Shown: positions 1-45,183 of the stretch, piece by piece | Numbering within the stretch: position 1 is the first letter of the stretch | How the letters are laid out: every line of letters starts with the position of its first letter | NCBI GenBank assembly: GCA_026225275.1 | Contig: JAMFSL010000280.1 | Coordinates: 1-45,183, forward strand | DNA from: Puia dinghuensis | Lineage (GTDB): Bacteria; Bacteroidota; Bacteroidia; Chitinophagales; Chitinophagaceae | Reading direction: 5' to 3' | Length of the DNA stretch: 45,183 bases | The notes under the pieces: generated by a model | What the model was told of the DNA's origin: nothing | Seen by the model: the letters and a program-made list of their open reading frames with translations, nothing else | The model's database searches: none | Position numbers and translations under genes: made by a program

Positions 1-90
1 ATAATTGGTCTGCGCGACCGGCCGCTCACTTAACAGCAGCAGCAGAAAGGCCAGCAGGCCAGTCAGACGCACAACAGATTGTTTTTTCAT
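1..90 (-). CDS. Secreted protein, N-terminal fragment only
   Basis: Reading the minus strand from an ATG at 90-88 gives 30 codons that stay open to the window edge. The visible residues begin MKKQSVVRLTGLL, continue with a leucine-rich hydrophobic core and end near ERPVAQTNY. This is a typical Sec signal peptide with a probable cleavage site after VAQ. The start lies 33 bases after the stop of the susD-like gene and on the same strand, so it is probably the third gene of that operon. Genes in this position often encode secreted enzymes or surface lipoproteins, but the mature protein is not visible and no function can be assigned. Confidence 0.7.
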   Translation of the reverse strand, partial: MKKQSVVRLTGLLAFLLLLLSERPVAQTNY

Positions 91-123
91 GTTTGTCGTT
101 TTGTTATTAGTAGGTGGTTGTTA

Positions 124-1488
124 TCAATATCCCAGATTCTGCACCACATCCGGATCGGAATTCACATCGGACAACGGAATAGGGAACAGCCAGTAATCGG
201 TATTCGTCAGCCCCAACACAGCCCCGGCCCGCTGTGTCCTGACCAGGTCGAACCAGCGATGCGCCTCAAAAGCGAATTCCACCGAATTCTCCCTCTCCAG
301 ATCCAATAAAATCGCCGCCTGCGAGGTATTCGTTTCCAGCGGCACCCCCGCCCTCGACCTCACCGAATCGAGATCGGCTACCGCCCCCGACAATTCATTC
401 TGCTGCGCCCTCGCCTCGGCACGGATCAGGTAAAGCTCGGCAATCCGGATCACATACGCAGGATCGGTGCTGGTAGCGATCTGGTTGTACAGCACGCCAT
501 AGACGTTGGGAGCGGTACCGGCCAACAATGCATTGCGGCTGCCGCCGATAGTGGGATCATTCAGCTGGCTGACAATGGTGTCGGAAGGTTTCAGCGTATA
601 TTGTCCGCCGAGCGAACTGGGGTACCAAAGATCCCAAAACGTATTCTTATCAGCTGTCGTATAAGTCAGCTCCAACACCGATTCAGCCGAAAGGAACGGC
701 GCAGTGAAAAAAGTCTTGTAGGGCCGCACCAGCGAATATTTGGTATTGGCGATAACCTGCGTCGAATAATATTCCGCCGAATCCCATTGCTGTGAGTAGA
801 GATTCAGCCGGGCCAGCAGTGCACGCGCCGCACTCTTCTGGGCACGATTGCGTGTAGTAGCATCCTCGGGCAGCAGTTGCAGGGCATTGATCAGATCGGA
901 ATGCACTTGCAGCCAGGTCGAATCCAGCGAACTTCTGTAAATGCCGTTGAGCTGGCTCAGCGTCGCAGTGGGCTTCAGCTCTAGCTGTACACCCCCCCAA
1001 CCCCTGCCGAGATCGAAATAACACAACGCCCTGATAAAATAGGCTTCCCCGATGTACTGGCTTTTCTCGGCGGCAGTGAGATTGGGATCGGTCACCCCCG
1101 GCACATACGCAATGACGCTGTTGGCGGTATTGATAGTGGCATAGATCTCCTGGTAGGCAGCGACAGTAGTGACATTATCCGACGGTATCGCATTCTGGTC
1201 CAGCTGCAGGTATTGACTCAGCGTCCCGTTGAAAATGACATTGTCGGCCGGCATGGTACCCAGGGTTTCATAATTCCCCGCGTAATACAAGGCCAGCCCG
1301 TTATAAGCGCCGATAATAGCCGCATTGGCAGTGCTGGCATCTACAATAGCCACGTTATCCGCCAGCTCGTTATTAGGCGTCTGCACCAGGAATTTCTTGC
1401 AGGAAGCCAGCCCCGTAAGCATGGCTAGACCCGTAAGCATCGCCAGCCCCGCCGGCATCGCCAATGAAAGTATATAACTCCGTTTCAT
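124..1488 (-). CDS. SusD/RagB family nutrient-binding outer-membrane lipoprotein
   Basis: The 454-residue product is a SusD-type lipoprotein, the surface lid that captures substrate for its SusC partner. The N-terminus is a lipoprotein signal with lipobox LASC followed by KKF. The SusD hallmarks GEAYFIRALCYFDLGRGWGG, RIAELYLIRAEARA and a C-terminal EAHRWFDLVR are present. The signal peptide contains three 18-bp tandem repeats (1406-1459), giving the hexapeptides AMPAGL, AMLTGL and AMLTGL. It follows susC with a 24-bp gap, so the two are cotranscribed. The mature part has few sulfur residues. It is a close relative of the lipoprotein at 37077-38450. The substrate cannot be read from the sequence; context suggests a sulfur-containing organic compound rather than a glycan, which is inference. 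Confidence 0.93.
   Translation of the reverse strand: MKRSYILSLAMPAGLAMLTGLAMLTGLASCKKFLVQTPNNELADNVAIVDASTANAAIIGAYNGLALYYAGNYETLGTMPADNVIFNGTLSQYLQLDQNAIPSDNVTTVAAYQEIYATINTANSVIAYVPGVTDPNLTAAEKSQYIGEAYFIRALCYFDLGRGWGGVQLELKPTATLSQLNGIYRSSLDSTWLQVHSDLINALQLLPEDATTRNRAQKSAARALLARLNLYSQQWDSAEYYSTQVIANTKYSLVRPYKTFFTAPFLSAESVLELTYTTADKNTFWDLWYPSSLGGQYTLKPSDTIVSQLNDPTIGGSRNALLAGTAPNVYGVLYNQIATSTDPAYVIRIAELYLIRAEARAQQNELSGAVADLDSVRSRAGVPLETNTSQAAILLDLERENSVEFAFEAHRWFDLVRTQRAGAVLGLTNTDYWLFPIPLSDVNSDPDVVQNLGY
1406..1459 (-). repeat. Three 18-bp tandem repeats in the SusD signal peptide
   Basis: Units lie at 1406-1423, 1424-1441 and 1442-1459 and differ at a few bases. They encode three hexapeptides in the hydrophobic core of the lipoprotein signal peptide, lengthening it without changing frame. 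Confidence 0.8.
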
Positions 1489-1512
1489 AATTTTGCATTA
1501 AGCATTAAAAAA

Positions 1513-4500
1513 TTAAAAAGTCACTTTCAGCCCGGCCTGAACGGTCCGCGGCTGCGGCACGGTCGCCCAATCGTAGCCCGCCGTATTCTGATTGTTGCTT
1601 TGAGAACTCACTTCCGGATCCAGCCCCAGGTAATGGGTAAAGGTCAGCAGGTTGGTCGCCGACACATAGACTCTCGCCGAACCGAGATGCAACCGCCTTA
1701 CAGCATCGGAAGGGATGGTATAGCCTAACGATACGGACTTCAACCTGATGAAACTGCCATTCTCCAGGTATCGCGTGCTCTCACTGGCCACATTGCCGCC
1801 ATAATTATTCGCCGCCCCGTCGTTCTGCGCCGGATTGGCGCTGTAAGTGGTCATCCGCGGAATATCGGTCTTGTCGCCGACCTTCTGCCAGCGATCGAGC
1901 TGCCTGGGTACAAACCCGATGTTCTTCTGCGTTCCTCCATGGATCATGAAGAAATCATTCATATTCATGATCTTGTTTCCTTGCTGGAAATAGAAGAGGA
2001 AGCCGAGATCGAAAGCCCCCAGGCTGAGATTGTTGTTCAGACCGCCCACAAACCTTGGATTCGCATTCCCGACGATCTGCCGGTCGGCAGAAGTGATCTG
2101 TCCGTCCTTGTTCACATCCTGGTAGACGGCATTGCCGGTCTGCGGATCCACAGACAACTGTTTATACAGGTAGAAGGAATTGACGGCATAACCCTGACGC
2201 AGGATCGAAATATCCCTGCCGGATGCACCCTGCAGAATGTCACTGGCCAGTTTGACAACCTTATTCCTGTTCGCGGAGATATTGAAATCGGTCGTCCACC
2301 GGACCTCGCGCGTTTTAATATTCACGGACTGCAAAGACAGCTCGACACCTTTGTTGGTGACGGCGCCATAATTTTGAAGATAAGTGGTGAAGCCGGACCG
2401 TGAAGGCACCGGCACGTTCAGCAGCAGGTCATAAGTATACTTGTCGTAGTAATCCGCCACGACGGTCAGCCTGTTCTTCAGCACAGCGAATTCCACCCCC
2501 ACATCGGTCTGCCGCGTCGTCTCCCAGGTCAGGTTGGGATTGGCGAGTTGATAGGGAGCGATGCCGGCCAGATTGTCGTAGTTGATCCCCGTACCTGTCC
2601 AAAGACCCTGGGCCGCATAGGGCCCTATACCGTTCTGATTGCCGGAAAGCCCCAGGCTGGCCCGCAACTTCAGCGCATCGAAGAAATGCAGGTCACGGAT
2701 AAATTCCTCCTGACCCGCCTGCCAGGTAATGCCCCCGGAAGGGAAATACCCCCATCGCCGGCTGGCCCCGAATTTGGAAGATCCATCCGCCCGGATACTG
2801 CCATCGATAGTATACTTATTGTCATAAGTATAGCTGGCCTTGCCAAAGTATGATACCAGGTCGGACGTAGATGAAGTAGAAGAGCCCGTCGTGGTGGCAG
2901 CGGCTGAAATAGCGGTGAGGCTGTTGGCAGCAAAGCCGGTGCCGGTAGCGCTGGTTTCCTGGGCCAATACTGAATTGAACGTATTTCCTATCAATGCATT
3001 GATGCTGTGCTGACGGTTACTGCCGAAAGATTTGATGTAGGTCAGCACCTGCTCGTTAAGGAAGACGGTATTCTTGGTCTCATAGGAATTCGCCAGCCCA
3101 TTGCTCGCTATCCCTGCGCTGATCTCAGTACTCGCATAATCATTCTCGTATTCATCGTTATAGTCTATGCTGATACTGCTCCGTAGCTTCAATTCAGGAA
3201 GAATGGCGTATTCCGCATACACATTCCCAATCGTTCTCCAACCGGTGGCATTATTATGCAGGTATTTGATAAGGGCTTCAGCATTATCGAAGCTGCCATA
3301 CCTGGCATACGTGCCGTTAGCGTTATAGATGGGCTCATAAGAACGCGTGAACAAAGCGGAATTGATGACCCCCTGTGGGTTATTGTCATTGCTGCTCGGA
3401 TTGCGCCACGTCCGCGTAATATTGATGCTCTCACCTATTTTCAGCTGATGAGTGAGAAAATAGTCGCTGTTGAATCGGGCCGTATACCGCTCGTAATCGG
3501 TAGGTCTGACGATGGACTGCTGCCGCAGGTATCCCAGACCGGCATAATAATCGCTCTTATCCGTTCCCCCCTGTGTGGACAGTTCGTAGTCGGAAGTCGA
3601 CGCCGTCCGGAATATGTCTTTGATGCGATTATAAGTCGGCAACGTATCGGCATCGGGAAAAGGCAGCACGACGGTTGCAGGGTTCTGCCCGTTGTCGATC
3701 GCTGTGTTGACGGCGGATTCATTGGTCAGTAACCCCGTCTCCGGCCCGTTGGTGACCTTGAACTGTTTGATGGCATTGGACCAGCCATGGTAGGTGTTGA
3801 AAGCGATGACGGGAGAGGTATTCAACCTGCCCCGCTTGGTCGTAACGATCACGACGCCGTTCGCACCGAGCGATCCATAAATGGCCGTGGCATTGGCATC
3901 CTTCAGGATCTGGATACTTTCGATATCCGAAGGATTGATATCGGCCAGCGGATTGGATTGCTCCTGGTTGCCCTCCCCCGTCTGTATCGGCTCGGCCGTG
4001 CTGACGAATACTCCGTCAATGACATATAAAGGTTGTACGGAAGCGTTGATAGAGTTGTTACCCCGGATGGTAAACGTGATCCCCCCACCAGGTACGCCGG
4101 AATTGGCGGTCACCTGCACCCCGGCGGTCTTTCCCTGCAGCAGTTGGTTGAAACCCGCTTCCGGGATGTCTTTAATCGCATCTCCGCTCACACTGGCGAT
4201 GGAACCGGCAATGAATCTCTTATTCTGAGTGCTGTAACCGGTGACGATAACGTCGTCCAGCTGACGGTTTCCCCGCACCAGCAGGACAGTCACCTTTTCC
4301 TGGCCGGCGATCTTCACCTCCTGTGTCTCGTAACCGGCATAACTGATAATCAACGCCTTCTCACCGGCCCTGAGCCGCACGCTGAAGGATCCGTCCGCAG
4401 CGGTACTCACACCGCGACGTGTCCCCTTGACAACTATACTGACGCCGGATAATCCCTGGCCTGCGTCTTCCGCCGCTATTTTTCCGGTTATAAGCCGATC

Positions 4501-4581
4501 CCCCGGCGGCTCCTGCGCACGGGCATTGAGATGGCCGAACAGAACCAATAAAAGGCCGGCCAACAGTGAAAGATTTTTCAT
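1513..4581 (-). CDS. SusC/RagA family TonB-linked outer-membrane transporter
   Basis: The 1022-residue product is a TonB-dependent SusC-type transporter that imports ligand delivered by the adjacent SusD. A signal peptide ends at NARAQ. A carboxypeptidase-regulatory-like domain spans roughly residues 30-105 (GQGLSGVSIVVKGT and YAGYETQEV). The plug follows, with DDVIVTGY and the SusC signature LKDANATAIYGS followed by GANGVVIVTTKRG. The rest is a 22-strand barrel ending in the terminal phenylalanine of GLKVTF. I count five methionines including the start and no cysteine in the whole protein, which is unusually low. A promoter with an operator-like element lies at 4688-4739. The family call is secure; the ligand is unknown. 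Confidence 0.96.
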   Translation of the reverse strand: MKNLSLLAGLLLVLFGHLNARAQEPPGDRLITGKIAAEDAGQGLSGVSIVVKGTRRGVSTAADGSFSVRLRAGEKALIISYAGYETQEVKIAGQEKVTVLLVRGNRQLDDVIVTGYSTQNKRFIAGSIASVSGDAIKDIPEAGFNQLLQGKTAGVQVTANSGVPGGGITFTIRGNNSINASVQPLYVIDGVFVSTAEPIQTGEGNQEQSNPLADINPSDIESIQILKDANATAIYGSLGANGVVIVTTKRGRLNTSPVIAFNTYHGWSNAIKQFKVTNGPETGLLTNESAVNTAIDNGQNPATVVLPFPDADTLPTYNRIKDIFRTASTSDYELSTQGGTDKSDYYAGLGYLRQQSIVRPTDYERYTARFNSDYFLTHQLKIGESINITRTWRNPSSNDNNPQGVINSALFTRSYEPIYNANGTYARYGSFDNAEALIKYLHNNATGWRTIGNVYAEYAILPELKLRSSISIDYNDEYENDYASTEISAGIASNGLANSYETKNTVFLNEQVLTYIKSFGSNRQHSINALIGNTFNSVLAQETSATGTGFAANSLTAISAAATTTGSSTSSTSDLVSYFGKASYTYDNKYTIDGSIRADGSSKFGASRRWGYFPSGGITWQAGQEEFIRDLHFFDALKLRASLGLSGNQNGIGPYAAQGLWTGTGINYDNLAGIAPYQLANPNLTWETTRQTDVGVEFAVLKNRLTVVADYYDKYTYDLLLNVPVPSRSGFTTYLQNYGAVTNKGVELSLQSVNIKTREVRWTTDFNISANRNKVVKLASDILQGASGRDISILRQGYAVNSFYLYKQLSVDPQTGNAVYQDVNKDGQITSADRQIVGNANPRFVGGLNNNLSLGAFDLGFLFYFQQGNKIMNMNDFFMIHGGTQKNIGFVPRQLDRWQKVGDKTDIPRMTTYSANPAQNDGAANNYGGNVASESTRYLENGSFIRLKSVSLGYTIPSDAVRRLHLGSARVYVSATNLLTFTHYLGLDPEVSSQSNNQNTAGYDWATVPQPRTVQAGLKVTF

Positions 4582-4595
4582 TGCTACTAAGTTTT

Positions 4596-4664
4596 TTATG
4601 AGTAAAAGAGAATGGTGGTCTGTGGATGAATGGCAGATTTGGCGGATGTCCGGGCGGTGCTCAT
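4596..4664 (-). CDS. Possible 22-codon leader ORF upstream of susC
   Basis: Between the predicted transcription start and the susC start, the minus strand holds an ATG (4664) with 22 sense codons, beginning MSTARTSAKSAIHPQTT and ending LFYS before TAA. It has no cysteine, unlike the leader before the second susC operon. It may be a chance ORF in a 5' untranslated region. Its position matches the other leader, so it is recorded, but nothing proves that it is translated. Confidence 0.2.
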   Translation of the reverse strand: MSTARTSAKSAIHPQTTILFYS

Positions 4665-4687
4665 AACAGTTTGCGTTAGGTTTTTAT

Positions 4688-4706
4688 TAGTCCACTAATT
4701 TGGTAG
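4688..4706 (-). promoter_or_regulatory. Operator-like element shared with the second susC operon
   Basis: In gene orientation the sequence is CTACCAAATTAGTGGACTA. It starts one base after the -7 box of the susC promoter and so covers the expected transcription start. The element at 41831-41849 matches it at 16 of 19 positions and has the same placement. The joint consensus is CTACYRAATTAGTRGACTA, with an imperfect inverted-repeat core CTACY-RAATT-AGTRG. Such placement is what a repressor that blocks transcription initiation would use. The binding protein is not identified. Confidence 0.65.
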
Positions 4707-4707
4707 A

Positions 4708-4739
4708 CAAATGTAAACTTAAAAGAAGCATCGCCCAAA
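4708..4739 (-). promoter_or_regulatory. Bacteroidota-type promoter of susC (first pair)
   Basis: On the minus strand a -33 box TTTG (4739-4736), a 20-nt spacer and a perfect -7 box TACATTTG (4715-4708) match the Bacteroidota housekeeping promoter pattern TTTG/TAnnTTTG. Transcription should start inside the adjacent operator-like element. Confidence 0.75.
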
Positions 4740-4767
4740 AAAAACGAAAAAAATTCCTATTTTACAG

Positions 4768-4784
4768 TACCTTCGTAGACTATT
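4768..4784 (+). promoter_or_regulatory. Probable -7 box and half-operator before the ATP-grasp gene
   Basis: TACCTTCG (4768-4775) resembles the TAnnTTTG -7 box. It runs directly into TAGACTATT, which matches the outer half of the element found after the -7 boxes of both susC promoters. No convincing -33 TTTG is visible. The match is short, so support comes mainly from its position and from the divergent arrangement with a full site. Confidence 0.4.
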
Positions 4785-4800
4785 AAAAATCGCATCGCAT

Positions 4801-5793
4801 ATGTCACCTATCGCTATTTATCACGAACATCCCGACTGGTTCAAACCTCTTTTTGAAGAATTGAACAACAGGGATATTCCCTATACCAGGCTGAATCCTG
4901 CCGCCCACCAGTTCGCTATCGAAGCATCCGCCCCAGATTTCTCGCTGTTCTTTAACCGCATGAGCCCGTCCGCTTATCTGCGGGATGGCATCCAGGGCAT
5001 CTTCTATACGCTCAATTATCTGAAACATCTCGAATATCATAACATCCCGGTCCTCAATGGCTACAAGGCCTTTACCTTCGAAACGTCGAAGGCCCTGCAA
5101 CTCATGTTGATGCAGTCGCTCGGCTTCAAATACCCGAAGGCCCATGTCGTCAATCATCCGTCGAAACTCGTCGAAGCCGCGCAAGGACTGAGATTCCCCG
5201 TCGTCGTAAAAGCCAATATCGGAGGCAGCGGCGCAGGTATCACGAAATACCAGACGATCGAAGATCTCAAAAACGCAGTGGCTGAAGGTAACATGGGAGT
5301 CCCATTAGACTTCGGTGTCGATCATACAGCACTCGTGCAGGAATTCATTCCCGCCCGCGGCGGCTACATCACCCGCGTCGAAACACTGGGCGGTAAATTC
5401 CTCTACGGCATCCGCGTCTATCTCACCGGCGATACCTTCAACCTCTGCCCCGCAGATATTTGCCAGACGAACAGCGGCGTCGAACTGGTCCGCAATGCAT
5501 GCGCCATCGAAGCCCCGAAGAACGGACTCAAGGTCGAAGGTTATACCCCTCCAGCCAACGTCATCAAAGCCATCGAAACGATCGTTCAGCAGTCGGGCAT
5601 CGACGTCGGCGGCATCGAATACATCATCGACGACCGCGATGGCGAACTACTCTATTATGACGTCAACGCCCTGTCCAACTTCGTCGCGGACGCCGTCAAC
5701 GTCATCGGGTTCAACCCTCATCACCGGCTGGTGGACTACCTGCAGAAACGTGCAGGCATAAAGACTGGAGAAGCCCTTTTAACACACGCTTAA
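4801..5793 (+). CDS. ATP-grasp (RimK-like) ligase family protein
   Basis: The 330-residue protein has an ATP-grasp fold, a family that activates carboxylates with ATP and joins them to amines or thiols. An N-terminal domain spans about residues 1-95. The ATP lysine and glycine-rich loop follow (VVVKANIGGSGAGITKY, lysine near residue 137). The C-terminal metal-binding strand carries DVNALSNF near residues 293-300. Length and motifs fit RimK/glutathione-synthetase-like members. It is 14 bp upstream of an SfnG/SsuD-like monooxygenase and surely cotranscribed with it. It shares an intergenic region with a divergent susC. A ligase acting on a sulfur-compound breakdown product, or on a peptide or thiol cofactor, is possible; the substrate is not deducible. 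Confidence 0.85.
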   Translation: MSPIAIYHEHPDWFKPLFEELNNRDIPYTRLNPAAHQFAIEASAPDFSLFFNRMSPSAYLRDGIQGIFYTLNYLKHLEYHNIPVLNGYKAFTFETSKALQLMLMQSLGFKYPKAHVVNHPSKLVEAAQGLRFPVVVKANIGGSGAGITKYQTIEDLKNAVAEGNMGVPLDFGVDHTALVQEFIPARGGYITRVETLGGKFLYGIRVYLTGDTFNLCPADICQTNSGVELVRNACAIEAPKNGLKVEGYTPPANVIKAIETIVQQSGIDVGGIEYIIDDRDGELLYYDVNALSNFVADAVNVIGFNPHHRLVDYLQKRAGIKTGEALLTHA

Positions 5794-5807
5794 AAACTAA
5801 ACTACCT

Positions 5808-6839
5808 ATGCGGTACGGATACTGGATGCCCGTCTTTGGCGGCTGGCTGCGCAACGTCGACGACGAAAACATGGAAGCCTCCTGGGACTACGTAAAGAAA
5901 CTGGCTATCCGTAGCGAAGAGCTCGGCTACGACCTCAGCCTCATCGCTGAACTCAATCTCAATGACATCAAGGGCGAACACGCACCATCTCTCGACGCCT
6001 GGTCCACAGCCGCCGCACTGGCAGCCGTCACCCATAAACAGGAGTTGATGATCGCCGTACGGCCCACCTTCCATAACCCGGCACTCCTGGCCAAACAAGC
6101 CGCCAATATCGACCATATCAGCAAAGGCAGACTATCCCTTAACGTCGTCTCCTCCTGGTGGCGCGACGAGGCCACCAAATACGGCGTCGGCTTCGAACAG
6201 CATGACGACCGCTACGCCCGCACGGCCGAATGGCTCACCGTCCTCAACGGGGTATGGAACGAAGACGGATTCTCCTTCGACGGAAAATACTATCACGTCG
6301 CCAACAATACCCTCCAACCAAAGCCCGTTTCACGCCCCAGACCAGCCCTCTACGCCGGCGGCGAATCGGAAACGGCCAAAGATCTTATCTCGACAACCTG
6401 CGATGGCTACGTCATGCACGGCGATACCCCCGAGACGATCGGCACCCGCATCAGAGATATGAAAGAAAGAAGGGAAAAGAAAGGACTACCACCCATGCAA
6501 TACGGTGTAGCTGCCTATAGCATTATCCGCAATACCGACGCCGAAGTAAAAAAGGAACTGGACCGCATCACCAACGTCCAACCCGGCAGCGCCGGCTATA
6601 ACAATTACCAGCAATGGCTGGCCGGCACCCAACTGGAACAAAAAGTATCCCTGGAAGACTATTCGGTTTCTAACCGCGGCCTTCGCACCGGCCTGACGGG
6701 CACCCCCGGACAGGTTGCAGACAGGATCGGCGCCTTCGAAAAAGCAGGCGTAGACTTCTTCCTCCTGCAATGCAGCCCCCAAATCGAAGAAATGGAACGT
6801 TTCGCAGAAACAATCATCCGCACAGAACAATATGCCTGA
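5808..6839 (+). CDS. LLM-class flavin-dependent monooxygenase, SfnG/SsuD-like
   Basis: The 343-residue protein belongs to the bacterial luciferase-like superfamily. The N-terminal RYGYWMPVFGGWLRNVDD, the segment IDHISKGRLSLNVVSSWWRDE, EHDDRYARTAEWL-like spacing, the GGESETAKDL segment and the C-terminal GTPGQVADRI recall FMNH2-dependent alkanesulfonate (SsuD) and dimethylsulfone (SfnG) monooxygenases, which release sulfite or sulfinate from organosulfur compounds. No dedicated flavin reductase is seen nearby, so reduced flavin must come from elsewhere. It lies 14 bp after the ATP-grasp gene. The superfamily is secure; the sulfonate/sulfone substrate is inferred from similarity and context. 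Other LLM enzymes act on other C-S or C-H substrates. Confidence 0.85.
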   Translation: MRYGYWMPVFGGWLRNVDDENMEASWDYVKKLAIRSEELGYDLSLIAELNLNDIKGEHAPSLDAWSTAAALAAVTHKQELMIAVRPTFHNPALLAKQAANIDHISKGRLSLNVVSSWWRDEATKYGVGFEQHDDRYARTAEWLTVLNGVWNEDGFSFDGKYYHVANNTLQPKPVSRPRPALYAGGESETAKDLISTTCDGYVMHGDTPETIGTRIRDMKERREKKGLPPMQYGVAAYSIIRNTDAEVKKELDRITNVQPGSAGYNNYQQWLAGTQLEQKVSLEDYSVSNRGLRTGLTGTPGQVADRIGAFEKAGVDFFLLQCSPQIEEMERFAETIIRTEQYA

Positions 6840-6851
6840 GATCACTAAGAT

Positions 6852-6867
6852 CAGGGACGAGACCCTG
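6852..6867. terminator. Weak hairpin between convergent genes
   Basis: CAGGG (6852-6856) and CCCTG (6863-6867) form a 5-bp stem around a 6-nt loop in the 30-bp gap between the convergent monooxygenase and sugar-transferase genes. No clear U-run follows on either strand, so this is only a possible terminator. Confidence 0.3.
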
Positions 6868-6869
6868 GA

Positions 6870-7472
6870 TTAAAAACCATCCGGCCCCCATCCCCTTAGT
6901 CTCCGCAACAGCAGCACAACGGTCTGCCCCAGGATACGCATATCAAACCCAAAATCCCAATGACTGACATAGTAGGCATCCCAATGATATCGTTGAAAAA
7001 TAATTCGCTGGTCCCTTCTGGGCGTCCCATGTAACCCCTTCGCCTGCGCCATCCCCGTAATCCCCGGCTTAACCCGGTGCCTTACATCACTATCGGCGAC
7101 AATCACCGCAAATTGGCGACAATCCGCCGGCATATACGGCCGGGGCCCGACAATACTCATCGACCCCAGCAACACATTGAAAAACTGTGGCAGCTCATCC
7201 AGATGAGTCTGTCGAAGCCACCTGCCCACCCGCGTGATCCGCCCGTCATTCCCCGCCGCCGGCCGCTCGTCCGCCACATCATTGATCACCATGGTCCGCA
7301 GTTTATAACAGGCAAACAACACCCCATTTCTGCCCACCCGCCGTTGCACAAAAAAGACAGGCCCTCTCGAATCGAGTTTGATCAGCAACGCCAATAATGG
7401 CAAAAGCCAGCTTAAAATGCAGCCTGTGACAAGAATGGATACAATGACATCAAATGATCTCTTCAGGTTCAT
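6870..7472 (-). CDS. Initiating sugar transferase (monotopic phosphoglycosyl transferase)
   Basis: The 200-residue protein is a small PglC/WcaJ-type bacterial sugar transferase. It moves a sugar-1-phosphate from a nucleotide sugar onto undecaprenyl phosphate at the inner membrane, the first step of polysaccharide or O-antigen assembly. It has KRSFDVIVS at the N-terminus, one re-entrant hydrophobic segment (about residues 10-33), GPVFFVQRRVG, YKLRTM, the catalytic Asp-Glu in LDELPQFFNVLLG, SIVGPRP and VKPGITGMAQ. Its length fits the minimal catalytic form without extra transmembrane helices. It stands alone on the minus strand, divergent from the gene at 7579. It probably starts the glycan built by the genes to 23462. 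Confidence 0.93.
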   Translation of the reverse strand: MNLKRSFDVIVSILVTGCILSWLLPLLALLIKLDSRGPVFFVQRRVGRNGVLFACYKLRTMVINDVADERPAAGNDGRITRVGRWLRQTHLDELPQFFNVLLGSMSIVGPRPYMPADCRQFAVIVADSDVRHRVKPGITGMAQAKGLHGTPRRDQRIIFQRYHWDAYYVSHWDFGFDMRILGQTVVLLLRRLRGWGPDGF

Positions 7473-7578
7473 CTAAAAGCAAACGCCCCGGACTCCAAAA
7501 AGGTTGTCCGTATGCCTCCATCCTGCGCAAAAGCGTATCACAAGCAACTGATCATCCCCCCGGCCCGTTCTCTTTTTT

Positions 7579-8496
7579 ATGAACCTACGATCCAGCGTAT
7601 TAAAAGTATTCGCCTACTTCGATCTTTTCAACTATCCCCTCTCCATCGAGGAAGTTCACTACTATCTCGAGACGACAACAGAGGAATATCCCGTAAGGAA
7701 AGAAGTAGAAGCACTCATCCGGGAAGGCCGCCTCTTCCGGACAGGACAATACATTTCATTGCGCAACGATCCCGCCCTCGAAGAACGACGCAACTATGGT
7801 CGCGCACACGCGGATAAACTCCTGATCACCGCCAACAAAGGAGCCCGCTTCCTCTTCCAGTTCCCTTTCGTCCGGGGTGTCTGCATCTCCGGCTCTTTAT
7901 CGAAACGCTGCGCGGATGAAAAGGCGGACATCGACTATTTTATCATCACCCGCGCAGACCGGCTCTGGATCGCCAGGACCTTCATGCATCTCTTCAAGAA
8001 ACTCACCTTTCTGATCGGCCATGAACACCGGTATTGCATGAATTATTATATCGACGAGGAAGCACTTGAAATAAAAGAAAAGAACATCTTCACGGCAACG
8101 GAGTTGTTAACGCTCATGCCGGCCAGTGGCAACGGTGGCCTGACCCGCTTCTTCAACGCCAATGAGTGGGCCACCACCTGGTATCCTCAATACCGCCATC
8201 GTCAACGCACCGCAGCAACGACACAAAAGACATCTCTGCTTAAACGCTTCGTAGAATGGCTGCTGGACAACCGCATGGGCAACCGCCTCGACGATTACCT
8301 GCGCAACCTCACCGCACGCCGTTGGAAAATCAAAGAGCAACGCGGCGACCTCAGCATCAAAGGCCTCAAAATGAGCCTCCAATCGGGAAAACATTATTCC
8401 CGTCCCAATCCCGAAAACTTTCAGCAAAAAGTTCTCCACCGTTATAATAACAAAGTGAAAGAACTCGTCGCCACCCATCCCCCTATTTCTTCCTGA
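7579..8496 (+). CDS. Nucleotidyltransferase-fold protein of unknown function
   Basis: The 305-residue protein has an N-terminal helical region resembling a winged helix (residues 1-65, FDLFNYPLSIEEVHYYL). A minimal nucleotidyltransferase signature follows: GSLSKR near residues 105-110 and DIDYF near 117-121, the Gly-Ser and paired Asp that bind nucleotide and metal in DNA-polymerase-beta-like enzymes. The C-terminal third is basic and charged. No substrate can be named. It lies between the sugar transferase and the radical SAM/methyltransferase set, and its end overlaps the convergent methyltransferase by 14 bp. Similar genes may sit in surface-glycan loci, so a role there is plausible but unproven. 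Confidence 0.75.
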   Translation: MNLRSSVLKVFAYFDLFNYPLSIEEVHYYLETTTEEYPVRKEVEALIREGRLFRTGQYISLRNDPALEERRNYGRAHADKLLITANKGARFLFQFPFVRGVCISGSLSKRCADEKADIDYFIITRADRLWIARTFMHLFKKLTFLIGHEHRYCMNYYIDEEALEIKEKNIFTATELLTLMPASGNGGLTRFFNANEWATTWYPQYRHRQRTAATTQKTSLLKRFVEWLLDNRMGNRLDDYLRNLTARRWKIKEQRGDLSIKGLKMSLQSGKHYSRPNPENFQQKVLHRYNNKVKELVATHPPISS

Positions 8497-9349
8497 AAGA
8501 AATGATATAATAATCGCCGATATTCCTCCAGGGCCACCGCTCCTTCCACCTCTCCTCTCCCTTTCTCAACAAACGCCAGGCCCGCGGATGCTTCTCCGCA
8601 AAATGTTCGATATAGGAAGGCGGTACTATCGTACACAACCCTTCTACGGACAAAAGATCGAAGGAATCCTTCAACGCCCGAACCACATAGGAAGGAGAAT
8701 AATACCAACACCGGAAATAATGCCCCTCTACCCGCGATGACGTACCCTTCCTGCCGCTGATCAACCGCCTGAAAGCCGTCCGCCACCTGCCCCGTAGAAA
8801 CAACAAGGTCTCCCATAGACAGAATCCCGGCAGGATAGCCATCGTCACCTGGCCGCCAGGTTTCACCAGCGGGGCAAATGAACGCAACACCTTGTCCAGT
8901 TCGTTCGTGCAGTTCAACCCTGCAAAATTGGAAAAAATCAGGTCGTAAGGCCCTCTTTCCCGCAAAGTATCGAGAGCTGTAAAAGAACAAAGCTCGGTCG
9001 TCACTTTGTCGCTCAACCCCTGCCCCCACATATTCTCTCTCAACTTCTCCTGCATGCCCTCTGCAATATCTGTCGCGTGTACCCGGAATCCCCTGGAAGC
9101 AAAATACGCCGCATCGATGCCCGTGCCCGCATTCAGCTCGAGAATAGTCGGCTCTTCCCCACCCGCGTAAGTCGCGCCGCTCGCATAAGTCGCATCACCC
9201 GTAGCCAGATGCCGCAACACATGCTTCCTTACCCGCTGACGCTTATACTGATTGATAGTATTCCCCGCGTCATATGCATCAAAAATATCAGCTTGCTGGC
9301 TGAAGGCCCTGGCTGCTTCTGCCTCATTTAGTTGCGCCTGTAGCTCCAT
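8483..9349 (-). CDS. Class I SAM-dependent methyltransferase
   Basis: The 288-residue protein has a Rossmann methyltransferase core. The glycine-rich SAM loop is ILELNAGTGIDAAYF (about residues 70-84), followed by the acidic strand VHATDIAEGM and DLIFSNFAGLN. A C-terminal region (ALKDSFDLLSVEGLC and later) probably binds substrate. The start overlaps the end of the upstream radical SAM gene by 26 bp, so the two are translationally coupled. Target unknown; modification of a lipid or glycan in the surface-polysaccharide pathway is the simplest reading. Confidence 0.88.
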   Translation of the reverse strand: MELQAQLNEAEAARAFSQQADIFDAYDAGNTINQYKRQRVRKHVLRHLATGDATYASGATYAGGEEPTILELNAGTGIDAAYFASRGFRVHATDIAEGMQEKLRENMWGQGLSDKVTTELCSFTALDTLRERGPYDLIFSNFAGLNCTNELDKVLRSFAPLVKPGGQVTMAILPGFCLWETLLFLRGRWRTAFRRLISGRKGTSSRVEGHYFRCWYYSPSYVVRALKDSFDLLSVEGLCTIVPPSYIEHFAEKHPRAWRLLRKGEERWKERWPWRNIGDYYIISFRKK

Positions 9350-10811
9350 AAGTCGTTTTTTGCATTTTTCTTAACCACCATCCCGCTATTATCGCATCGG
9401 GCAGATACCTTACCATCGACGCAACCGTCCGAAGCCCCTGCCCCACCCATCTCCCCGGCCGGCCGAAACCCTGCCGAAAATCGCGTACAGCGATATGCCA
9501 GCGATAAGTCTTGTGCACATAGCGGTGCAGTTTCTTGTAAAATTCCGGCGGATAGGTGTTCCTGAACATGAGCTGTAATTCATTTGAATCGGTCCAGTTG
9601 GTCTTCTCTGTCAACTGGTCCTTTACCCGATCGTAAAACACCGTTCCCGGCAACGGGTAAGAGACGGAGATCCCCATGTTATCGGGCAGCAGCCGCTTGA
9701 TCATCCGGATGGTCATCGCAATATCCTCTTTGGTCTCACCAGGATAACCAAACTGGATGAAGAACGAAGGATGAATTCCATATTGCCGCAGCAGCCGCGT
9801 AGCCCCCGCAATCTGTTCCACGGTGGTCCCTTTGTCCATCGCATCCAATATCTTCTGAGAGCCGCTCTCGGCACCCATCCAAATGTCATCGCACCCGGCC
9901 CTCGCCAGCGCCTCGACATAATTTTCCTGCAACAGCAGGTCGGCCCTCGACTGGATCTTGAATTTGAACCGCAATCCCTCCTTTTCCACGAGGTCCGCGA
10001 ATTCATTGACCCAACCAGGCTTGAGCCCGAAAATATCATCGCACATCCAGAGGTGATCGAAATTATATTTTTCCTTGAGCCACTTGATCTCCCTGACGAC
10101 ATGCTCAGGCGAGCGTGCATTGTAACGGTTGCCATAAATAGGCTTGGCGCACCAGTTGCATTTGAAAGGACATCCCCGTGTGGTCCCTACGTTCAGCGAG
10201 AAATAACCGTGATGCCTGACCCAGATATCCCGGTAGCTCCCGATGTCCACCAAATCCCAGGCAGGCATAGGCAGGCTATTGAGATCTTTCATCACCTTGC
10301 GGGCTGGTGATCGTACGGGCACACCTGCCTGCATCCAGGCCAGGCCGGGAATACCGGAAAAATCATCATGCCCCTGACGAATGGTCGTCGTCAACTCGAG
10401 CAAAGTTTGCTCTCCCTCCCCTAACAAAACGAAATCAGCCCCTTTAGCCAGGTATTCCCGGTAGTGGTCTGTCGAATCGGAGCTGGACACAATGACGATG
10501 CAGCCCTGCCGATGCGCCAACCCGATCATCCGATAGGCCGCATCACGCATATTGGTCAGACACATCTTGGTCAGGTAGTTGAACCCGTCATCATAAACGA
10601 CGAAGAATTGCGGCCGCTCGGATTCCAATCGCGCGATCACCTCATCGGGATTCTCCACGAACATGGTGTCGAAAAGAGAAACCCCAAACCCATGCTCCCG
10701 CAACAACGCAGCAGCCCCAATGGTCGCCAGCGGCGGATACGGCTGACCGGTCGCCCATTGCTTGGGATCATACCGCATGAAGTACGAATGCGTAAAAAGT
10801 ATATTGTCCAT
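9324..10811 (-). CDS. B12-binding-domain radical SAM protein
   Basis: The 495-residue protein has an N-terminal cobalamin-binding-like Rossmann region (about 25-145: YPPLATIGAAALLREHGF, then GADFVLLGEGEQTL) and a radical SAM core. The 4Fe-4S cluster motif CPFKCNWC puts cysteines at about 214, 218 and 221. GAESGSQKILDAMDKGT and FFIQFGYPGETKEDI are typical of the BchE/hopanoid-type B12 radical SAM group. I see no classical DxHxxG cobalamin motif, so cobalamin may bind base-off or not at all. Family members methylate or rearrange unactivated carbons in lipids, tetrapyrroles and antibiotics. It is flanked by two methyltransferases on the same strand, with a 9-bp gap before and a 26-bp overlap after. 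Confidence 0.9.
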   Translation of the reverse strand: MDNILFTHSYFMRYDPKQWATGQPYPPLATIGAAALLREHGFGVSLFDTMFVENPDEVIARLESERPQFFVVYDDGFNYLTKMCLTNMRDAAYRMIGLAHRQGCIVIVSSSDSTDHYREYLAKGADFVLLGEGEQTLLELTTTIRQGHDDFSGIPGLAWMQAGVPVRSPARKVMKDLNSLPMPAWDLVDIGSYRDIWVRHHGYFSLNVGTTRGCPFKCNWCAKPIYGNRYNARSPEHVVREIKWLKEKYNFDHLWMCDDIFGLKPGWVNEFADLVEKEGLRFKFKIQSRADLLLQENYVEALARAGCDDIWMGAESGSQKILDAMDKGTTVEQIAGATRLLRQYGIHPSFFIQFGYPGETKEDIAMTIRMIKRLLPDNMGISVSYPLPGTVFYDRVKDQLTEKTNWTDSNELQLMFRNTYPPEFYKKLHRYVHKTYRWHIAVRDFRQGFGRPGRWVGQGLRTVASMVRYLPDAIIAGWWLRKMQKTTYGATGATK

Positions 10812-10820
10812 ATCGTATAA

Positions 10821-11588
10821 CTAATTTTGGGTGATCCGGACCCAGGGATGCTGATTCTTCCTTTTTAGGAAACGGTGACGAAAATCTTTCGGATTATAAA
10901 GAATGGAGTACCGGAAAGATCGAAGATCTTCATAGGTAGGATGGAAATAATAATCGGCCATTTCGGGAAAACCAAAGGAAGTATAGTACGCCAGCGTCCG
11001 CTGCTCCTCCATTTTTACTTCTGCCGCTTTACAAAATGAAGTATCGATCAAATGGATTTCCCCACCGCGATTCAAATGGGAAAGACACAGGTGAAGAATC
11101 TTTTTCGCCGAAGGAAAATGTTCGAGGGCGGCGGCAAAAACGATAAAATCAAAGCGCCGGTCTTCCAGAATGCCGGATCGGATATCCCCATGAATGAACC
11201 GAAGATTGGGGTCGTTACTGAATACGTGGGCAGCCTGCTGCAGCTCGGTAAAATTGATATCCACACCGGTGACCCGCGTCCCGGGAATTTCCGCCAGTTG
11301 GTGGGTCAGCCAGCCATTTCCACAACCTATTTCGAGTATCTCGGGATTGGTCTTCTTTCGGGAAAAATAACGGATGAGCCGGCCGGTAGATTCCTTCCTC
11401 CATTCCCATTCCCTGAATCGGGGATGGGCCGGGGCGATGTCGGGCAAAGTGACGAGTTCTTCGTCGGTATATATCCGGCTCTCCAGCGATCGGACCCTGA
11501 TATATATCTTTTCAAAAAGGATCTCCCTGAGTTGGGCGTGGCCCTGAACCTGGATATTAGTTAATATGGATGAGTCCGGAAGGTACAT
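10821..11588 (-). CDS. Class I SAM-dependent methyltransferase
   Basis: The protein carries the SAM-binding motif EILEIGCGNGWLTHQLAE, then VTGVDINFTEL and FDFIVFAAALEHFPS, the standard motifs I, II and IV of small-molecule methyltransferases. I choose the ATG at 11588 (MYLPDSS) over an upstream TTG at 11606, giving 255 residues. The N-terminal 60 residues are helical and acidic, and the C-terminus is basic (RHRFLKRKNQ). It is the first gene of a three-gene minus-strand unit with the radical SAM protein and a second methyltransferase. The target is unknown. Confidence 0.87.
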   Translation of the reverse strand: MYLPDSSILTNIQVQGHAQLREILFEKIYIRVRSLESRIYTDEELVTLPDIAPAHPRFREWEWRKESTGRLIRYFSRKKTNPEILEIGCGNGWLTHQLAEIPGTRVTGVDINFTELQQAAHVFSNDPNLRFIHGDIRSGILEDRRFDFIVFAAALEHFPSAKKILHLCLSHLNRGGEIHLIDTSFCKAAEVKMEEQRTLAYYTSFGFPEMADYYFHPTYEDLRSFRYSILYNPKDFRHRFLKRKNQHPWVRITQN

Positions 11589-11634
11589 TTCTAACAGTTT
11601 TAGCAAAATTTAGGCACCTGCTGGAATAAACGGC

Positions 11635-11650
11635 CCTTTGTTCCCAAAGG
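11635..11650. repeat. Short inverted repeat between divergent genes
   Basis: CCTTTG (11635-11640) and CAAAGG (11645-11650) form a 6-bp inverted repeat with a 4-base spacer. It lies in the short region between the divergent methyltransferase and GT2 genes. It may be an operator or chance; nothing else supports a role. Confidence 0.3.
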
Positions 11651-11716
11651 ATGCCCAAAGTTCAAATATTTCATAGAGGCAACGGGCACCCCCCTTCCAT
11701 GCGTTTTTACAGGATA

Positions 11717-12733
11717 ATGCGTATTTCCGTAGTGATTCCGACTTGTAACCGGAAAGACCGGCTTTTATCCCTGTTGGACGATCTGAACAGTCAAACCTAC
11801 CCGATTGCCGCCGTCATTATCGTGGATTCCGGTGAAGAAAGGCTGTTTCCTGCCGATTATGCCCGATTCAACCATTTGGCGATCCAGTATATTCTATCGG
11901 AAAAATCGGTCTGTATACAACGCAATACCGGCATCAGAAGAGCCGAAACACCCTGGATATTCCTCTGTGACGACGATGTGCAAGTCCCTGCCAATTATTT
12001 GGAGCAGTTGGCCACCCACGCAGCTGCCAGGGAAGAAACAGGCGCCGTATCCGGTGTGTTTCTGCAAAAAGAAGGGGAGGAATGGCAGGGCAGCTATCCG
12101 GTAAGATCTTCCGGGCTGTTGATCTGGAAGTTCATGTTCAGCCTTGGTTTCTGGGGTGACATTCAATGTAGCAGCTACAATATGATCACCAAAAGAATAC
12201 GAAAACATTACCTTTCTAAAGGTAATCATATCGCTAAATCGGGCTGGCCGGTCCTTGCCGATCTCTCGGGTGCTGTTGTTCACGCTCCTGTTTATACCCT
12301 CGGCGCCGCTCTGGTGAGGAAAGACTGGCTCCTCCAATCTCCATTTGACGAAGTGCTGGACAGGTATGGCATCGGCGATAATTTTGGCGTCTGCCTCGGA
12401 TTTCCCGACGATGGCATCGAAATCCTGAATCAGGCATTTGTCTATCACCACAAAACCCCGGCAAACCGGCTCGAAAGACCCATTCAATATTTCCGCAGAG
12501 TGTTGGCGCTTGATTATTTTATCAGTACCGGGAAAGCTCCGGATCACACGAAAAAACGTTGGCTGCTCTGGTCCCTGACAGGAAATCTGTTGGGTTTCTT
12601 TTTGGCGGGAGAGTGGATCATGATAAAACCAGCCTTCGAATCTTTACTGCTGATCGCCTTGGGACGGAACCCTTATTATAATGCCGCAAAAAAACAGCAA
12701 CGGAGGATTGAGCCAGTGTTATACAAGGCTTGA
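11717..12733 (+). CDS. Family 2 glycosyltransferase
   Basis: The protein starts MRISVVIPTCNRKDRLLSLL, the nucleotide-sugar-binding beginning of a GT-A family 2 enzyme. The acidic metal-binding motif is in IFLCDDDVQVP, about 90 residues in. An open frame extends upstream to 11651, with another ATG at 11699, but the family normally begins at the MRISVVIPT segment, so 11717 is preferred (338 residues). The C-terminal part (LLWSLTGNLLGFFLAGEW) is hydrophobic and suggests membrane association. It opens a plus-strand run of six glycan genes. Sugar donor and acceptor are unknown. Confidence 0.9.
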   Translation: MRISVVIPTCNRKDRLLSLLDDLNSQTYPIAAVIIVDSGEERLFPADYARFNHLAIQYILSEKSVCIQRNTGIRRAETPWIFLCDDDVQVPANYLEQLATHAAAREETGAVSGVFLQKEGEEWQGSYPVRSSGLLIWKFMFSLGFWGDIQCSSYNMITKRIRKHYLSKGNHIAKSGWPVLADLSGAVVHAPVYTLGAALVRKDWLLQSPFDEVLDRYGIGDNFGVCLGFPDDGIEILNQAFVYHHKTPANRLERPIQYFRRVLALDYFISTGKAPDHTKKRWLLWSLTGNLLGFFLAGEWIMIKPAFESLLLIALGRNPYYNAAKKQQRRIEPVLYKA

Positions 12734-12751
12734 CCCCTAAATATACTTTTA

Positions 12752-14266
12752 ATGCAAAGCCCGTTGAAGAATAAAATGCTCTGGATAGTATTCGCCGTCT
12801 ACGCGATCCTATCGGCATGTTCAATGGCGCATCATGTGGCATGGAATGATGAATTGCATAGCTGGAACATCGCCAAAAGCAGTACTAACTATACCGATAT
12901 GCTCGCTAATTCCCGGTATGAAGGCCATCCACCCGGCTGGTATAGCCTCCTATGGATCATTAGCCTGTTCACCCACAAGATAGCCTGGATGCAGACTCTC
13001 GAATGGGCCATCGCCAGCTCGGTAGTCTTTCTGATCCTGTTTTATTCACCATTACCGACATTGATAAAAGTGCTGGTCCCCTTTGGTTACTACTTTGTCT
13101 TTGAATATGCAGTTTTCAGCAGGAACTATAGCATCGGCGTGCTGCTGGTTTGCTGCATCTGCCTGATCATCCGAAGTAATTTCCGTTTCCAGCCGATACT
13201 ATATTATCTGCTGCTCTTTTCCCTTTTTAATGTCCATCTTATCGCCATGCTTTTGGCCTGCAGCCTGCATGTTTACTATCTTCTCCTGCAAAATCAACGT
13301 CAAATCAAAAAAGGGCGCCTGCTTATCGATGCCGGCATCGGCGTACTTTTCCTCTCACTGGCCCTGTGGTCGGTCTATCCGCCAGCCGATAGCTCGCTCC
13401 ATGGGGACACCCAAAATGGCTTGCAGTTGATCAGGTATTGTCTATATCCGCCCTTGCGAAGTTTTCTGCCCATTCCGGCATGGTGGACGTATCATTTCTG
13501 GAATACGGAGATGCTGCTGGATGCCGCTAAGACGCATGGTACGCTGCAATTCCTCAACCCCCTGATTTCCGTGGCGCTCGTGGCATCGGCCCTTTTTCTG
13601 CTATGGCCGAACAGGAAATGCCTGGCGTTATTCGGAACGAACCTGCTTTTCAGCGGACTGCTCTCCACCGTCGGCTTCTCCCTGACAACCGCCCGCTACG
13701 CCGGCTTTCTTTATATCGGGTTCATCGCCGCCTTGTGGCTATTTTATTATGAAAACGAATTGACATTAAAAAAGACAAGACTAACGGTCATCTTACTTTG
13801 TTTCCAGGTGGCAGCGGGATTCTTTGCGGTTTATCAGACGTTTCGACTGCCCTTCTCGACCCTGGATCAGATACCCGCCATGATGGGCGAAATACCGGCA
13901 GGCCAAAAATTGGTTTCGGACTATTGGACGATGGAATCTTATGCCGCCTTTATGGACAAACCGATCTATTGCGTCGATCTGCAAAAAGAGAAATCCTTTA
14001 TCATCTGGAATAGTGAAATGGCGGCGATGCTGAAAGAACCTCACCGGTATTCCAGTGGCTTGTCGTCGCTGTTCCGCAGGGAAAGAATAAGGAATGTCTA
14101 TATGATCTCCATGCACTATCCCGCTGAATTATCGGAACTCGATTCGCAATTGACACAGTCTTTCCATGTCGATCTTATCGACAAAAAAGAAGGCGCTATC
14201 GAGCAAGGAAGCAACTTATACCTTTACAAAATCTCGGAAAAATATGCTATCCCTGACCAACCTTAA
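12752..14266 (+). CDS. Multi-pass membrane protein, GT-C glycosyltransferase-like
   Basis: The 504-residue protein has about ten hydrophobic helices. Its first periplasmic loop has acidic residues in AWNDELHSWNIA (residues 30-41) and the motif EGHPPGWYSLLW (57-68), the arrangement seen in GT-C fold enzymes that use polyprenyl-phosphate sugars. The C-terminal 120 residues form a soluble tail. It lies 18 bp after the GT2 gene and overlaps the next methyltransferase gene by 23 bp. It may add a sugar on the outer face of the inner membrane. The exact GT-C family is not recognised. Confidence 0.75.
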   Translation: MQSPLKNKMLWIVFAVYAILSACSMAHHVAWNDELHSWNIAKSSTNYTDMLANSRYEGHPPGWYSLLWIISLFTHKIAWMQTLEWAIASSVVFLILFYSPLPTLIKVLVPFGYYFVFEYAVFSRNYSIGVLLVCCICLIIRSNFRFQPILYYLLLFSLFNVHLIAMLLACSLHVYYLLLQNQRQIKKGRLLIDAGIGVLFLSLALWSVYPPADSSLHGDTQNGLQLIRYCLYPPLRSFLPIPAWWTYHFWNTEMLLDAAKTHGTLQFLNPLISVALVASALFLLWPNRKCLALFGTNLLFSGLLSTVGFSLTTARYAGFLYIGFIAALWLFYYENELTLKKTRLTVILLCFQVAAGFFAVYQTFRLPFSTLDQIPAMMGEIPAGQKLVSDYWTMESYAAFMDKPIYCVDLQKEKSFIIWNSEMAAMLKEPHRYSSGLSSLFRRERIRNVYMISMHYPAELSELDSQLTQSFHVDLIDKKEGAIEQGSNLYLYKISEKYAIPDQP

Positions 14267-14984
14267 AAACAGGCTGATACATCGCTATCGTACTAGGGAG
14301 ATCACTCCCCCTAAAGCCTATAATAAATGGGCTTCGACCTATGACGCCCAACCTGATAATCCGATACTTTTCCTGGATGACCTTCTTTTTAAGAATATGC
14401 TTGGTCAGATCGGCCTGCGAGGTAAAAGGGTCGTCGATATAGGTTGCGGTACCGGCCGCTACTGGCCCGACATATCCCGAAAGGATCCGGCTGAGATCAT
14501 CGGTTACGAAGCTTCCTCGGGAATGCTCGAAAAAATAAGACAAAAATATCCACAGGCAAAAACCTGGCTGCATGCCGACAATAGCCTGAAAGAATTGGGC
14601 AATAGTTCATGCGACGCTATAGTTTCCACGCTGGTGATCGCCCATATCAGGAATTTACCCGCGGAATGGAAAGAATGGAACAGAGTATTGAAACCCAATG
14701 GAGATATCCTCATCACCGACTTCCACCCCGTTGCATTGCAAAGAGGCGCTAACCGTTCGTTCATGCATAATGATAAATTGATCTACATCAAAAATCATAT
14801 TCATACCTTGGATAAGGTGAGAAAGCTGGCAGCCAAAATGAATTGGAAAGAAGTTGGCTTTGCCGAGTCCAGGATCGATCAGCGCGTACAGCATATTTTT
14901 GAACGACTCGATGTGATGGAAGCCTACAGGGATTCCTTCGATCAGCTTGTATTATATGGAATTCATTTTAGAAAGGAAGATTAA
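14244..14984 (+). CDS. Class I SAM-dependent methyltransferase
   Basis: The frame is open from 14166, but that part overlaps the preceding gene by about 100 bp. The ATG at 14244 (MLSLTNLKNRL) gives a 246-residue protein and a 23-bp overlap typical of coupled genes. Motif I is KRVVDIGCGTGRYW, followed by IIGYEASSGML and CDAIVSTLVIAHI, then LKPNGDILITDFHP. This is a UbiE/Methyltransf_11-like pattern. It probably methylates a sugar or lipid intermediate in the glycan pathway; no target can be read from the sequence. Confidence 0.85.
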   Translation: MLSLTNLKNRLIHRYRTREITPPKAYNKWASTYDAQPDNPILFLDDLLFKNMLGQIGLRGKRVVDIGCGTGRYWPDISRKDPAEIIGYEASSGMLEKIRQKYPQAKTWLHADNSLKELGNSSCDAIVSTLVIAHIRNLPAEWKEWNRVLKPNGDILITDFHPVALQRGANRSFMHNDKLIYIKNHIHTLDKVRKLAAKMNWKEVGFAESRIDQRVQHIFERLDVMEAYRDSFDQLVLYGIHFRKED

Positions 14985-14995
14985 ACGGATACGTG

Positions 14996-16030
14996 ATGAA
15001 TATTCAGGCAAAACCATGGACTGATACAAAGAACATCCCCCGGCGGATACTGGCCATTCGCACCCAAGCCATGGGCGACGTAACGATCACCCTCCCCTAC
15101 CTGCAATACCTGCGCCGTCGCCTGCCCCCCTCTGTCCGGCTGGATCTCCTGACAAGAAAAGAGACCGATCCCGTTCCAAAGAATATTATCCTGTTCGATA
15201 ACGTCTACTCTATCGGCGGCGACCGGAATCTGAAAAAAATATTCATGCTCGCTTTGCTGCAGCTGCCCAGGCTGCTTCTGAATAGATATGACATGGTCAT
15301 AGATCTCCAAAACAACAATTACAGTAAGATCATAACAAAAGTACTACGACCCAAAGCCTGGGCCCGATTCGACAAATCATCCCCGATCCCTGCCGGCGAA
15401 AGGACCAGGCTGACTATCGAAGCAGCCGGTTTGGGAAAATGTGACTTGGATACGGACTTTCGGTTGAAGGACGAAAATAGGGGGCTCGCCATTTTGAAGA
15501 ACACGAACTGGAATGGGCACAATGAACTGGTGGTGATAAATCCTGCAGGCCTGAATGCAACCCGGAACTGGCCTGTTGAAAGCTATATCGCTTTCACCAG
15601 GCTATGGCTGGAACAAAGACCGGATACGCAATTCCTGATACTAGGCACCTCCTTTATTTCGGAAAAAACAAAAATCCTGAAAGAGGCGTTGGGCGACCGG
15701 CTGGTCGATTTGGTAGGACAAACCTCCCCGCTGGAAGCATTTGCCATATTGCAGCATGCGACGCTGGTCTTGTCGGAGGACTCCGGACTCATGCATATGG
15801 CCTGGGTTTCGGGCATTCCCACGCTCGCATTGTTTGGCAGTAGCCGCAGCTATTGGTCGAAGCCGTTGGGCCAGCATAGTTTTGTCCTGGATTCCTCGGA
15901 TCTTCCCTGCGGGAATTGCCTGGAATCGGTGTGCAGGTGGGGAGACAACCGCTGCATGACAAGATATAAGCCGGAACAAGTGCTGCAGCACGCTTTTTCA
16001 CTGCTGCGGCTTCCGGCATTAACCATTTAA
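14996..16030 (+). CDS. Family 9 glycosyltransferase (heptosyltransferase-like)
   Basis: The 344-residue protein (ATG 14996, with a GTG one codon upstream) fits the ADP-heptose:LPS heptosyltransferase family. It has ILAIRTQAMGDVTITLPYLQYLR at the N-terminus and VINPAGLNATRNWPVESYIAFTRLW in the middle. The C-terminal donor site is DLVGQTSPLEAFAILQHATLVLSEDSGLMHMAW followed by SGIPTLALFG. A cysteine-rich tail (CGNCLESVCRWGDNRCM) is the usual family ending in many Bacteroidota. It probably adds a core heptose or other sugar. The next gene follows after 11 bp. Confidence 0.9.
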   Translation: MNIQAKPWTDTKNIPRRILAIRTQAMGDVTITLPYLQYLRRRLPPSVRLDLLTRKETDPVPKNIILFDNVYSIGGDRNLKKIFMLALLQLPRLLLNRYDMVIDLQNNNYSKIITKVLRPKAWARFDKSSPIPAGERTRLTIEAAGLGKCDLDTDFRLKDENRGLAILKNTNWNGHNELVVINPAGLNATRNWPVESYIAFTRLWLEQRPDTQFLILGTSFISEKTKILKEALGDRLVDLVGQTSPLEAFAILQHATLVLSEDSGLMHMAWVSGIPTLALFGSSRSYWSKPLGQHSFVLDSSDLPCGNCLESVCRWGDNRCMTRYKPEQVLQHAFSLLRLPALTI

Positions 16031-16041
16031 TCACTGATGGT

Positions 16042-16830
16042 ATGCAATGGAATAACAGCGCATTGGTCATCACTTCCAGCGTCTATGTCGGTACCCGGCA
16101 TACGGTTTTGCGCGACACCGCAGAGAGGGAACGGCAGTACCTGGACGCGCTGTCTTTCTTTATCCGTGAAACGTCCTTGGAACGCATCATCATCTGTGAC
16201 AATTCTGGCTATACCTATCCCGAATGGACAACGGAACTGGCGACTGCCCATCACAAACAACTCGAATTGCTCAGTTTTACCGGCGACAAGGCAACAATGG
16301 AGAAACAGGGGAAAGGATACGGTGAAGGAGAGATCATGGCCTATGTACTCTCACATAGCCGCCTGCTCACAGCGGTGGACGGCTTTTTGAAAGTCACTGG
16401 CAGACTAAAGCTGATGAATACGGAAGAAATATTGGGGCAGGCAGACGACCGGCAAAACTACTTTATGCCCATTTCCCTGATCCGGCCCAGATGGCTTGTA
16501 CCTGTGGCAGCCAGACCCTGCGTGGAAGTCCGCGTTTACTATGTAACAAAAGAATTTTTCAGAAGTGTCCTGTTGGATGCTTACCACCAGGTGAGTGATG
16601 ACAAAACGTATTTTCTGGAACATGCCTACCACGACGCCATGGCGGACTCATTGACAAAACCCCGATGCTTTCCGGCAGCACCGGAGATCACCGGTGTCTC
16701 GGGCTCGAATGGCTGGTCGTTCACGGAGCGACCAGCTTGGAAAAAATGGCTGATCCGCACTATTTCACATCTGGGTTATATCACGCCAATCTATAAACAT
16801 CGCGGAAGGGGGACCGCCGGGACCCGGTAA
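16042..16830 (+). CDS. Unknown protein, possible GT-A-like glycosyltransferase
   Basis: The 262-residue protein starts with a hydrophobic strand (ALVITSSVYVG). It contains RIIICDNSGYT (48-57), KGYGEGE (91-97) and GFLKVTGRLKL (114-124). The order CDNS, then a K-G-x-G-E-x-E motif, then a K-x-T/S-G-R strand recalls poorly characterised capsule glycosyltransferases with a GT-A fold. No classical DxD is seen. It sits between GT9 and an amidohydrolase, 1 bp before the latter, so it belongs to the surface-glycan operon. The assignment is tentative. Confidence 0.6.
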   Translation: MQWNNSALVITSSVYVGTRHTVLRDTAERERQYLDALSFFIRETSLERIIICDNSGYTYPEWTTELATAHHKQLELLSFTGDKATMEKQGKGYGEGEIMAYVLSHSRLLTAVDGFLKVTGRLKLMNTEEILGQADDRQNYFMPISLIRPRWLVPVAARPCVEVRVYYVTKEFFRSVLLDAYHQVSDDKTYFLEHAYHDAMADSLTKPRCFPAAPEITGVSGSNGWSFTERPAWKKWLIRTISHLGYITPIYKHRGRGTAGTR

Positions 16831-16831
16831 G

Positions 16832-18022
16832 ATGCGACTACAAAATATTCATATCATAGCGCAAAAGGAGCCAAAAGATCTTTGTCTGGTGGGTGACAGG
16901 ATTGTGGAGGTCGCCAGTGCCGGCAGCCGGCCGGCCGATAAGGAAATTTGTCTTTCCTTTGACGGTGCATTGGTGCTCCCCGGACTGATCAATTCCCACG
17001 ATCATCTCGATTTCGACCTTTTTCCGCCTTTTAGAAGTCAGACGTATGCCAGCTACAAGGAATGGGGAACGGATATCCACGAACGCTACAAGGAGGCTAT
17101 CGCAACCATATTGCAGGTACCCCGCACACTTCGCATCCGTTGGGGGCTTTATAAGAACCTTTTGAGCGGGGTCACATCGGTCGTACACCATGGGGCAAGA
17201 CTGGAAATACCAGGCGACCTCATCTCCGTACTTCAGAACGCGGAATCTTTACACAGCATATCGGGAGAAAAAGGATGGCGGCGAAAGCTGCTACACCCTT
17301 TCCGCAGGGATCGTCCACTGGTCATCCATACGGGGGAGGGAACGACGCCGGCCTGTTCACGGGAGATCGATGCATTGATCGGTTGGAATATCTTCGGGCG
17401 GCCGCTTATCGGTATCCATGGGATCGCCATGAGCAAGCAGCAGGCAGCTTCTTTCCGCGCGTTGGTCTGGTGTCCCGATTCTAACTATTTCCTGTATGAC
17501 AAGACGGCCGATATCCCGGCACTCCTGAACCAGTGCGACATTGTATTCGGTACCGATTCGACACTCACGGCGTCCTGGAATATCTGGGAGCAGCTGCGGC
17601 TGGCCCGGAAATTAAAATGGGTGGAAGACGCCACCCTGTGGGATATGGTTACGGCAGGCCCGGCACGCTTATGGGGGTTGGATAACCATGGTACGATCGG
17701 CGAAGGACAAATGGCAGACCTCGTGGTTGCCGACAGAGCGGCAGGCCCGGTGCTTGCCGACAAAGCGGCCGGCCCGGTAGGCTGGGATGCGGTGTTCGGA
17801 TCGGATCCCGAACATATCCTGCTGGTCATGCATAGCGGAAATATCCGGCTTTTTGATGCGTCTCTCCGGGAACAGCTAAGCGATTATGCTTATCCGCTGG
17901 AAAACTTTTACCCGGTGGTCGTGGGCAGAAGGATCAAATATGTTCAGGGCGACCTGCCAGGCCTGCTGCAGGAAATACAACAGCATCATCCCCATGCTTC
18001 GTTCCCGGTGACGGCGCTGTAA
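16832..18022 (+). CDS. Amidohydrolase-superfamily metal-dependent hydrolase
   Basis: The 396-residue protein has the amidohydrolase metal ligands in order: HDH in LINSHDHLDFD (residues 56-58), HTGEGT, GIHGIAMS and the aspartate of FGTDSTLT. It ends with the beta-sandwich return GTIGEGQMADLVVAD. These enzymes hydrolyse amide, amine or halide bonds in small molecules (the SsnA/TrzA/guanine-deaminase type is closest in pattern). It begins 1 bp after the preceding stop, so it is cotranscribed with the glycan genes, and its end overlaps the convergent aminotransferase by 37 bp. A 27-bp tandem duplication near the C-terminus repeats ADRAAGPV/ADKAAGPV. The substrate is unknown. Confidence 0.85.
   Translation: MRLQNIHIIAQKEPKDLCLVGDRIVEVASAGSRPADKEICLSFDGALVLPGLINSHDHLDFDLFPPFRSQTYASYKEWGTDIHERYKEAIATILQVPRTLRIRWGLYKNLLSGVTSVVHHGARLEIPGDLISVLQNAESLHSISGEKGWRRKLLHPFRRDRPLVIHTGEGTTPACSREIDALIGWNIFGRPLIGIHGIAMSKQQAASFRALVWCPDSNYFLYDKTADIPALLNQCDIVFGTDSTLTASWNIWEQLRLARKLKWVEDATLWDMVTAGPARLWGLDNHGTIGEGQMADLVVADRAAGPVLADKAAGPVGWDAVFGSDPEHILLVMHSGNIRLFDASLREQLSDYAYPLENFYPVVVGRRIKYVQGDLPGLLQEIQQHHPHASFPVTAL
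17729..17782 (+). repeat. 27-bp tandem duplication inside the amidohydrolase gene
   Basis: Units 17729-17755 and 17756-17782 are near copies and encode A-D-R/K-A-A-G-P-V twice. The duplication keeps frame and falls in the loop after MADLVV, outside the catalytic barrel. Confidence 0.75.
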
Positions 18023-19215
18023 GCCTCAATCACAGCAAAAAGAACATGATACACTTCCACATCCGATAATTGCGGGTAGATGGGCAGGGTGATCTCGGTA
18101 GAAAACTTCGCATAGCTCACCGGATAATCCTCGATGGAATAGCCTTTTTCCCGGAAGAGGCTGAGCATGGGCAGCGGAATAAAATGTACGTTGACGGAAA
18201 CACCCCGCGTCTCGATCCGATCGATGATCTCGTCACGTTGGACTTCTGTGATCCCTTTGATGCAGAGAGGAAAGATATGATAGGCGCTTTGGGCCACGGA
18301 AGATTGCAAGGGTGGCAATTGCGCCCAGGAATATTTTTTTAATCCTTCATAATAACGCTCCGCCACTCTTCTCCGCCGCGGCAACAACATGTTGTCGTAC
18401 CCCCTGAGCTGAGCGACGCCGATGGCAGCGCAGACATCCGGCATATTTATCTTCAATCCATCGCTAACGATGTCATATCGCCAGGATTTACCCTGCGCTC
18501 TTTCGAAGGAATCCCGGGTCTGACCATTAAGGCTATTGATCTTCATCCAACGATACACCTCCTGGTTGGAGAAAGGCTCCGGCAGATTCAACCCGATGAC
18601 GCCTCCTTCTGCGGTCGTGATATTCTTCACTGCATGTAAAGAATAGACGACGATATCGGCCTGCAGCCCGGCAGGCCTGTCTTCATAGAGCGCCCCCAGG
18701 GAATGCGCGGCGTCGGTCATCAGTAAGGGCCTGCCAAGGGTACGCTGCAACTGATTGGTAGGAGTGAACAAAGCCTGTGTGGCGGGTTCCAGCAAGATAT
18801 TCCGGATGGATGCATAGTCGCAGGGCCAGCCGGCAAAGTCGACCGGAATGATGGCCTTGGTTCTTGGCGTGAGGGCCTTTCTCAGTGACGAAGGGTCCAT
18901 CGCGAAATCCTCATTTATATCGACCATTACCGGGGTAGCGCCCGCATGAAGAACGACCAGAGCGGTAGCGGCATATGTATAAGCAGGTACGATAACCTCA
19001 TCGCCGGGCCCCACGCCCCACCATTTGAGGACCAGCTGGGCGCCGGAGGTCCAGGAATTCACGCATACACTGGCCGGCAACTGTACGAAATCGTTGAACA
19101 TGGATTCTAACTGCCGGACCTTGGGTCCGGAAGTGATCCAGCCACTCTCGAGGGTGTCGGTCACTTCTTTGATGACGGCCTCATCGATCATCGGCGGGGC
19201 AAAAGGTATCTTCAT
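17986..19215 (-). CDS. DegT/DnrJ/EryC1/StrS family sugar aminotransferase
   Basis: The 409-residue PLP enzyme transfers an amino group, usually from glutamate, to a nucleotide-linked keto-sugar. It has PFAPPMIDE at the N-terminus, SGAQLVLKWWGVGPGDEVIVPAYTYAAT, DAAHSLGALY, and the Schiff-base lysine in SLHAVKNITTAEGG. Its ATG overlaps the stop of the upstream dehydratase by 4 bp (ATGA), so the two are coupled. The pair fits a PglF/PglE-like route to a 4-amino-4,6-dideoxy sugar such as a bacillosamine or QuiNAc4N derivative. No acetyltransferase completing that route is seen in the window. Confidence 0.93.
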   Translation of the reverse strand: MKIPFAPPMIDEAVIKEVTDTLESGWITSGPKVRQLESMFNDFVQLPASVCVNSWTSGAQLVLKWWGVGPGDEVIVPAYTYAATALVVLHAGATPVMVDINEDFAMDPSSLRKALTPRTKAIIPVDFAGWPCDYASIRNILLEPATQALFTPTNQLQRTLGRPLLMTDAAHSLGALYEDRPAGLQADIVVYSLHAVKNITTAEGGVIGLNLPEPFSNQEVYRWMKINSLNGQTRDSFERAQGKSWRYDIVSDGLKINMPDVCAAIGVAQLRGYDNMLLPRRRRVAERYYEGLKKYSWAQLPPLQSSVAQSAYHIFPLCIKGITEVQRDEIIDRIETRGVSVNVHFIPLPMLSLFREKGYSIEDYPVSYAKFSTEITLPIYPQLSDVEVYHVLFAVIEAYSAVTGNEAWG

Positions 19216-20753
19216 AGCTGGTTTTCTTTAAAATCCGGCACCATCGCCGCGATCATTTTTCTGGCGCAAGCCTGCTGGTGCTGCGCCGCTTGCAAAATCA
19301 ACTGCTCCAGCTGACTGGTGAAAACTTCGGTATCAAGGTCCCGGGTGCGGGCTTTCATGATTTTAGAATGATGGGTCGGCATCAGGTGCTCGGACGGATG
19401 GAACAACTCTTCATGGATCTTTTCTCCCTGCCGAAGACCGATAAATTTTATGGCGATCTCCTTTCCGGGGGTATACCCGGCCAGGCGGATCAGTTGGGTG
19501 GCGAGCTCGAGGATCCTGACGGGTTCGCCCATGTTGAAGACGAAGACTTCCCCACCCTGACCCATGACACAAGCTTCGATGACGAGACGGCTCGCTTCGG
19601 GAATGGTCATAAAATAGCGGGTGATCTCGGGATGGGTGATGGTAACAGGTCCACCATTGAGAATTTGCCGGATAAATAACGGCACTACGGAACCCGCAGA
19701 GCCCAGCACGTTCCCGAACCGCGTGGTGATGAACTGTGTACCCCCGGATCTCCGGGACAACGATTGGATATACATCTCCGCAATGCTTTTGGTCGCACCC
19801 ATAATATTGGATGGATTGACGGCCTTGTCGCTGGAGACCATAATGAATTTCCGGACACCCGCACGCACGGCCGCATCCGCCATGATCCGTGTACCCAATA
19901 CATTGGTGAGGATGGCTTCACTCGGAAACGACTCCATAACGGGTACGTGCTTGTAAGCCGCAGCATGAAATACAAAATCCACTGCGTATTGCGTAAACAA
20001 TTTCTCGATCCTTTGTTTGTCCCTTACGGAGCAGACCTCCACGCAAATCTCGATAGGCCGGTCCCTGCTGCGGAGCTCCAATTCAAAATCGAATAGGCCG
20101 GTCTCGGACTGATCGACCAGGATGATCCGGCGCAGGGGATAGTGGAACAGCTGGCGGCATATCTCGCTGCCGATGGAGCCCGCCGCTCCGGAAACAAGCA
20201 CTGTCATTTGATCGAAGCAATGCTCGGCCTCCGCGTTTTGAAACCTGATCTCCTCGCGTTGCAAAAGTGACCCGATGGTGATGGCAGTCAACTCCTCGAC
20301 ATGGAACATCCTGCTTTTCCAGGAACGGTCGGCCGGCGGACCACTCCGCGCATAGAGCTGTTTTACCAGGAGACGGCTTCCTATGCCGATGCTGCAGCTA
20401 AGCGAGGCATTGATCAATGGAAATGCGAAGGGAAGATGCCAAAAACCCATTGGGTCTTTGAACAGGAAGGCGAGCCACCAGACGACGATCAGCACCAGCG
20501 AAAACTTTACGCTTCGCCAGATATCCCTGATGCCGGTATAACGGACAATACTATTATAGGTGCCGAAATAAAAGGCGAGGCCAACTGCTACTCCCGTATT
20601 CAGTAGGAAAGCCGCAGCGGGCGCCGCCCAGCCGGTACAGACGGCAGCTATGTAAAAAGACAGCCATACAATGACCTGCTCGGCCGCAAAGGTTATCCAG
20701 CGGGGAGCCGTTCTTCTGAACAAATGGGTTACTATGGTCTTACTTATCCTCAT
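19212..20753 (-). CDS. FlaA1/PglF-type UDP-sugar 4,6-dehydratase
   Basis: The 513-residue membrane-anchored protein has about four N-terminal transmembrane helices (residues 15-130). An extended SDR domain follows, with NAD loop VLVSGAAGSIGSEICRQL, FHAAAYKHVP, and the active-site segment SSDKAVNPSNIMGATK, where methionine replaces the usual tyrosine as in PglF. It converts a UDP-N-acetylhexosamine to a 4-keto-6-deoxy sugar. It is somewhat shorter than typical 600-residue relatives, mostly in the linker before the SDR domain. The genes on both sides overlap it by 4 bp. Confidence 0.92.
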   Translation of the reverse strand: MRISKTIVTHLFRRTAPRWITFAAEQVIVWLSFYIAAVCTGWAAPAAAFLLNTGVAVGLAFYFGTYNSIVRYTGIRDIWRSVKFSLVLIVVWWLAFLFKDPMGFWHLPFAFPLINASLSCSIGIGSRLLVKQLYARSGPPADRSWKSRMFHVEELTAITIGSLLQREEIRFQNAEAEHCFDQMTVLVSGAAGSIGSEICRQLFHYPLRRIILVDQSETGLFDFELELRSRDRPIEICVEVCSVRDKQRIEKLFTQYAVDFVFHAAAYKHVPVMESFPSEAILTNVLGTRIMADAAVRAGVRKFIMVSSDKAVNPSNIMGATKSIAEMYIQSLSRRSGGTQFITTRFGNVLGSAGSVVPLFIRQILNGGPVTITHPEITRYFMTIPEASRLVIEACVMGQGGEVFVFNMGEPVRILELATQLIRLAGYTPGKEIAIKFIGLRQGEKIHEELFHPSEHLMPTHHSKIMKARTRDLDTEVFTSQLEQLILQAAQHQQACARKMIAAMVPDFKENQL

Positions 20754-21808
20754 CTGAATAATTGCATGACGGATCGCGCATTCTCTTCTAAAGAATGTAG
20801 CAGAACAGGTGTCGTTGCCGGGGGCGCCTCCAGCAGTTTTCGGGTGCCGGCGGTCATCGCGGCCTCATCTTTCACGATCTGCCATTCCGGAACACATATA
20901 TCTTCCGGATCACAGAAACTGATCACCCGCGCTCCCGCATAGAGGGCTTCCAGGCAGACGGTACTGAACCCTTCGCTGGAGGACGGATGTAAAAAGACTT
21001 TGGCCCTTTGCATCAATTGCAGCACCTCCCGATGTGGTATTTCCCCGAGGAAACGGAGATTCGGTTCGAGTCCTAGTTGGATGATCAGGGCCTGTAGACG
21101 CTCTTTCTCCTCCCCTTCACCGCAATGAATCACCCTGAGCTGCGGAAACTGGGATTGCAGGGAAGCCACTACCCGGACCAAGACCTCATATTGTTTCAGC
21201 GGAACGAGCGAACCTACAGCCAGGATGTCGATATCCCTTGTCGCAGTGCCATCTTCTTTGTCGAAGATTCCCACGTCAATGCCATTGGGTATCACAGCTG
21301 CAGGTTTGACGCCATAATTGGCACAAAAGGTCTCCCGGAGATAGTTGGACATGGCGACGAGTTCACGCCCTTTGGGACGGATGAGCCTTACCCATTTGTT
21401 CCCTTTTTGCGCATCCTGACCGGAAACCCAGCAACGATGTTTGATGGAATGAAGAAGACCGAAATAGTGCCCGATCAACGCGCACTCGCCACACCAGAAG
21501 CTAAAGAGGCCGATGACCTTGCGGTCCCGGCGAATGGTCTGTATCTCACGCCAGATATCCCGCCAAAGCAGGAGATGTTTCCAGCGCCCCTTCTGATGCA
21601 TTCCATTGAAACTGATGACGCTGATCTCATTCCATTGATAATGGGAAGCCTGATGCGGATATAAAAAGGCGAGCACCACAATGTCTGTTTCGGGGAACTG
21701 TTTTTTTATCGCCTTTACCAATTGGTGATGCGCGGGCAGCCAATTGCTGTCCGCTTCACTTCCCGGAAAAGCCGGAGTCAGGATCACCAAAGTATCGCGC
21801 TTAGTCAT
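20750..21808 (-). CDS. Family 4-type glycosyltransferase
   Basis: The 352-residue GT-B enzyme has a C-terminal Rossmann domain with DILAVGSLVPLKQYEVLVRV, LRFLGEIPHREVLQLMQRAKVFLHPSSSEGFSTVCLEAL, and the E-x7-E motif (EGFSTVCLE) of GT4 retaining transferases. PNGIDVGIFD marks the domain linker. The N-terminal acceptor domain starts TLVILTPAFPGSE. It overlaps the ABC exporter gene by 8 bp and the dehydratase by 4 bp. The sugar is unknown. Confidence 0.92.
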   Translation of the reverse strand: MTKRDTLVILTPAFPGSEADSNWLPAHHQLVKAIKKQFPETDIVVLAFLYPHQASHYQWNEISVISFNGMHQKGRWKHLLLWRDIWREIQTIRRDRKVIGLFSFWCGECALIGHYFGLLHSIKHRCWVSGQDAQKGNKWVRLIRPKGRELVAMSNYLRETFCANYGVKPAAVIPNGIDVGIFDKEDGTATRDIDILAVGSLVPLKQYEVLVRVVASLQSQFPQLRVIHCGEGEEKERLQALIIQLGLEPNLRFLGEIPHREVLQLMQRAKVFLHPSSSEGFSTVCLEALYAGARVISFCDPEDICVPEWQIVKDEAAMTAGTRKLLEAPPATTPVLLHSLEENARSVMQLFR

Positions 21809-23462
21809 CCGGTGAAATTATTTTATTGCAGTATGACAGGCTTTTCTTGTTATGCGTGATCAGGATCACGATCTTACCCCGACGGGTGAGATCCCTGAAA
21901 CAATGCAGAAGGTCGCATTCGGATGTCTCGTCCAGCTCATTGAAGGGCTCGTCGAGCAAGATGACGTCGGCGTCTCTGTATAACGCCCTGGCGATGGCTA
22001 TTCGCTGTCGTTGCCCCCCACTGATGTTCTTACCGTTCTCATGCACTACTTTTTCCAGTCCCTCCGGAAAGGAATGGATGAGGCCGGTAAGCCCGGCACT
22101 CTGGATCGCCCACTGGAGGCGTTGCCCGTCGGGCTTCCCGGTATCGAGCAGAATGTTACGCAAGAAAGTATCATGGAGGAGAAAAGCCTGTTGTTTTACA
22201 TAGGAGATGCGTTTCCAGTAGCGCCGCCGTGCAGATGTGTCCGCCGCCACGCCGTTGATACAGATCTCGCCGGAAGCAGGCGTCAGGAAACCCAACAGCA
22301 GGTTCAGAATGGTGGTCTTCCCTTTGCCGGATAAACCAGAGATCCCCAGGAAATCTCCCGGCTTTACCTGAAAACTCATGTTGTCGAGAAGCCGCGCTTC
22401 CCCATACTGGAAATTTACCTTTTTGAATTGAATGGACCGGATCTCTTCTTCCTGTTGTAACAGCTGGGTCTCCTGCTTTTGCGTCGCAGACTCGGCCAGG
22501 CTGTTGATGGTAAAGGCATAGGTATTGATTTGTCCGCCAATGCTTAATATTCTGACAATGCCGGGAATGATCTTATAGGCAGCTGCCATGAATACCCCGA
22601 TAGAAATAAAGGAAGTCCCCGCCCCGCTTCCGGACGACCTGTTGACCAGGATGAGTACCATGACACCCAGTAGTGCAAAGGTCTCTATCATCCGATTGGG
22701 GATGCCCTGGACGATTAACTGGTCGGAAATATAGTTATTGAACTTTTTTTGGTAGTCAATATACCGGTTGATAAAAACCTTGTTCTTATGATATAGATTA
22801 CTCTCCACATATCCCGTCAGTGCCTCCTGTAAGTGTTGCAGGGATTTTTCATTTGCGCTCTTTACCTCATCTTTGACGGAACGCCTCCTGACCTTAATGA
22901 AATAAATGATGGCACAAATGGGGGGCAACAAGATCAGGAACAATAGCAGGAACAATCTTGCATTGTAGAAAAGAATTGCTGCCACAGTAAAAAGGATCAG
23001 TGTTGCCTGCGTGATCATCTGCTGGATACCGCCAAGTATGTGCGAGGCGAATTCGGTTGGATCATAGCTTATTTCACGCACATTGACGGACGAATCCACC
23101 TCGATATAGCCCCGATAGGCGCCATCCAGATAGTTTTCCAGCTTCTTCCGGGAAATACGGGTCGCCACTAGCGACAGGTACTTGCATTGCCCCCGATAGA
23201 CCAGAAAACCGATGAAGTTCTTTGCACTGTAGAGAAGAAAAAAGGCAACGACTAACAACAACGGGTTGACACCCGCCAACCACGCAGGCAGAGAGAAAAA
23301 ACCACCCGTCCGCACAGTCGGCTCTGTTAATAACCGGACGAGGAACAGCAGAATGGCCAGGAACGCAATGTCAGCAAGATTAATAACGATATCGAGGAGG
23401 ATCAACAGGCCCATCCTCCTCTTCTCGTCACGCGTCAGTACCGATAATATTTTCCTGATCAT
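21801..23462 (-). CDS. ABC exporter, fused membrane and ATPase domains
   Basis: The 553-residue half-transporter has six transmembrane helices (about 15-320) and a nucleotide-binding domain. It shows Walker A GLSGKGKTT, Q-loop ISYVKQQ, signature NISGGQRQRIAIARAL, Walker B VILLDEP with the following acidic residue replaced (NELDE is next), and H-loop LITHN. The form resembles MsbA/PglK lipid-linked oligosaccharide flippases that act as homodimers. With no Wzx or Wzy seen, it may flip the completed lipid-linked glycan. It starts 22 bp after the DUF5777 gene, with no terminator between them. Confidence 0.92.
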   Translation of the reverse strand: MIRKILSVLTRDEKRRMGLLILLDIVINLADIAFLAILLFLVRLLTEPTVRTGGFFSLPAWLAGVNPLLLVVAFFLLYSAKNFIGFLVYRGQCKYLSLVATRISRKKLENYLDGAYRGYIEVDSSVNVREISYDPTEFASHILGGIQQMITQATLILFTVAAILFYNARLFLLLFLILLPPICAIIYFIKVRRRSVKDEVKSANEKSLQHLQEALTGYVESNLYHKNKVFINRYIDYQKKFNNYISDQLIVQGIPNRMIETFALLGVMVLILVNRSSGSGAGTSFISIGVFMAAAYKIIPGIVRILSIGGQINTYAFTINSLAESATQKQETQLLQQEEEIRSIQFKKVNFQYGEARLLDNMSFQVKPGDFLGISGLSGKGKTTILNLLLGFLTPASGEICINGVAADTSARRRYWKRISYVKQQAFLLHDTFLRNILLDTGKPDGQRLQWAIQSAGLTGLIHSFPEGLEKVVHENGKNISGGQRQRIAIARALYRDADVILLDEPFNELDETSECDLLHCFRDLTRRGKIVILITHNKKSLSYCNKIISPDD

Positions 23463-23484
23463 AGCGGTTGTTCTGTCAACGATT

Positions 23485-24393
23485 TTACTGCGGCTTCAAA
23501 CTTTGTTTCTTCTTCAGATTGAAATTCCGGGAGATGTTGAATCCGAAATAAATGTCCCCCTTGCCCCAGGTACCCGGCGTTTGGGCCAGAAACTGGGTGG
23601 GCAGCATACTCTGCGAATTGCTGAAGACGAGCTGAAAAACATGTCCCCCTGTCTCGATATCCCAACCCAGCGACAGCGAATTGTGCACAGGCGTGGATAC
23701 CACCTGACCAGTTGGCACGATATCGTATTCGGCATCGATGCTCATTCTGTTGGTGAACTTATACCTGCCACCCAACCCCACCGCAAAGACATCATTCTTA
23801 TCGTTCACAGTCGGGACGAGGTTGTAATGCAAATAGGTGGGCGTGACCTGCAAGGACAACGTCCGGCTGAATTTGCGGGCAATCAGCAGTTGGGCCGAGT
23901 AAGCCGTCCTGTATTTTGTATTCAGATACGTTTCCGTAGGCTCCTCCTCTGTAAAATCGGTAACTGTACCCAATACGCTGATGGACACCGGCATTGACGA
24001 ACTCTCTGTTTGTTTCAGCAGCTTGTACTTCAGGTACATGTCGAAAGTCTTCAGATAGGAACTGCGGCCGATGCCTATATCCAGATCGTTGGTAATGCCA
24101 TAATCCAGTCCCAGCCGGAGGGTCGCATTGTCAAGACCGAAAAAATTATAAGACCCGCTGTTCAGCTGGCCAAAACGGTGCTGGATCACGAAATTCAGAT
24201 TGCCGGCCGCGGGCGACTCGACGGTCTGAGTATTGATGATATACTCCGCCTTGAATGTTCCGGTCACATAGGTCTTGCTCTTATGCGCCGACATGGAATC
24301 GTTCAGCATATTCAGCAGATCCTTGTCCTGCGCTCGTAAACTGGTGGCCGAGATGATGCATATAAATACAAAAAATATTTTCCCCTTTGTCAT
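23485..24393 (-). CDS. DUF5777-family outer-membrane beta-barrel protein
   Basis: The 302-residue protein has a signal peptide ending SLRAQ and alternating beta strands with aromatic girdle residues. It contains FVIQHRFGQLNSGSYNFFGLDNATLRLGLDYGITNDLDIGIGRSS, the segment by which I recognise DUF5777. Members are predicted barrels found beside YceI and cytochrome genes in Bacteroidota, as here. The function is unknown. It is the last gene of the sigma-factor/cytochrome run before the ABC exporter. Confidence 0.85.
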   Translation of the reverse strand: MTKGKIFFVFICIISATSLRAQDKDLLNMLNDSMSAHKSKTYVTGTFKAEYIINTQTVESPAAGNLNFVIQHRFGQLNSGSYNFFGLDNATLRLGLDYGITNDLDIGIGRSSYLKTFDMYLKYKLLKQTESSSMPVSISVLGTVTDFTEEEPTETYLNTKYRTAYSAQLLIARKFSRTLSLQVTPTYLHYNLVPTVNDKNDVFAVGLGGRYKFTNRMSIDAEYDIVPTGQVVSTPVHNSLSLGWDIETGGHVFQLVFSNSQSMLPTQFLAQTPGTWGKGDIYFGFNISRNFNLKKKQSLKPQ

Positions 24394-24408
24394 AGCAGAT
24401 ATTTTAAA

Positions 24409-24954
24409 TTATTTGGTACTACAGTCGATATTTACTTTTACGGTCATCTCTTTGTCGATCTTGTCTCGGACAACGCCGGGAATGCTGATATTGAAATCTT
24501 CCGGCTTGACTTTGAATTCCGCAACTCCCAGCAGGTGACCCGCCTTTACTTCTATCGTTCCGGGTACCTCGACGGCCTTCGTCGTATTGTGCAGCGTAAG
24601 GTTGCCTTTGACGACGACTTTATAAACGCCGTCCTTATCGAGTGGAACGTCGCCGGTATACGCTCCGGAAAAGCTGGCCTTGGGGTACTTATCGCTCTCG
24701 ACATAATTCTCATTGAAATGCTCCTGCATCAGCTCTTTCGGGAAAACAAACCCCTTCAGCAGCACGGCAAAAGCGATATTTTTTTTACCCGCATCGATGA
24801 TCGCATAGGCCTGATTGTTCTCAGCCTTGATGTCTTCCATGGCCGTCTTCGAATAGAATCCGACAAAACCATTCCGGGTAGCATAGAGTTGACTGTAGGC
24901 GGTAGCCGGACGGATAAGGGCCACGCAAACGACGGCGGCAATAATGAATTTCAT
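24409..24954 (-). CDS. YceI-family periplasmic protein
   Basis: The 181-residue protein has a signal peptide (cleavage near AYSQ) and a lipocalin-like YceI fold. Recognisable pieces are GFVGFYSKTAMEDIKAENNQAYAIID, then KYPKASFSGAYTGD, NLTLHNTTKAVEVPGTIEV and the final FKVKPEDFNISIPGVVRDKI. YceI proteins bind amphiphilic or polyisoprenoid molecules. It lies between the cytochrome-like and DUF5777 genes with gaps of 18 and 15 bp, so these are one operon. The biological ligand here is unknown. Confidence 0.92.
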   Translation of the reverse strand: MKFIIAAVVCVALIRPATAYSQLYATRNGFVGFYSKTAMEDIKAENNQAYAIIDAGKKNIAFAVLLKGFVFPKELMQEHFNENYVESDKYPKASFSGAYTGDVPLDKDGVYKVVVKGNLTLHNTTKAVEVPGTIEVKAGHLLGVAEFKVKPEDFNISIPGVVRDKIDKEMTVKVNIDCSTK

Positions 24955-24972
24955 ATTGAAAGATTAAGATGT

Positions 24973-25347
24973 TTAATTGTTAAGCGCTCCCTGGTCCACC
25001 CAGGCGACGATGGTATTCACTTCACATGATGGCAGCATCGGCAGTTCAAATGGCATAGGTGTGACATTACCCGTATGTGTAACGGCGCTTTTCAGATCGC
25101 CATTGGCCACATGTGCCTGTAACGTAGCAAAGACGCTCAGGTCGATGCCACTGGAGGCTGCGGAGCCCTGGTGACAGGTGTAGCAGTTGTCCTGGAGGAT
25201 CGGCAATATTTGCTTGGAATAACTGACATTGGTCGTATCGCAGATCGACCCCTCGCTCAGCCGGTCGGCGCTCTCTTTGGCGCAACCGGAAAGATAGAGC
25301 ATGATTCCGCCGGCAACTATCATTGCCAGCACTAACTTTCCCTTCAT
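24973..25347 (-). CDS. c-type cytochrome lipoprotein
   Basis: The 124-residue protein has a lipoprotein signal (lipobox LSGCAK) and one haem-binding motif CYTCH in QDNCYTCHQGSAASSG. The first cysteine-histidine set starts a planctomycete-type cytochrome C-like domain (SYSKQILPILQDNC). The probable distal ligand is the methionine in TPMPFELPMLP. It probably carries electrons in the periplasm. It is cotranscribed with YceI and the OB-fold gene. Confidence 0.88.
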   Translation of the reverse strand: MKGKLVLAMIVAGGIMLYLSGCAKESADRLSEGSICDTTNVSYSKQILPILQDNCYTCHQGSAASSGIDLSVFATLQAHVANGDLKSAVTHTGNVTPMPFELPMLPSCEVNTIVAWVDQGALNN

Positions 25348-25385
25348 AATTGATGTATTTATAAATTTATATTGCGCAGGATTGA

Positions 25386-25802
25386 TTACTTACGCAGAAC
25401 GCAATCAACCAGATTGACATCCATGAGAAATCCGGTACAACGACCTTTGACAGTCACGACATCGCCGCTCTTAGGCTCCTGATCCGGCTTGCTGCCGGCA
25501 AAAAGCTGGCAATTGATCCCGCCCGCTGCCCCCTGTGGTGATAATATCCACACTTCGTTACTTCCGCTGTGCTGGATCTCCGATAACTTGCCGGAGACTT
25601 CAATGACCTTTCCCAGGTATTTCTGATCGGCAGCATGTTCATCGGCCTGGTATTGACTATACAGCGAGTCCGCATTGACGGTAAAATCCGCTGTTACCCC
25701 CGCAGCACTCTGATGCGGCTTGACATAGAGATGATAGGCCCAGGCAAAAGCTGCCAGCAGGAGCAAAGGAATCCCTATCCACAGAATGGTTCTTTTTTTC
25801 AT
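25386..25802 (-). CDS. OB-fold (tRNA_anti-like) membrane-anchored protein
   Basis: The 138-residue protein has one N-terminal transmembrane segment (residues 5-25). An OB-fold domain follows, with YLGKVIEVSGKLSEIQ, EVWILSPQGAAGGINCQLF and GDVVTVKGRCTGFLMDVNLVDC. This matches the tRNA_anti-like domain of exported Bacteroidota proteins that are not involved in tRNA. It lies in the cytochrome/YceI/DUF5777 operon. The role is unknown. Confidence 0.85.
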   Translation of the reverse strand: MKKRTILWIGIPLLLLAAFAWAYHLYVKPHQSAAGVTADFTVNADSLYSQYQADEHAADQKYLGKVIEVSGKLSEIQHSGSNEVWILSPQGAAGGINCQLFAGSKPDQEPKSGDVVTVKGRCTGFLMDVNLVDCVLRK

Positions 25803-25822
25803 AATATTTATCCGTTAAATGA

Positions 25823-27379
25823 TTACCACAACCGTCGCGTGATGCCTACGTTCAGGCCAGCGCTCATGATCGGTAGCTTACCCGCACCTATACCGGAAAG
25901 AGGTATTCGCAGATAGGGCTCTATTCGCAGGTTACCGATGCTGCCAATTCGTTGTTCGAACCCGCCGCTGATGTTAATGACGGAAAACAAATAATTGGAG
26001 GGCGCAGTGGTAGTCCAGTTTTCATTCCATGAGGCGCCTCCGTTATACTGGAACTCGTAGTTGTATTGTTGTTTGGTCATGAAATAAGTTGAAAGCCCCG
26101 TCGTCGCAAACCAGGTGATTTTTGAGCCGGGGTTGAAATTATACCGGATATTCAGCGGGATTTCCCACATATTGCAAGTACCATTCACATATTGCAGTGG
26201 CTTACCATATAGGCTCGCATCCGCTGACTTGCTAAAATACTCGCCCGCAGTATAATATTTCTTCTGGTCGAGAGAGACACCCGACTCCACTGCCCAATGG
26301 TTATTAAAGGAATAGCCCAGCACAAGGCCCCAAGTCGTACCCACTCCATTCACCGACTGCATCCTTACTGTACTCACATCCGGCGCTCCTGTGAGGCCGA
26401 TATATCCATGCCCTTTTGATTTTGCAGTAGCCTTTTTAGCCGGCTTCGCACTGCTGTCCTTCGGGACAACCGGAGCCTTTACTGAGACTACCAGGTTGAA
26501 ACTCCCCGCGGTTGAAGCCCTCCGCCAATCGGGGCTGGCCAGCAGTAATGGCCGGTCGGCACCCTGTTTACTCATCTTACTTCCACTATTTATACCTCCG
26601 ATATTCGCAGCATCAAAATTGTCGTCACTTGTCGTATGGGCTCCACTTGTCGTATGGCCCTCACTCGTTGTATTTACATCGCCTGTGTCGCCCGCACTCG
26701 CAGCCAATCGCCCTCTCCTCGCTGCTGCCCCTCTCCCCGCCGATGTCCTTCCCGCCAGTGTGCTTCCCCCCGTTGCCCTTGCCGATCCCCCTGTTGCCGA
26801 TCCCGCCAATCGCCTTCTCCGGACCGGCGCGACCTCATCACCCGACAATGTTCCACCAACCTTTCCTCCGTTGGCCGTTACTCCGGCTTGCGTTCCCGCA
26901 GTGGCCGTTCCTCCTGCATTCGTTCCGCCAGATGACGTTCCTCCACCTTCCGCTGTCCCGGCACTTGTTCCTCCACCCTGTGTCCCCGCGGCAACCGCCC
27001 CTCCGGCATTCGTTCCGCCAGATGACATTCCCCCCGCTTCCGCAGTCCCGGCATTCACTCCTCCACCCTGCTGCGTCGCCGCAGCAGCTCCACCTTCCTT
27101 TCCTCCCGCACCCACGACAGCCTTCGACAAATGCGTCGACGGCCGAACAGTCGCACGCCAGGCATAAAAGCCCAGGCCACCCACTAATGGTAGCAACAGC
27201 CACCACCAGAAGATGCCCCTCCTCCGGCGCTTATCATCCGTGTCCATGCCCGAAGGCGGACCAGGATCTTTATCCAGGGCGGCAGCCAGCCGGTCCCAGT
27301 CGGCGCTATCCGTCCGCAGCGGGTACTTTGCAGCCGCCCGCCGGAAGAGATCTTCCATATCGCCGTTAACTTGTTCCAT
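25823..27379 (-). CDS. Sigma-factor-linked TM plus beta-barrel protein with Gly/Thr repeats
   Basis: The 518-residue protein has a cytoplasmic N-terminus (LFRRAAAKYPLRTDSADWDRLAAALD), one transmembrane helix near residues 53-70 (GIFWWWLLLPLVGGLGFYAW), a long Ala/Gly/Thr/Ser-rich linker (about 88-245) and a C-terminal region (about 310-518) with the strand pattern of porin-like barrels, ending GITRRLW. Genes of this layout follow ECF sigma factors in many Bacteroidota and may act as anti-sigma-like membrane proteins. Its start overlaps the sigma gene by 14 bp. A pair of 90-bp tandem repeats lies in the linker. Regulatory function is inferred. Confidence 0.75.
   Translation of the reverse strand: MEQVNGDMEDLFRRAAAKYPLRTDSADWDRLAAALDKDPGPPSGMDTDDKRRRRGIFWWWLLLPLVGGLGFYAWRATVRPSTHLSKAVVGAGGKEGGAAAATQQGGGVNAGTAEAGGMSSGGTNAGGAVAAGTQGGGTSAGTAEGGGTSSGGTNAGGTATAGTQAGVTANGGKVGGTLSGDEVAPVRRRRLAGSATGGSARATGGSTLAGRTSAGRGAAARRGRLAASAGDTGDVNTTSEGHTTSGAHTTSDDNFDAANIGGINSGSKMSKQGADRPLLLASPDWRRASTAGSFNLVVSVKAPVVPKDSSAKPAKKATAKSKGHGYIGLTGAPDVSTVRMQSVNGVGTTWGLVLGYSFNNHWAVESGVSLDQKKYYTAGEYFSKSADASLYGKPLQYVNGTCNMWEIPLNIRYNFNPGSKITWFATTGLSTYFMTKQQYNYEFQYNGGASWNENWTTTAPSNYLFSVINISGGFEQRIGSIGNLRIEPYLRIPLSGIGAGKLPIMSAGLNVGITRRLW
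26901..27080 (-). repeat. Two 90-bp tandem repeats in the barrel-protein linker
   Basis: Units 26901-26990 and 26991-27080 are about 80 percent alike by eye and encode 30 residues each, rich in GGT, AGT and SGGTNAGG. A further partial copy follows at the C-terminal side in the protein (THE TQAGVTANGG part). Such repeats expand and contract by slippage. Confidence 0.8.
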
Positions 27380-27944
27380 ACATACTAATAATGTTGTTTT
27401 CTACGGTTAGGGCCTTTTGCAAATGAGCCCTTGCTTTCGATAAATTGGATTTAGAGGTTCCCGTTGTGATCCCCAGCATCTTGGCAATCTCCGGATGGGA
27501 ATATCCTTCGATCACATGCAGGTTAAAAACCATACGATAGGCCGGGGGCAATTCTTTAACATGCGCGATTAATTCTTTATACAACACGGAATTGTCCGAT
27601 GACTGCGACTCATCCCCGTGCTCCCAGACATGCTCCGGTATCGGATAGCTTTGGGTATTGTTGATCTCCCGCCGCATATAATCGATGGCGGCATTGATAA
27701 CGATTCGCCGGATCCAGCCAATCAGCAGCATTTCCACCTTGTCTTTATCCCGGACCTCAAAACGCCCGAAATTCCGGAACATCTTTAAATACGCATCATG
27801 CGTCACCTCGGTGGCCTGCTCGTACGTATTGACATACCGGAATGCTATTTTGATGCATAAACCATAATACTGATCATAAAGCATCTTCTGACACTGCCGG
27901 TCCTGCTGTGCGCAACCTGAAATTATGTGAAGTAATTTTTCCAA
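27366..27944 (-). CDS. ECF RNA polymerase sigma factor
   Basis: The 192-residue protein has sigma region 2 (DQYYGLCIKIAFRYVNTYEQATEVTHDAYLKMFRNFGRFE) and region 4 with a helix-turn-helix (LPPAYRMVFNLHVIEGYSHPEIAKMLGITTGTSKSNLSKARAHLQK). This is a sigma-70 family, ECF-type factor of the Bacteroidota kind. It opens a six-gene minus-strand operon ending at 23485. The overlapping next gene may be its membrane partner. Its target promoters are unknown; autoregulation is likely but not shown. Confidence 0.93.
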   Translation of the reverse strand: MEKLLHIISGCAQQDRQCQKMLYDQYYGLCIKIAFRYVNTYEQATEVTHDAYLKMFRNFGRFEVRDKDKVEMLLIGWIRRIVINAAIDYMRREINNTQSYPIPEHVWEHGDESQSSDNSVLYKELIAHVKELPPAYRMVFNLHVIEGYSHPEIAKMLGITTGTSKSNLSKARAHLQKALTVENNIISMYGTS

Positions 27945-28002
27945 TATATACTACTTACGTATCTGCCGATGATCGGTTTTTAGAGTAAACGCCTGATTAT
28001 TC

Positions 28003-28710
28003 CTACCGGTTGCCTGAAGAAATATCGGTAGTTAAAATCTTGATTGTCACAAGTAACTGCCCAGTATGCCGCATGCTGTGCTCGGCAGCATGGAACAACA
28101 ATCCACCCACCGTCGATGGGATCCTGGCCCTTCCTACCCCACGCGGCTCGGTCAAAGAAAGCTCCGGCGTTTCCTCCAGCTGTAATAACGCCTTGTCTAT
28201 CTGTCTATTGTAACGCTCCAACAATTCCGGCAGCTCTCGGCCGTCCTCTCCCATACTCCCGCCCTCGGGCGCCATAGCCTTTGGCGACGACGCCCCCATA
28301 TTCCTGCCCTGCCCGACCACACCATCAGCGCCAAGAACTTCGTCGGGCCTGCTTCGCCACGGCCCACCTCGTTCGTACCCTTCGCTTCGCTCGGGTATAT
28401 CGGACGCTCCCGCGTCCTCTTCCCCCAACTCCTCCAGCTGCCGCGGACTCAGCATATCCCCTTTCGCATAGGTCAGCAGCCGGTCCAACACCCCCGCCAG
28501 ATGCTGCAGATGAAACCCCGGCGAGGCAACCCCTGCCGGACGCTCCCACAACTTTTCCTCGGGAAACCCCTCCATCAGGGCATTCACCTCCTCCCGGGAT
28601 TGAAGAAGGGCATGCGCAACCGGTTGAAGCACAGCGGGAATACCCGCAACCGGACCCCGCAGCCAATATTCAGAATTTGCATGTACAGGCATAAAATGCA
28701 GCATTAACAT
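28003..28710 (-). CDS. DinB-family protein with a palindromic insertion
   Basis: The frame gives up to 235 residues; the start could also be the ATG at 28692 (MPVHANSEYWL). The ends form a DinB four-helix bundle: YWLRGPVAGIPAVLQPVAHALL, GFHLQHLAGVLDRLL and LLFHAAEHSMRHTGQLLVTIKIL, with the three metal-type histidines at H66, in LLFHAAEHS and in the last helix. Between residues about 100 and 155 lies a Gly/Arg-rich stretch, ERSEGYERGGPWRSRPDE and onward, absent from an ordinary member of about 180 residues. DinB proteins are often metal-dependent thiol transferases. Whether this copy still folds is unclear. Confidence 0.8.
   Translation of the reverse strand: MLMLHFMPVHANSEYWLRGPVAGIPAVLQPVAHALLQSREEVNALMEGFPEEKLWERPAGVASPGFHLQHLAGVLDRLLTYAKGDMLSPRQLEELGEEDAGASDIPERSEGYERGGPWRSRPDEVLGADGVVGQGRNMGASSPKAMAPEGGSMGEDGRELPELLERYNRQIDKALLQLEETPELSLTEPRGVGRARIPSTVGGLLFHAAEHSMRHTGQLLVTIKILTTDISSGNR
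28265..28397. repeat. GC-rich multi-hairpin element inside the DinB gene
   Basis: Three inverted repeats lie within about 130 bp. At 28267-28295 GGGCG pairs with CGCCC, with an inner GCCA/TGGC. At 28345-28365 GGGCC pairs with GGCCC. At 28376-28397 TACCC pairs with GGGTA around TTCGCTTCGCTC. The block coincides with the extra segment of the DinB reading frame, so it looks like an in-frame insertion of a palindromic repeat. Confidence 0.6.
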
Positions 28711-28762
28711 CGCAAAATTACCAATTTTTCGGGCCGCAGACTGCCGGAAGCATATTATCGGT

Positions 28763-28770
28763 TACATTTG
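28763..28770 (+). promoter_or_regulatory. -7 box of the SLOG-TIR operon
   Basis: TACATTTG matches the Bacteroidota -7 consensus TAnnTTTG exactly and lies 19 bases before the chosen ATG. No -33 TTTG is seen at the usual distance. Its presence argues against the alternative TTG start at 28768, which would overlap the box. Confidence 0.55.
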
Positions 28771-28788
28771 ACGCACAAAAATCCTGCT

Positions 28789-29382
28789 ATGCCTTTCAAC
28801 AAACGGAAAACCGTATTCATTTCAGGGAGCGCCTACGAATATGGAAGATTCGGAGATGAAGGAAGGGACTTGATTCGCGACCTGACTAAAACTTTATTGC
28901 AGAACGGCTTCAAGATCATTACCGGCTTCGGCAACGGAGTGGGAAACTACGTTCTCGAAAGCGCATTGGATGAAATCTACCTGACCCAAAAAGAAAGGCT
29001 CACCGACCAGCTACGGGTATTCCCCTTCCCGCTCATGAACGGTCTGACAGAAAATATTCATAGCACCTACCGCGACGACATGATCTCCCAGGCAGGAACT
29101 GCCGTTTTCCTTTTCGGTAATAAATTGGAGGATATTTCCGTCCGGTACGCTGACGGCATGAAGAAGGAATTCGATATCGCCAGGTCTCACCAAGCATTAT
29201 TGATCCCGGTAGGCGCCTCCGGCTACATCTCCGAACAGCTGTGGAAAGATCTGCTGGACCGGTATGACGATTATTTTGACAGTAGAGAAAAGTTCAGCTG
29301 GTATCAACGGTTGGGAGATCCCGATGCACGACCGGACCAGCTGATCGACGCCATCCTCCAGATCGCACAAGGCCATGAGTAA
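28789..29382 (+). CDS. SLOG-domain protein, ThsA C-terminal-like
   Basis: The 197-residue protein (ATG 28789; a longer TTG start would overlap the promoter) begins KTVFISGSAYEYGRFGDEG. It has the nucleotide-binding loop GFGNGVGNYVLESALDE (46-62) and then RVFPFP, YRDDMISQAGTAVFLFG and LIPVGASGYISEQLW. This is the order seen in the SLOG domain that senses a cyclic-ADP-ribose signal in ThsA, the effector of Thoeris anti-phage defence. Here the domain stands alone, with no SIR2 NADase and no transmembrane segment. It overlaps the TIR-like gene by 8 bp. Ligand binding is inferred from the family. Confidence 0.8.
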   Translation: MPFNKRKTVFISGSAYEYGRFGDEGRDLIRDLTKTLLQNGFKIITGFGNGVGNYVLESALDEIYLTQKERLTDQLRVFPFPLMNGLTENIHSTYRDDMISQAGTAVFLFGNKLEDISVRYADGMKKEFDIARSHQALLIPVGASGYISEQLWKDLLDRYDDYFDSREKFSWYQRLGDPDARPDQLIDAILQIAQGHE

Positions 29383-29749
29383 GAAAAGGGTATTTATCAG
29401 CTTTGATTTTGACCAGGATAAGGCCCTAAGAGACCTCCTGATCGGTCAATCCCGCAACTCAATCTGTCCTTTTGAGGTCATTGACAATTCACTGCATGAA
29501 GCCGCCCCGGAGAATGATTGGGAGGAAAAGGCCGGACAATTGATCAACCGGGCAGACCTGATGATCGTTCTCGTCGGAGCACAGACCCATCGGGCTCACG
29601 GTGTATTGAAGGAAGTGAACCTCGCAAGAAAGCATCACAAAAAGATCGTCCAGATCATCGGCCATAAGGATGGGCCCTACAAAAGGGTCCCCGGAGCGGG
29701 CGCACTCTACCGCTGGACCTGGGATAATCTTAAAAAGATACTTTGTTAG
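29375..29749 (+). CDS. ThsB-like TIR-domain protein
   Basis: The 124-residue protein is a single small TIR-like domain. It starts KKRVFISFDFDQDKALRDLL (strand A and box 1 region) and continues with DWEEKAGQLINRADLMIVLVGAQTHRAHGVLKEVNLARKHHKKIVQIIG, where Glu80 in VLKEVNLA occupies the position of the catalytic glutamate in TIR NADases. This matches the Thoeris ThsB TIR-like family, which makes a cyclic ADP-ribose variant on infection. It overlaps the SLOG gene by 8 bp, showing coupled expression and supporting a sensor-producer pair. Enzymatic activity has not been shown. Confidence 0.85.
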   Translation: MSKKRVFISFDFDQDKALRDLLIGQSRNSICPFEVIDNSLHEAAPENDWEEKAGQLINRADLMIVLVGAQTHRAHGVLKEVNLARKHHKKIVQIIGHKDGPYKRVPGAGALYRWTWDNLKKILC

Positions 29750-29752
29750 CAA

Positions 29753-29768
29753 CCGGACCCACCTCCGG
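29753..29768. terminator. Short hairpin after the TIR gene
   Basis: CCGGA (29753-29757) pairs with TCCGG (29764-29768) around a 6-nt loop in the gap between the convergent TIR and LytTR genes. No U-run follows, so termination would be weak. Confidence 0.3.
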
Positions 29769-29784
29769 AGAAACCACCCGACTT

Positions 29785-30153
29785 TCAGATGCCCAACCCC
29801 GAAAAAACTTCTTTGCGCACCGGAGTAGGCTCGTTAGCCAGGATCATAACGGCCGACGGAAGAGCAGTTCTGTACTGCTCCCCGATACAGATCTTGTCCC
29901 CCGCCAGATAGACATATTTATTATCGAAAGACATGACCTTGTTAATGGCGACGATATATCCCCTGTGCACCCGGCAAAAACAATCGCGGGGCAACAGCTT
30001 TTCCCATTGCTTCAGCGTGACCAGCACCATCACGGTGGGCCGCTCCACCATCACCAGCCGGGTATAATTTTTCCGAGCCTCGACATAGAGGATCTCCTGA
30101 AAATCTACTTTCACATATCTGCCTTCGTGACGAATAAAGAAAAAAGATTGCAC
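29785..30153 (-). CDS. Stand-alone LytTR DNA-binding protein
   Basis: The 122-residue protein consists almost entirely of a LytTR domain: FFFIRHEGRYVKVDFQEILYVEARKNYTRLV, then WEKLLPRDCFCRVHRGYIVAINKVM and the terminal VYLAGDKICIGEQYR. LytTR regulators in Bacteroidota usually carry a receiver domain. None is present here, so it may be phosphorylation-independent or act with another protein. It is convergent with the SLOG-TIR pair and faces a gene-poor region. Its targets are unknown. Confidence 0.88.
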   Translation of the reverse strand: MQSFFFIRHEGRYVKVDFQEILYVEARKNYTRLVMVERPTVMVLVTLKQWEKLLPRDCFCRVHRGYIVAINKVMSFDNKYVYLAGDKICIGEQYRTALPSAVMILANEPTPVRKEVFSGLGI

Positions 30154-30380
30154 TTGTTGTATGATTTATGACATAAATGATATTTTCAGCGGGGAGGTTG
30201 TAATAAGATAGGTTAAATATATTGCGCCGTCGGTAGTCAACGACTCTAACAAAAGAACATAGTCATTCCTCTTGTCAGCAAAAATCTTCGATGGATAGTC
30301 GGGCCTCAAATTGCAGTTAAATTGGTTGTTGGTTACTAAATACATACGTAGAAACCCTCATTTACTTTCACTCCATCACT

Positions 30381-30420
30381 AAAAAAAACAGCAAGGGCCT
30401 TGTAGAAACAAACCCCTGTT
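30381..30420 (-). terminator. Rho-independent terminator-like hairpin 1
   Basis: On the minus strand AACAG and GGG pair with CCC and CTGTT around a loop containing TTTGTTTCTACA, and eight U residues follow (A-run 30381-30388 on the plus strand). It has the same loop and orientation as the hairpin at 30643-30674. Confidence 0.55.
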
Positions 30421-30642
30421 GGACTCACTGAGTCACATGAGAAAACACACTGCACTTTATATAACTAAAAACAAAACGACAAGGGATGGATGAATCTCTC
30501 ATAAGCGTTTTACTGCACTCTCTCTGACTACATGAATTGTCGTTTTTTAACCACTAAAAAGGAGGAGAAGAAACACCGGAAGGGGGGAGAAGGAAAAAAT
30601 CCCGGATTTTGCCTTATATTTGTCAATTGTTAGCTACTTTGC

Positions 30643-30674
30643 AAAAAAAAAGGCCCAATGTAGAAACAAAGGGC
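30643..30674 (-). terminator. Rho-independent terminator-like hairpin 2
   Basis: On the minus strand GCCC pairs with GGGC around a 14-nt loop TTTGTTTCTACATT, followed by about nine U residues (A-run 30643-30651). No minus-strand coding gene lies upstream of it, so it may end a non-coding transcript. Confidence 0.5.
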
Positions 30675-30693
30675 GCTAACGATTGCTTGCCAT

Positions 30694-30825
30694 ATGAAAA
30701 AAGGTAATAATATCTTTTTTGCTGATTTACAGACTTCAGTGCCGATGGAATCGGCTAGTAAAGAAAATGATTCAAAATTTGAGCCTCTAACGAATGCCTA
30801 CTCACGATTGCTGCCATATTTTTAA
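30694..30825 (+). CDS. Possible 43-residue peptide
   Basis: ATG at 30694 opens 43 codons to TAA at 30823-30825: MKKGNNIFFADLQTSVPMES at the start and NAYSRLLPYF at the end. The first and last parts fall on the two copies of a 17-base direct repeat. A TATATTTG -7 box lies about 70 bp upstream. No family is recognised, and it overlaps the candidate minus-strand small RNA, so the two readings compete. Confidence 0.2.
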   Translation: MKKGNNIFFADLQTSVPMESASKENDSKFEPLTNAYSRLLPYF

Positions 30826-30959
30826 CTCATTCTCTGAAACGAAGGTACATCCCAAAGGCTCACCGCTCTAATCAACTTATTGGCAAGTTAATCATGTCAA
30901 ACTGATATTTTAACGTTGAAACCCTTTGCAGGATTGAGTTTTAGGATAATAAAGACATT

Positions 30960-32522
30960 ATGGCCAACAGGTTTTCAGATACCTTATTCCAATTGATCCA
31001 TTCGCTCGAGAAGTCAGAAAAACGGCATTTTAAGCTCTATATAAAAAGAAGCTCAACCAAAGAGGACCTCAAGATCGTTCAGCTATTCGATGCACTCGAT
31101 AAATTGGCCGATTACGACGAAAAAAGCCTGCTGAAAAAGCTGCCAGGTACCGAAAAGCCACAGCTTTCCAACCTGAAGACACACCTCTACAAACAAATTC
31201 TGGCCAGCCTCCGCCTGCTGAAAAGCGCAGACAGCATCGACCTCCAGCTGAATGAAATGTTCGACTATGCCCACATCCTCTATAAGAAAGGATTGTTCCA
31301 GCAGAGTCTTCGCCTGCTCGACCGGGCAAAGGAAACCGCCAAAGCCAACCAGAAGTTCAACTTCCTGGTCCAGGTGCTGGCCCTGGAAAAGCGTATTGAA
31401 ACCCTGCACATTACCCACAGCATGCAGATGCGCGCACAACAGCTGTCCGCAGAGTCCAGCGAAATCCTCAACCGTGTCAATATGGTGGCCCGGCTGTCTA
31501 ACCTCGCCCTGCTGGTATACAGCTGGTATATCCAGAATGGCCATGCCCGCAACGAAAAAGATGAGCTGCGCATCCGCGAATACGTCGAAGAACACCTGCC
31601 CTCCGATGCTTGGCAGCAGACCGGGTTCTACGAACGCCTTTACCTGTACCAAAGCTATAACTGGTACGCCTTTGTCAGGCAGGATTTCCTTATGTATTAT
31701 CGCTATTCTCAGAAATGGCTGGACCTTTTCGAAGAACAGCCCCTGATGGTCAGGGTCGAGACAGGGCACTATATTAAGGCCCTCCACAACCTCCTTAACG
31801 CGCACTTCGATCTGCGCAACTACCGGAAGTTCCAGCTGGTGCTGCAGAAATTCGAAGATTTTTCCCAGACAGACAGGGTCAGGGAGAATGACAACTTCCG
31901 CATCCAGTCCTTCGTATATATCACGACGGCCAAGATCAACCAGGTCTTCATGAAAGGAACATTTCGCGAAGGATTGCTCATGGTCCCCGAGATAGAAGAA
32001 CACCTGACAGAATACGATCTTTTCATCGATCGCCACCGTATCCTCGTCCTGAACTATAAGATTGCATCCCTCTATTTCGGTGCGGGTGACTATGACACCT
32101 GTATCGACTACCTGCAGCGCATCATCAATGACCAGGGCGACCTGCGCAATGACCTGCAATGCTATGCCCGGGTACTCCACCTGATGGCGCATTACGAGCT
32201 GGGCAATTTCGACCTCATGGAATCTTTGACGAAATCGGTATACCGCTTCATGGCCAAACGTGAACGCCTGACGAAAGTAGAAGAAGAAATGTTCCGCTTC
32301 CTCCGCACTTCATTCCATACCTCCAGGTCAAGTATGCGAGCAGAATTCGAAAAATTCCTGGAGAAGATCCGGACCTTCGAAGGTAGCCGCTACGAAGCCC
32401 GCGCTTTCGCTTACCTGGATCTCGTATCATGGGTGGAAAGCAAAGTATCTCAACGTCCCATGAGCGATATTATCGCCGAAAAATACCGCAAGAACAAACG
32501 GAGCAGCATGCAGGCGGCGTAA
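30960..32522 (+). CDS. Conserved Bacteroidota protein with helical (TPR-like) repeats
   Basis: The 520-residue protein is almost all helical and soluble. It opens with a segment FSDTLFQLIHSLEKSEKRHFKLYIKRSS and then has paired amphipathic helices resembling TPR units (AHILYKKGLFQQSLRLLDRAKETAK; KIASLYFGAGDYDTCIDYLQRII). No enzymatic motif or signal peptide is seen. Proteins with this start are common and conserved in Bacteroidota, with no known role as far as I can tell. It is a single gene preceded by the gene-poor region and convergent with the FAD oxidoreductase, ending directly next to it. Confidence 0.8.
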   Translation: MANRFSDTLFQLIHSLEKSEKRHFKLYIKRSSTKEDLKIVQLFDALDKLADYDEKSLLKKLPGTEKPQLSNLKTHLYKQILASLRLLKSADSIDLQLNEMFDYAHILYKKGLFQQSLRLLDRAKETAKANQKFNFLVQVLALEKRIETLHITHSMQMRAQQLSAESSEILNRVNMVARLSNLALLVYSWYIQNGHARNEKDELRIREYVEEHLPSDAWQQTGFYERLYLYQSYNWYAFVRQDFLMYYRYSQKWLDLFEEQPLMVRVETGHYIKALHNLLNAHFDLRNYRKFQLVLQKFEDFSQTDRVRENDNFRIQSFVYITTAKINQVFMKGTFREGLLMVPEIEEHLTEYDLFIDRHRILVLNYKIASLYFGAGDYDTCIDYLQRIINDQGDLRNDLQCYARVLHLMAHYELGNFDLMESLTKSVYRFMAKRERLTKVEEEMFRFLRTSFHTSRSSMRAEFEKFLEKIRTFEGSRYEARAFAYLDLVSWVESKVSQRPMSDIIAEKYRKNKRSSMQAA

Positions 32523-33968
32523 TCACATCCCGAACACATCCTTTAACGCCCGCCTCGCCGCATGATACCCGCACATCCCATGCACCCCCCCGCCCGGCGG
32601 TGTCGAGGATGAACAAATGTATATCCCGTTCTCGGAAGTACGGTAAGGTGACGACCTCAGCGCAGGACGCGTAAACAATTGCCGGATATCGATGATCCCG
32701 CCGTTAATGTCCCCCCCGATATTATTGGCGTTGTAGGCCTCCAGCTGCGCGGTGTCAAACACATGCCGCGCCAGGATCCTCTCCCGGAAGCCGGGCGCAA
32801 AACGTTCCACCTGCTTCTCTATCGTCTCTGTCATATCGCGCACCGACCCATTCGGTACATGGCAGTAAGCCCAGGCCGTATGCTTTCCCTGCGGAGCGCG
32901 CGACAAATCGAAAACACTCGGTTGCGCGAGCAGTACAAAAGGCCGCTCGGGATACCCCCCGGCAGCGGTCTCAGCTTCCGCAGCAGTGATCTCCTCCAGC
33001 GTATTACCAATGTGGATGGTGCTCGCCTGGCGACAACCCGCCGCAGTGAAAGGAATACGCTCCGCCAACGCCCAGTCGATCTTGAAGACCCCCATTCCAT
33101 AACGATATCGCTCTAATTGCCATTTGTACAGTGAAGACCAGCGATGCCCGCCCAATCGCAGCAATTGCCTGGGCGTCATATCCAGCAACACGCAGCGCGA
33201 AGAAGGTAACTGTGAAAAATTTTTGACCTCGACACCCGTCTCGATGGCGCCTCCCAGTGAGATAAAATAGGAAGCCAGCGCATCGGCTATCGCCGCCGAT
33301 CCGCTCCGGGGCACCGGCCAGCCCTTCACATGACCCGTTGTCATGAGGACGAGAGCGATGGCCGAAGTAGCCAAATTGGTCAGCGGCTGTATCGAATGAG
33401 CAGCCATCCCGGCCAGTAATCCCCTCGCCTCCCGGGTTTGGAACCGCCGGGCCAGGTGGGTCGCCGCCGAAAGCGCCGGCCAGCCGAAACGGGTAAGCGA
33501 AAAGACATCCTTCGGCCAGCTCAATGGCCCCAGCAACTCCGGCGCCAACACCGGCCAGTCCCTGACGAAAGGTTCTAACAACTTCCGGTAAGCATCGGCA
33601 TCCTTACCCAATCCCCGGGCCGTATCCGCGACGGATCCGGATAAGATGGTCGCAGTACCGTCATCGAAGGGATGGGCCGCCGCCACCGGAGGATAAATCC
33701 ATTCCAACCCGTGCTCATGCAGCGGCAGGGTCGTAAAGAAAGGCGACCCCGCGGCCAGCGGATGAACGGCCGAACAAATGTCATGCGTGAACCCGGGCAA
33801 AGTCAGCTCGGCGCTGCGCATTCCGCCACCAATGGTACTTTTCGCTTCCAGCATCAGCACGCGCAGCCCCTTCTTTTGCAGGGTGATCGCAGCAGCCAGC
33901 CCGTTGGGACCACTGCCTACGACAACTGCATCGAAATCGGTGGCGCCCGTCGCTCTTTTACTCATCAT
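32523..33968 (-). CDS. FAD-dependent oxidoreductase, phytoene-desaturase-like
   Basis: The 481-residue protein has an N-terminal dinucleotide-binding motif (DAVVVGSGPNGLAAAITLQKKGLRVLMLEA), the GGGMRS loop, and a C-terminal flavin segment (NGIYICSSSTPPGGGVHGMCGYHAAR). These fit the CrtI/phytoene-desaturase and NAD(P)-FAD amine-oxidase-like group. It is the last gene of the operon leader-susC-susD-doxX-doxX, 16 bp after the second doxX. Its six or so cysteines and eleven methionines contrast with the sulfur-poor upstream proteins. Substrate unknown; oxidation of an imported compound or a lipid is possible. Confidence 0.9.
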   Translation of the reverse strand: MMSKRATGATDFDAVVVGSGPNGLAAAITLQKKGLRVLMLEAKSTIGGGMRSAELTLPGFTHDICSAVHPLAAGSPFFTTLPLHEHGLEWIYPPVAAAHPFDDGTATILSGSVADTARGLGKDADAYRKLLEPFVRDWPVLAPELLGPLSWPKDVFSLTRFGWPALSAATHLARRFQTREARGLLAGMAAHSIQPLTNLATSAIALVLMTTGHVKGWPVPRSGSAAIADALASYFISLGGAIETGVEVKNFSQLPSSRCVLLDMTPRQLLRLGGHRWSSLYKWQLERYRYGMGVFKIDWALAERIPFTAAGCRQASTIHIGNTLEEITAAEAETAAGGYPERPFVLLAQPSVFDLSRAPQGKHTAWAYCHVPNGSVRDMTETIEKQVERFAPGFRERILARHVFDTAQLEAYNANNIGGDINGGIIDIRQLFTRPALRSSPYRTSENGIYICSSSTPPGGGVHGMCGYHAARRALKDVFGM

Positions 33969-33984
33969 TCAAATGTAGTGCTAT

Positions 33985-35655
33985 TTAGTATTTCCCTGCC
34001 TGAAGACTACTTTCCGTCAACGCAAAATTCCGGTCGATCCTGTCCAGCACGATATAGATACTATCATGCTTTTCATTAACACCACTCAGGATAACCCGAT
34101 TCCCGTTGTCAAGGGCATCGTATTGCAACACCATCCTGTTCCTTCTCTCAAATTTGGCCGCGGCATATTCCCTGACCCTGCGTGTCGACTTTCCCCGCGG
34201 ATCGATCTGGTCCACCTCATTACCGATATGGGCCAGTGCCGCCGCCGGTATCCAGTTCCTGCCTCTGCCTTCTTTACCCCCCTTCGCTGTCTTCTCTACA
34301 CCCGAAGAAAAAGTCGAGGCCGGTCCCTGCGCAGTGTCTCCACCCGGAACAGCCGCTTTTGCCACTCCATCGCCGCCACCGCCTTGTCTCCTACCCCTAC
34401 GCCGTCCGCCAGCCGTGGAGTCAGCACCCGCCCTGTTACGCCGCTCGGGAGCCTTGTATTTATCTTCGAGGTATAATACCTTATCTACCGTATCGGCATA
34501 ATAGTGGAACACCCGCCGCCCTCCGGCAATACCCGTCAGCTCGAAAGTTCTGTTGACGTCCTGCTGCGGATCACCGCCGCCGTTAGAGAGGTCCAGGGGC
34601 GTCGGCCTGTTCTGTGTAAAGCTCAGCGACGACCAATTCTCGAACTCCACCTCATGCCATCCCACCGAATCCAGCGGCGAATAAGGAATGATCTTATTAT
34701 TGACCCTGAATTCCGTCACCGCATAGTTGCCTCTCAACGTCCTTACTCCCGCTACCGCCGGCTGCTTATATGGATCGTACAAGAAATTGACCAACTGGAG
34801 ATAAAACAATACTCCAAGGAACAGGAAGATAGTCAGGCTCTTCAGACCAGCACGCGTCACCTTCAGCCACCGGGGGAAAGGCGGATAAAAGGGCGTCGAT
34901 ACGGTAAGCCGTTCCCTGATCAGGAGGTTGTATAACTTGGGAATATCATCAACCAAAAGGAACGCAGACAACAGCACAAAATAACTCGCATATACATGGA
35001 CGCCGCCATCATAGGCCAGGTTAACATAGGTTATATCCCCCAGTGCACCGATCAGCAGGATCGCGCCAATCGTAGTCGTCCGCCGGAAGAACAGCAGCGT
35101 ACCAGCCAGGCATTCCACCACGCCGGCAAAGACCTGATACCAGGGCACAATGCCGACAGACAACCAAAATATCTTCTGAGTCGTCATATCGCCGAAGTTG
35201 GTGTTCAGCAAACCCAGTCCGGGATACGGCATCTGTACCGGCAGGAGCTTGGTAAACCCAAAACCGATGATGCCGATGCCCGCCCGGTACCGCACCACCA
35301 CCCGCAGCCAGTAGTATAAAGTCTTGTATTCGCTTCTTTCCGTCTTGCGCGCGAGGACAACAAAAGTCCAGATCAGCCCGCCGATGATCGCCGCGATGAG
35401 GGTAATCACCCAGTTGGCCCAGCCCAGCAGCGTACTGCCAAATAGCGAGTTGCCGAATACATTGATGCCCGATCCGAAACGCGCGATATCGTACAGATCC
35501 CGGTAATTCAAATGGGTCCAGTCGATATGGACCACTGTATCATACCATTCCCCGCTATTAGGAATGGAGATGGCAATAAAAAAGATAAAGGCGATCCGGA
35601 AGGCGATCTTTTGCCCTTTGGACCAGTTTGTGGAAGTAATGGCAGTGGTTGACAT
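33985..35655 (-). CDS. DoxX-family membrane protein with C-terminal domain and linker insertion
   Basis: The 556-residue protein has a DoxX-like membrane core of several helices (residues 15-295: RYRAGIGIIGFGFTKLLPVQMPYPG, GVVECLAGTLLFFRR, VNLAYDGGVHVYASY). A soluble C-terminal domain (about 300-556) follows. Residues about 402-503 form a low-complexity Arg/Gly/Ala insertion missing from its neighbour paralog. DoxX/DoxD proteins form the membrane part of thiosulfate:quinone oxidoreductase in archaea, and others serve respiratory or redox roles. Only one cysteine and four methionines are present. It is the fourth gene of the susC operon. Confidence 0.85.
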   Translation of the reverse strand: MSTTAITSTNWSKGQKIAFRIAFIFFIAISIPNSGEWYDTVVHIDWTHLNYRDLYDIARFGSGINVFGNSLFGSTLLGWANWVITLIAAIIGGLIWTFVVLARKTERSEYKTLYYWLRVVVRYRAGIGIIGFGFTKLLPVQMPYPGLGLLNTNFGDMTTQKIFWLSVGIVPWYQVFAGVVECLAGTLLFFRRTTTIGAILLIGALGDITYVNLAYDGGVHVYASYFVLLSAFLLVDDIPKLYNLLIRERLTVSTPFYPPFPRWLKVTRAGLKSLTIFLFLGVLFYLQLVNFLYDPYKQPAVAGVRTLRGNYAVTEFRVNNKIIPYSPLDSVGWHEVEFENWSSLSFTQNRPTPLDLSNGGGDPQQDVNRTFELTGIAGGRRVFHYYADTVDKVLYLEDKYKAPERRNRAGADSTAGGRRRGRRQGGGGDGVAKAAVPGGDTAQGPASTFSSGVEKTAKGGKEGRGRNWIPAAALAHIGNEVDQIDPRGKSTRRVREYAAAKFERRNRMVLQYDALDNGNRVILSGVNEKHDSIYIVLDRIDRNFALTESSLQAGKY

Positions 35656-35682
35656 ATCCTTAATTTTTTTGAAATGAACGAT

Positions 35683-37029
35683 TTACAGGCTTATCCCGCC
35701 TTCTCTCCCCCTCTTCCGGGACTCTTCCAGCAAATACTTTTTATCGATCTTGTCGAGCACAGCATACACGCTGTCCTTGCCGGCAACTCCCGAAAGGACG
35801 ATTCTTGAAGTGTCGGGCCGCTCATAATGCAGCACCCACTTTTCATCACTGTAATGCGGATTCTTATTCTGCAGCGTCAGTGAATGATTCGCAGAGTCGA
35901 TGGTATAACTGTAGTAGTGCCGACCGGCGGATCCCTCTAATTCATATGTTTTGGCATCTTCCCCCGCTTCGGGTTGCTCTATATTCGTGGAATCCAGCAC
36001 GACCGGCCGGTTGGACCGAATGCTGAGCGTAGCCCATTTCTCGAACACTACATCCTGCCAGCGCGTGGAATCCGTCCGGGAATAAGCCAGGGTATCCTTT
36101 CCTACCACAAACTGCGTTACATTATATAGCCCCGCAGCTTCCGGCAGGCCGCGCGTGGTCGGGAACTGATAGCCCCCGCCAAACCGTGTTTTGAACCCAT
36201 ACAGGATAACAAAGAAGAAGATGAAGACGGTCTTCAATGCCAGCCGCGCATAGCGTTGTCCCTTTTCCTTCCAGACGGGATGATACTGGTTGGGCTCGGT
36301 CGGCTTCTGCCATACCAGCAGGTTCAGCAGCCTTTCTACATCATAACTCAGCACGAACAGGGAAAGGGTGATCAGGTAAAGGCTATAGACATCATCCCCC
36401 CCGCCATACGCCAGGTTACTCATAAAGACATTCCCCAAAAATATGGCGATGATAAAGGCCCCGACGGAAGCCGAACGGCGATAAAATAACAGCAGTCCGC
36501 CGATAATCTCGACCAGGCCCAGAAAGGACTCATAGTTGGGGACAACGCCCAGACTCAGCGAGAATAACTTCCACCGGGTGAAATCTCCGTAATTGGTATT
36601 GAGGTTGCTGAGGGACGGGTAAGGCGCCTGCAACGGAAACAGCTTGATAAATCCATAGGCGATGATGCCAATGGCCAGCCGGTAACGAACGATGACCCGC
36701 ACCCAGTAATACAGCGTATCATCCGAAGCCGTCCGCCGACCTCGCGCTTCGACAGCCCCCCAGATCACCGCCCCGGCCGCTGCGATGATCAGCAAAATAA
36801 TCCAGTCTGTAAATCGCTGAGGACCCGACGACCAGGTCGGACTGTAGTGCGCCAGACTAAAGATGGCCCCATAATGCAGGTGAGCCCAGTCGGTAGAAAA
36901 TACCTGGCGGTAATATTTCCAGTCCAGCGGGACCGCCTGGAGGATGAAATAGATCAGGAAGATCCGCAAAAGGAACTTCTGAGGCCCCTTCAGGGCGTTG
37001 GCATTGTCAATGGTGGTTGAATTAGACAT
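35683..37029 (-). CDS. DoxX-family membrane protein, paralog of the next gene
   Basis: The frame extends to 37209, but the extension has no DoxX character, and the ATG at 37029 (MSNSTTIDNAN) gives 448 residues and a 47-bp gap after susD. Helices include RYRLAIGIIAYGFIKLFPLQAPYP, FLGLVEIIGGLLLFYRR and MSNLAYGGGDDVYSLYLITLS, aligned with the paralog at 33985. The C-terminal soluble domain has FEKWATLSIRSNRPVVLDS and VLSGVAGKDSVYAVLDKIDKKYLLEES. I count two methionines and no cysteine, very low for a membrane protein. The DoxX pair probably forms a membrane oxidoreductase unit; its substrate is unknown. Confidence 0.85.
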   Translation of the reverse strand: MSNSTTIDNANALKGPQKFLLRIFLIYFILQAVPLDWKYYRQVFSTDWAHLHYGAIFSLAHYSPTWSSGPQRFTDWIILLIIAAAGAVIWGAVEARGRRTASDDTLYYWVRVIVRYRLAIGIIAYGFIKLFPLQAPYPSLSNLNTNYGDFTRWKLFSLSLGVVPNYESFLGLVEIIGGLLLFYRRSASVGAFIIAIFLGNVFMSNLAYGGGDDVYSLYLITLSLFVLSYDVERLLNLLVWQKPTEPNQYHPVWKEKGQRYARLALKTVFIFFFVILYGFKTRFGGGYQFPTTRGLPEAAGLYNVTQFVVGKDTLAYSRTDSTRWQDVVFEKWATLSIRSNRPVVLDSTNIEQPEAGEDAKTYELEGSAGRHYYSYTIDSANHSLTLQNKNPHYSDEKWVLHYERPDTSRIVLSGVAGKDSVYAVLDKIDKKYLLEESRKRGREGGISL

Positions 37030-37076
37030 AAATAACCGTTTATGGATGAATAGACTACCGGGATGCCGCCATCGGC

Positions 37077-38450
37077 CTAATACCCGGGGTTCTGTGTCAG
37101 TGCTCCGTTGGACAAAGTGATTTCTTGCGTCGGTATAGGGAATAACAGATTGTCCGGATTGGTAACACCCACTGTCGCGGCCTGTCCCCACCGCACCAGG
37201 TCGAACCACCGGTGAGGCTCCAGCGCAAATTCCAGCCTGTTCTCATTATAGATAGCCTGTATGATATCGGGCTGCGTAGTGGCAGTGCTGTTGGGCTGCG
37301 CCGCCCTCGTCCGGATCGCATTCAGGTCGCTCAATGCGCCGGACAACTCGCCCTGCTCCGCCCTCGCCTCCGCCCGGATCAGGTAGACTTCCGCAATGCG
37401 GATGATATAGGAAGGATCGGTAGCCGGACTACGATAAAACAAATTTCCATACCACAATCCCGTGGACGTTTGCGCCACGAATGCGCCTCGCCCTGAGTCG
37501 GTCAGCAAAGTGGCGATCGTGGCGCTCGGTGCCCATTGCCGGGTACCGCCAGTGGCCGGTGGCTGCCAGTTGCCCCTGCTGCCGTTCGTATAGGTGGCAT
37601 TATAAGACAGCTCTAATACCGATTCTTTTGTCCCTACGGCGCTGGCAGGCTGAAACCAACTGCTGAAAGGCGTCAGCAGCTGATAAAACGTATTGTCCGC
37701 CAGTACCTCCGACGCATAGGCTTCCGCATTCGCCCAGTCCTGCTGGTACAGGTAATACCTGGCTTTCAGCGCCCATGCCACTTCCTTGCTCGCCCTAATC
37801 GGGTTTTGCACAGTATCTTTCAGCAGGAGCGAATCCGCTTTATTCAGATCGCTCAGCACCTGCGCGTAGGTCTGCGCCAGCGTGCTGCGGGGAGTACTGG
37901 TCTTTTGCGTCGCGCTCGTCGTCGGTACCAGGGTGATCGGTACCCCTCCCCAGCAACGTGCCAGGTCGAAATAGCAAAGCGCCCGGAGAAAATAACCCTC
38001 TCCCGTCAGCTGATTTTGCTGACCTGCGGTAAAAGTCGGGTCGACGACCAACGGCACCTTGGCAATGACCTGGTTGGCTCCATTGATGGTTTTGTAGATA
38101 CCCGACCACACACTTTCGAGGTTGTCGTTGTCTGCCGCGACAGTGTGAGAGATGAATTGCTGGATCACCGATTGAGAACCCGTCCAAACGATATCGTCTC
38201 CGCCCAGGTAGCCGAAGGTCTCATACAGGCCACCGTAATAATTCTCGGCCATAGTACGGTAGACGCCTCTTACAGCCGTCTCAGAGGAAGTAGCATCGAC
38301 GATCGTGACCGCATCGGATACATCGGTAACAGGTAATACAGTCAGAAATTTTTTGCAGCCGCTCACTACTGGTAATGCCAGCAGCGGAAGATACCGGAGC
38401 ACCCTGATGAGGCTCCGCAATCGAATGGTATATGGATGAAATCTTTGCAT
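37077..38450 (-). CDS. SusD/RagB family nutrient-binding outer-membrane lipoprotein
   Basis: The 457-residue lipoprotein has lipobox VSGC followed by KKF, then the SusD segments GEGYFLRALCYFDLARCWGG, RIAEVYLIRAEARAEQG and LEPHRWFDLVRWGQ. It pairs with the SusC encoded just upstream, 24 bp away. It resembles the SusD at 124-1488 at almost every landmark, so the two pairs are recent paralogs or share a substrate class. Apart from the lipid-attachment cysteine only about two cysteines are present. The ligand is unknown. Confidence 0.94.
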   Translation of the reverse strand: MQRFHPYTIRLRSLIRVLRYLPLLALPVVSGCKKFLTVLPVTDVSDAVTIVDATSSETAVRGVYRTMAENYYGGLYETFGYLGGDDIVWTGSQSVIQQFISHTVAADNDNLESVWSGIYKTINGANQVIAKVPLVVDPTFTAGQQNQLTGEGYFLRALCYFDLARCWGGVPITLVPTTSATQKTSTPRSTLAQTYAQVLSDLNKADSLLLKDTVQNPIRASKEVAWALKARYYLYQQDWANAEAYASEVLADNTFYQLLTPFSSWFQPASAVGTKESVLELSYNATYTNGSRGNWQPPATGGTRQWAPSATIATLLTDSGRGAFVAQTSTGLWYGNLFYRSPATDPSYIIRIAEVYLIRAEARAEQGELSGALSDLNAIRTRAAQPNSTATTQPDIIQAIYNENRLEFALEPHRWFDLVRWGQAATVGVTNPDNLLFPIPTQEITLSNGALTQNPGY

Positions 38451-38474
38451 ATAGTGATAATTGAGAAAAATATT

Positions 38475-41400
38475 TTAAAAGGTGACGTTTAATCCGAATT
38501 GAACCGATCTTGGCTGCGGCGGAGTACCCAGGTCTAATCCCTGTATGGTCTGTATGGAAGTAACATTAGCCTCCGGATCGGGACCCTGATACTTGGTGTA
38601 CAACCATACATTGCTGCCGACAACATACACCCGCACCAGTTTCACGTGCAATGGGGCGGTAGTCTTGGCGGGAAGAGTATAACCAACACTCAGTTCCTTC
38701 AACCGGATGTACCCGCCGTTTTCGAGGAAACGGCTGTTCTGCTGCAGCACATAATTATTCCCGTAAGCCGTCTCTCTTGGGGTTTCGGTAATTTGTCCCG
38801 GCGTAGTCCAGCGCCTAAGCTGGCTGGACTGTAAGACACGGTTGGCATCCCGGGTACCGCCGCCTTCCCCGAAATAACGCTGAAGGTCCAGCACATCATT
38901 TCCATATTGATAGGTAAAGAGCGCCGATAAGTCAAAACCGGCAAAAGATACAGTATTGTTCAGGCCACCGAAGAACTTAGGTGCTGCATTACCCATTACT
39001 TGCCTCGCAGTGGCAGGAACCGTGGCGTTGAGCTGCTGGGCATTTTTGGTGTTGCCTGTGCCGTTGACCTGTCCCTGAAAAACCGAGTTACCGGTCTGGG
39101 GATCGACATACAATTGCTTGTACAACCAGAACGAATACAGCGGATGACCCTGCTGGATCACCAGCCAGTCGCGGCTATACTGGTAAATAGGCGTCGACAG
39201 CGAAACCACCTTGCTCACGTTACCCGAGATGGAGAAATCGGTCGTCCAGCTGAATCCTTTCCCGCGCAAATTGACGGAATGGATGCCTACTTCATAACCC
39301 TTGTTGCTGATCTCGCCCGCATTACTATTGTAGGTGGAGAAACCGCTGATGGCCGGGATGGGCAGCTGTAACAGCTCATGCGTCGTCGTTTTGTCATACA
39401 CATTGGCATTGATCGTGATCCGGTCCGCGAACAGTCCGACGTCGACCCCGATATTTGCCTGCGCCGTCCGTTCCCATTTCAAATTGGGATTGGCCAGCTG
39501 CAAAGGCGCCGTTCCGGGCTGGTAGGTGGAGCCATTATCCGGATAGGCATAACCGCCGGACCAGAGACCCTGTGCGGCATAATCGCTGATGCCGTTCTGG
39601 TTACCCGTTATCCCATAGCTACCTCTCAGCTTCAGATCACTGAGCCATTGCACTGTCTTGAGAAAGTTCTCATCTTTGATCCTCCAGGCGGCACCCACAG
39701 ACGGGAAATAACCCCATTTATTATTCGTCCCGAATTTAGACGAGCCATCGCCCCTTGCACTCACCTCAAGGAAATACCGGTTGTCCCAGTTATAGTCCAG
39801 CCTGCCGAAATAGGAGGCTAAGTTTCCCTTATTCCAGGTTTGTGACGAAGTGGTAATGGCTGCCGAAGCAATAGAAGTGTAGGAATTGTTCGGGAACCCT
39901 GTACCCGTCGCAGTCGTGCTCTGGATCAGATTGCTTTGCAGGGTATTGCCGACGACAAATCCGAAATGGCTTTTACTGCCGAAAGTCGTCTTATAAGTCA
40001 ACGTCTGCTCATTGACCCAGCTGCTGTTTTGCGTCAATATAGTCGAAGCCAGCCCATTGGTCGGCGCCGCGCCATCCTGGGTAAAATTATTCCAGTATTC
40101 GAACTCATTGTAGTTGTTCCAATCCAGGCTCCAGCTCGACCTGAATTTCAGCCCCGGAAGGATCTGCGCATCGGCATAGACGTTCCCGATATACCGGAGG
40201 CTGATGGTATGCATGTCATAATATTTGATCAGGATGGACAGGTTGTCGAATCCGGCATAGTCCAGCGGTGTACCTGCCGCATTGGTAGGAGGCAGATAGG
40301 TAGCCGTATTGATGGCCGATTGCAGCAACCCGCCGTCAGGGCCATCTCCCGCCCTTCCCTGCTTACGGTACGACCGGGAAAAGCTATTGCTGGTCCCTAC
40401 GGACAACCAGTCGGTAACTTTTTGGTCGAGATTGAAGCGGAAGCTGCTCCGCTCGAACCACAGCGGTCGGATAATGGCATCCTGGTGACTCTCACCCACC
40501 CCAAAGTAGTATTGTGTCTCTTTATTCCCCCCGCTCAGCGACAGGTTATAATTTTGCAGGCCGGCGGTCCTGAACAGCTCATGCTCTCTGTCATAGGTAT
40601 GCTGGAGGTTCGGCGTACCCCGATTCGTAGCCGCCGTCGGATTCCAGACATTACCCACGAAGGGAGGCGTCGCATACGTAGCCTCTCCCGATGTGTTGCC
40701 CAACGCAATGGCATCCGCCTCGGAATTGGTGTAGTACTCATTTTCCAGCGTGGCATGTTGCGGACCAGTCGTGAGTCCCCACAACCTTGACCCCTTGGCG
40801 ACGCCTGCGGATGCATCCACTACCAGTTTGGGTGCATTATTGAAGTTCCCGCGCTTGGTGGTGATAATGATAACCCCGTTGGCGCCCCGTGAACCATATA
40901 TGGCCGTAGCATCCGCATCCTTTAATACCTCCACGTTCTGGATGTCCGCCGGGTTGAGATCGGCCAGCGGCGACGTAGCCCGACCACCCGTATTCAGCGT
41001 CTGCAGAGTTTGATTGTTAACGAAAACGCCGTCGATAATATACAAGGGATTATTATCGGCATTAATGGAGGTTGTACCGCGTATCCGCACAAAAACCCCG
41101 TCACCGGGAACACCTGTATTGGAATTGATCTGCAGCCCGGGCGCCTTGCCCTGCAGCTGCGCGTCAAAGCTGGCCACCGGTTGGGCCGCCACCTCTCCCT
41201 GCTTGACGGTGGAAATGGAGCTTGTCAGGTCACGTCGGTTCTGAGTGCCATAACCAACCACCACTACATCGTTCAGTTGGCCTGATACCGCGGTCAGCGG
41301 GATATCGATATTACTATTGCGGTTTTCACTGATTTCCTTTCGCTGGTATCCGACATAGGTCACGATGATCTCCACCGGCAAATGCTGCCCGGTAAGAAAC

Positions 41401-41606
41401 CGGAATCTGCCTTGCTGGTCCGTGACCACTTCATGCGTCGTACCCTTCAGATGGACGGTGGCGCCCGGTAAACCCGTACCCGACTTATCGTCATATACCC
41501 TGCCCGTGATCGTCGTGTTGTTATTGTTCTGCGCCCTGGCCGACAGCACGATGAAGGCAGGAAGGAGAACGGTAAATAAAATTCTGCTAAGATCAATTTT
41601 GATCAT
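38475..41606 (-). CDS. SusC/RagA family TonB-linked outer-membrane transporter
   Basis: The 1043-residue transporter has a signal peptide ending SARAQ and a carboxypeptidase-like domain (about 30-110: GLPGATVHLKGTTHEVVTD). The plug has NDVVVVGYGTQNRRDLTSS, then LKDADATAIYGSRGANGVIIITTKRG, and the barrel ends in FGLNVTF. It is the first gene of a minus-strand operon with susD, two doxX genes and an FAD oxidoreductase. I count three methionines including the start and no cysteine in 1043 residues. A leader ORF with four consecutive cysteine codons and a promoter-operator lie upstream. The family is secure, and an organosulfur substrate is inferred from these features. Confidence 0.96.
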   Translation of the reverse strand: MIKIDLSRILFTVLLPAFIVLSARAQNNNNTTITGRVYDDKSGTGLPGATVHLKGTTHEVVTDQQGRFRFLTGQHLPVEIIVTYVGYQRKEISENRNSNIDIPLTAVSGQLNDVVVVGYGTQNRRDLTSSISTVKQGEVAAQPVASFDAQLQGKAPGLQINSNTGVPGDGVFVRIRGTTSINADNNPLYIIDGVFVNNQTLQTLNTGGRATSPLADLNPADIQNVEVLKDADATAIYGSRGANGVIIITTKRGNFNNAPKLVVDASAGVAKGSRLWGLTTGPQHATLENEYYTNSEADAIALGNTSGEATYATPPFVGNVWNPTAATNRGTPNLQHTYDREHELFRTAGLQNYNLSLSGGNKETQYYFGVGESHQDAIIRPLWFERSSFRFNLDQKVTDWLSVGTSNSFSRSYRKQGRAGDGPDGGLLQSAINTATYLPPTNAAGTPLDYAGFDNLSILIKYYDMHTISLRYIGNVYADAQILPGLKFRSSWSLDWNNYNEFEYWNNFTQDGAAPTNGLASTILTQNSSWVNEQTLTYKTTFGSKSHFGFVVGNTLQSNLIQSTTATGTGFPNNSYTSIASAAITTSSQTWNKGNLASYFGRLDYNWDNRYFLEVSARGDGSSKFGTNNKWGYFPSVGAAWRIKDENFLKTVQWLSDLKLRGSYGITGNQNGISDYAAQGLWSGGYAYPDNGSTYQPGTAPLQLANPNLKWERTAQANIGVDVGLFADRITINANVYDKTTTHELLQLPIPAISGFSTYNSNAGEISNKGYEVGIHSVNLRGKGFSWTTDFSISGNVSKVVSLSTPIYQYSRDWLVIQQGHPLYSFWLYKQLYVDPQTGNSVFQGQVNGTGNTKNAQQLNATVPATARQVMGNAAPKFFGGLNNTVSFAGFDLSALFTYQYGNDVLDLQRYFGEGGGTRDANRVLQSSQLRRWTTPGQITETPRETAYGNNYVLQQNSRFLENGGYIRLKELSVGYTLPAKTTAPLHVKLVRVYVVGSNVWLYTKYQGPDPEANVTSIQTIQGLDLGTPPQPRSVQFGLNVTF

Positions 41607-41670
41607 ACAATTTGTTTTGGAAAAACCTTATGGGTGATAAATGTGAAAACCAGATGGGATGAATGCGGAA

Positions 41671-41769
41671 TCAACAACAACAACAGCCGCAGCCGGAGAA
41701 ACAGATATAGCGAACCACCAGTGCTTGCTGTCCATGCAGGATGACAGCGGTAGAGTCTAACGACTTCAT
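41671..41769 (-). CDS. Cysteine-rich leader peptide of the susC operon
   Basis: An ATG at 41769 on the minus strand opens 32 codons that begin MKSLDSTAVILHGQQALVVR and end YICFSGCGCCCC before TGA. Six of the last ten residues are cysteine, and the last four codons are all TGT. The ORF lies between the predicted promoter and susC, 64 bases before the susC start. Ribosomes short of charged cysteine tRNA would stall at the poly-cysteine run, so it looks like a cysteine attenuation leader similar in principle to the poly-cysteine leaders described in actinobacteria. It is not a candidate for a stable functional protein. Translation and mechanism are inferred. Confidence 0.7.
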   Translation of the reverse strand: MKSLDSTAVILHGQQALVVRYICFSGCGCCCC

Positions 41770-41830
41770 GAGTGTTGTTTTACGATTTTGTTATATTAAT
41801 GGCAGCTGGTGGTAACATCGCCATTAACAA

Positions 41831-41849
41831 TAGTCTACTAATTCAGTAG
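41831..41849 (-). promoter_or_regulatory. Operator-like element of the second susC operon
   Basis: In gene orientation the sequence is CTACTGAATTAGTAGACTA. It contains a 5-bp inverted repeat CTACT/AGTAG around GAATT, followed by ACTA-type flank shared with the first site. It starts two bases after the -7-like box and so covers the transcription start. It matches the element at 4688-4706 at 16 of 19 positions. Confidence 0.65.
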
Positions 41850-41851
41850 GG

Positions 41852-41882
41852 TAAAAGTAGTGTTAAAGTTTATACTCACAAA
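41852..41882 (-). promoter_or_regulatory. Bacteroidota-type promoter of the second susC operon
   Basis: On the minus strand a -33 TTTG (41882-41879), a 19-nt spacer and a -7-like box TACTTTTA (41859-41852) lie upstream of the operator-like element. The -7 box departs from TAnnTTTG only in its last base. The layout equals that of the first susC promoter within one base. Confidence 0.65.
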
Positions 41883-41958
41883 ATAATTTTTAATTACATT
41901 TATATATTAACCATAAAGTCATGAAAACCTTAGCCTTTATAACGGCGCCCACCCGGAG

Positions 41959-42864
41959 TTAGTCCCGCGTTACCATCCTATACCGCGTGGGAGACATCCC
42001 CATTACTTTAGTGAACCGCTTGGAAAAATAGTAAGGGTCGTCAAATCCCATGCTGAGGGCAATGTCTTTGATGGACTTGTCGGAAATGCCCAGATGCTGG
42101 CTGGCCTTTTGCATTTTCATCTGGATAAAATAGTCGATAGGCGCATAGCCGGTCCGCTGCTTGAACAGACTGGAGAATCGGGAAGGGGAATAATTATACC
42201 GATGGCTGAGATCGTTGAGCGTTATAGTTTCATTAATGTGCTCTTGCATAAAAAGGATGGCGCTGTCGATACAATCGATCTTGGCCGTAGGCGAAGCCGC
42301 GAAATGCCGATGGTTGTAGATGAACAGGGTGATAAAATGAGATAGGCACATATTGGCGAACAGGAGATTATCAATACTGTAGCCGAGTTCCAGCGTCTTG
42401 TATATCCGCGAGAAAAGGCCCGTTATCTCGTTGCTGCTGCGCACGGCATGCGGCTTGAAATGATTTTGAATCACAGGCAGGGCATTGAAATTGGGCAGTT
42501 GGGTTCCGCCGAAATGCAGCCAGTAAATCGTCCAGGGATCATCTTCCGAGCTACCATAGGCATGCTCGATCTGCTGCGGCAGAATAAAGCATTCGTTGGG
42601 TCCCACCTCATACTTCTTGTCCCCGATCTTGAACCAGCCATGACCATCTACGCAATAAAAAAGGAAGTTCTCGGGCAAGCCTTTTTTCCGGTAGGTGTAA
42701 TGACCGCTCGCCCGCGGATAGTAGCCCAGTCCACAAATGTACAGTTGCCGCAACAAAACATTGTTCTGAACGCGCGACTTCAGCACAGACTTGGGAATCT
42801 CGATACGCTGCCGGCCGATGCCGTGCCAGATATTCTTATGAGACCCTACTTTATTCTGTTCCAT
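41959..42864 (-). CDS. AraC-family transcriptional regulator
   Basis: The 301-residue protein has an N-terminal cupin-like sensor domain (about 60-125: HGWFKIGDKKYEVGPNECFILPQQIEHAYGS). A C-terminal double helix-turn-helix (about 200-298) has LNDLSHRYNYSPSRFSSLFKQRTGYAPIDYFIQMKMQKASQHL and IKDIALSMGFDDPYYFSKRFTKVMGMSPTRYR. Such regulators commonly sense sugars. It is divergent from the DUF5703 hydrolase gene with only 31 bases between them, so it probably controls that gene. It is probably unrelated to the susC operon on its other side, although that cannot be excluded. Confidence 0.92.
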   Translation of the reverse strand: MEQNKVGSHKNIWHGIGRQRIEIPKSVLKSRVQNNVLLRQLYICGLGYYPRASGHYTYRKKGLPENFLFYCVDGHGWFKIGDKKYEVGPNECFILPQQIEHAYGSSEDDPWTIYWLHFGGTQLPNFNALPVIQNHFKPHAVRSSNEITGLFSRIYKTLELGYSIDNLLFANMCLSHFITLFIYNHRHFAASPTAKIDCIDSAILFMQEHINETITLNDLSHRYNYSPSRFSSLFKQRTGYAPIDYFIQMKMQKASQHLGISDKSIKDIALSMGFDDPYYFSKRFTKVMGMSPTRYRMVTRD

Positions 42865-42895
42865 TGTCGTAATTTAGTATAACTTCATTCACCCC

Positions 42896-45183
42896 ATGAA
42901 ATTTTCCTGCCTTTTTTTCTTCCTGTTAACGAACGGCCTCGTCTTTCGCGTGGCCGCGCAAAACCGTCAGATTGACAGTTATGACCTGGTCTGGAACACT
43001 CCGAGCCGCGACGCCGGGGAATCGATGCCTTGCGGTGGCGGCGATATCGGACTCAACGTATGGGTGGAAAACGGCGATCTTCTGTTCTATTTTTCCCGCA
43101 GCGGCACATTCGATGAAAATAACGCTCTCCTCAAAGGCGGCAGGATAAGGGTCCGGCTTAGCCCCAATCCCTTTGCCGGACCCCTGTTTACTCAAAAACT
43201 CGTCCTCGAAGACGGCGGCATCCTCATCACCGGTTCCACCGCCCCTCCTCAACCCACCGCCGGTTCCACCGCACCCCCCAATCCCATCACCGCCTACATC
43301 CGCATCTGGGTCGACGTCTACCGTCCCGTCATCCACCTCGAACTCAATAGCAACAGTCCCCTCGATGCCGAAGCCTTCTATGAAAGCTGGCGTACCACGG
43401 ATCGCATCCTCACCGGAAAGGAGAATAACGCCAACTCTTATAAATGGGCCGCCCGCCAGGCGCCGGACGGCAAAGTCATCACCCGGCGGGACAGCATCCG
43501 CTTTCAACAGGACGGCATCGTCTTCTATCACCGCAACCGGCCCGGCCCCACGGTCTTCGACGTAACGGTGCATCAGCAGGGGCTGGACTCAGTAAAATCT
43601 CAGCTGACGGATCCGCTGAAGGACCTGACCTTCGGCGGACTGCTGCAGGGTACAGACATGCGGCCAGCCGGAACGACGCAAGGCAGCTACCTGGGTACGG
43701 ACTATACCGGCTGGAAACTGGCCAGTCACCGCCCCGCCCGCTCCCGGCACATCGACCTCTACCTGGCCACGGCCCAAACCCCCACGATCGAAGACTGGAC
43801 GACGACGCTGATGCACACCATCGAAGAGGCAAAAGCCCATGAGGCGACAGCACGCGTCGCCACGACGACGTGGTGGACAAAATGGTGGAATCGCAGCTTT
43901 ATATCTATCCAGCCCGACTCCCCTCTCTCCTCCTTATGGCCAATCGGCCGCAACTACCAACTGTTCAGGTATATGCTGGCCTGTAATGCTTATGGTCAGT
44001 ATCCTACCAAATTCAATGGCGGCCTCTTTACCTATGATCCCTGTCTGACGGATACGAGTATGCATTTTACGCCTGACTTCCGCAATTGGGGCGGGGGAAC
44101 GATGACTGCCCAAAATCAGCGGCTGGTCTACTTCCCTATGATCCGCAGCGGAGATTTCGATTGGATGAAGCCGCAATTCGAATTCTACCTCCGGTCTTTA
44201 AAAGCAGCCGAAGCCAGAACAAAAGTCTATTGGGGCCATGCCGGAGCCAGCTTCACCGAGCAGTTGGAGAACTTCGGTCTGCCGGACAATGCCGAATATG
44301 GCTGGGACATGCCGGCCGGTCACGATAAAGGGGTAGAATACAACGCCTGGCTGGAATATGAATGGGATACAGTGCTGGAATTTTGCCTGATGATGCTGGA
44401 GACAGAACGTTATTCCGGCCAGGACATCACCGGCTGCCTGCCCTTTATCCAAAGCTGCCTGGAATTCTTCAATGAACATTACCAATACCTGGCCCGGCAA
44501 CGTGGTCGTAAGATACTCGACGAACAGGGACACATGGTCCTCTACCCCGGTTCTGCGGGCGAGACCTATAAGATGGCCTACAACTCTTCTTCGACGATCG
44601 CCGGCCTTCACACGATCCTCACCAGGCTGCTCGAACTGCCGCCGCAATATCTCAGCGATTCGGCGCGCCGGGAATGGTCGACGATGCTGCACCGGTTGCC
44701 ATCACTTTCCTTCCGCAGCTTCGACGGTCATCCGACAATCGCCCCGGCACAGTTATGGGAAAGGGTCAATAACAAAGAATCCATGCAATTGTATCCCGTC
44801 TTCCCCTGGGGGATCTATGGGGTAGGTAGGCCGGGGCTGGACACCGCCGTCAATACCTGGAAATACGATACGGATGTAGTGAAGTTCAGGTCCTACATTG
44901 GCTGGAAGCAGGACAATATCTTCGCCGCACGGCTGGGATTGACCGATGAGGCCGCACGCCTCACCTTCCAAAAGCTCGCCAATTCCGGCCGCCGGTTTCC
45001 GGCTTTCTGGGGACCAGGCTTCGACTGGACACCTGACCATAACTGGGGTGGCTCGGGCATGATCGGCCTGCAGGAGATGCTGATGCAGACGGATGGGAAG
45101 AAAATATTTTTATTCCCCGCCTGGCCGCGTGATGTGGATGTTCATTTCAAACTCTATGCGCCTTATTCTACTATCATAGAGGC
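42896..45183 (+). CDS. Secreted DUF5703 hydrolase-like protein, C-terminus cut by window end
   Basis: ATG at 42896 opens a frame that stays open for 762 codons to the window edge. A signal peptide ends RVAAQ. The mature start (DLVWNTPSRDAGESMPCGGGDIGLNVWVENGDLLFYFSRSGTFDE) is the DUF5703 N-terminal beta domain. A long alpha-helical part follows with LFRYMLACNAYGQYPTKFNGGLFTYDP and PGSAGETYKMAYNSSSTIAGL, typical of an (alpha/alpha)6-barrel glycoside hydrolase resembling GH95-type enzymes. Catalytic residues are not identified with confidence. It is divergent from an AraC regulator. A tandem duplication at 43231-43290 adds ten residues to the beta domain. Confidence 0.8.
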   Translation, partial: MKFSCLFFFLLTNGLVFRVAAQNRQIDSYDLVWNTPSRDAGESMPCGGGDIGLNVWVENGDLLFYFSRSGTFDENNALLKGGRIRVRLSPNPFAGPLFTQKLVLEDGGILITGSTAPPQPTAGSTAPPNPITAYIRIWVDVYRPVIHLELNSNSPLDAEAFYESWRTTDRILTGKENNANSYKWAARQAPDGKVITRRDSIRFQQDGIVFYHRNRPGPTVFDVTVHQQGLDSVKSQLTDPLKDLTFGGLLQGTDMRPAGTTQGSYLGTDYTGWKLASHRPARSRHIDLYLATAQTPTIEDWTTTLMHTIEEAKAHEATARVATTTWWTKWWNRSFISIQPDSPLSSLWPIGRNYQLFRYMLACNAYGQYPTKFNGGLFTYDPCLTDTSMHFTPDFRNWGGGTMTAQNQRLVYFPMIRSGDFDWMKPQFEFYLRSLKAAEARTKVYWGHAGASFTEQLENFGLPDNAEYGWDMPAGHDKGVEYNAWLEYEWDTVLEFCLMMLETERYSGQDITGCLPFIQSCLEFFNEHYQYLARQRGRKILDEQGHMVLYPGSAGETYKMAYNSSSTIAGLHTILTRLLELPPQYLSDSARREWSTMLHRLPSLSFRSFDGHPTIAPAQLWERVNNKESMQLYPVFPWGIYGVGRPGLDTAVNTWKYDTDVVKFRSYIGWKQDNIFAARLGLTDEAARLTFQKLANSGRRFPAFWGPGFDWTPDHNWGGSGMIGLQEMLMQTDGKKIFLFPAWPRDVDVHFKLYAPYSTIIE
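43231..43290 (+). repeat. 30-bp tandem repeat inside the DUF5703 gene
   Basis: Units 43231-43260 and 43261-43290 both begin CGGTTCCACCGC and encode GSTAPPQPTA and GSTAPPNPIT. The duplication keeps frame and lies in the N-terminal beta domain. Confidence 0.75.

Follow-up and report, generated by a model that had tools for sequence, protein, structure and literature searches.

A probable cysteine-responsive leader peptide upstream of a SusCD operon in Puia dinghuensis

A short ORF ending in a cysteine run precedes susC

The window analysed here is the whole stretch of 45,183 nucleotides of Puia dinghuensis DNA. Its minus strand carries susC (38475–41606), encoding a TonB-linked outer membrane transporter with Pfam Plug and TonB barrel domains that matches TIGR04056 with 774.7 bits (cut-off 368), and susD (37077–38450), encoding the surface lipoprotein partner (PF07980 and PF14322). 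Further downstream on the same strand are the genes of a putative membrane protein (35683–37029, recognized as such by eye), of a second protein resembling a membrane protein (33985–35655) and of an FAD-dependent oxidoreductase assigned by Pfam (32523–33968). The proteins encoded at 35683–37029 and 33985–35655 have no match in Pfam or NCBIfam, leaving the name doxX, previously attached to the first of them, unconfirmed. Homologs of both accompany susCD in 55 of 80 related loci, and homologs of the oxidoreductase are found in 36 of the 80; a role of the two proteins as an organosulfur transport or oxidation pair is possible.

Between susC and a gene coding for an AraC-type regulator (41959–42864) lies an upstream ORF (uORF) of 32 codons plus TGA on the minus strand (41671–41769, ATG at 41769), which translates to MKSLDSTAVILHGQQALVVRYICFSGCGCCCC*. 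Its last ten codons (41674–41703), the proposed regulatory codons, read CFSGCGCCCC, six of the ten being cysteine; the last four are TGT TGT TGT TGT (41674–41685), followed by TGA, and 64 nt separate the stop from the susC ATG (41606). The original prediction, which had described this ending and the position of a leader peptide ahead of susC, was thus accurate on both points. It had also held that six cysteines in ten residues is far beyond chance, and among 1878 stop codons on both strands of the window, each preceded by at least ten open codons, only that of the uORF has at least six cysteine codons in the last ten. CCCC directly before the stop occurs twice among the 1878, in the uORF and in a frame at the contig edge. 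The latter, ten codons at about 32–65 on the minus strand, just past the end of a susD, may belong to the next gene beyond the contig. Amino-acid leader peptides are recognized by a short ORF, ahead of the regulated gene, in which codons for a single amino acid follow one another, and this is what the uORF displays.

The window holds a second susCD pair (susC 1513–4581, susD 124–1488), divergent from genes encoding an ATP-grasp protein and an SfnG-like LLM monooxygenase (4801–5793, 5808–6839). No cysteine-tailed uORF is found before this second pair.

Cysteine-tailed ORFs recur ahead of homologous susCD operons

The pattern GCGCCC was found at 47 places in 36 of 195 genomes of the family, and the 30 places read contained no other short-ORF leader before susC. 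When the 32-amino-acid peptide was searched in 248 genomes of the order, 66 gave matches at E-values up to 10, the best other than the window peptide itself being 0.0017, and none of the 30 loci read was convincing. Since the literal motif was not conserved among the loci read, the operon itself was used for comparison. A SusD search of the 195 family genomes yielded 34 places, every one of which was read, and of 586 loci that a SusD alignment picked out in named genomes the best 80 were kept. The resulting 114 leaders were reduced to 100 by removing five that were too short (L113, L126, L186, L227, L233) and nine identical duplicates among the remaining 109. An ORF was counted as a uORF if it started with ATG, encoded 8 to 80 amino acids, had at least three cysteines in the last six codons and lay within 500 nt.

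Such an ORF is present in 37 of the 100 non-identical leaders, as compared with none of 60 leaders of other SusC genes (Fisher p = 2e-9), 2 of 100 reverse strands and 12 of 2000 dinucleotide shuffles. The 60 control leaders, 27 of them in this genome and 33 in two others of its genus, were picked by hand among the TIGR04056 places that scored best in these three genomes. When the rule was applied to other amino acids, none exceeded 9 of the 100 leaders, and after clustering at 80% identity 33 of 85 clusters had a uORF-bearing member. The search for cysteine-ended ORFs in homologous operons, put forward with the original prediction as a way to check it, therefore turned out in its favor.

Within the family, 18 of 32 readable leaders have a short ORF ending in a cysteine run at the position of the window ORF; the N-terminal parts are unrelated and the tails include HSCCCC, CCYSCCC, TCYCCTCTCC and ARMHCCC. 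Carriers are also encountered in Terrimonas, Cnuella, Mucilaginibacter, Pedobacter, Dyadobacter, Aquirufa, Pontibacter, Dysgonomonas, Tannerellaceae and a Balneolaceae bin. At the chosen threshold the ORF is missing from 63 of the 100 homologous leaders, the second susCD of the window among them, and in 13 of these 63 susC lies, by a rough rule, inside an operon. A stricter scan of 125 loci, requiring at least three cysteines in the last four codons and covering both strands, returned 36 ORFs, 31 of them before SusC genes and five before other genes, namely those of S10 peptidases (L222, L238), an M14 peptidase (L236), a PhyH protein (L167) and a glutamate-type dehydrogenase (L117).

Two features of individual loci are worth recording. 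Locus L240 has two tandem cysteine-tailed ORFs (3490–3586 and 3685–3808) ahead of one susC, and an Arg-Met stretch (RM, RMRM) often stands before the cysteine tail (L116, L118, L222, L236, L238, L239, L243, L244). Methionine may be sensed too, or the ATG may be the internal start of a minimal M-C-C-C ORF.

Genes of sulfur metabolism are found around these operons. Neighbors of the susCD family include sulfite oxidase, methionine-importer-like, cysteine synthase and similar genes. We scored five sulfur genes (SfnG-like monooxygenase, sulfite oxidase, cysteine synthase, Cys/Met PLP enzyme and MetN-like), and at least one of them is present in 45 of the 80 named-genome loci and in 17 of the 26 that carry a uORF, both being raw counts, uncorrected for background.

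Poly-cysteine ORFs before cysS in relatives

A scan for TGYTGYTGYTGYTRA in 79 family genomes, from which 30 loci and 20 regions were read, gave mostly out-of-frame matches inside genes and some intergenic short ORFs. The intergenic ORFs stand before further SusC-like genes, identified by eye (L367, L368, L375, L384), before genes without an assigned name (L371, L376) and, as an unplanned find, before a gene coding for cysteine--tRNA ligase (cysS) in L378 (TIGR00435, 406.9 bits, cut-off 340). We drew 50 cysS leaders of the family from 144 genomes with cysS, comprising the 30 best scoring (18 positive) and 20 chosen by hand (5 positive), one of which (G004) was chosen after a cysteine-stop site had been noticed there. 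In this sample, biased because the 30 best-scoring leaders are the nearest to the query genome, 23 of the 50 leaders have, 51–80 nt before cysS, a poly-cysteine ORF; examples are MIHSSIYCCCCCC and MFFLSHTCCCCCCC. Among these 23, L388 is without an in-frame ATG. The cysS leader of this genome and those of two genomes of the same genus have no poly-cysteine ORF. In a sample of cysS leaders across the phylum, in which several start codons are uncertain, one of 26 was positive outside the family (L455) and one of four inside. A poly-cysteine ORF ahead of the gene for the enzyme that makes Cys-tRNA is what a sensor of Cys-tRNA would predict. For cysS the tie between regulated gene and cysteine is clear; for susCD it is indirect, by way of the neighboring sulfur genes.

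Composition, folding and promoter-site figures for cysS rest on 18 of the 23 positives. Fourteen of these 18 have a -7-like element 12–15 nt before the uORF ATG, suggesting that the cysS uORFs are leaderless. A -7-like site also lies between uORF and cysS in 7 of the 18 leaders (0.9 expected), hence part of cysS transcription may bypass the uORF.

The leader RNA has little structure and a C-rich tract after the uORF

The classical form of leader-peptide control has a stalled ribosome that switches an RNA hairpin, which then either terminates transcription or hides the start of the downstream gene. This scheme has been described for a cysS uORF of Rhodobacterales with an intrinsic terminator, according to the available text of that source (PMC8632094). 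In some relatives of the window a strong hairpin with a T-rich tail stands before susC (L100, -22.8 kcal/mol; L103, -22.7 kcal/mol), and by a hand count 10 of the 37 uORF-bearing leaders beat all five of their own shuffles, about six being expected; in the region of the stop, the cysS leaders, too, have slightly more stable folds than shuffles (mean z -0.95, sem 0.31). Against it, the leader of the window (41590–41830), which the original prediction had proposed to fold, does so no better than shuffles (z -0.5) and has no terminator-like site, and an intrinsic terminator is not general among the 37 leaders. The predicted accessibility of the susC start is 0.59 in the free, stalled and released states (footprint at the first cysteine codon, the last cysteine codon and the stop), and in 12 leaders including that of the window a blocked footprint shifts this value by no more than 0.05. 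Neither a terminator/antiterminator nor an RBS-hiding switch was found in the window, and we regard such a switch as an unlikely explanation for its uORF. Pairing of the cysteine run with the sequence after the stop is likewise weak (z -0.35, sem 0.21, for susC; z -0.90, sem 0.22, for cysS).

Other RNA elements were noticed in some leaders. The last 150 nt before susC of L099, L100, L101, L103–L106, L109–L111, L125, L166 and L191, with or without a cysteine uORF, share a conserved hairpin of approximate form GCCGGAAC-TGTTGNCG-GTTCCGGC followed by AACAAGGC, and several of them have a second hairpin ending in GCCTTATTTTT right before the susC start. Before susC, Pedobacter-type leaders (L194, L208, L219 and L209, L212) have loops with AACGCCAATCAC in some and its reverse complement ATTGGCGTT in others. 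An Rfam search of eight loci, which did not cover all those with the GCCGGAAC hairpin, gave no family for this hairpin and a single chance match; the window leader gave one match far below threshold, on the other strand.

Rho loads on C-rich, G-poor RNA with little structure. Directly after the uORF stop the window has a tract of this composition, with 14 C and 3 G in 40 nt (41631–41670, minus strand), a candidate Rho-loading region. The 40 nt after the stop average 27% C and 14% G in the 37 susC leaders, vs 19.6% C and 17.8% G behind 256 further short ORFs in these leaders (Mann-Whitney p = 1.2e-7 for C over G, a statistic that ignores relatedness), and 28% C and 13% G after the 18 cysS uORFs. 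The RNA behind the uORF is thus C-rich, G-poor and little structured. The presence of this tract in both the susC and the cysS sets leads us to favor a Rho-type attenuation, to which we give perhaps an even chance. A ribosome waiting on the last codons would cover the start of the tract, which would explain why the cysteine codons stand at the very end of the ORF. For Rho of Bacteroides thetaiotaomicron, the available part of one report states that condensation raises termination activity (PMC13269538).

The cysteine-tailed reading frame is maintained as the peptide drifts

Nine pairs of relatives were compared. In five of them the uORFs align gap-free, and for four of the five the 150 nt that follow contain indels; L104 and L105, for example, are gap-free over 38 codons with eight gaps in the following 150 nt, while L239 and L244 are gap-free over 56 codons, of which 24 have changed nonsynonymously and 12 synonymously. 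The four other pairs, more distant, have gaps within the uORF. Frameshift-rich divergence between close relatives, which the original prediction had named as an observation that would speak against it, is absent from the five gap-free pairs. The uORFs vary in length from 8 to 56 amino acids and the peptide outside the cysteine tail is not conserved. A peptide that drifts while its cysteine tail stays behaves as a leader peptide would, unlike a protein with a function of its own.

This drift also bears on the idea that the function resides in the peptide, which might, for example, serve as a thiol or metal ligand or arrest the ribosome, its cysteine codons not being a tRNA sensor. Cysteine-rich peptides bind metals elsewhere, and several tails have an Arg-Met stretch in common (e.g. 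RMRM, RMHCCC). However, neither the rest of the sequence nor its length is conserved, 31 of the 36 strict cases stand ahead of SusC genes, and the ORFs before cysS fit tRNA sensing, which together make an active peptide quite improbable.

Alternatively, the UG-rich stretch could be a nucleic-acid element, an RNA-binding or DNA site that mimics cysteine codons. TGT predominates among the cysteine codons in the last ten codons of the 37 uORFs (108 TGT, 50 TGC), and the stretch is therefore often (TGT)n. Yet TGC makes up 50 of the 158, the interrupting codons are in frame, three stop codons are used (TGA 17, TAA 15, TAG 5) and close pairs show indels behind the ORF and none within it. On this codon and frame evidence we rejected a nucleotide-only element, which we hold to be highly improbable. 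Still less credible is a functionless cysteine-rich frame that arose by chance: the exact peptide had no convincing relative in the searches made, but the SusC-leader, reverse-strand and shuffle controls given above make this very unlikely.

A putative promoter and a palindromic box upstream of the uORF

Bacteroidota promoters have the consensus TTTG / TAnnTTTG. Upstream of the uORF, on the minus strand, we read a putative promoter of this type, consisting of TTTG (41879–41882), 19 nt and the -7-like element TACTTTTA (41852–41859), which departs from TAnnTTTG in its last base; a scan of the window for sigma-70-type promoters found none. This nearest promoter reading lies about 80 nt before the uORF ATG, by which the uORF of the window does not look leaderless. 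Its -7-like element fails the stricter pattern used for counting across leaders. By that pattern, 21 of the 37 susC leaders, the window not included, have a -7-like site in the 150 nt ahead of the uORF (6.3 expected), and none of the 37 has one between uORF and susC (5.2 expected). This arrangement would place the uORF within the susC transcript.

Adjacent to the putative promoter, and likewise upstream of the uORF, is the palindromic box CTACTGAATTAGTAGACTA (41831–41849, minus strand), whose best form is GTCTAC-N7-GTAGAC. It is a candidate operator of a sulfur regulator. A box-like site is present in 44 of the 100 homologous susCD leaders vs none of the 60 control SusC leaders, and in 17 of the 37 uORF-bearing ones, hence the linkage of box and uORF is partial. 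A strict search of the phylum for the box together with TTTG returned 3 of 296 genomes, and in one of the three (L384) a cysteine-tailed ORF stands ahead of a SusC-like gene. Elsewhere, cysteine genes are under the control of Rrf2 proteins such as CymR, which makes Rrf2 a candidate for the box and no more. This genome has one Rrf2 gene, on a contig where no box match was found, and another Rrf2 gene is in the L222 locus.

Proposed function of the uORF

Taken together, the recurrence of cysteine-tailed ORFs before related susCD operons and before cysS suggests that these ORFs probably let the cell read its cysteine supply during translation, and sequence comparison gives good support to the view that the uORF is a leader peptide responding to cysteine. 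We propose, with a probability of roughly three in four, that it serves a susCD operon for sulfur acquisition as its regulatory leader peptide, and we favor a Rho-type attenuation scheme for it. Transcription would start from the putative promoter, overlapped by the candidate operator of a sulfur regulator, and the uORF would be made first. When Cys-tRNA is plentiful, the ribosome would clear the cysteine run and leave at the stop, baring the C-rich RNA, on which Rho would end transcription ahead of susC. When cysteine is short, the ribosome would wait on the cysteine run at the ORF end and cover the start of the tract, and transcription would run on into susC, susD and the genes behind. Use of the promoter, translation of the uORF, its response to cysteine and the direction of that response, as well as the use of Rho, are what we infer in this scheme. 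The ORF itself, its conserved cysteine-tailed frame, the upstream box, the sulfur context, the cysS counterpart in relatives and the C-rich tract are direct observations. Of the earlier leader-peptide reading, the leader peptide is thus supported by comparison, and its classical hairpin form is not.

The proteins encoded by susC (TIGR04056) and susD (PF07980) belong to the SusCD/RagAB TonB-dependent importers, which are usually controlled by SusR or hybrid two-component systems, by sigma/anti-sigma pairs or by antisense RNA. We know of no cysteine leader among them. The original prediction had pointed to poly-cysteine leaders in actinobacteria and to the absence of a described SusC case. Of the former kind are the mycobacterial polycysteine leaderless short ORFs (Canestrari et al. 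2020), cysteine-responsive according to the available portions of PMC9031893, PMC9094748 and PMC13236596; as for the latter, searches of an open-licence library yielded no cysteine leader in Bacteroidota and none before SusCD. As far as these portions describe them, the mycobacterial ORFs contain contiguous cysteine codons, precede cysteine-biosynthesis genes and are translated in a cysteine-dependent manner; many cysS ORFs described here (14 of 18) also look leaderless. They differ from our case in phylum, in the target, which is here a SusCD importer, in an RBS-hiding structure that was not found here and in that the uORF of the window is probably not leaderless. In Rhodobacterales, the uORFC-8-2 motif ahead of cysS is, in the text available, a uORF with tandem cysteine codons, interpreted as ribosome-mediated attenuation; it has two cysteine codons, and its conserved RNA forms two stems and closes with an intrinsic terminator (PMC8632094), whereas the ORFs reported here have three to seven cysteines at their end, belong to another phylum and precede both susCD and cysS. 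Two stems of this type ending in an intrinsic terminator were not found in the window leader. In the phylum of the window, leader-peptide attenuation has been proposed for amino-acid biosynthesis operons of Flavobacterium psychrophilum, and the accessible text of that study describes no cysteine leader or SusC target (PMC9723704). The system proposed here works like a known kind; new are its phylum, its targets and the absence of an RNA switch of the cysS type. If our reading is correct, SusCD importers, usually discussed for glycans, would be wired to amino-acid supply via translation, the cysteine tail would be a sequence signature by which the sulfur substrates of many SusCD systems might be traced, and the phylum, whose Rho is unusual, would possess an attenuator with no visible RNA switch.

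A possible wider sulfur regulon

Tentatively, and with somewhat less than even confidence, we extend this reading to a poly-cysteine leader regulon of Bacteroidota that would comprise cysS, sulfur SusCD importers and some peptidase genes. Terminal cysteine codons would guard a C-rich Rho-loading tract, beneath the operator of a sulfur repressor, and import would be set by Cys-tRNA charging.

In the genome of the window, the box pattern at one mismatch has 23 matches, as many as the reversed control (23), so that single matches prove little. Besides that of the window uORF, seven matches stand close before a gene start; they are A+T-rich and mostly palindromic. According to Pfam and NCBIfam, these matches lie upstream of a susCD with an ABC importer containing a NIL domain and a permease (C27), of a cytochrome c and sulfite oxidase pair (C305), of a porin and a siroheme/TauE sulfite exporter protein (C354), of a permease with citrate, arsenite and sulfate matches (C175) and of one protein with no match in either database (C62). 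Another is that of the second susCD of the window (4688–4706, on C44, at one mismatch), where SfnG is the best score of the divergent LLM protein, below the SfnG cut-off. A match on C182, considered as an operator of cysteine synthase, was dropped, as it sits between two gene ends more than 2 kb away. The remaining match, on C186 (L158, G000:C186), stands directly upstream of a minus-strand operon (genes at about 1631–6361) with Pfam and NCBIfam matches to a redoxin, an SrpI-like type 2A encapsulin and a class V aminotransferase. This gene set, which we take to resemble encapsulated cysteine desulfurase systems, apparently belongs to the same sulfur regulon as the box of the window.
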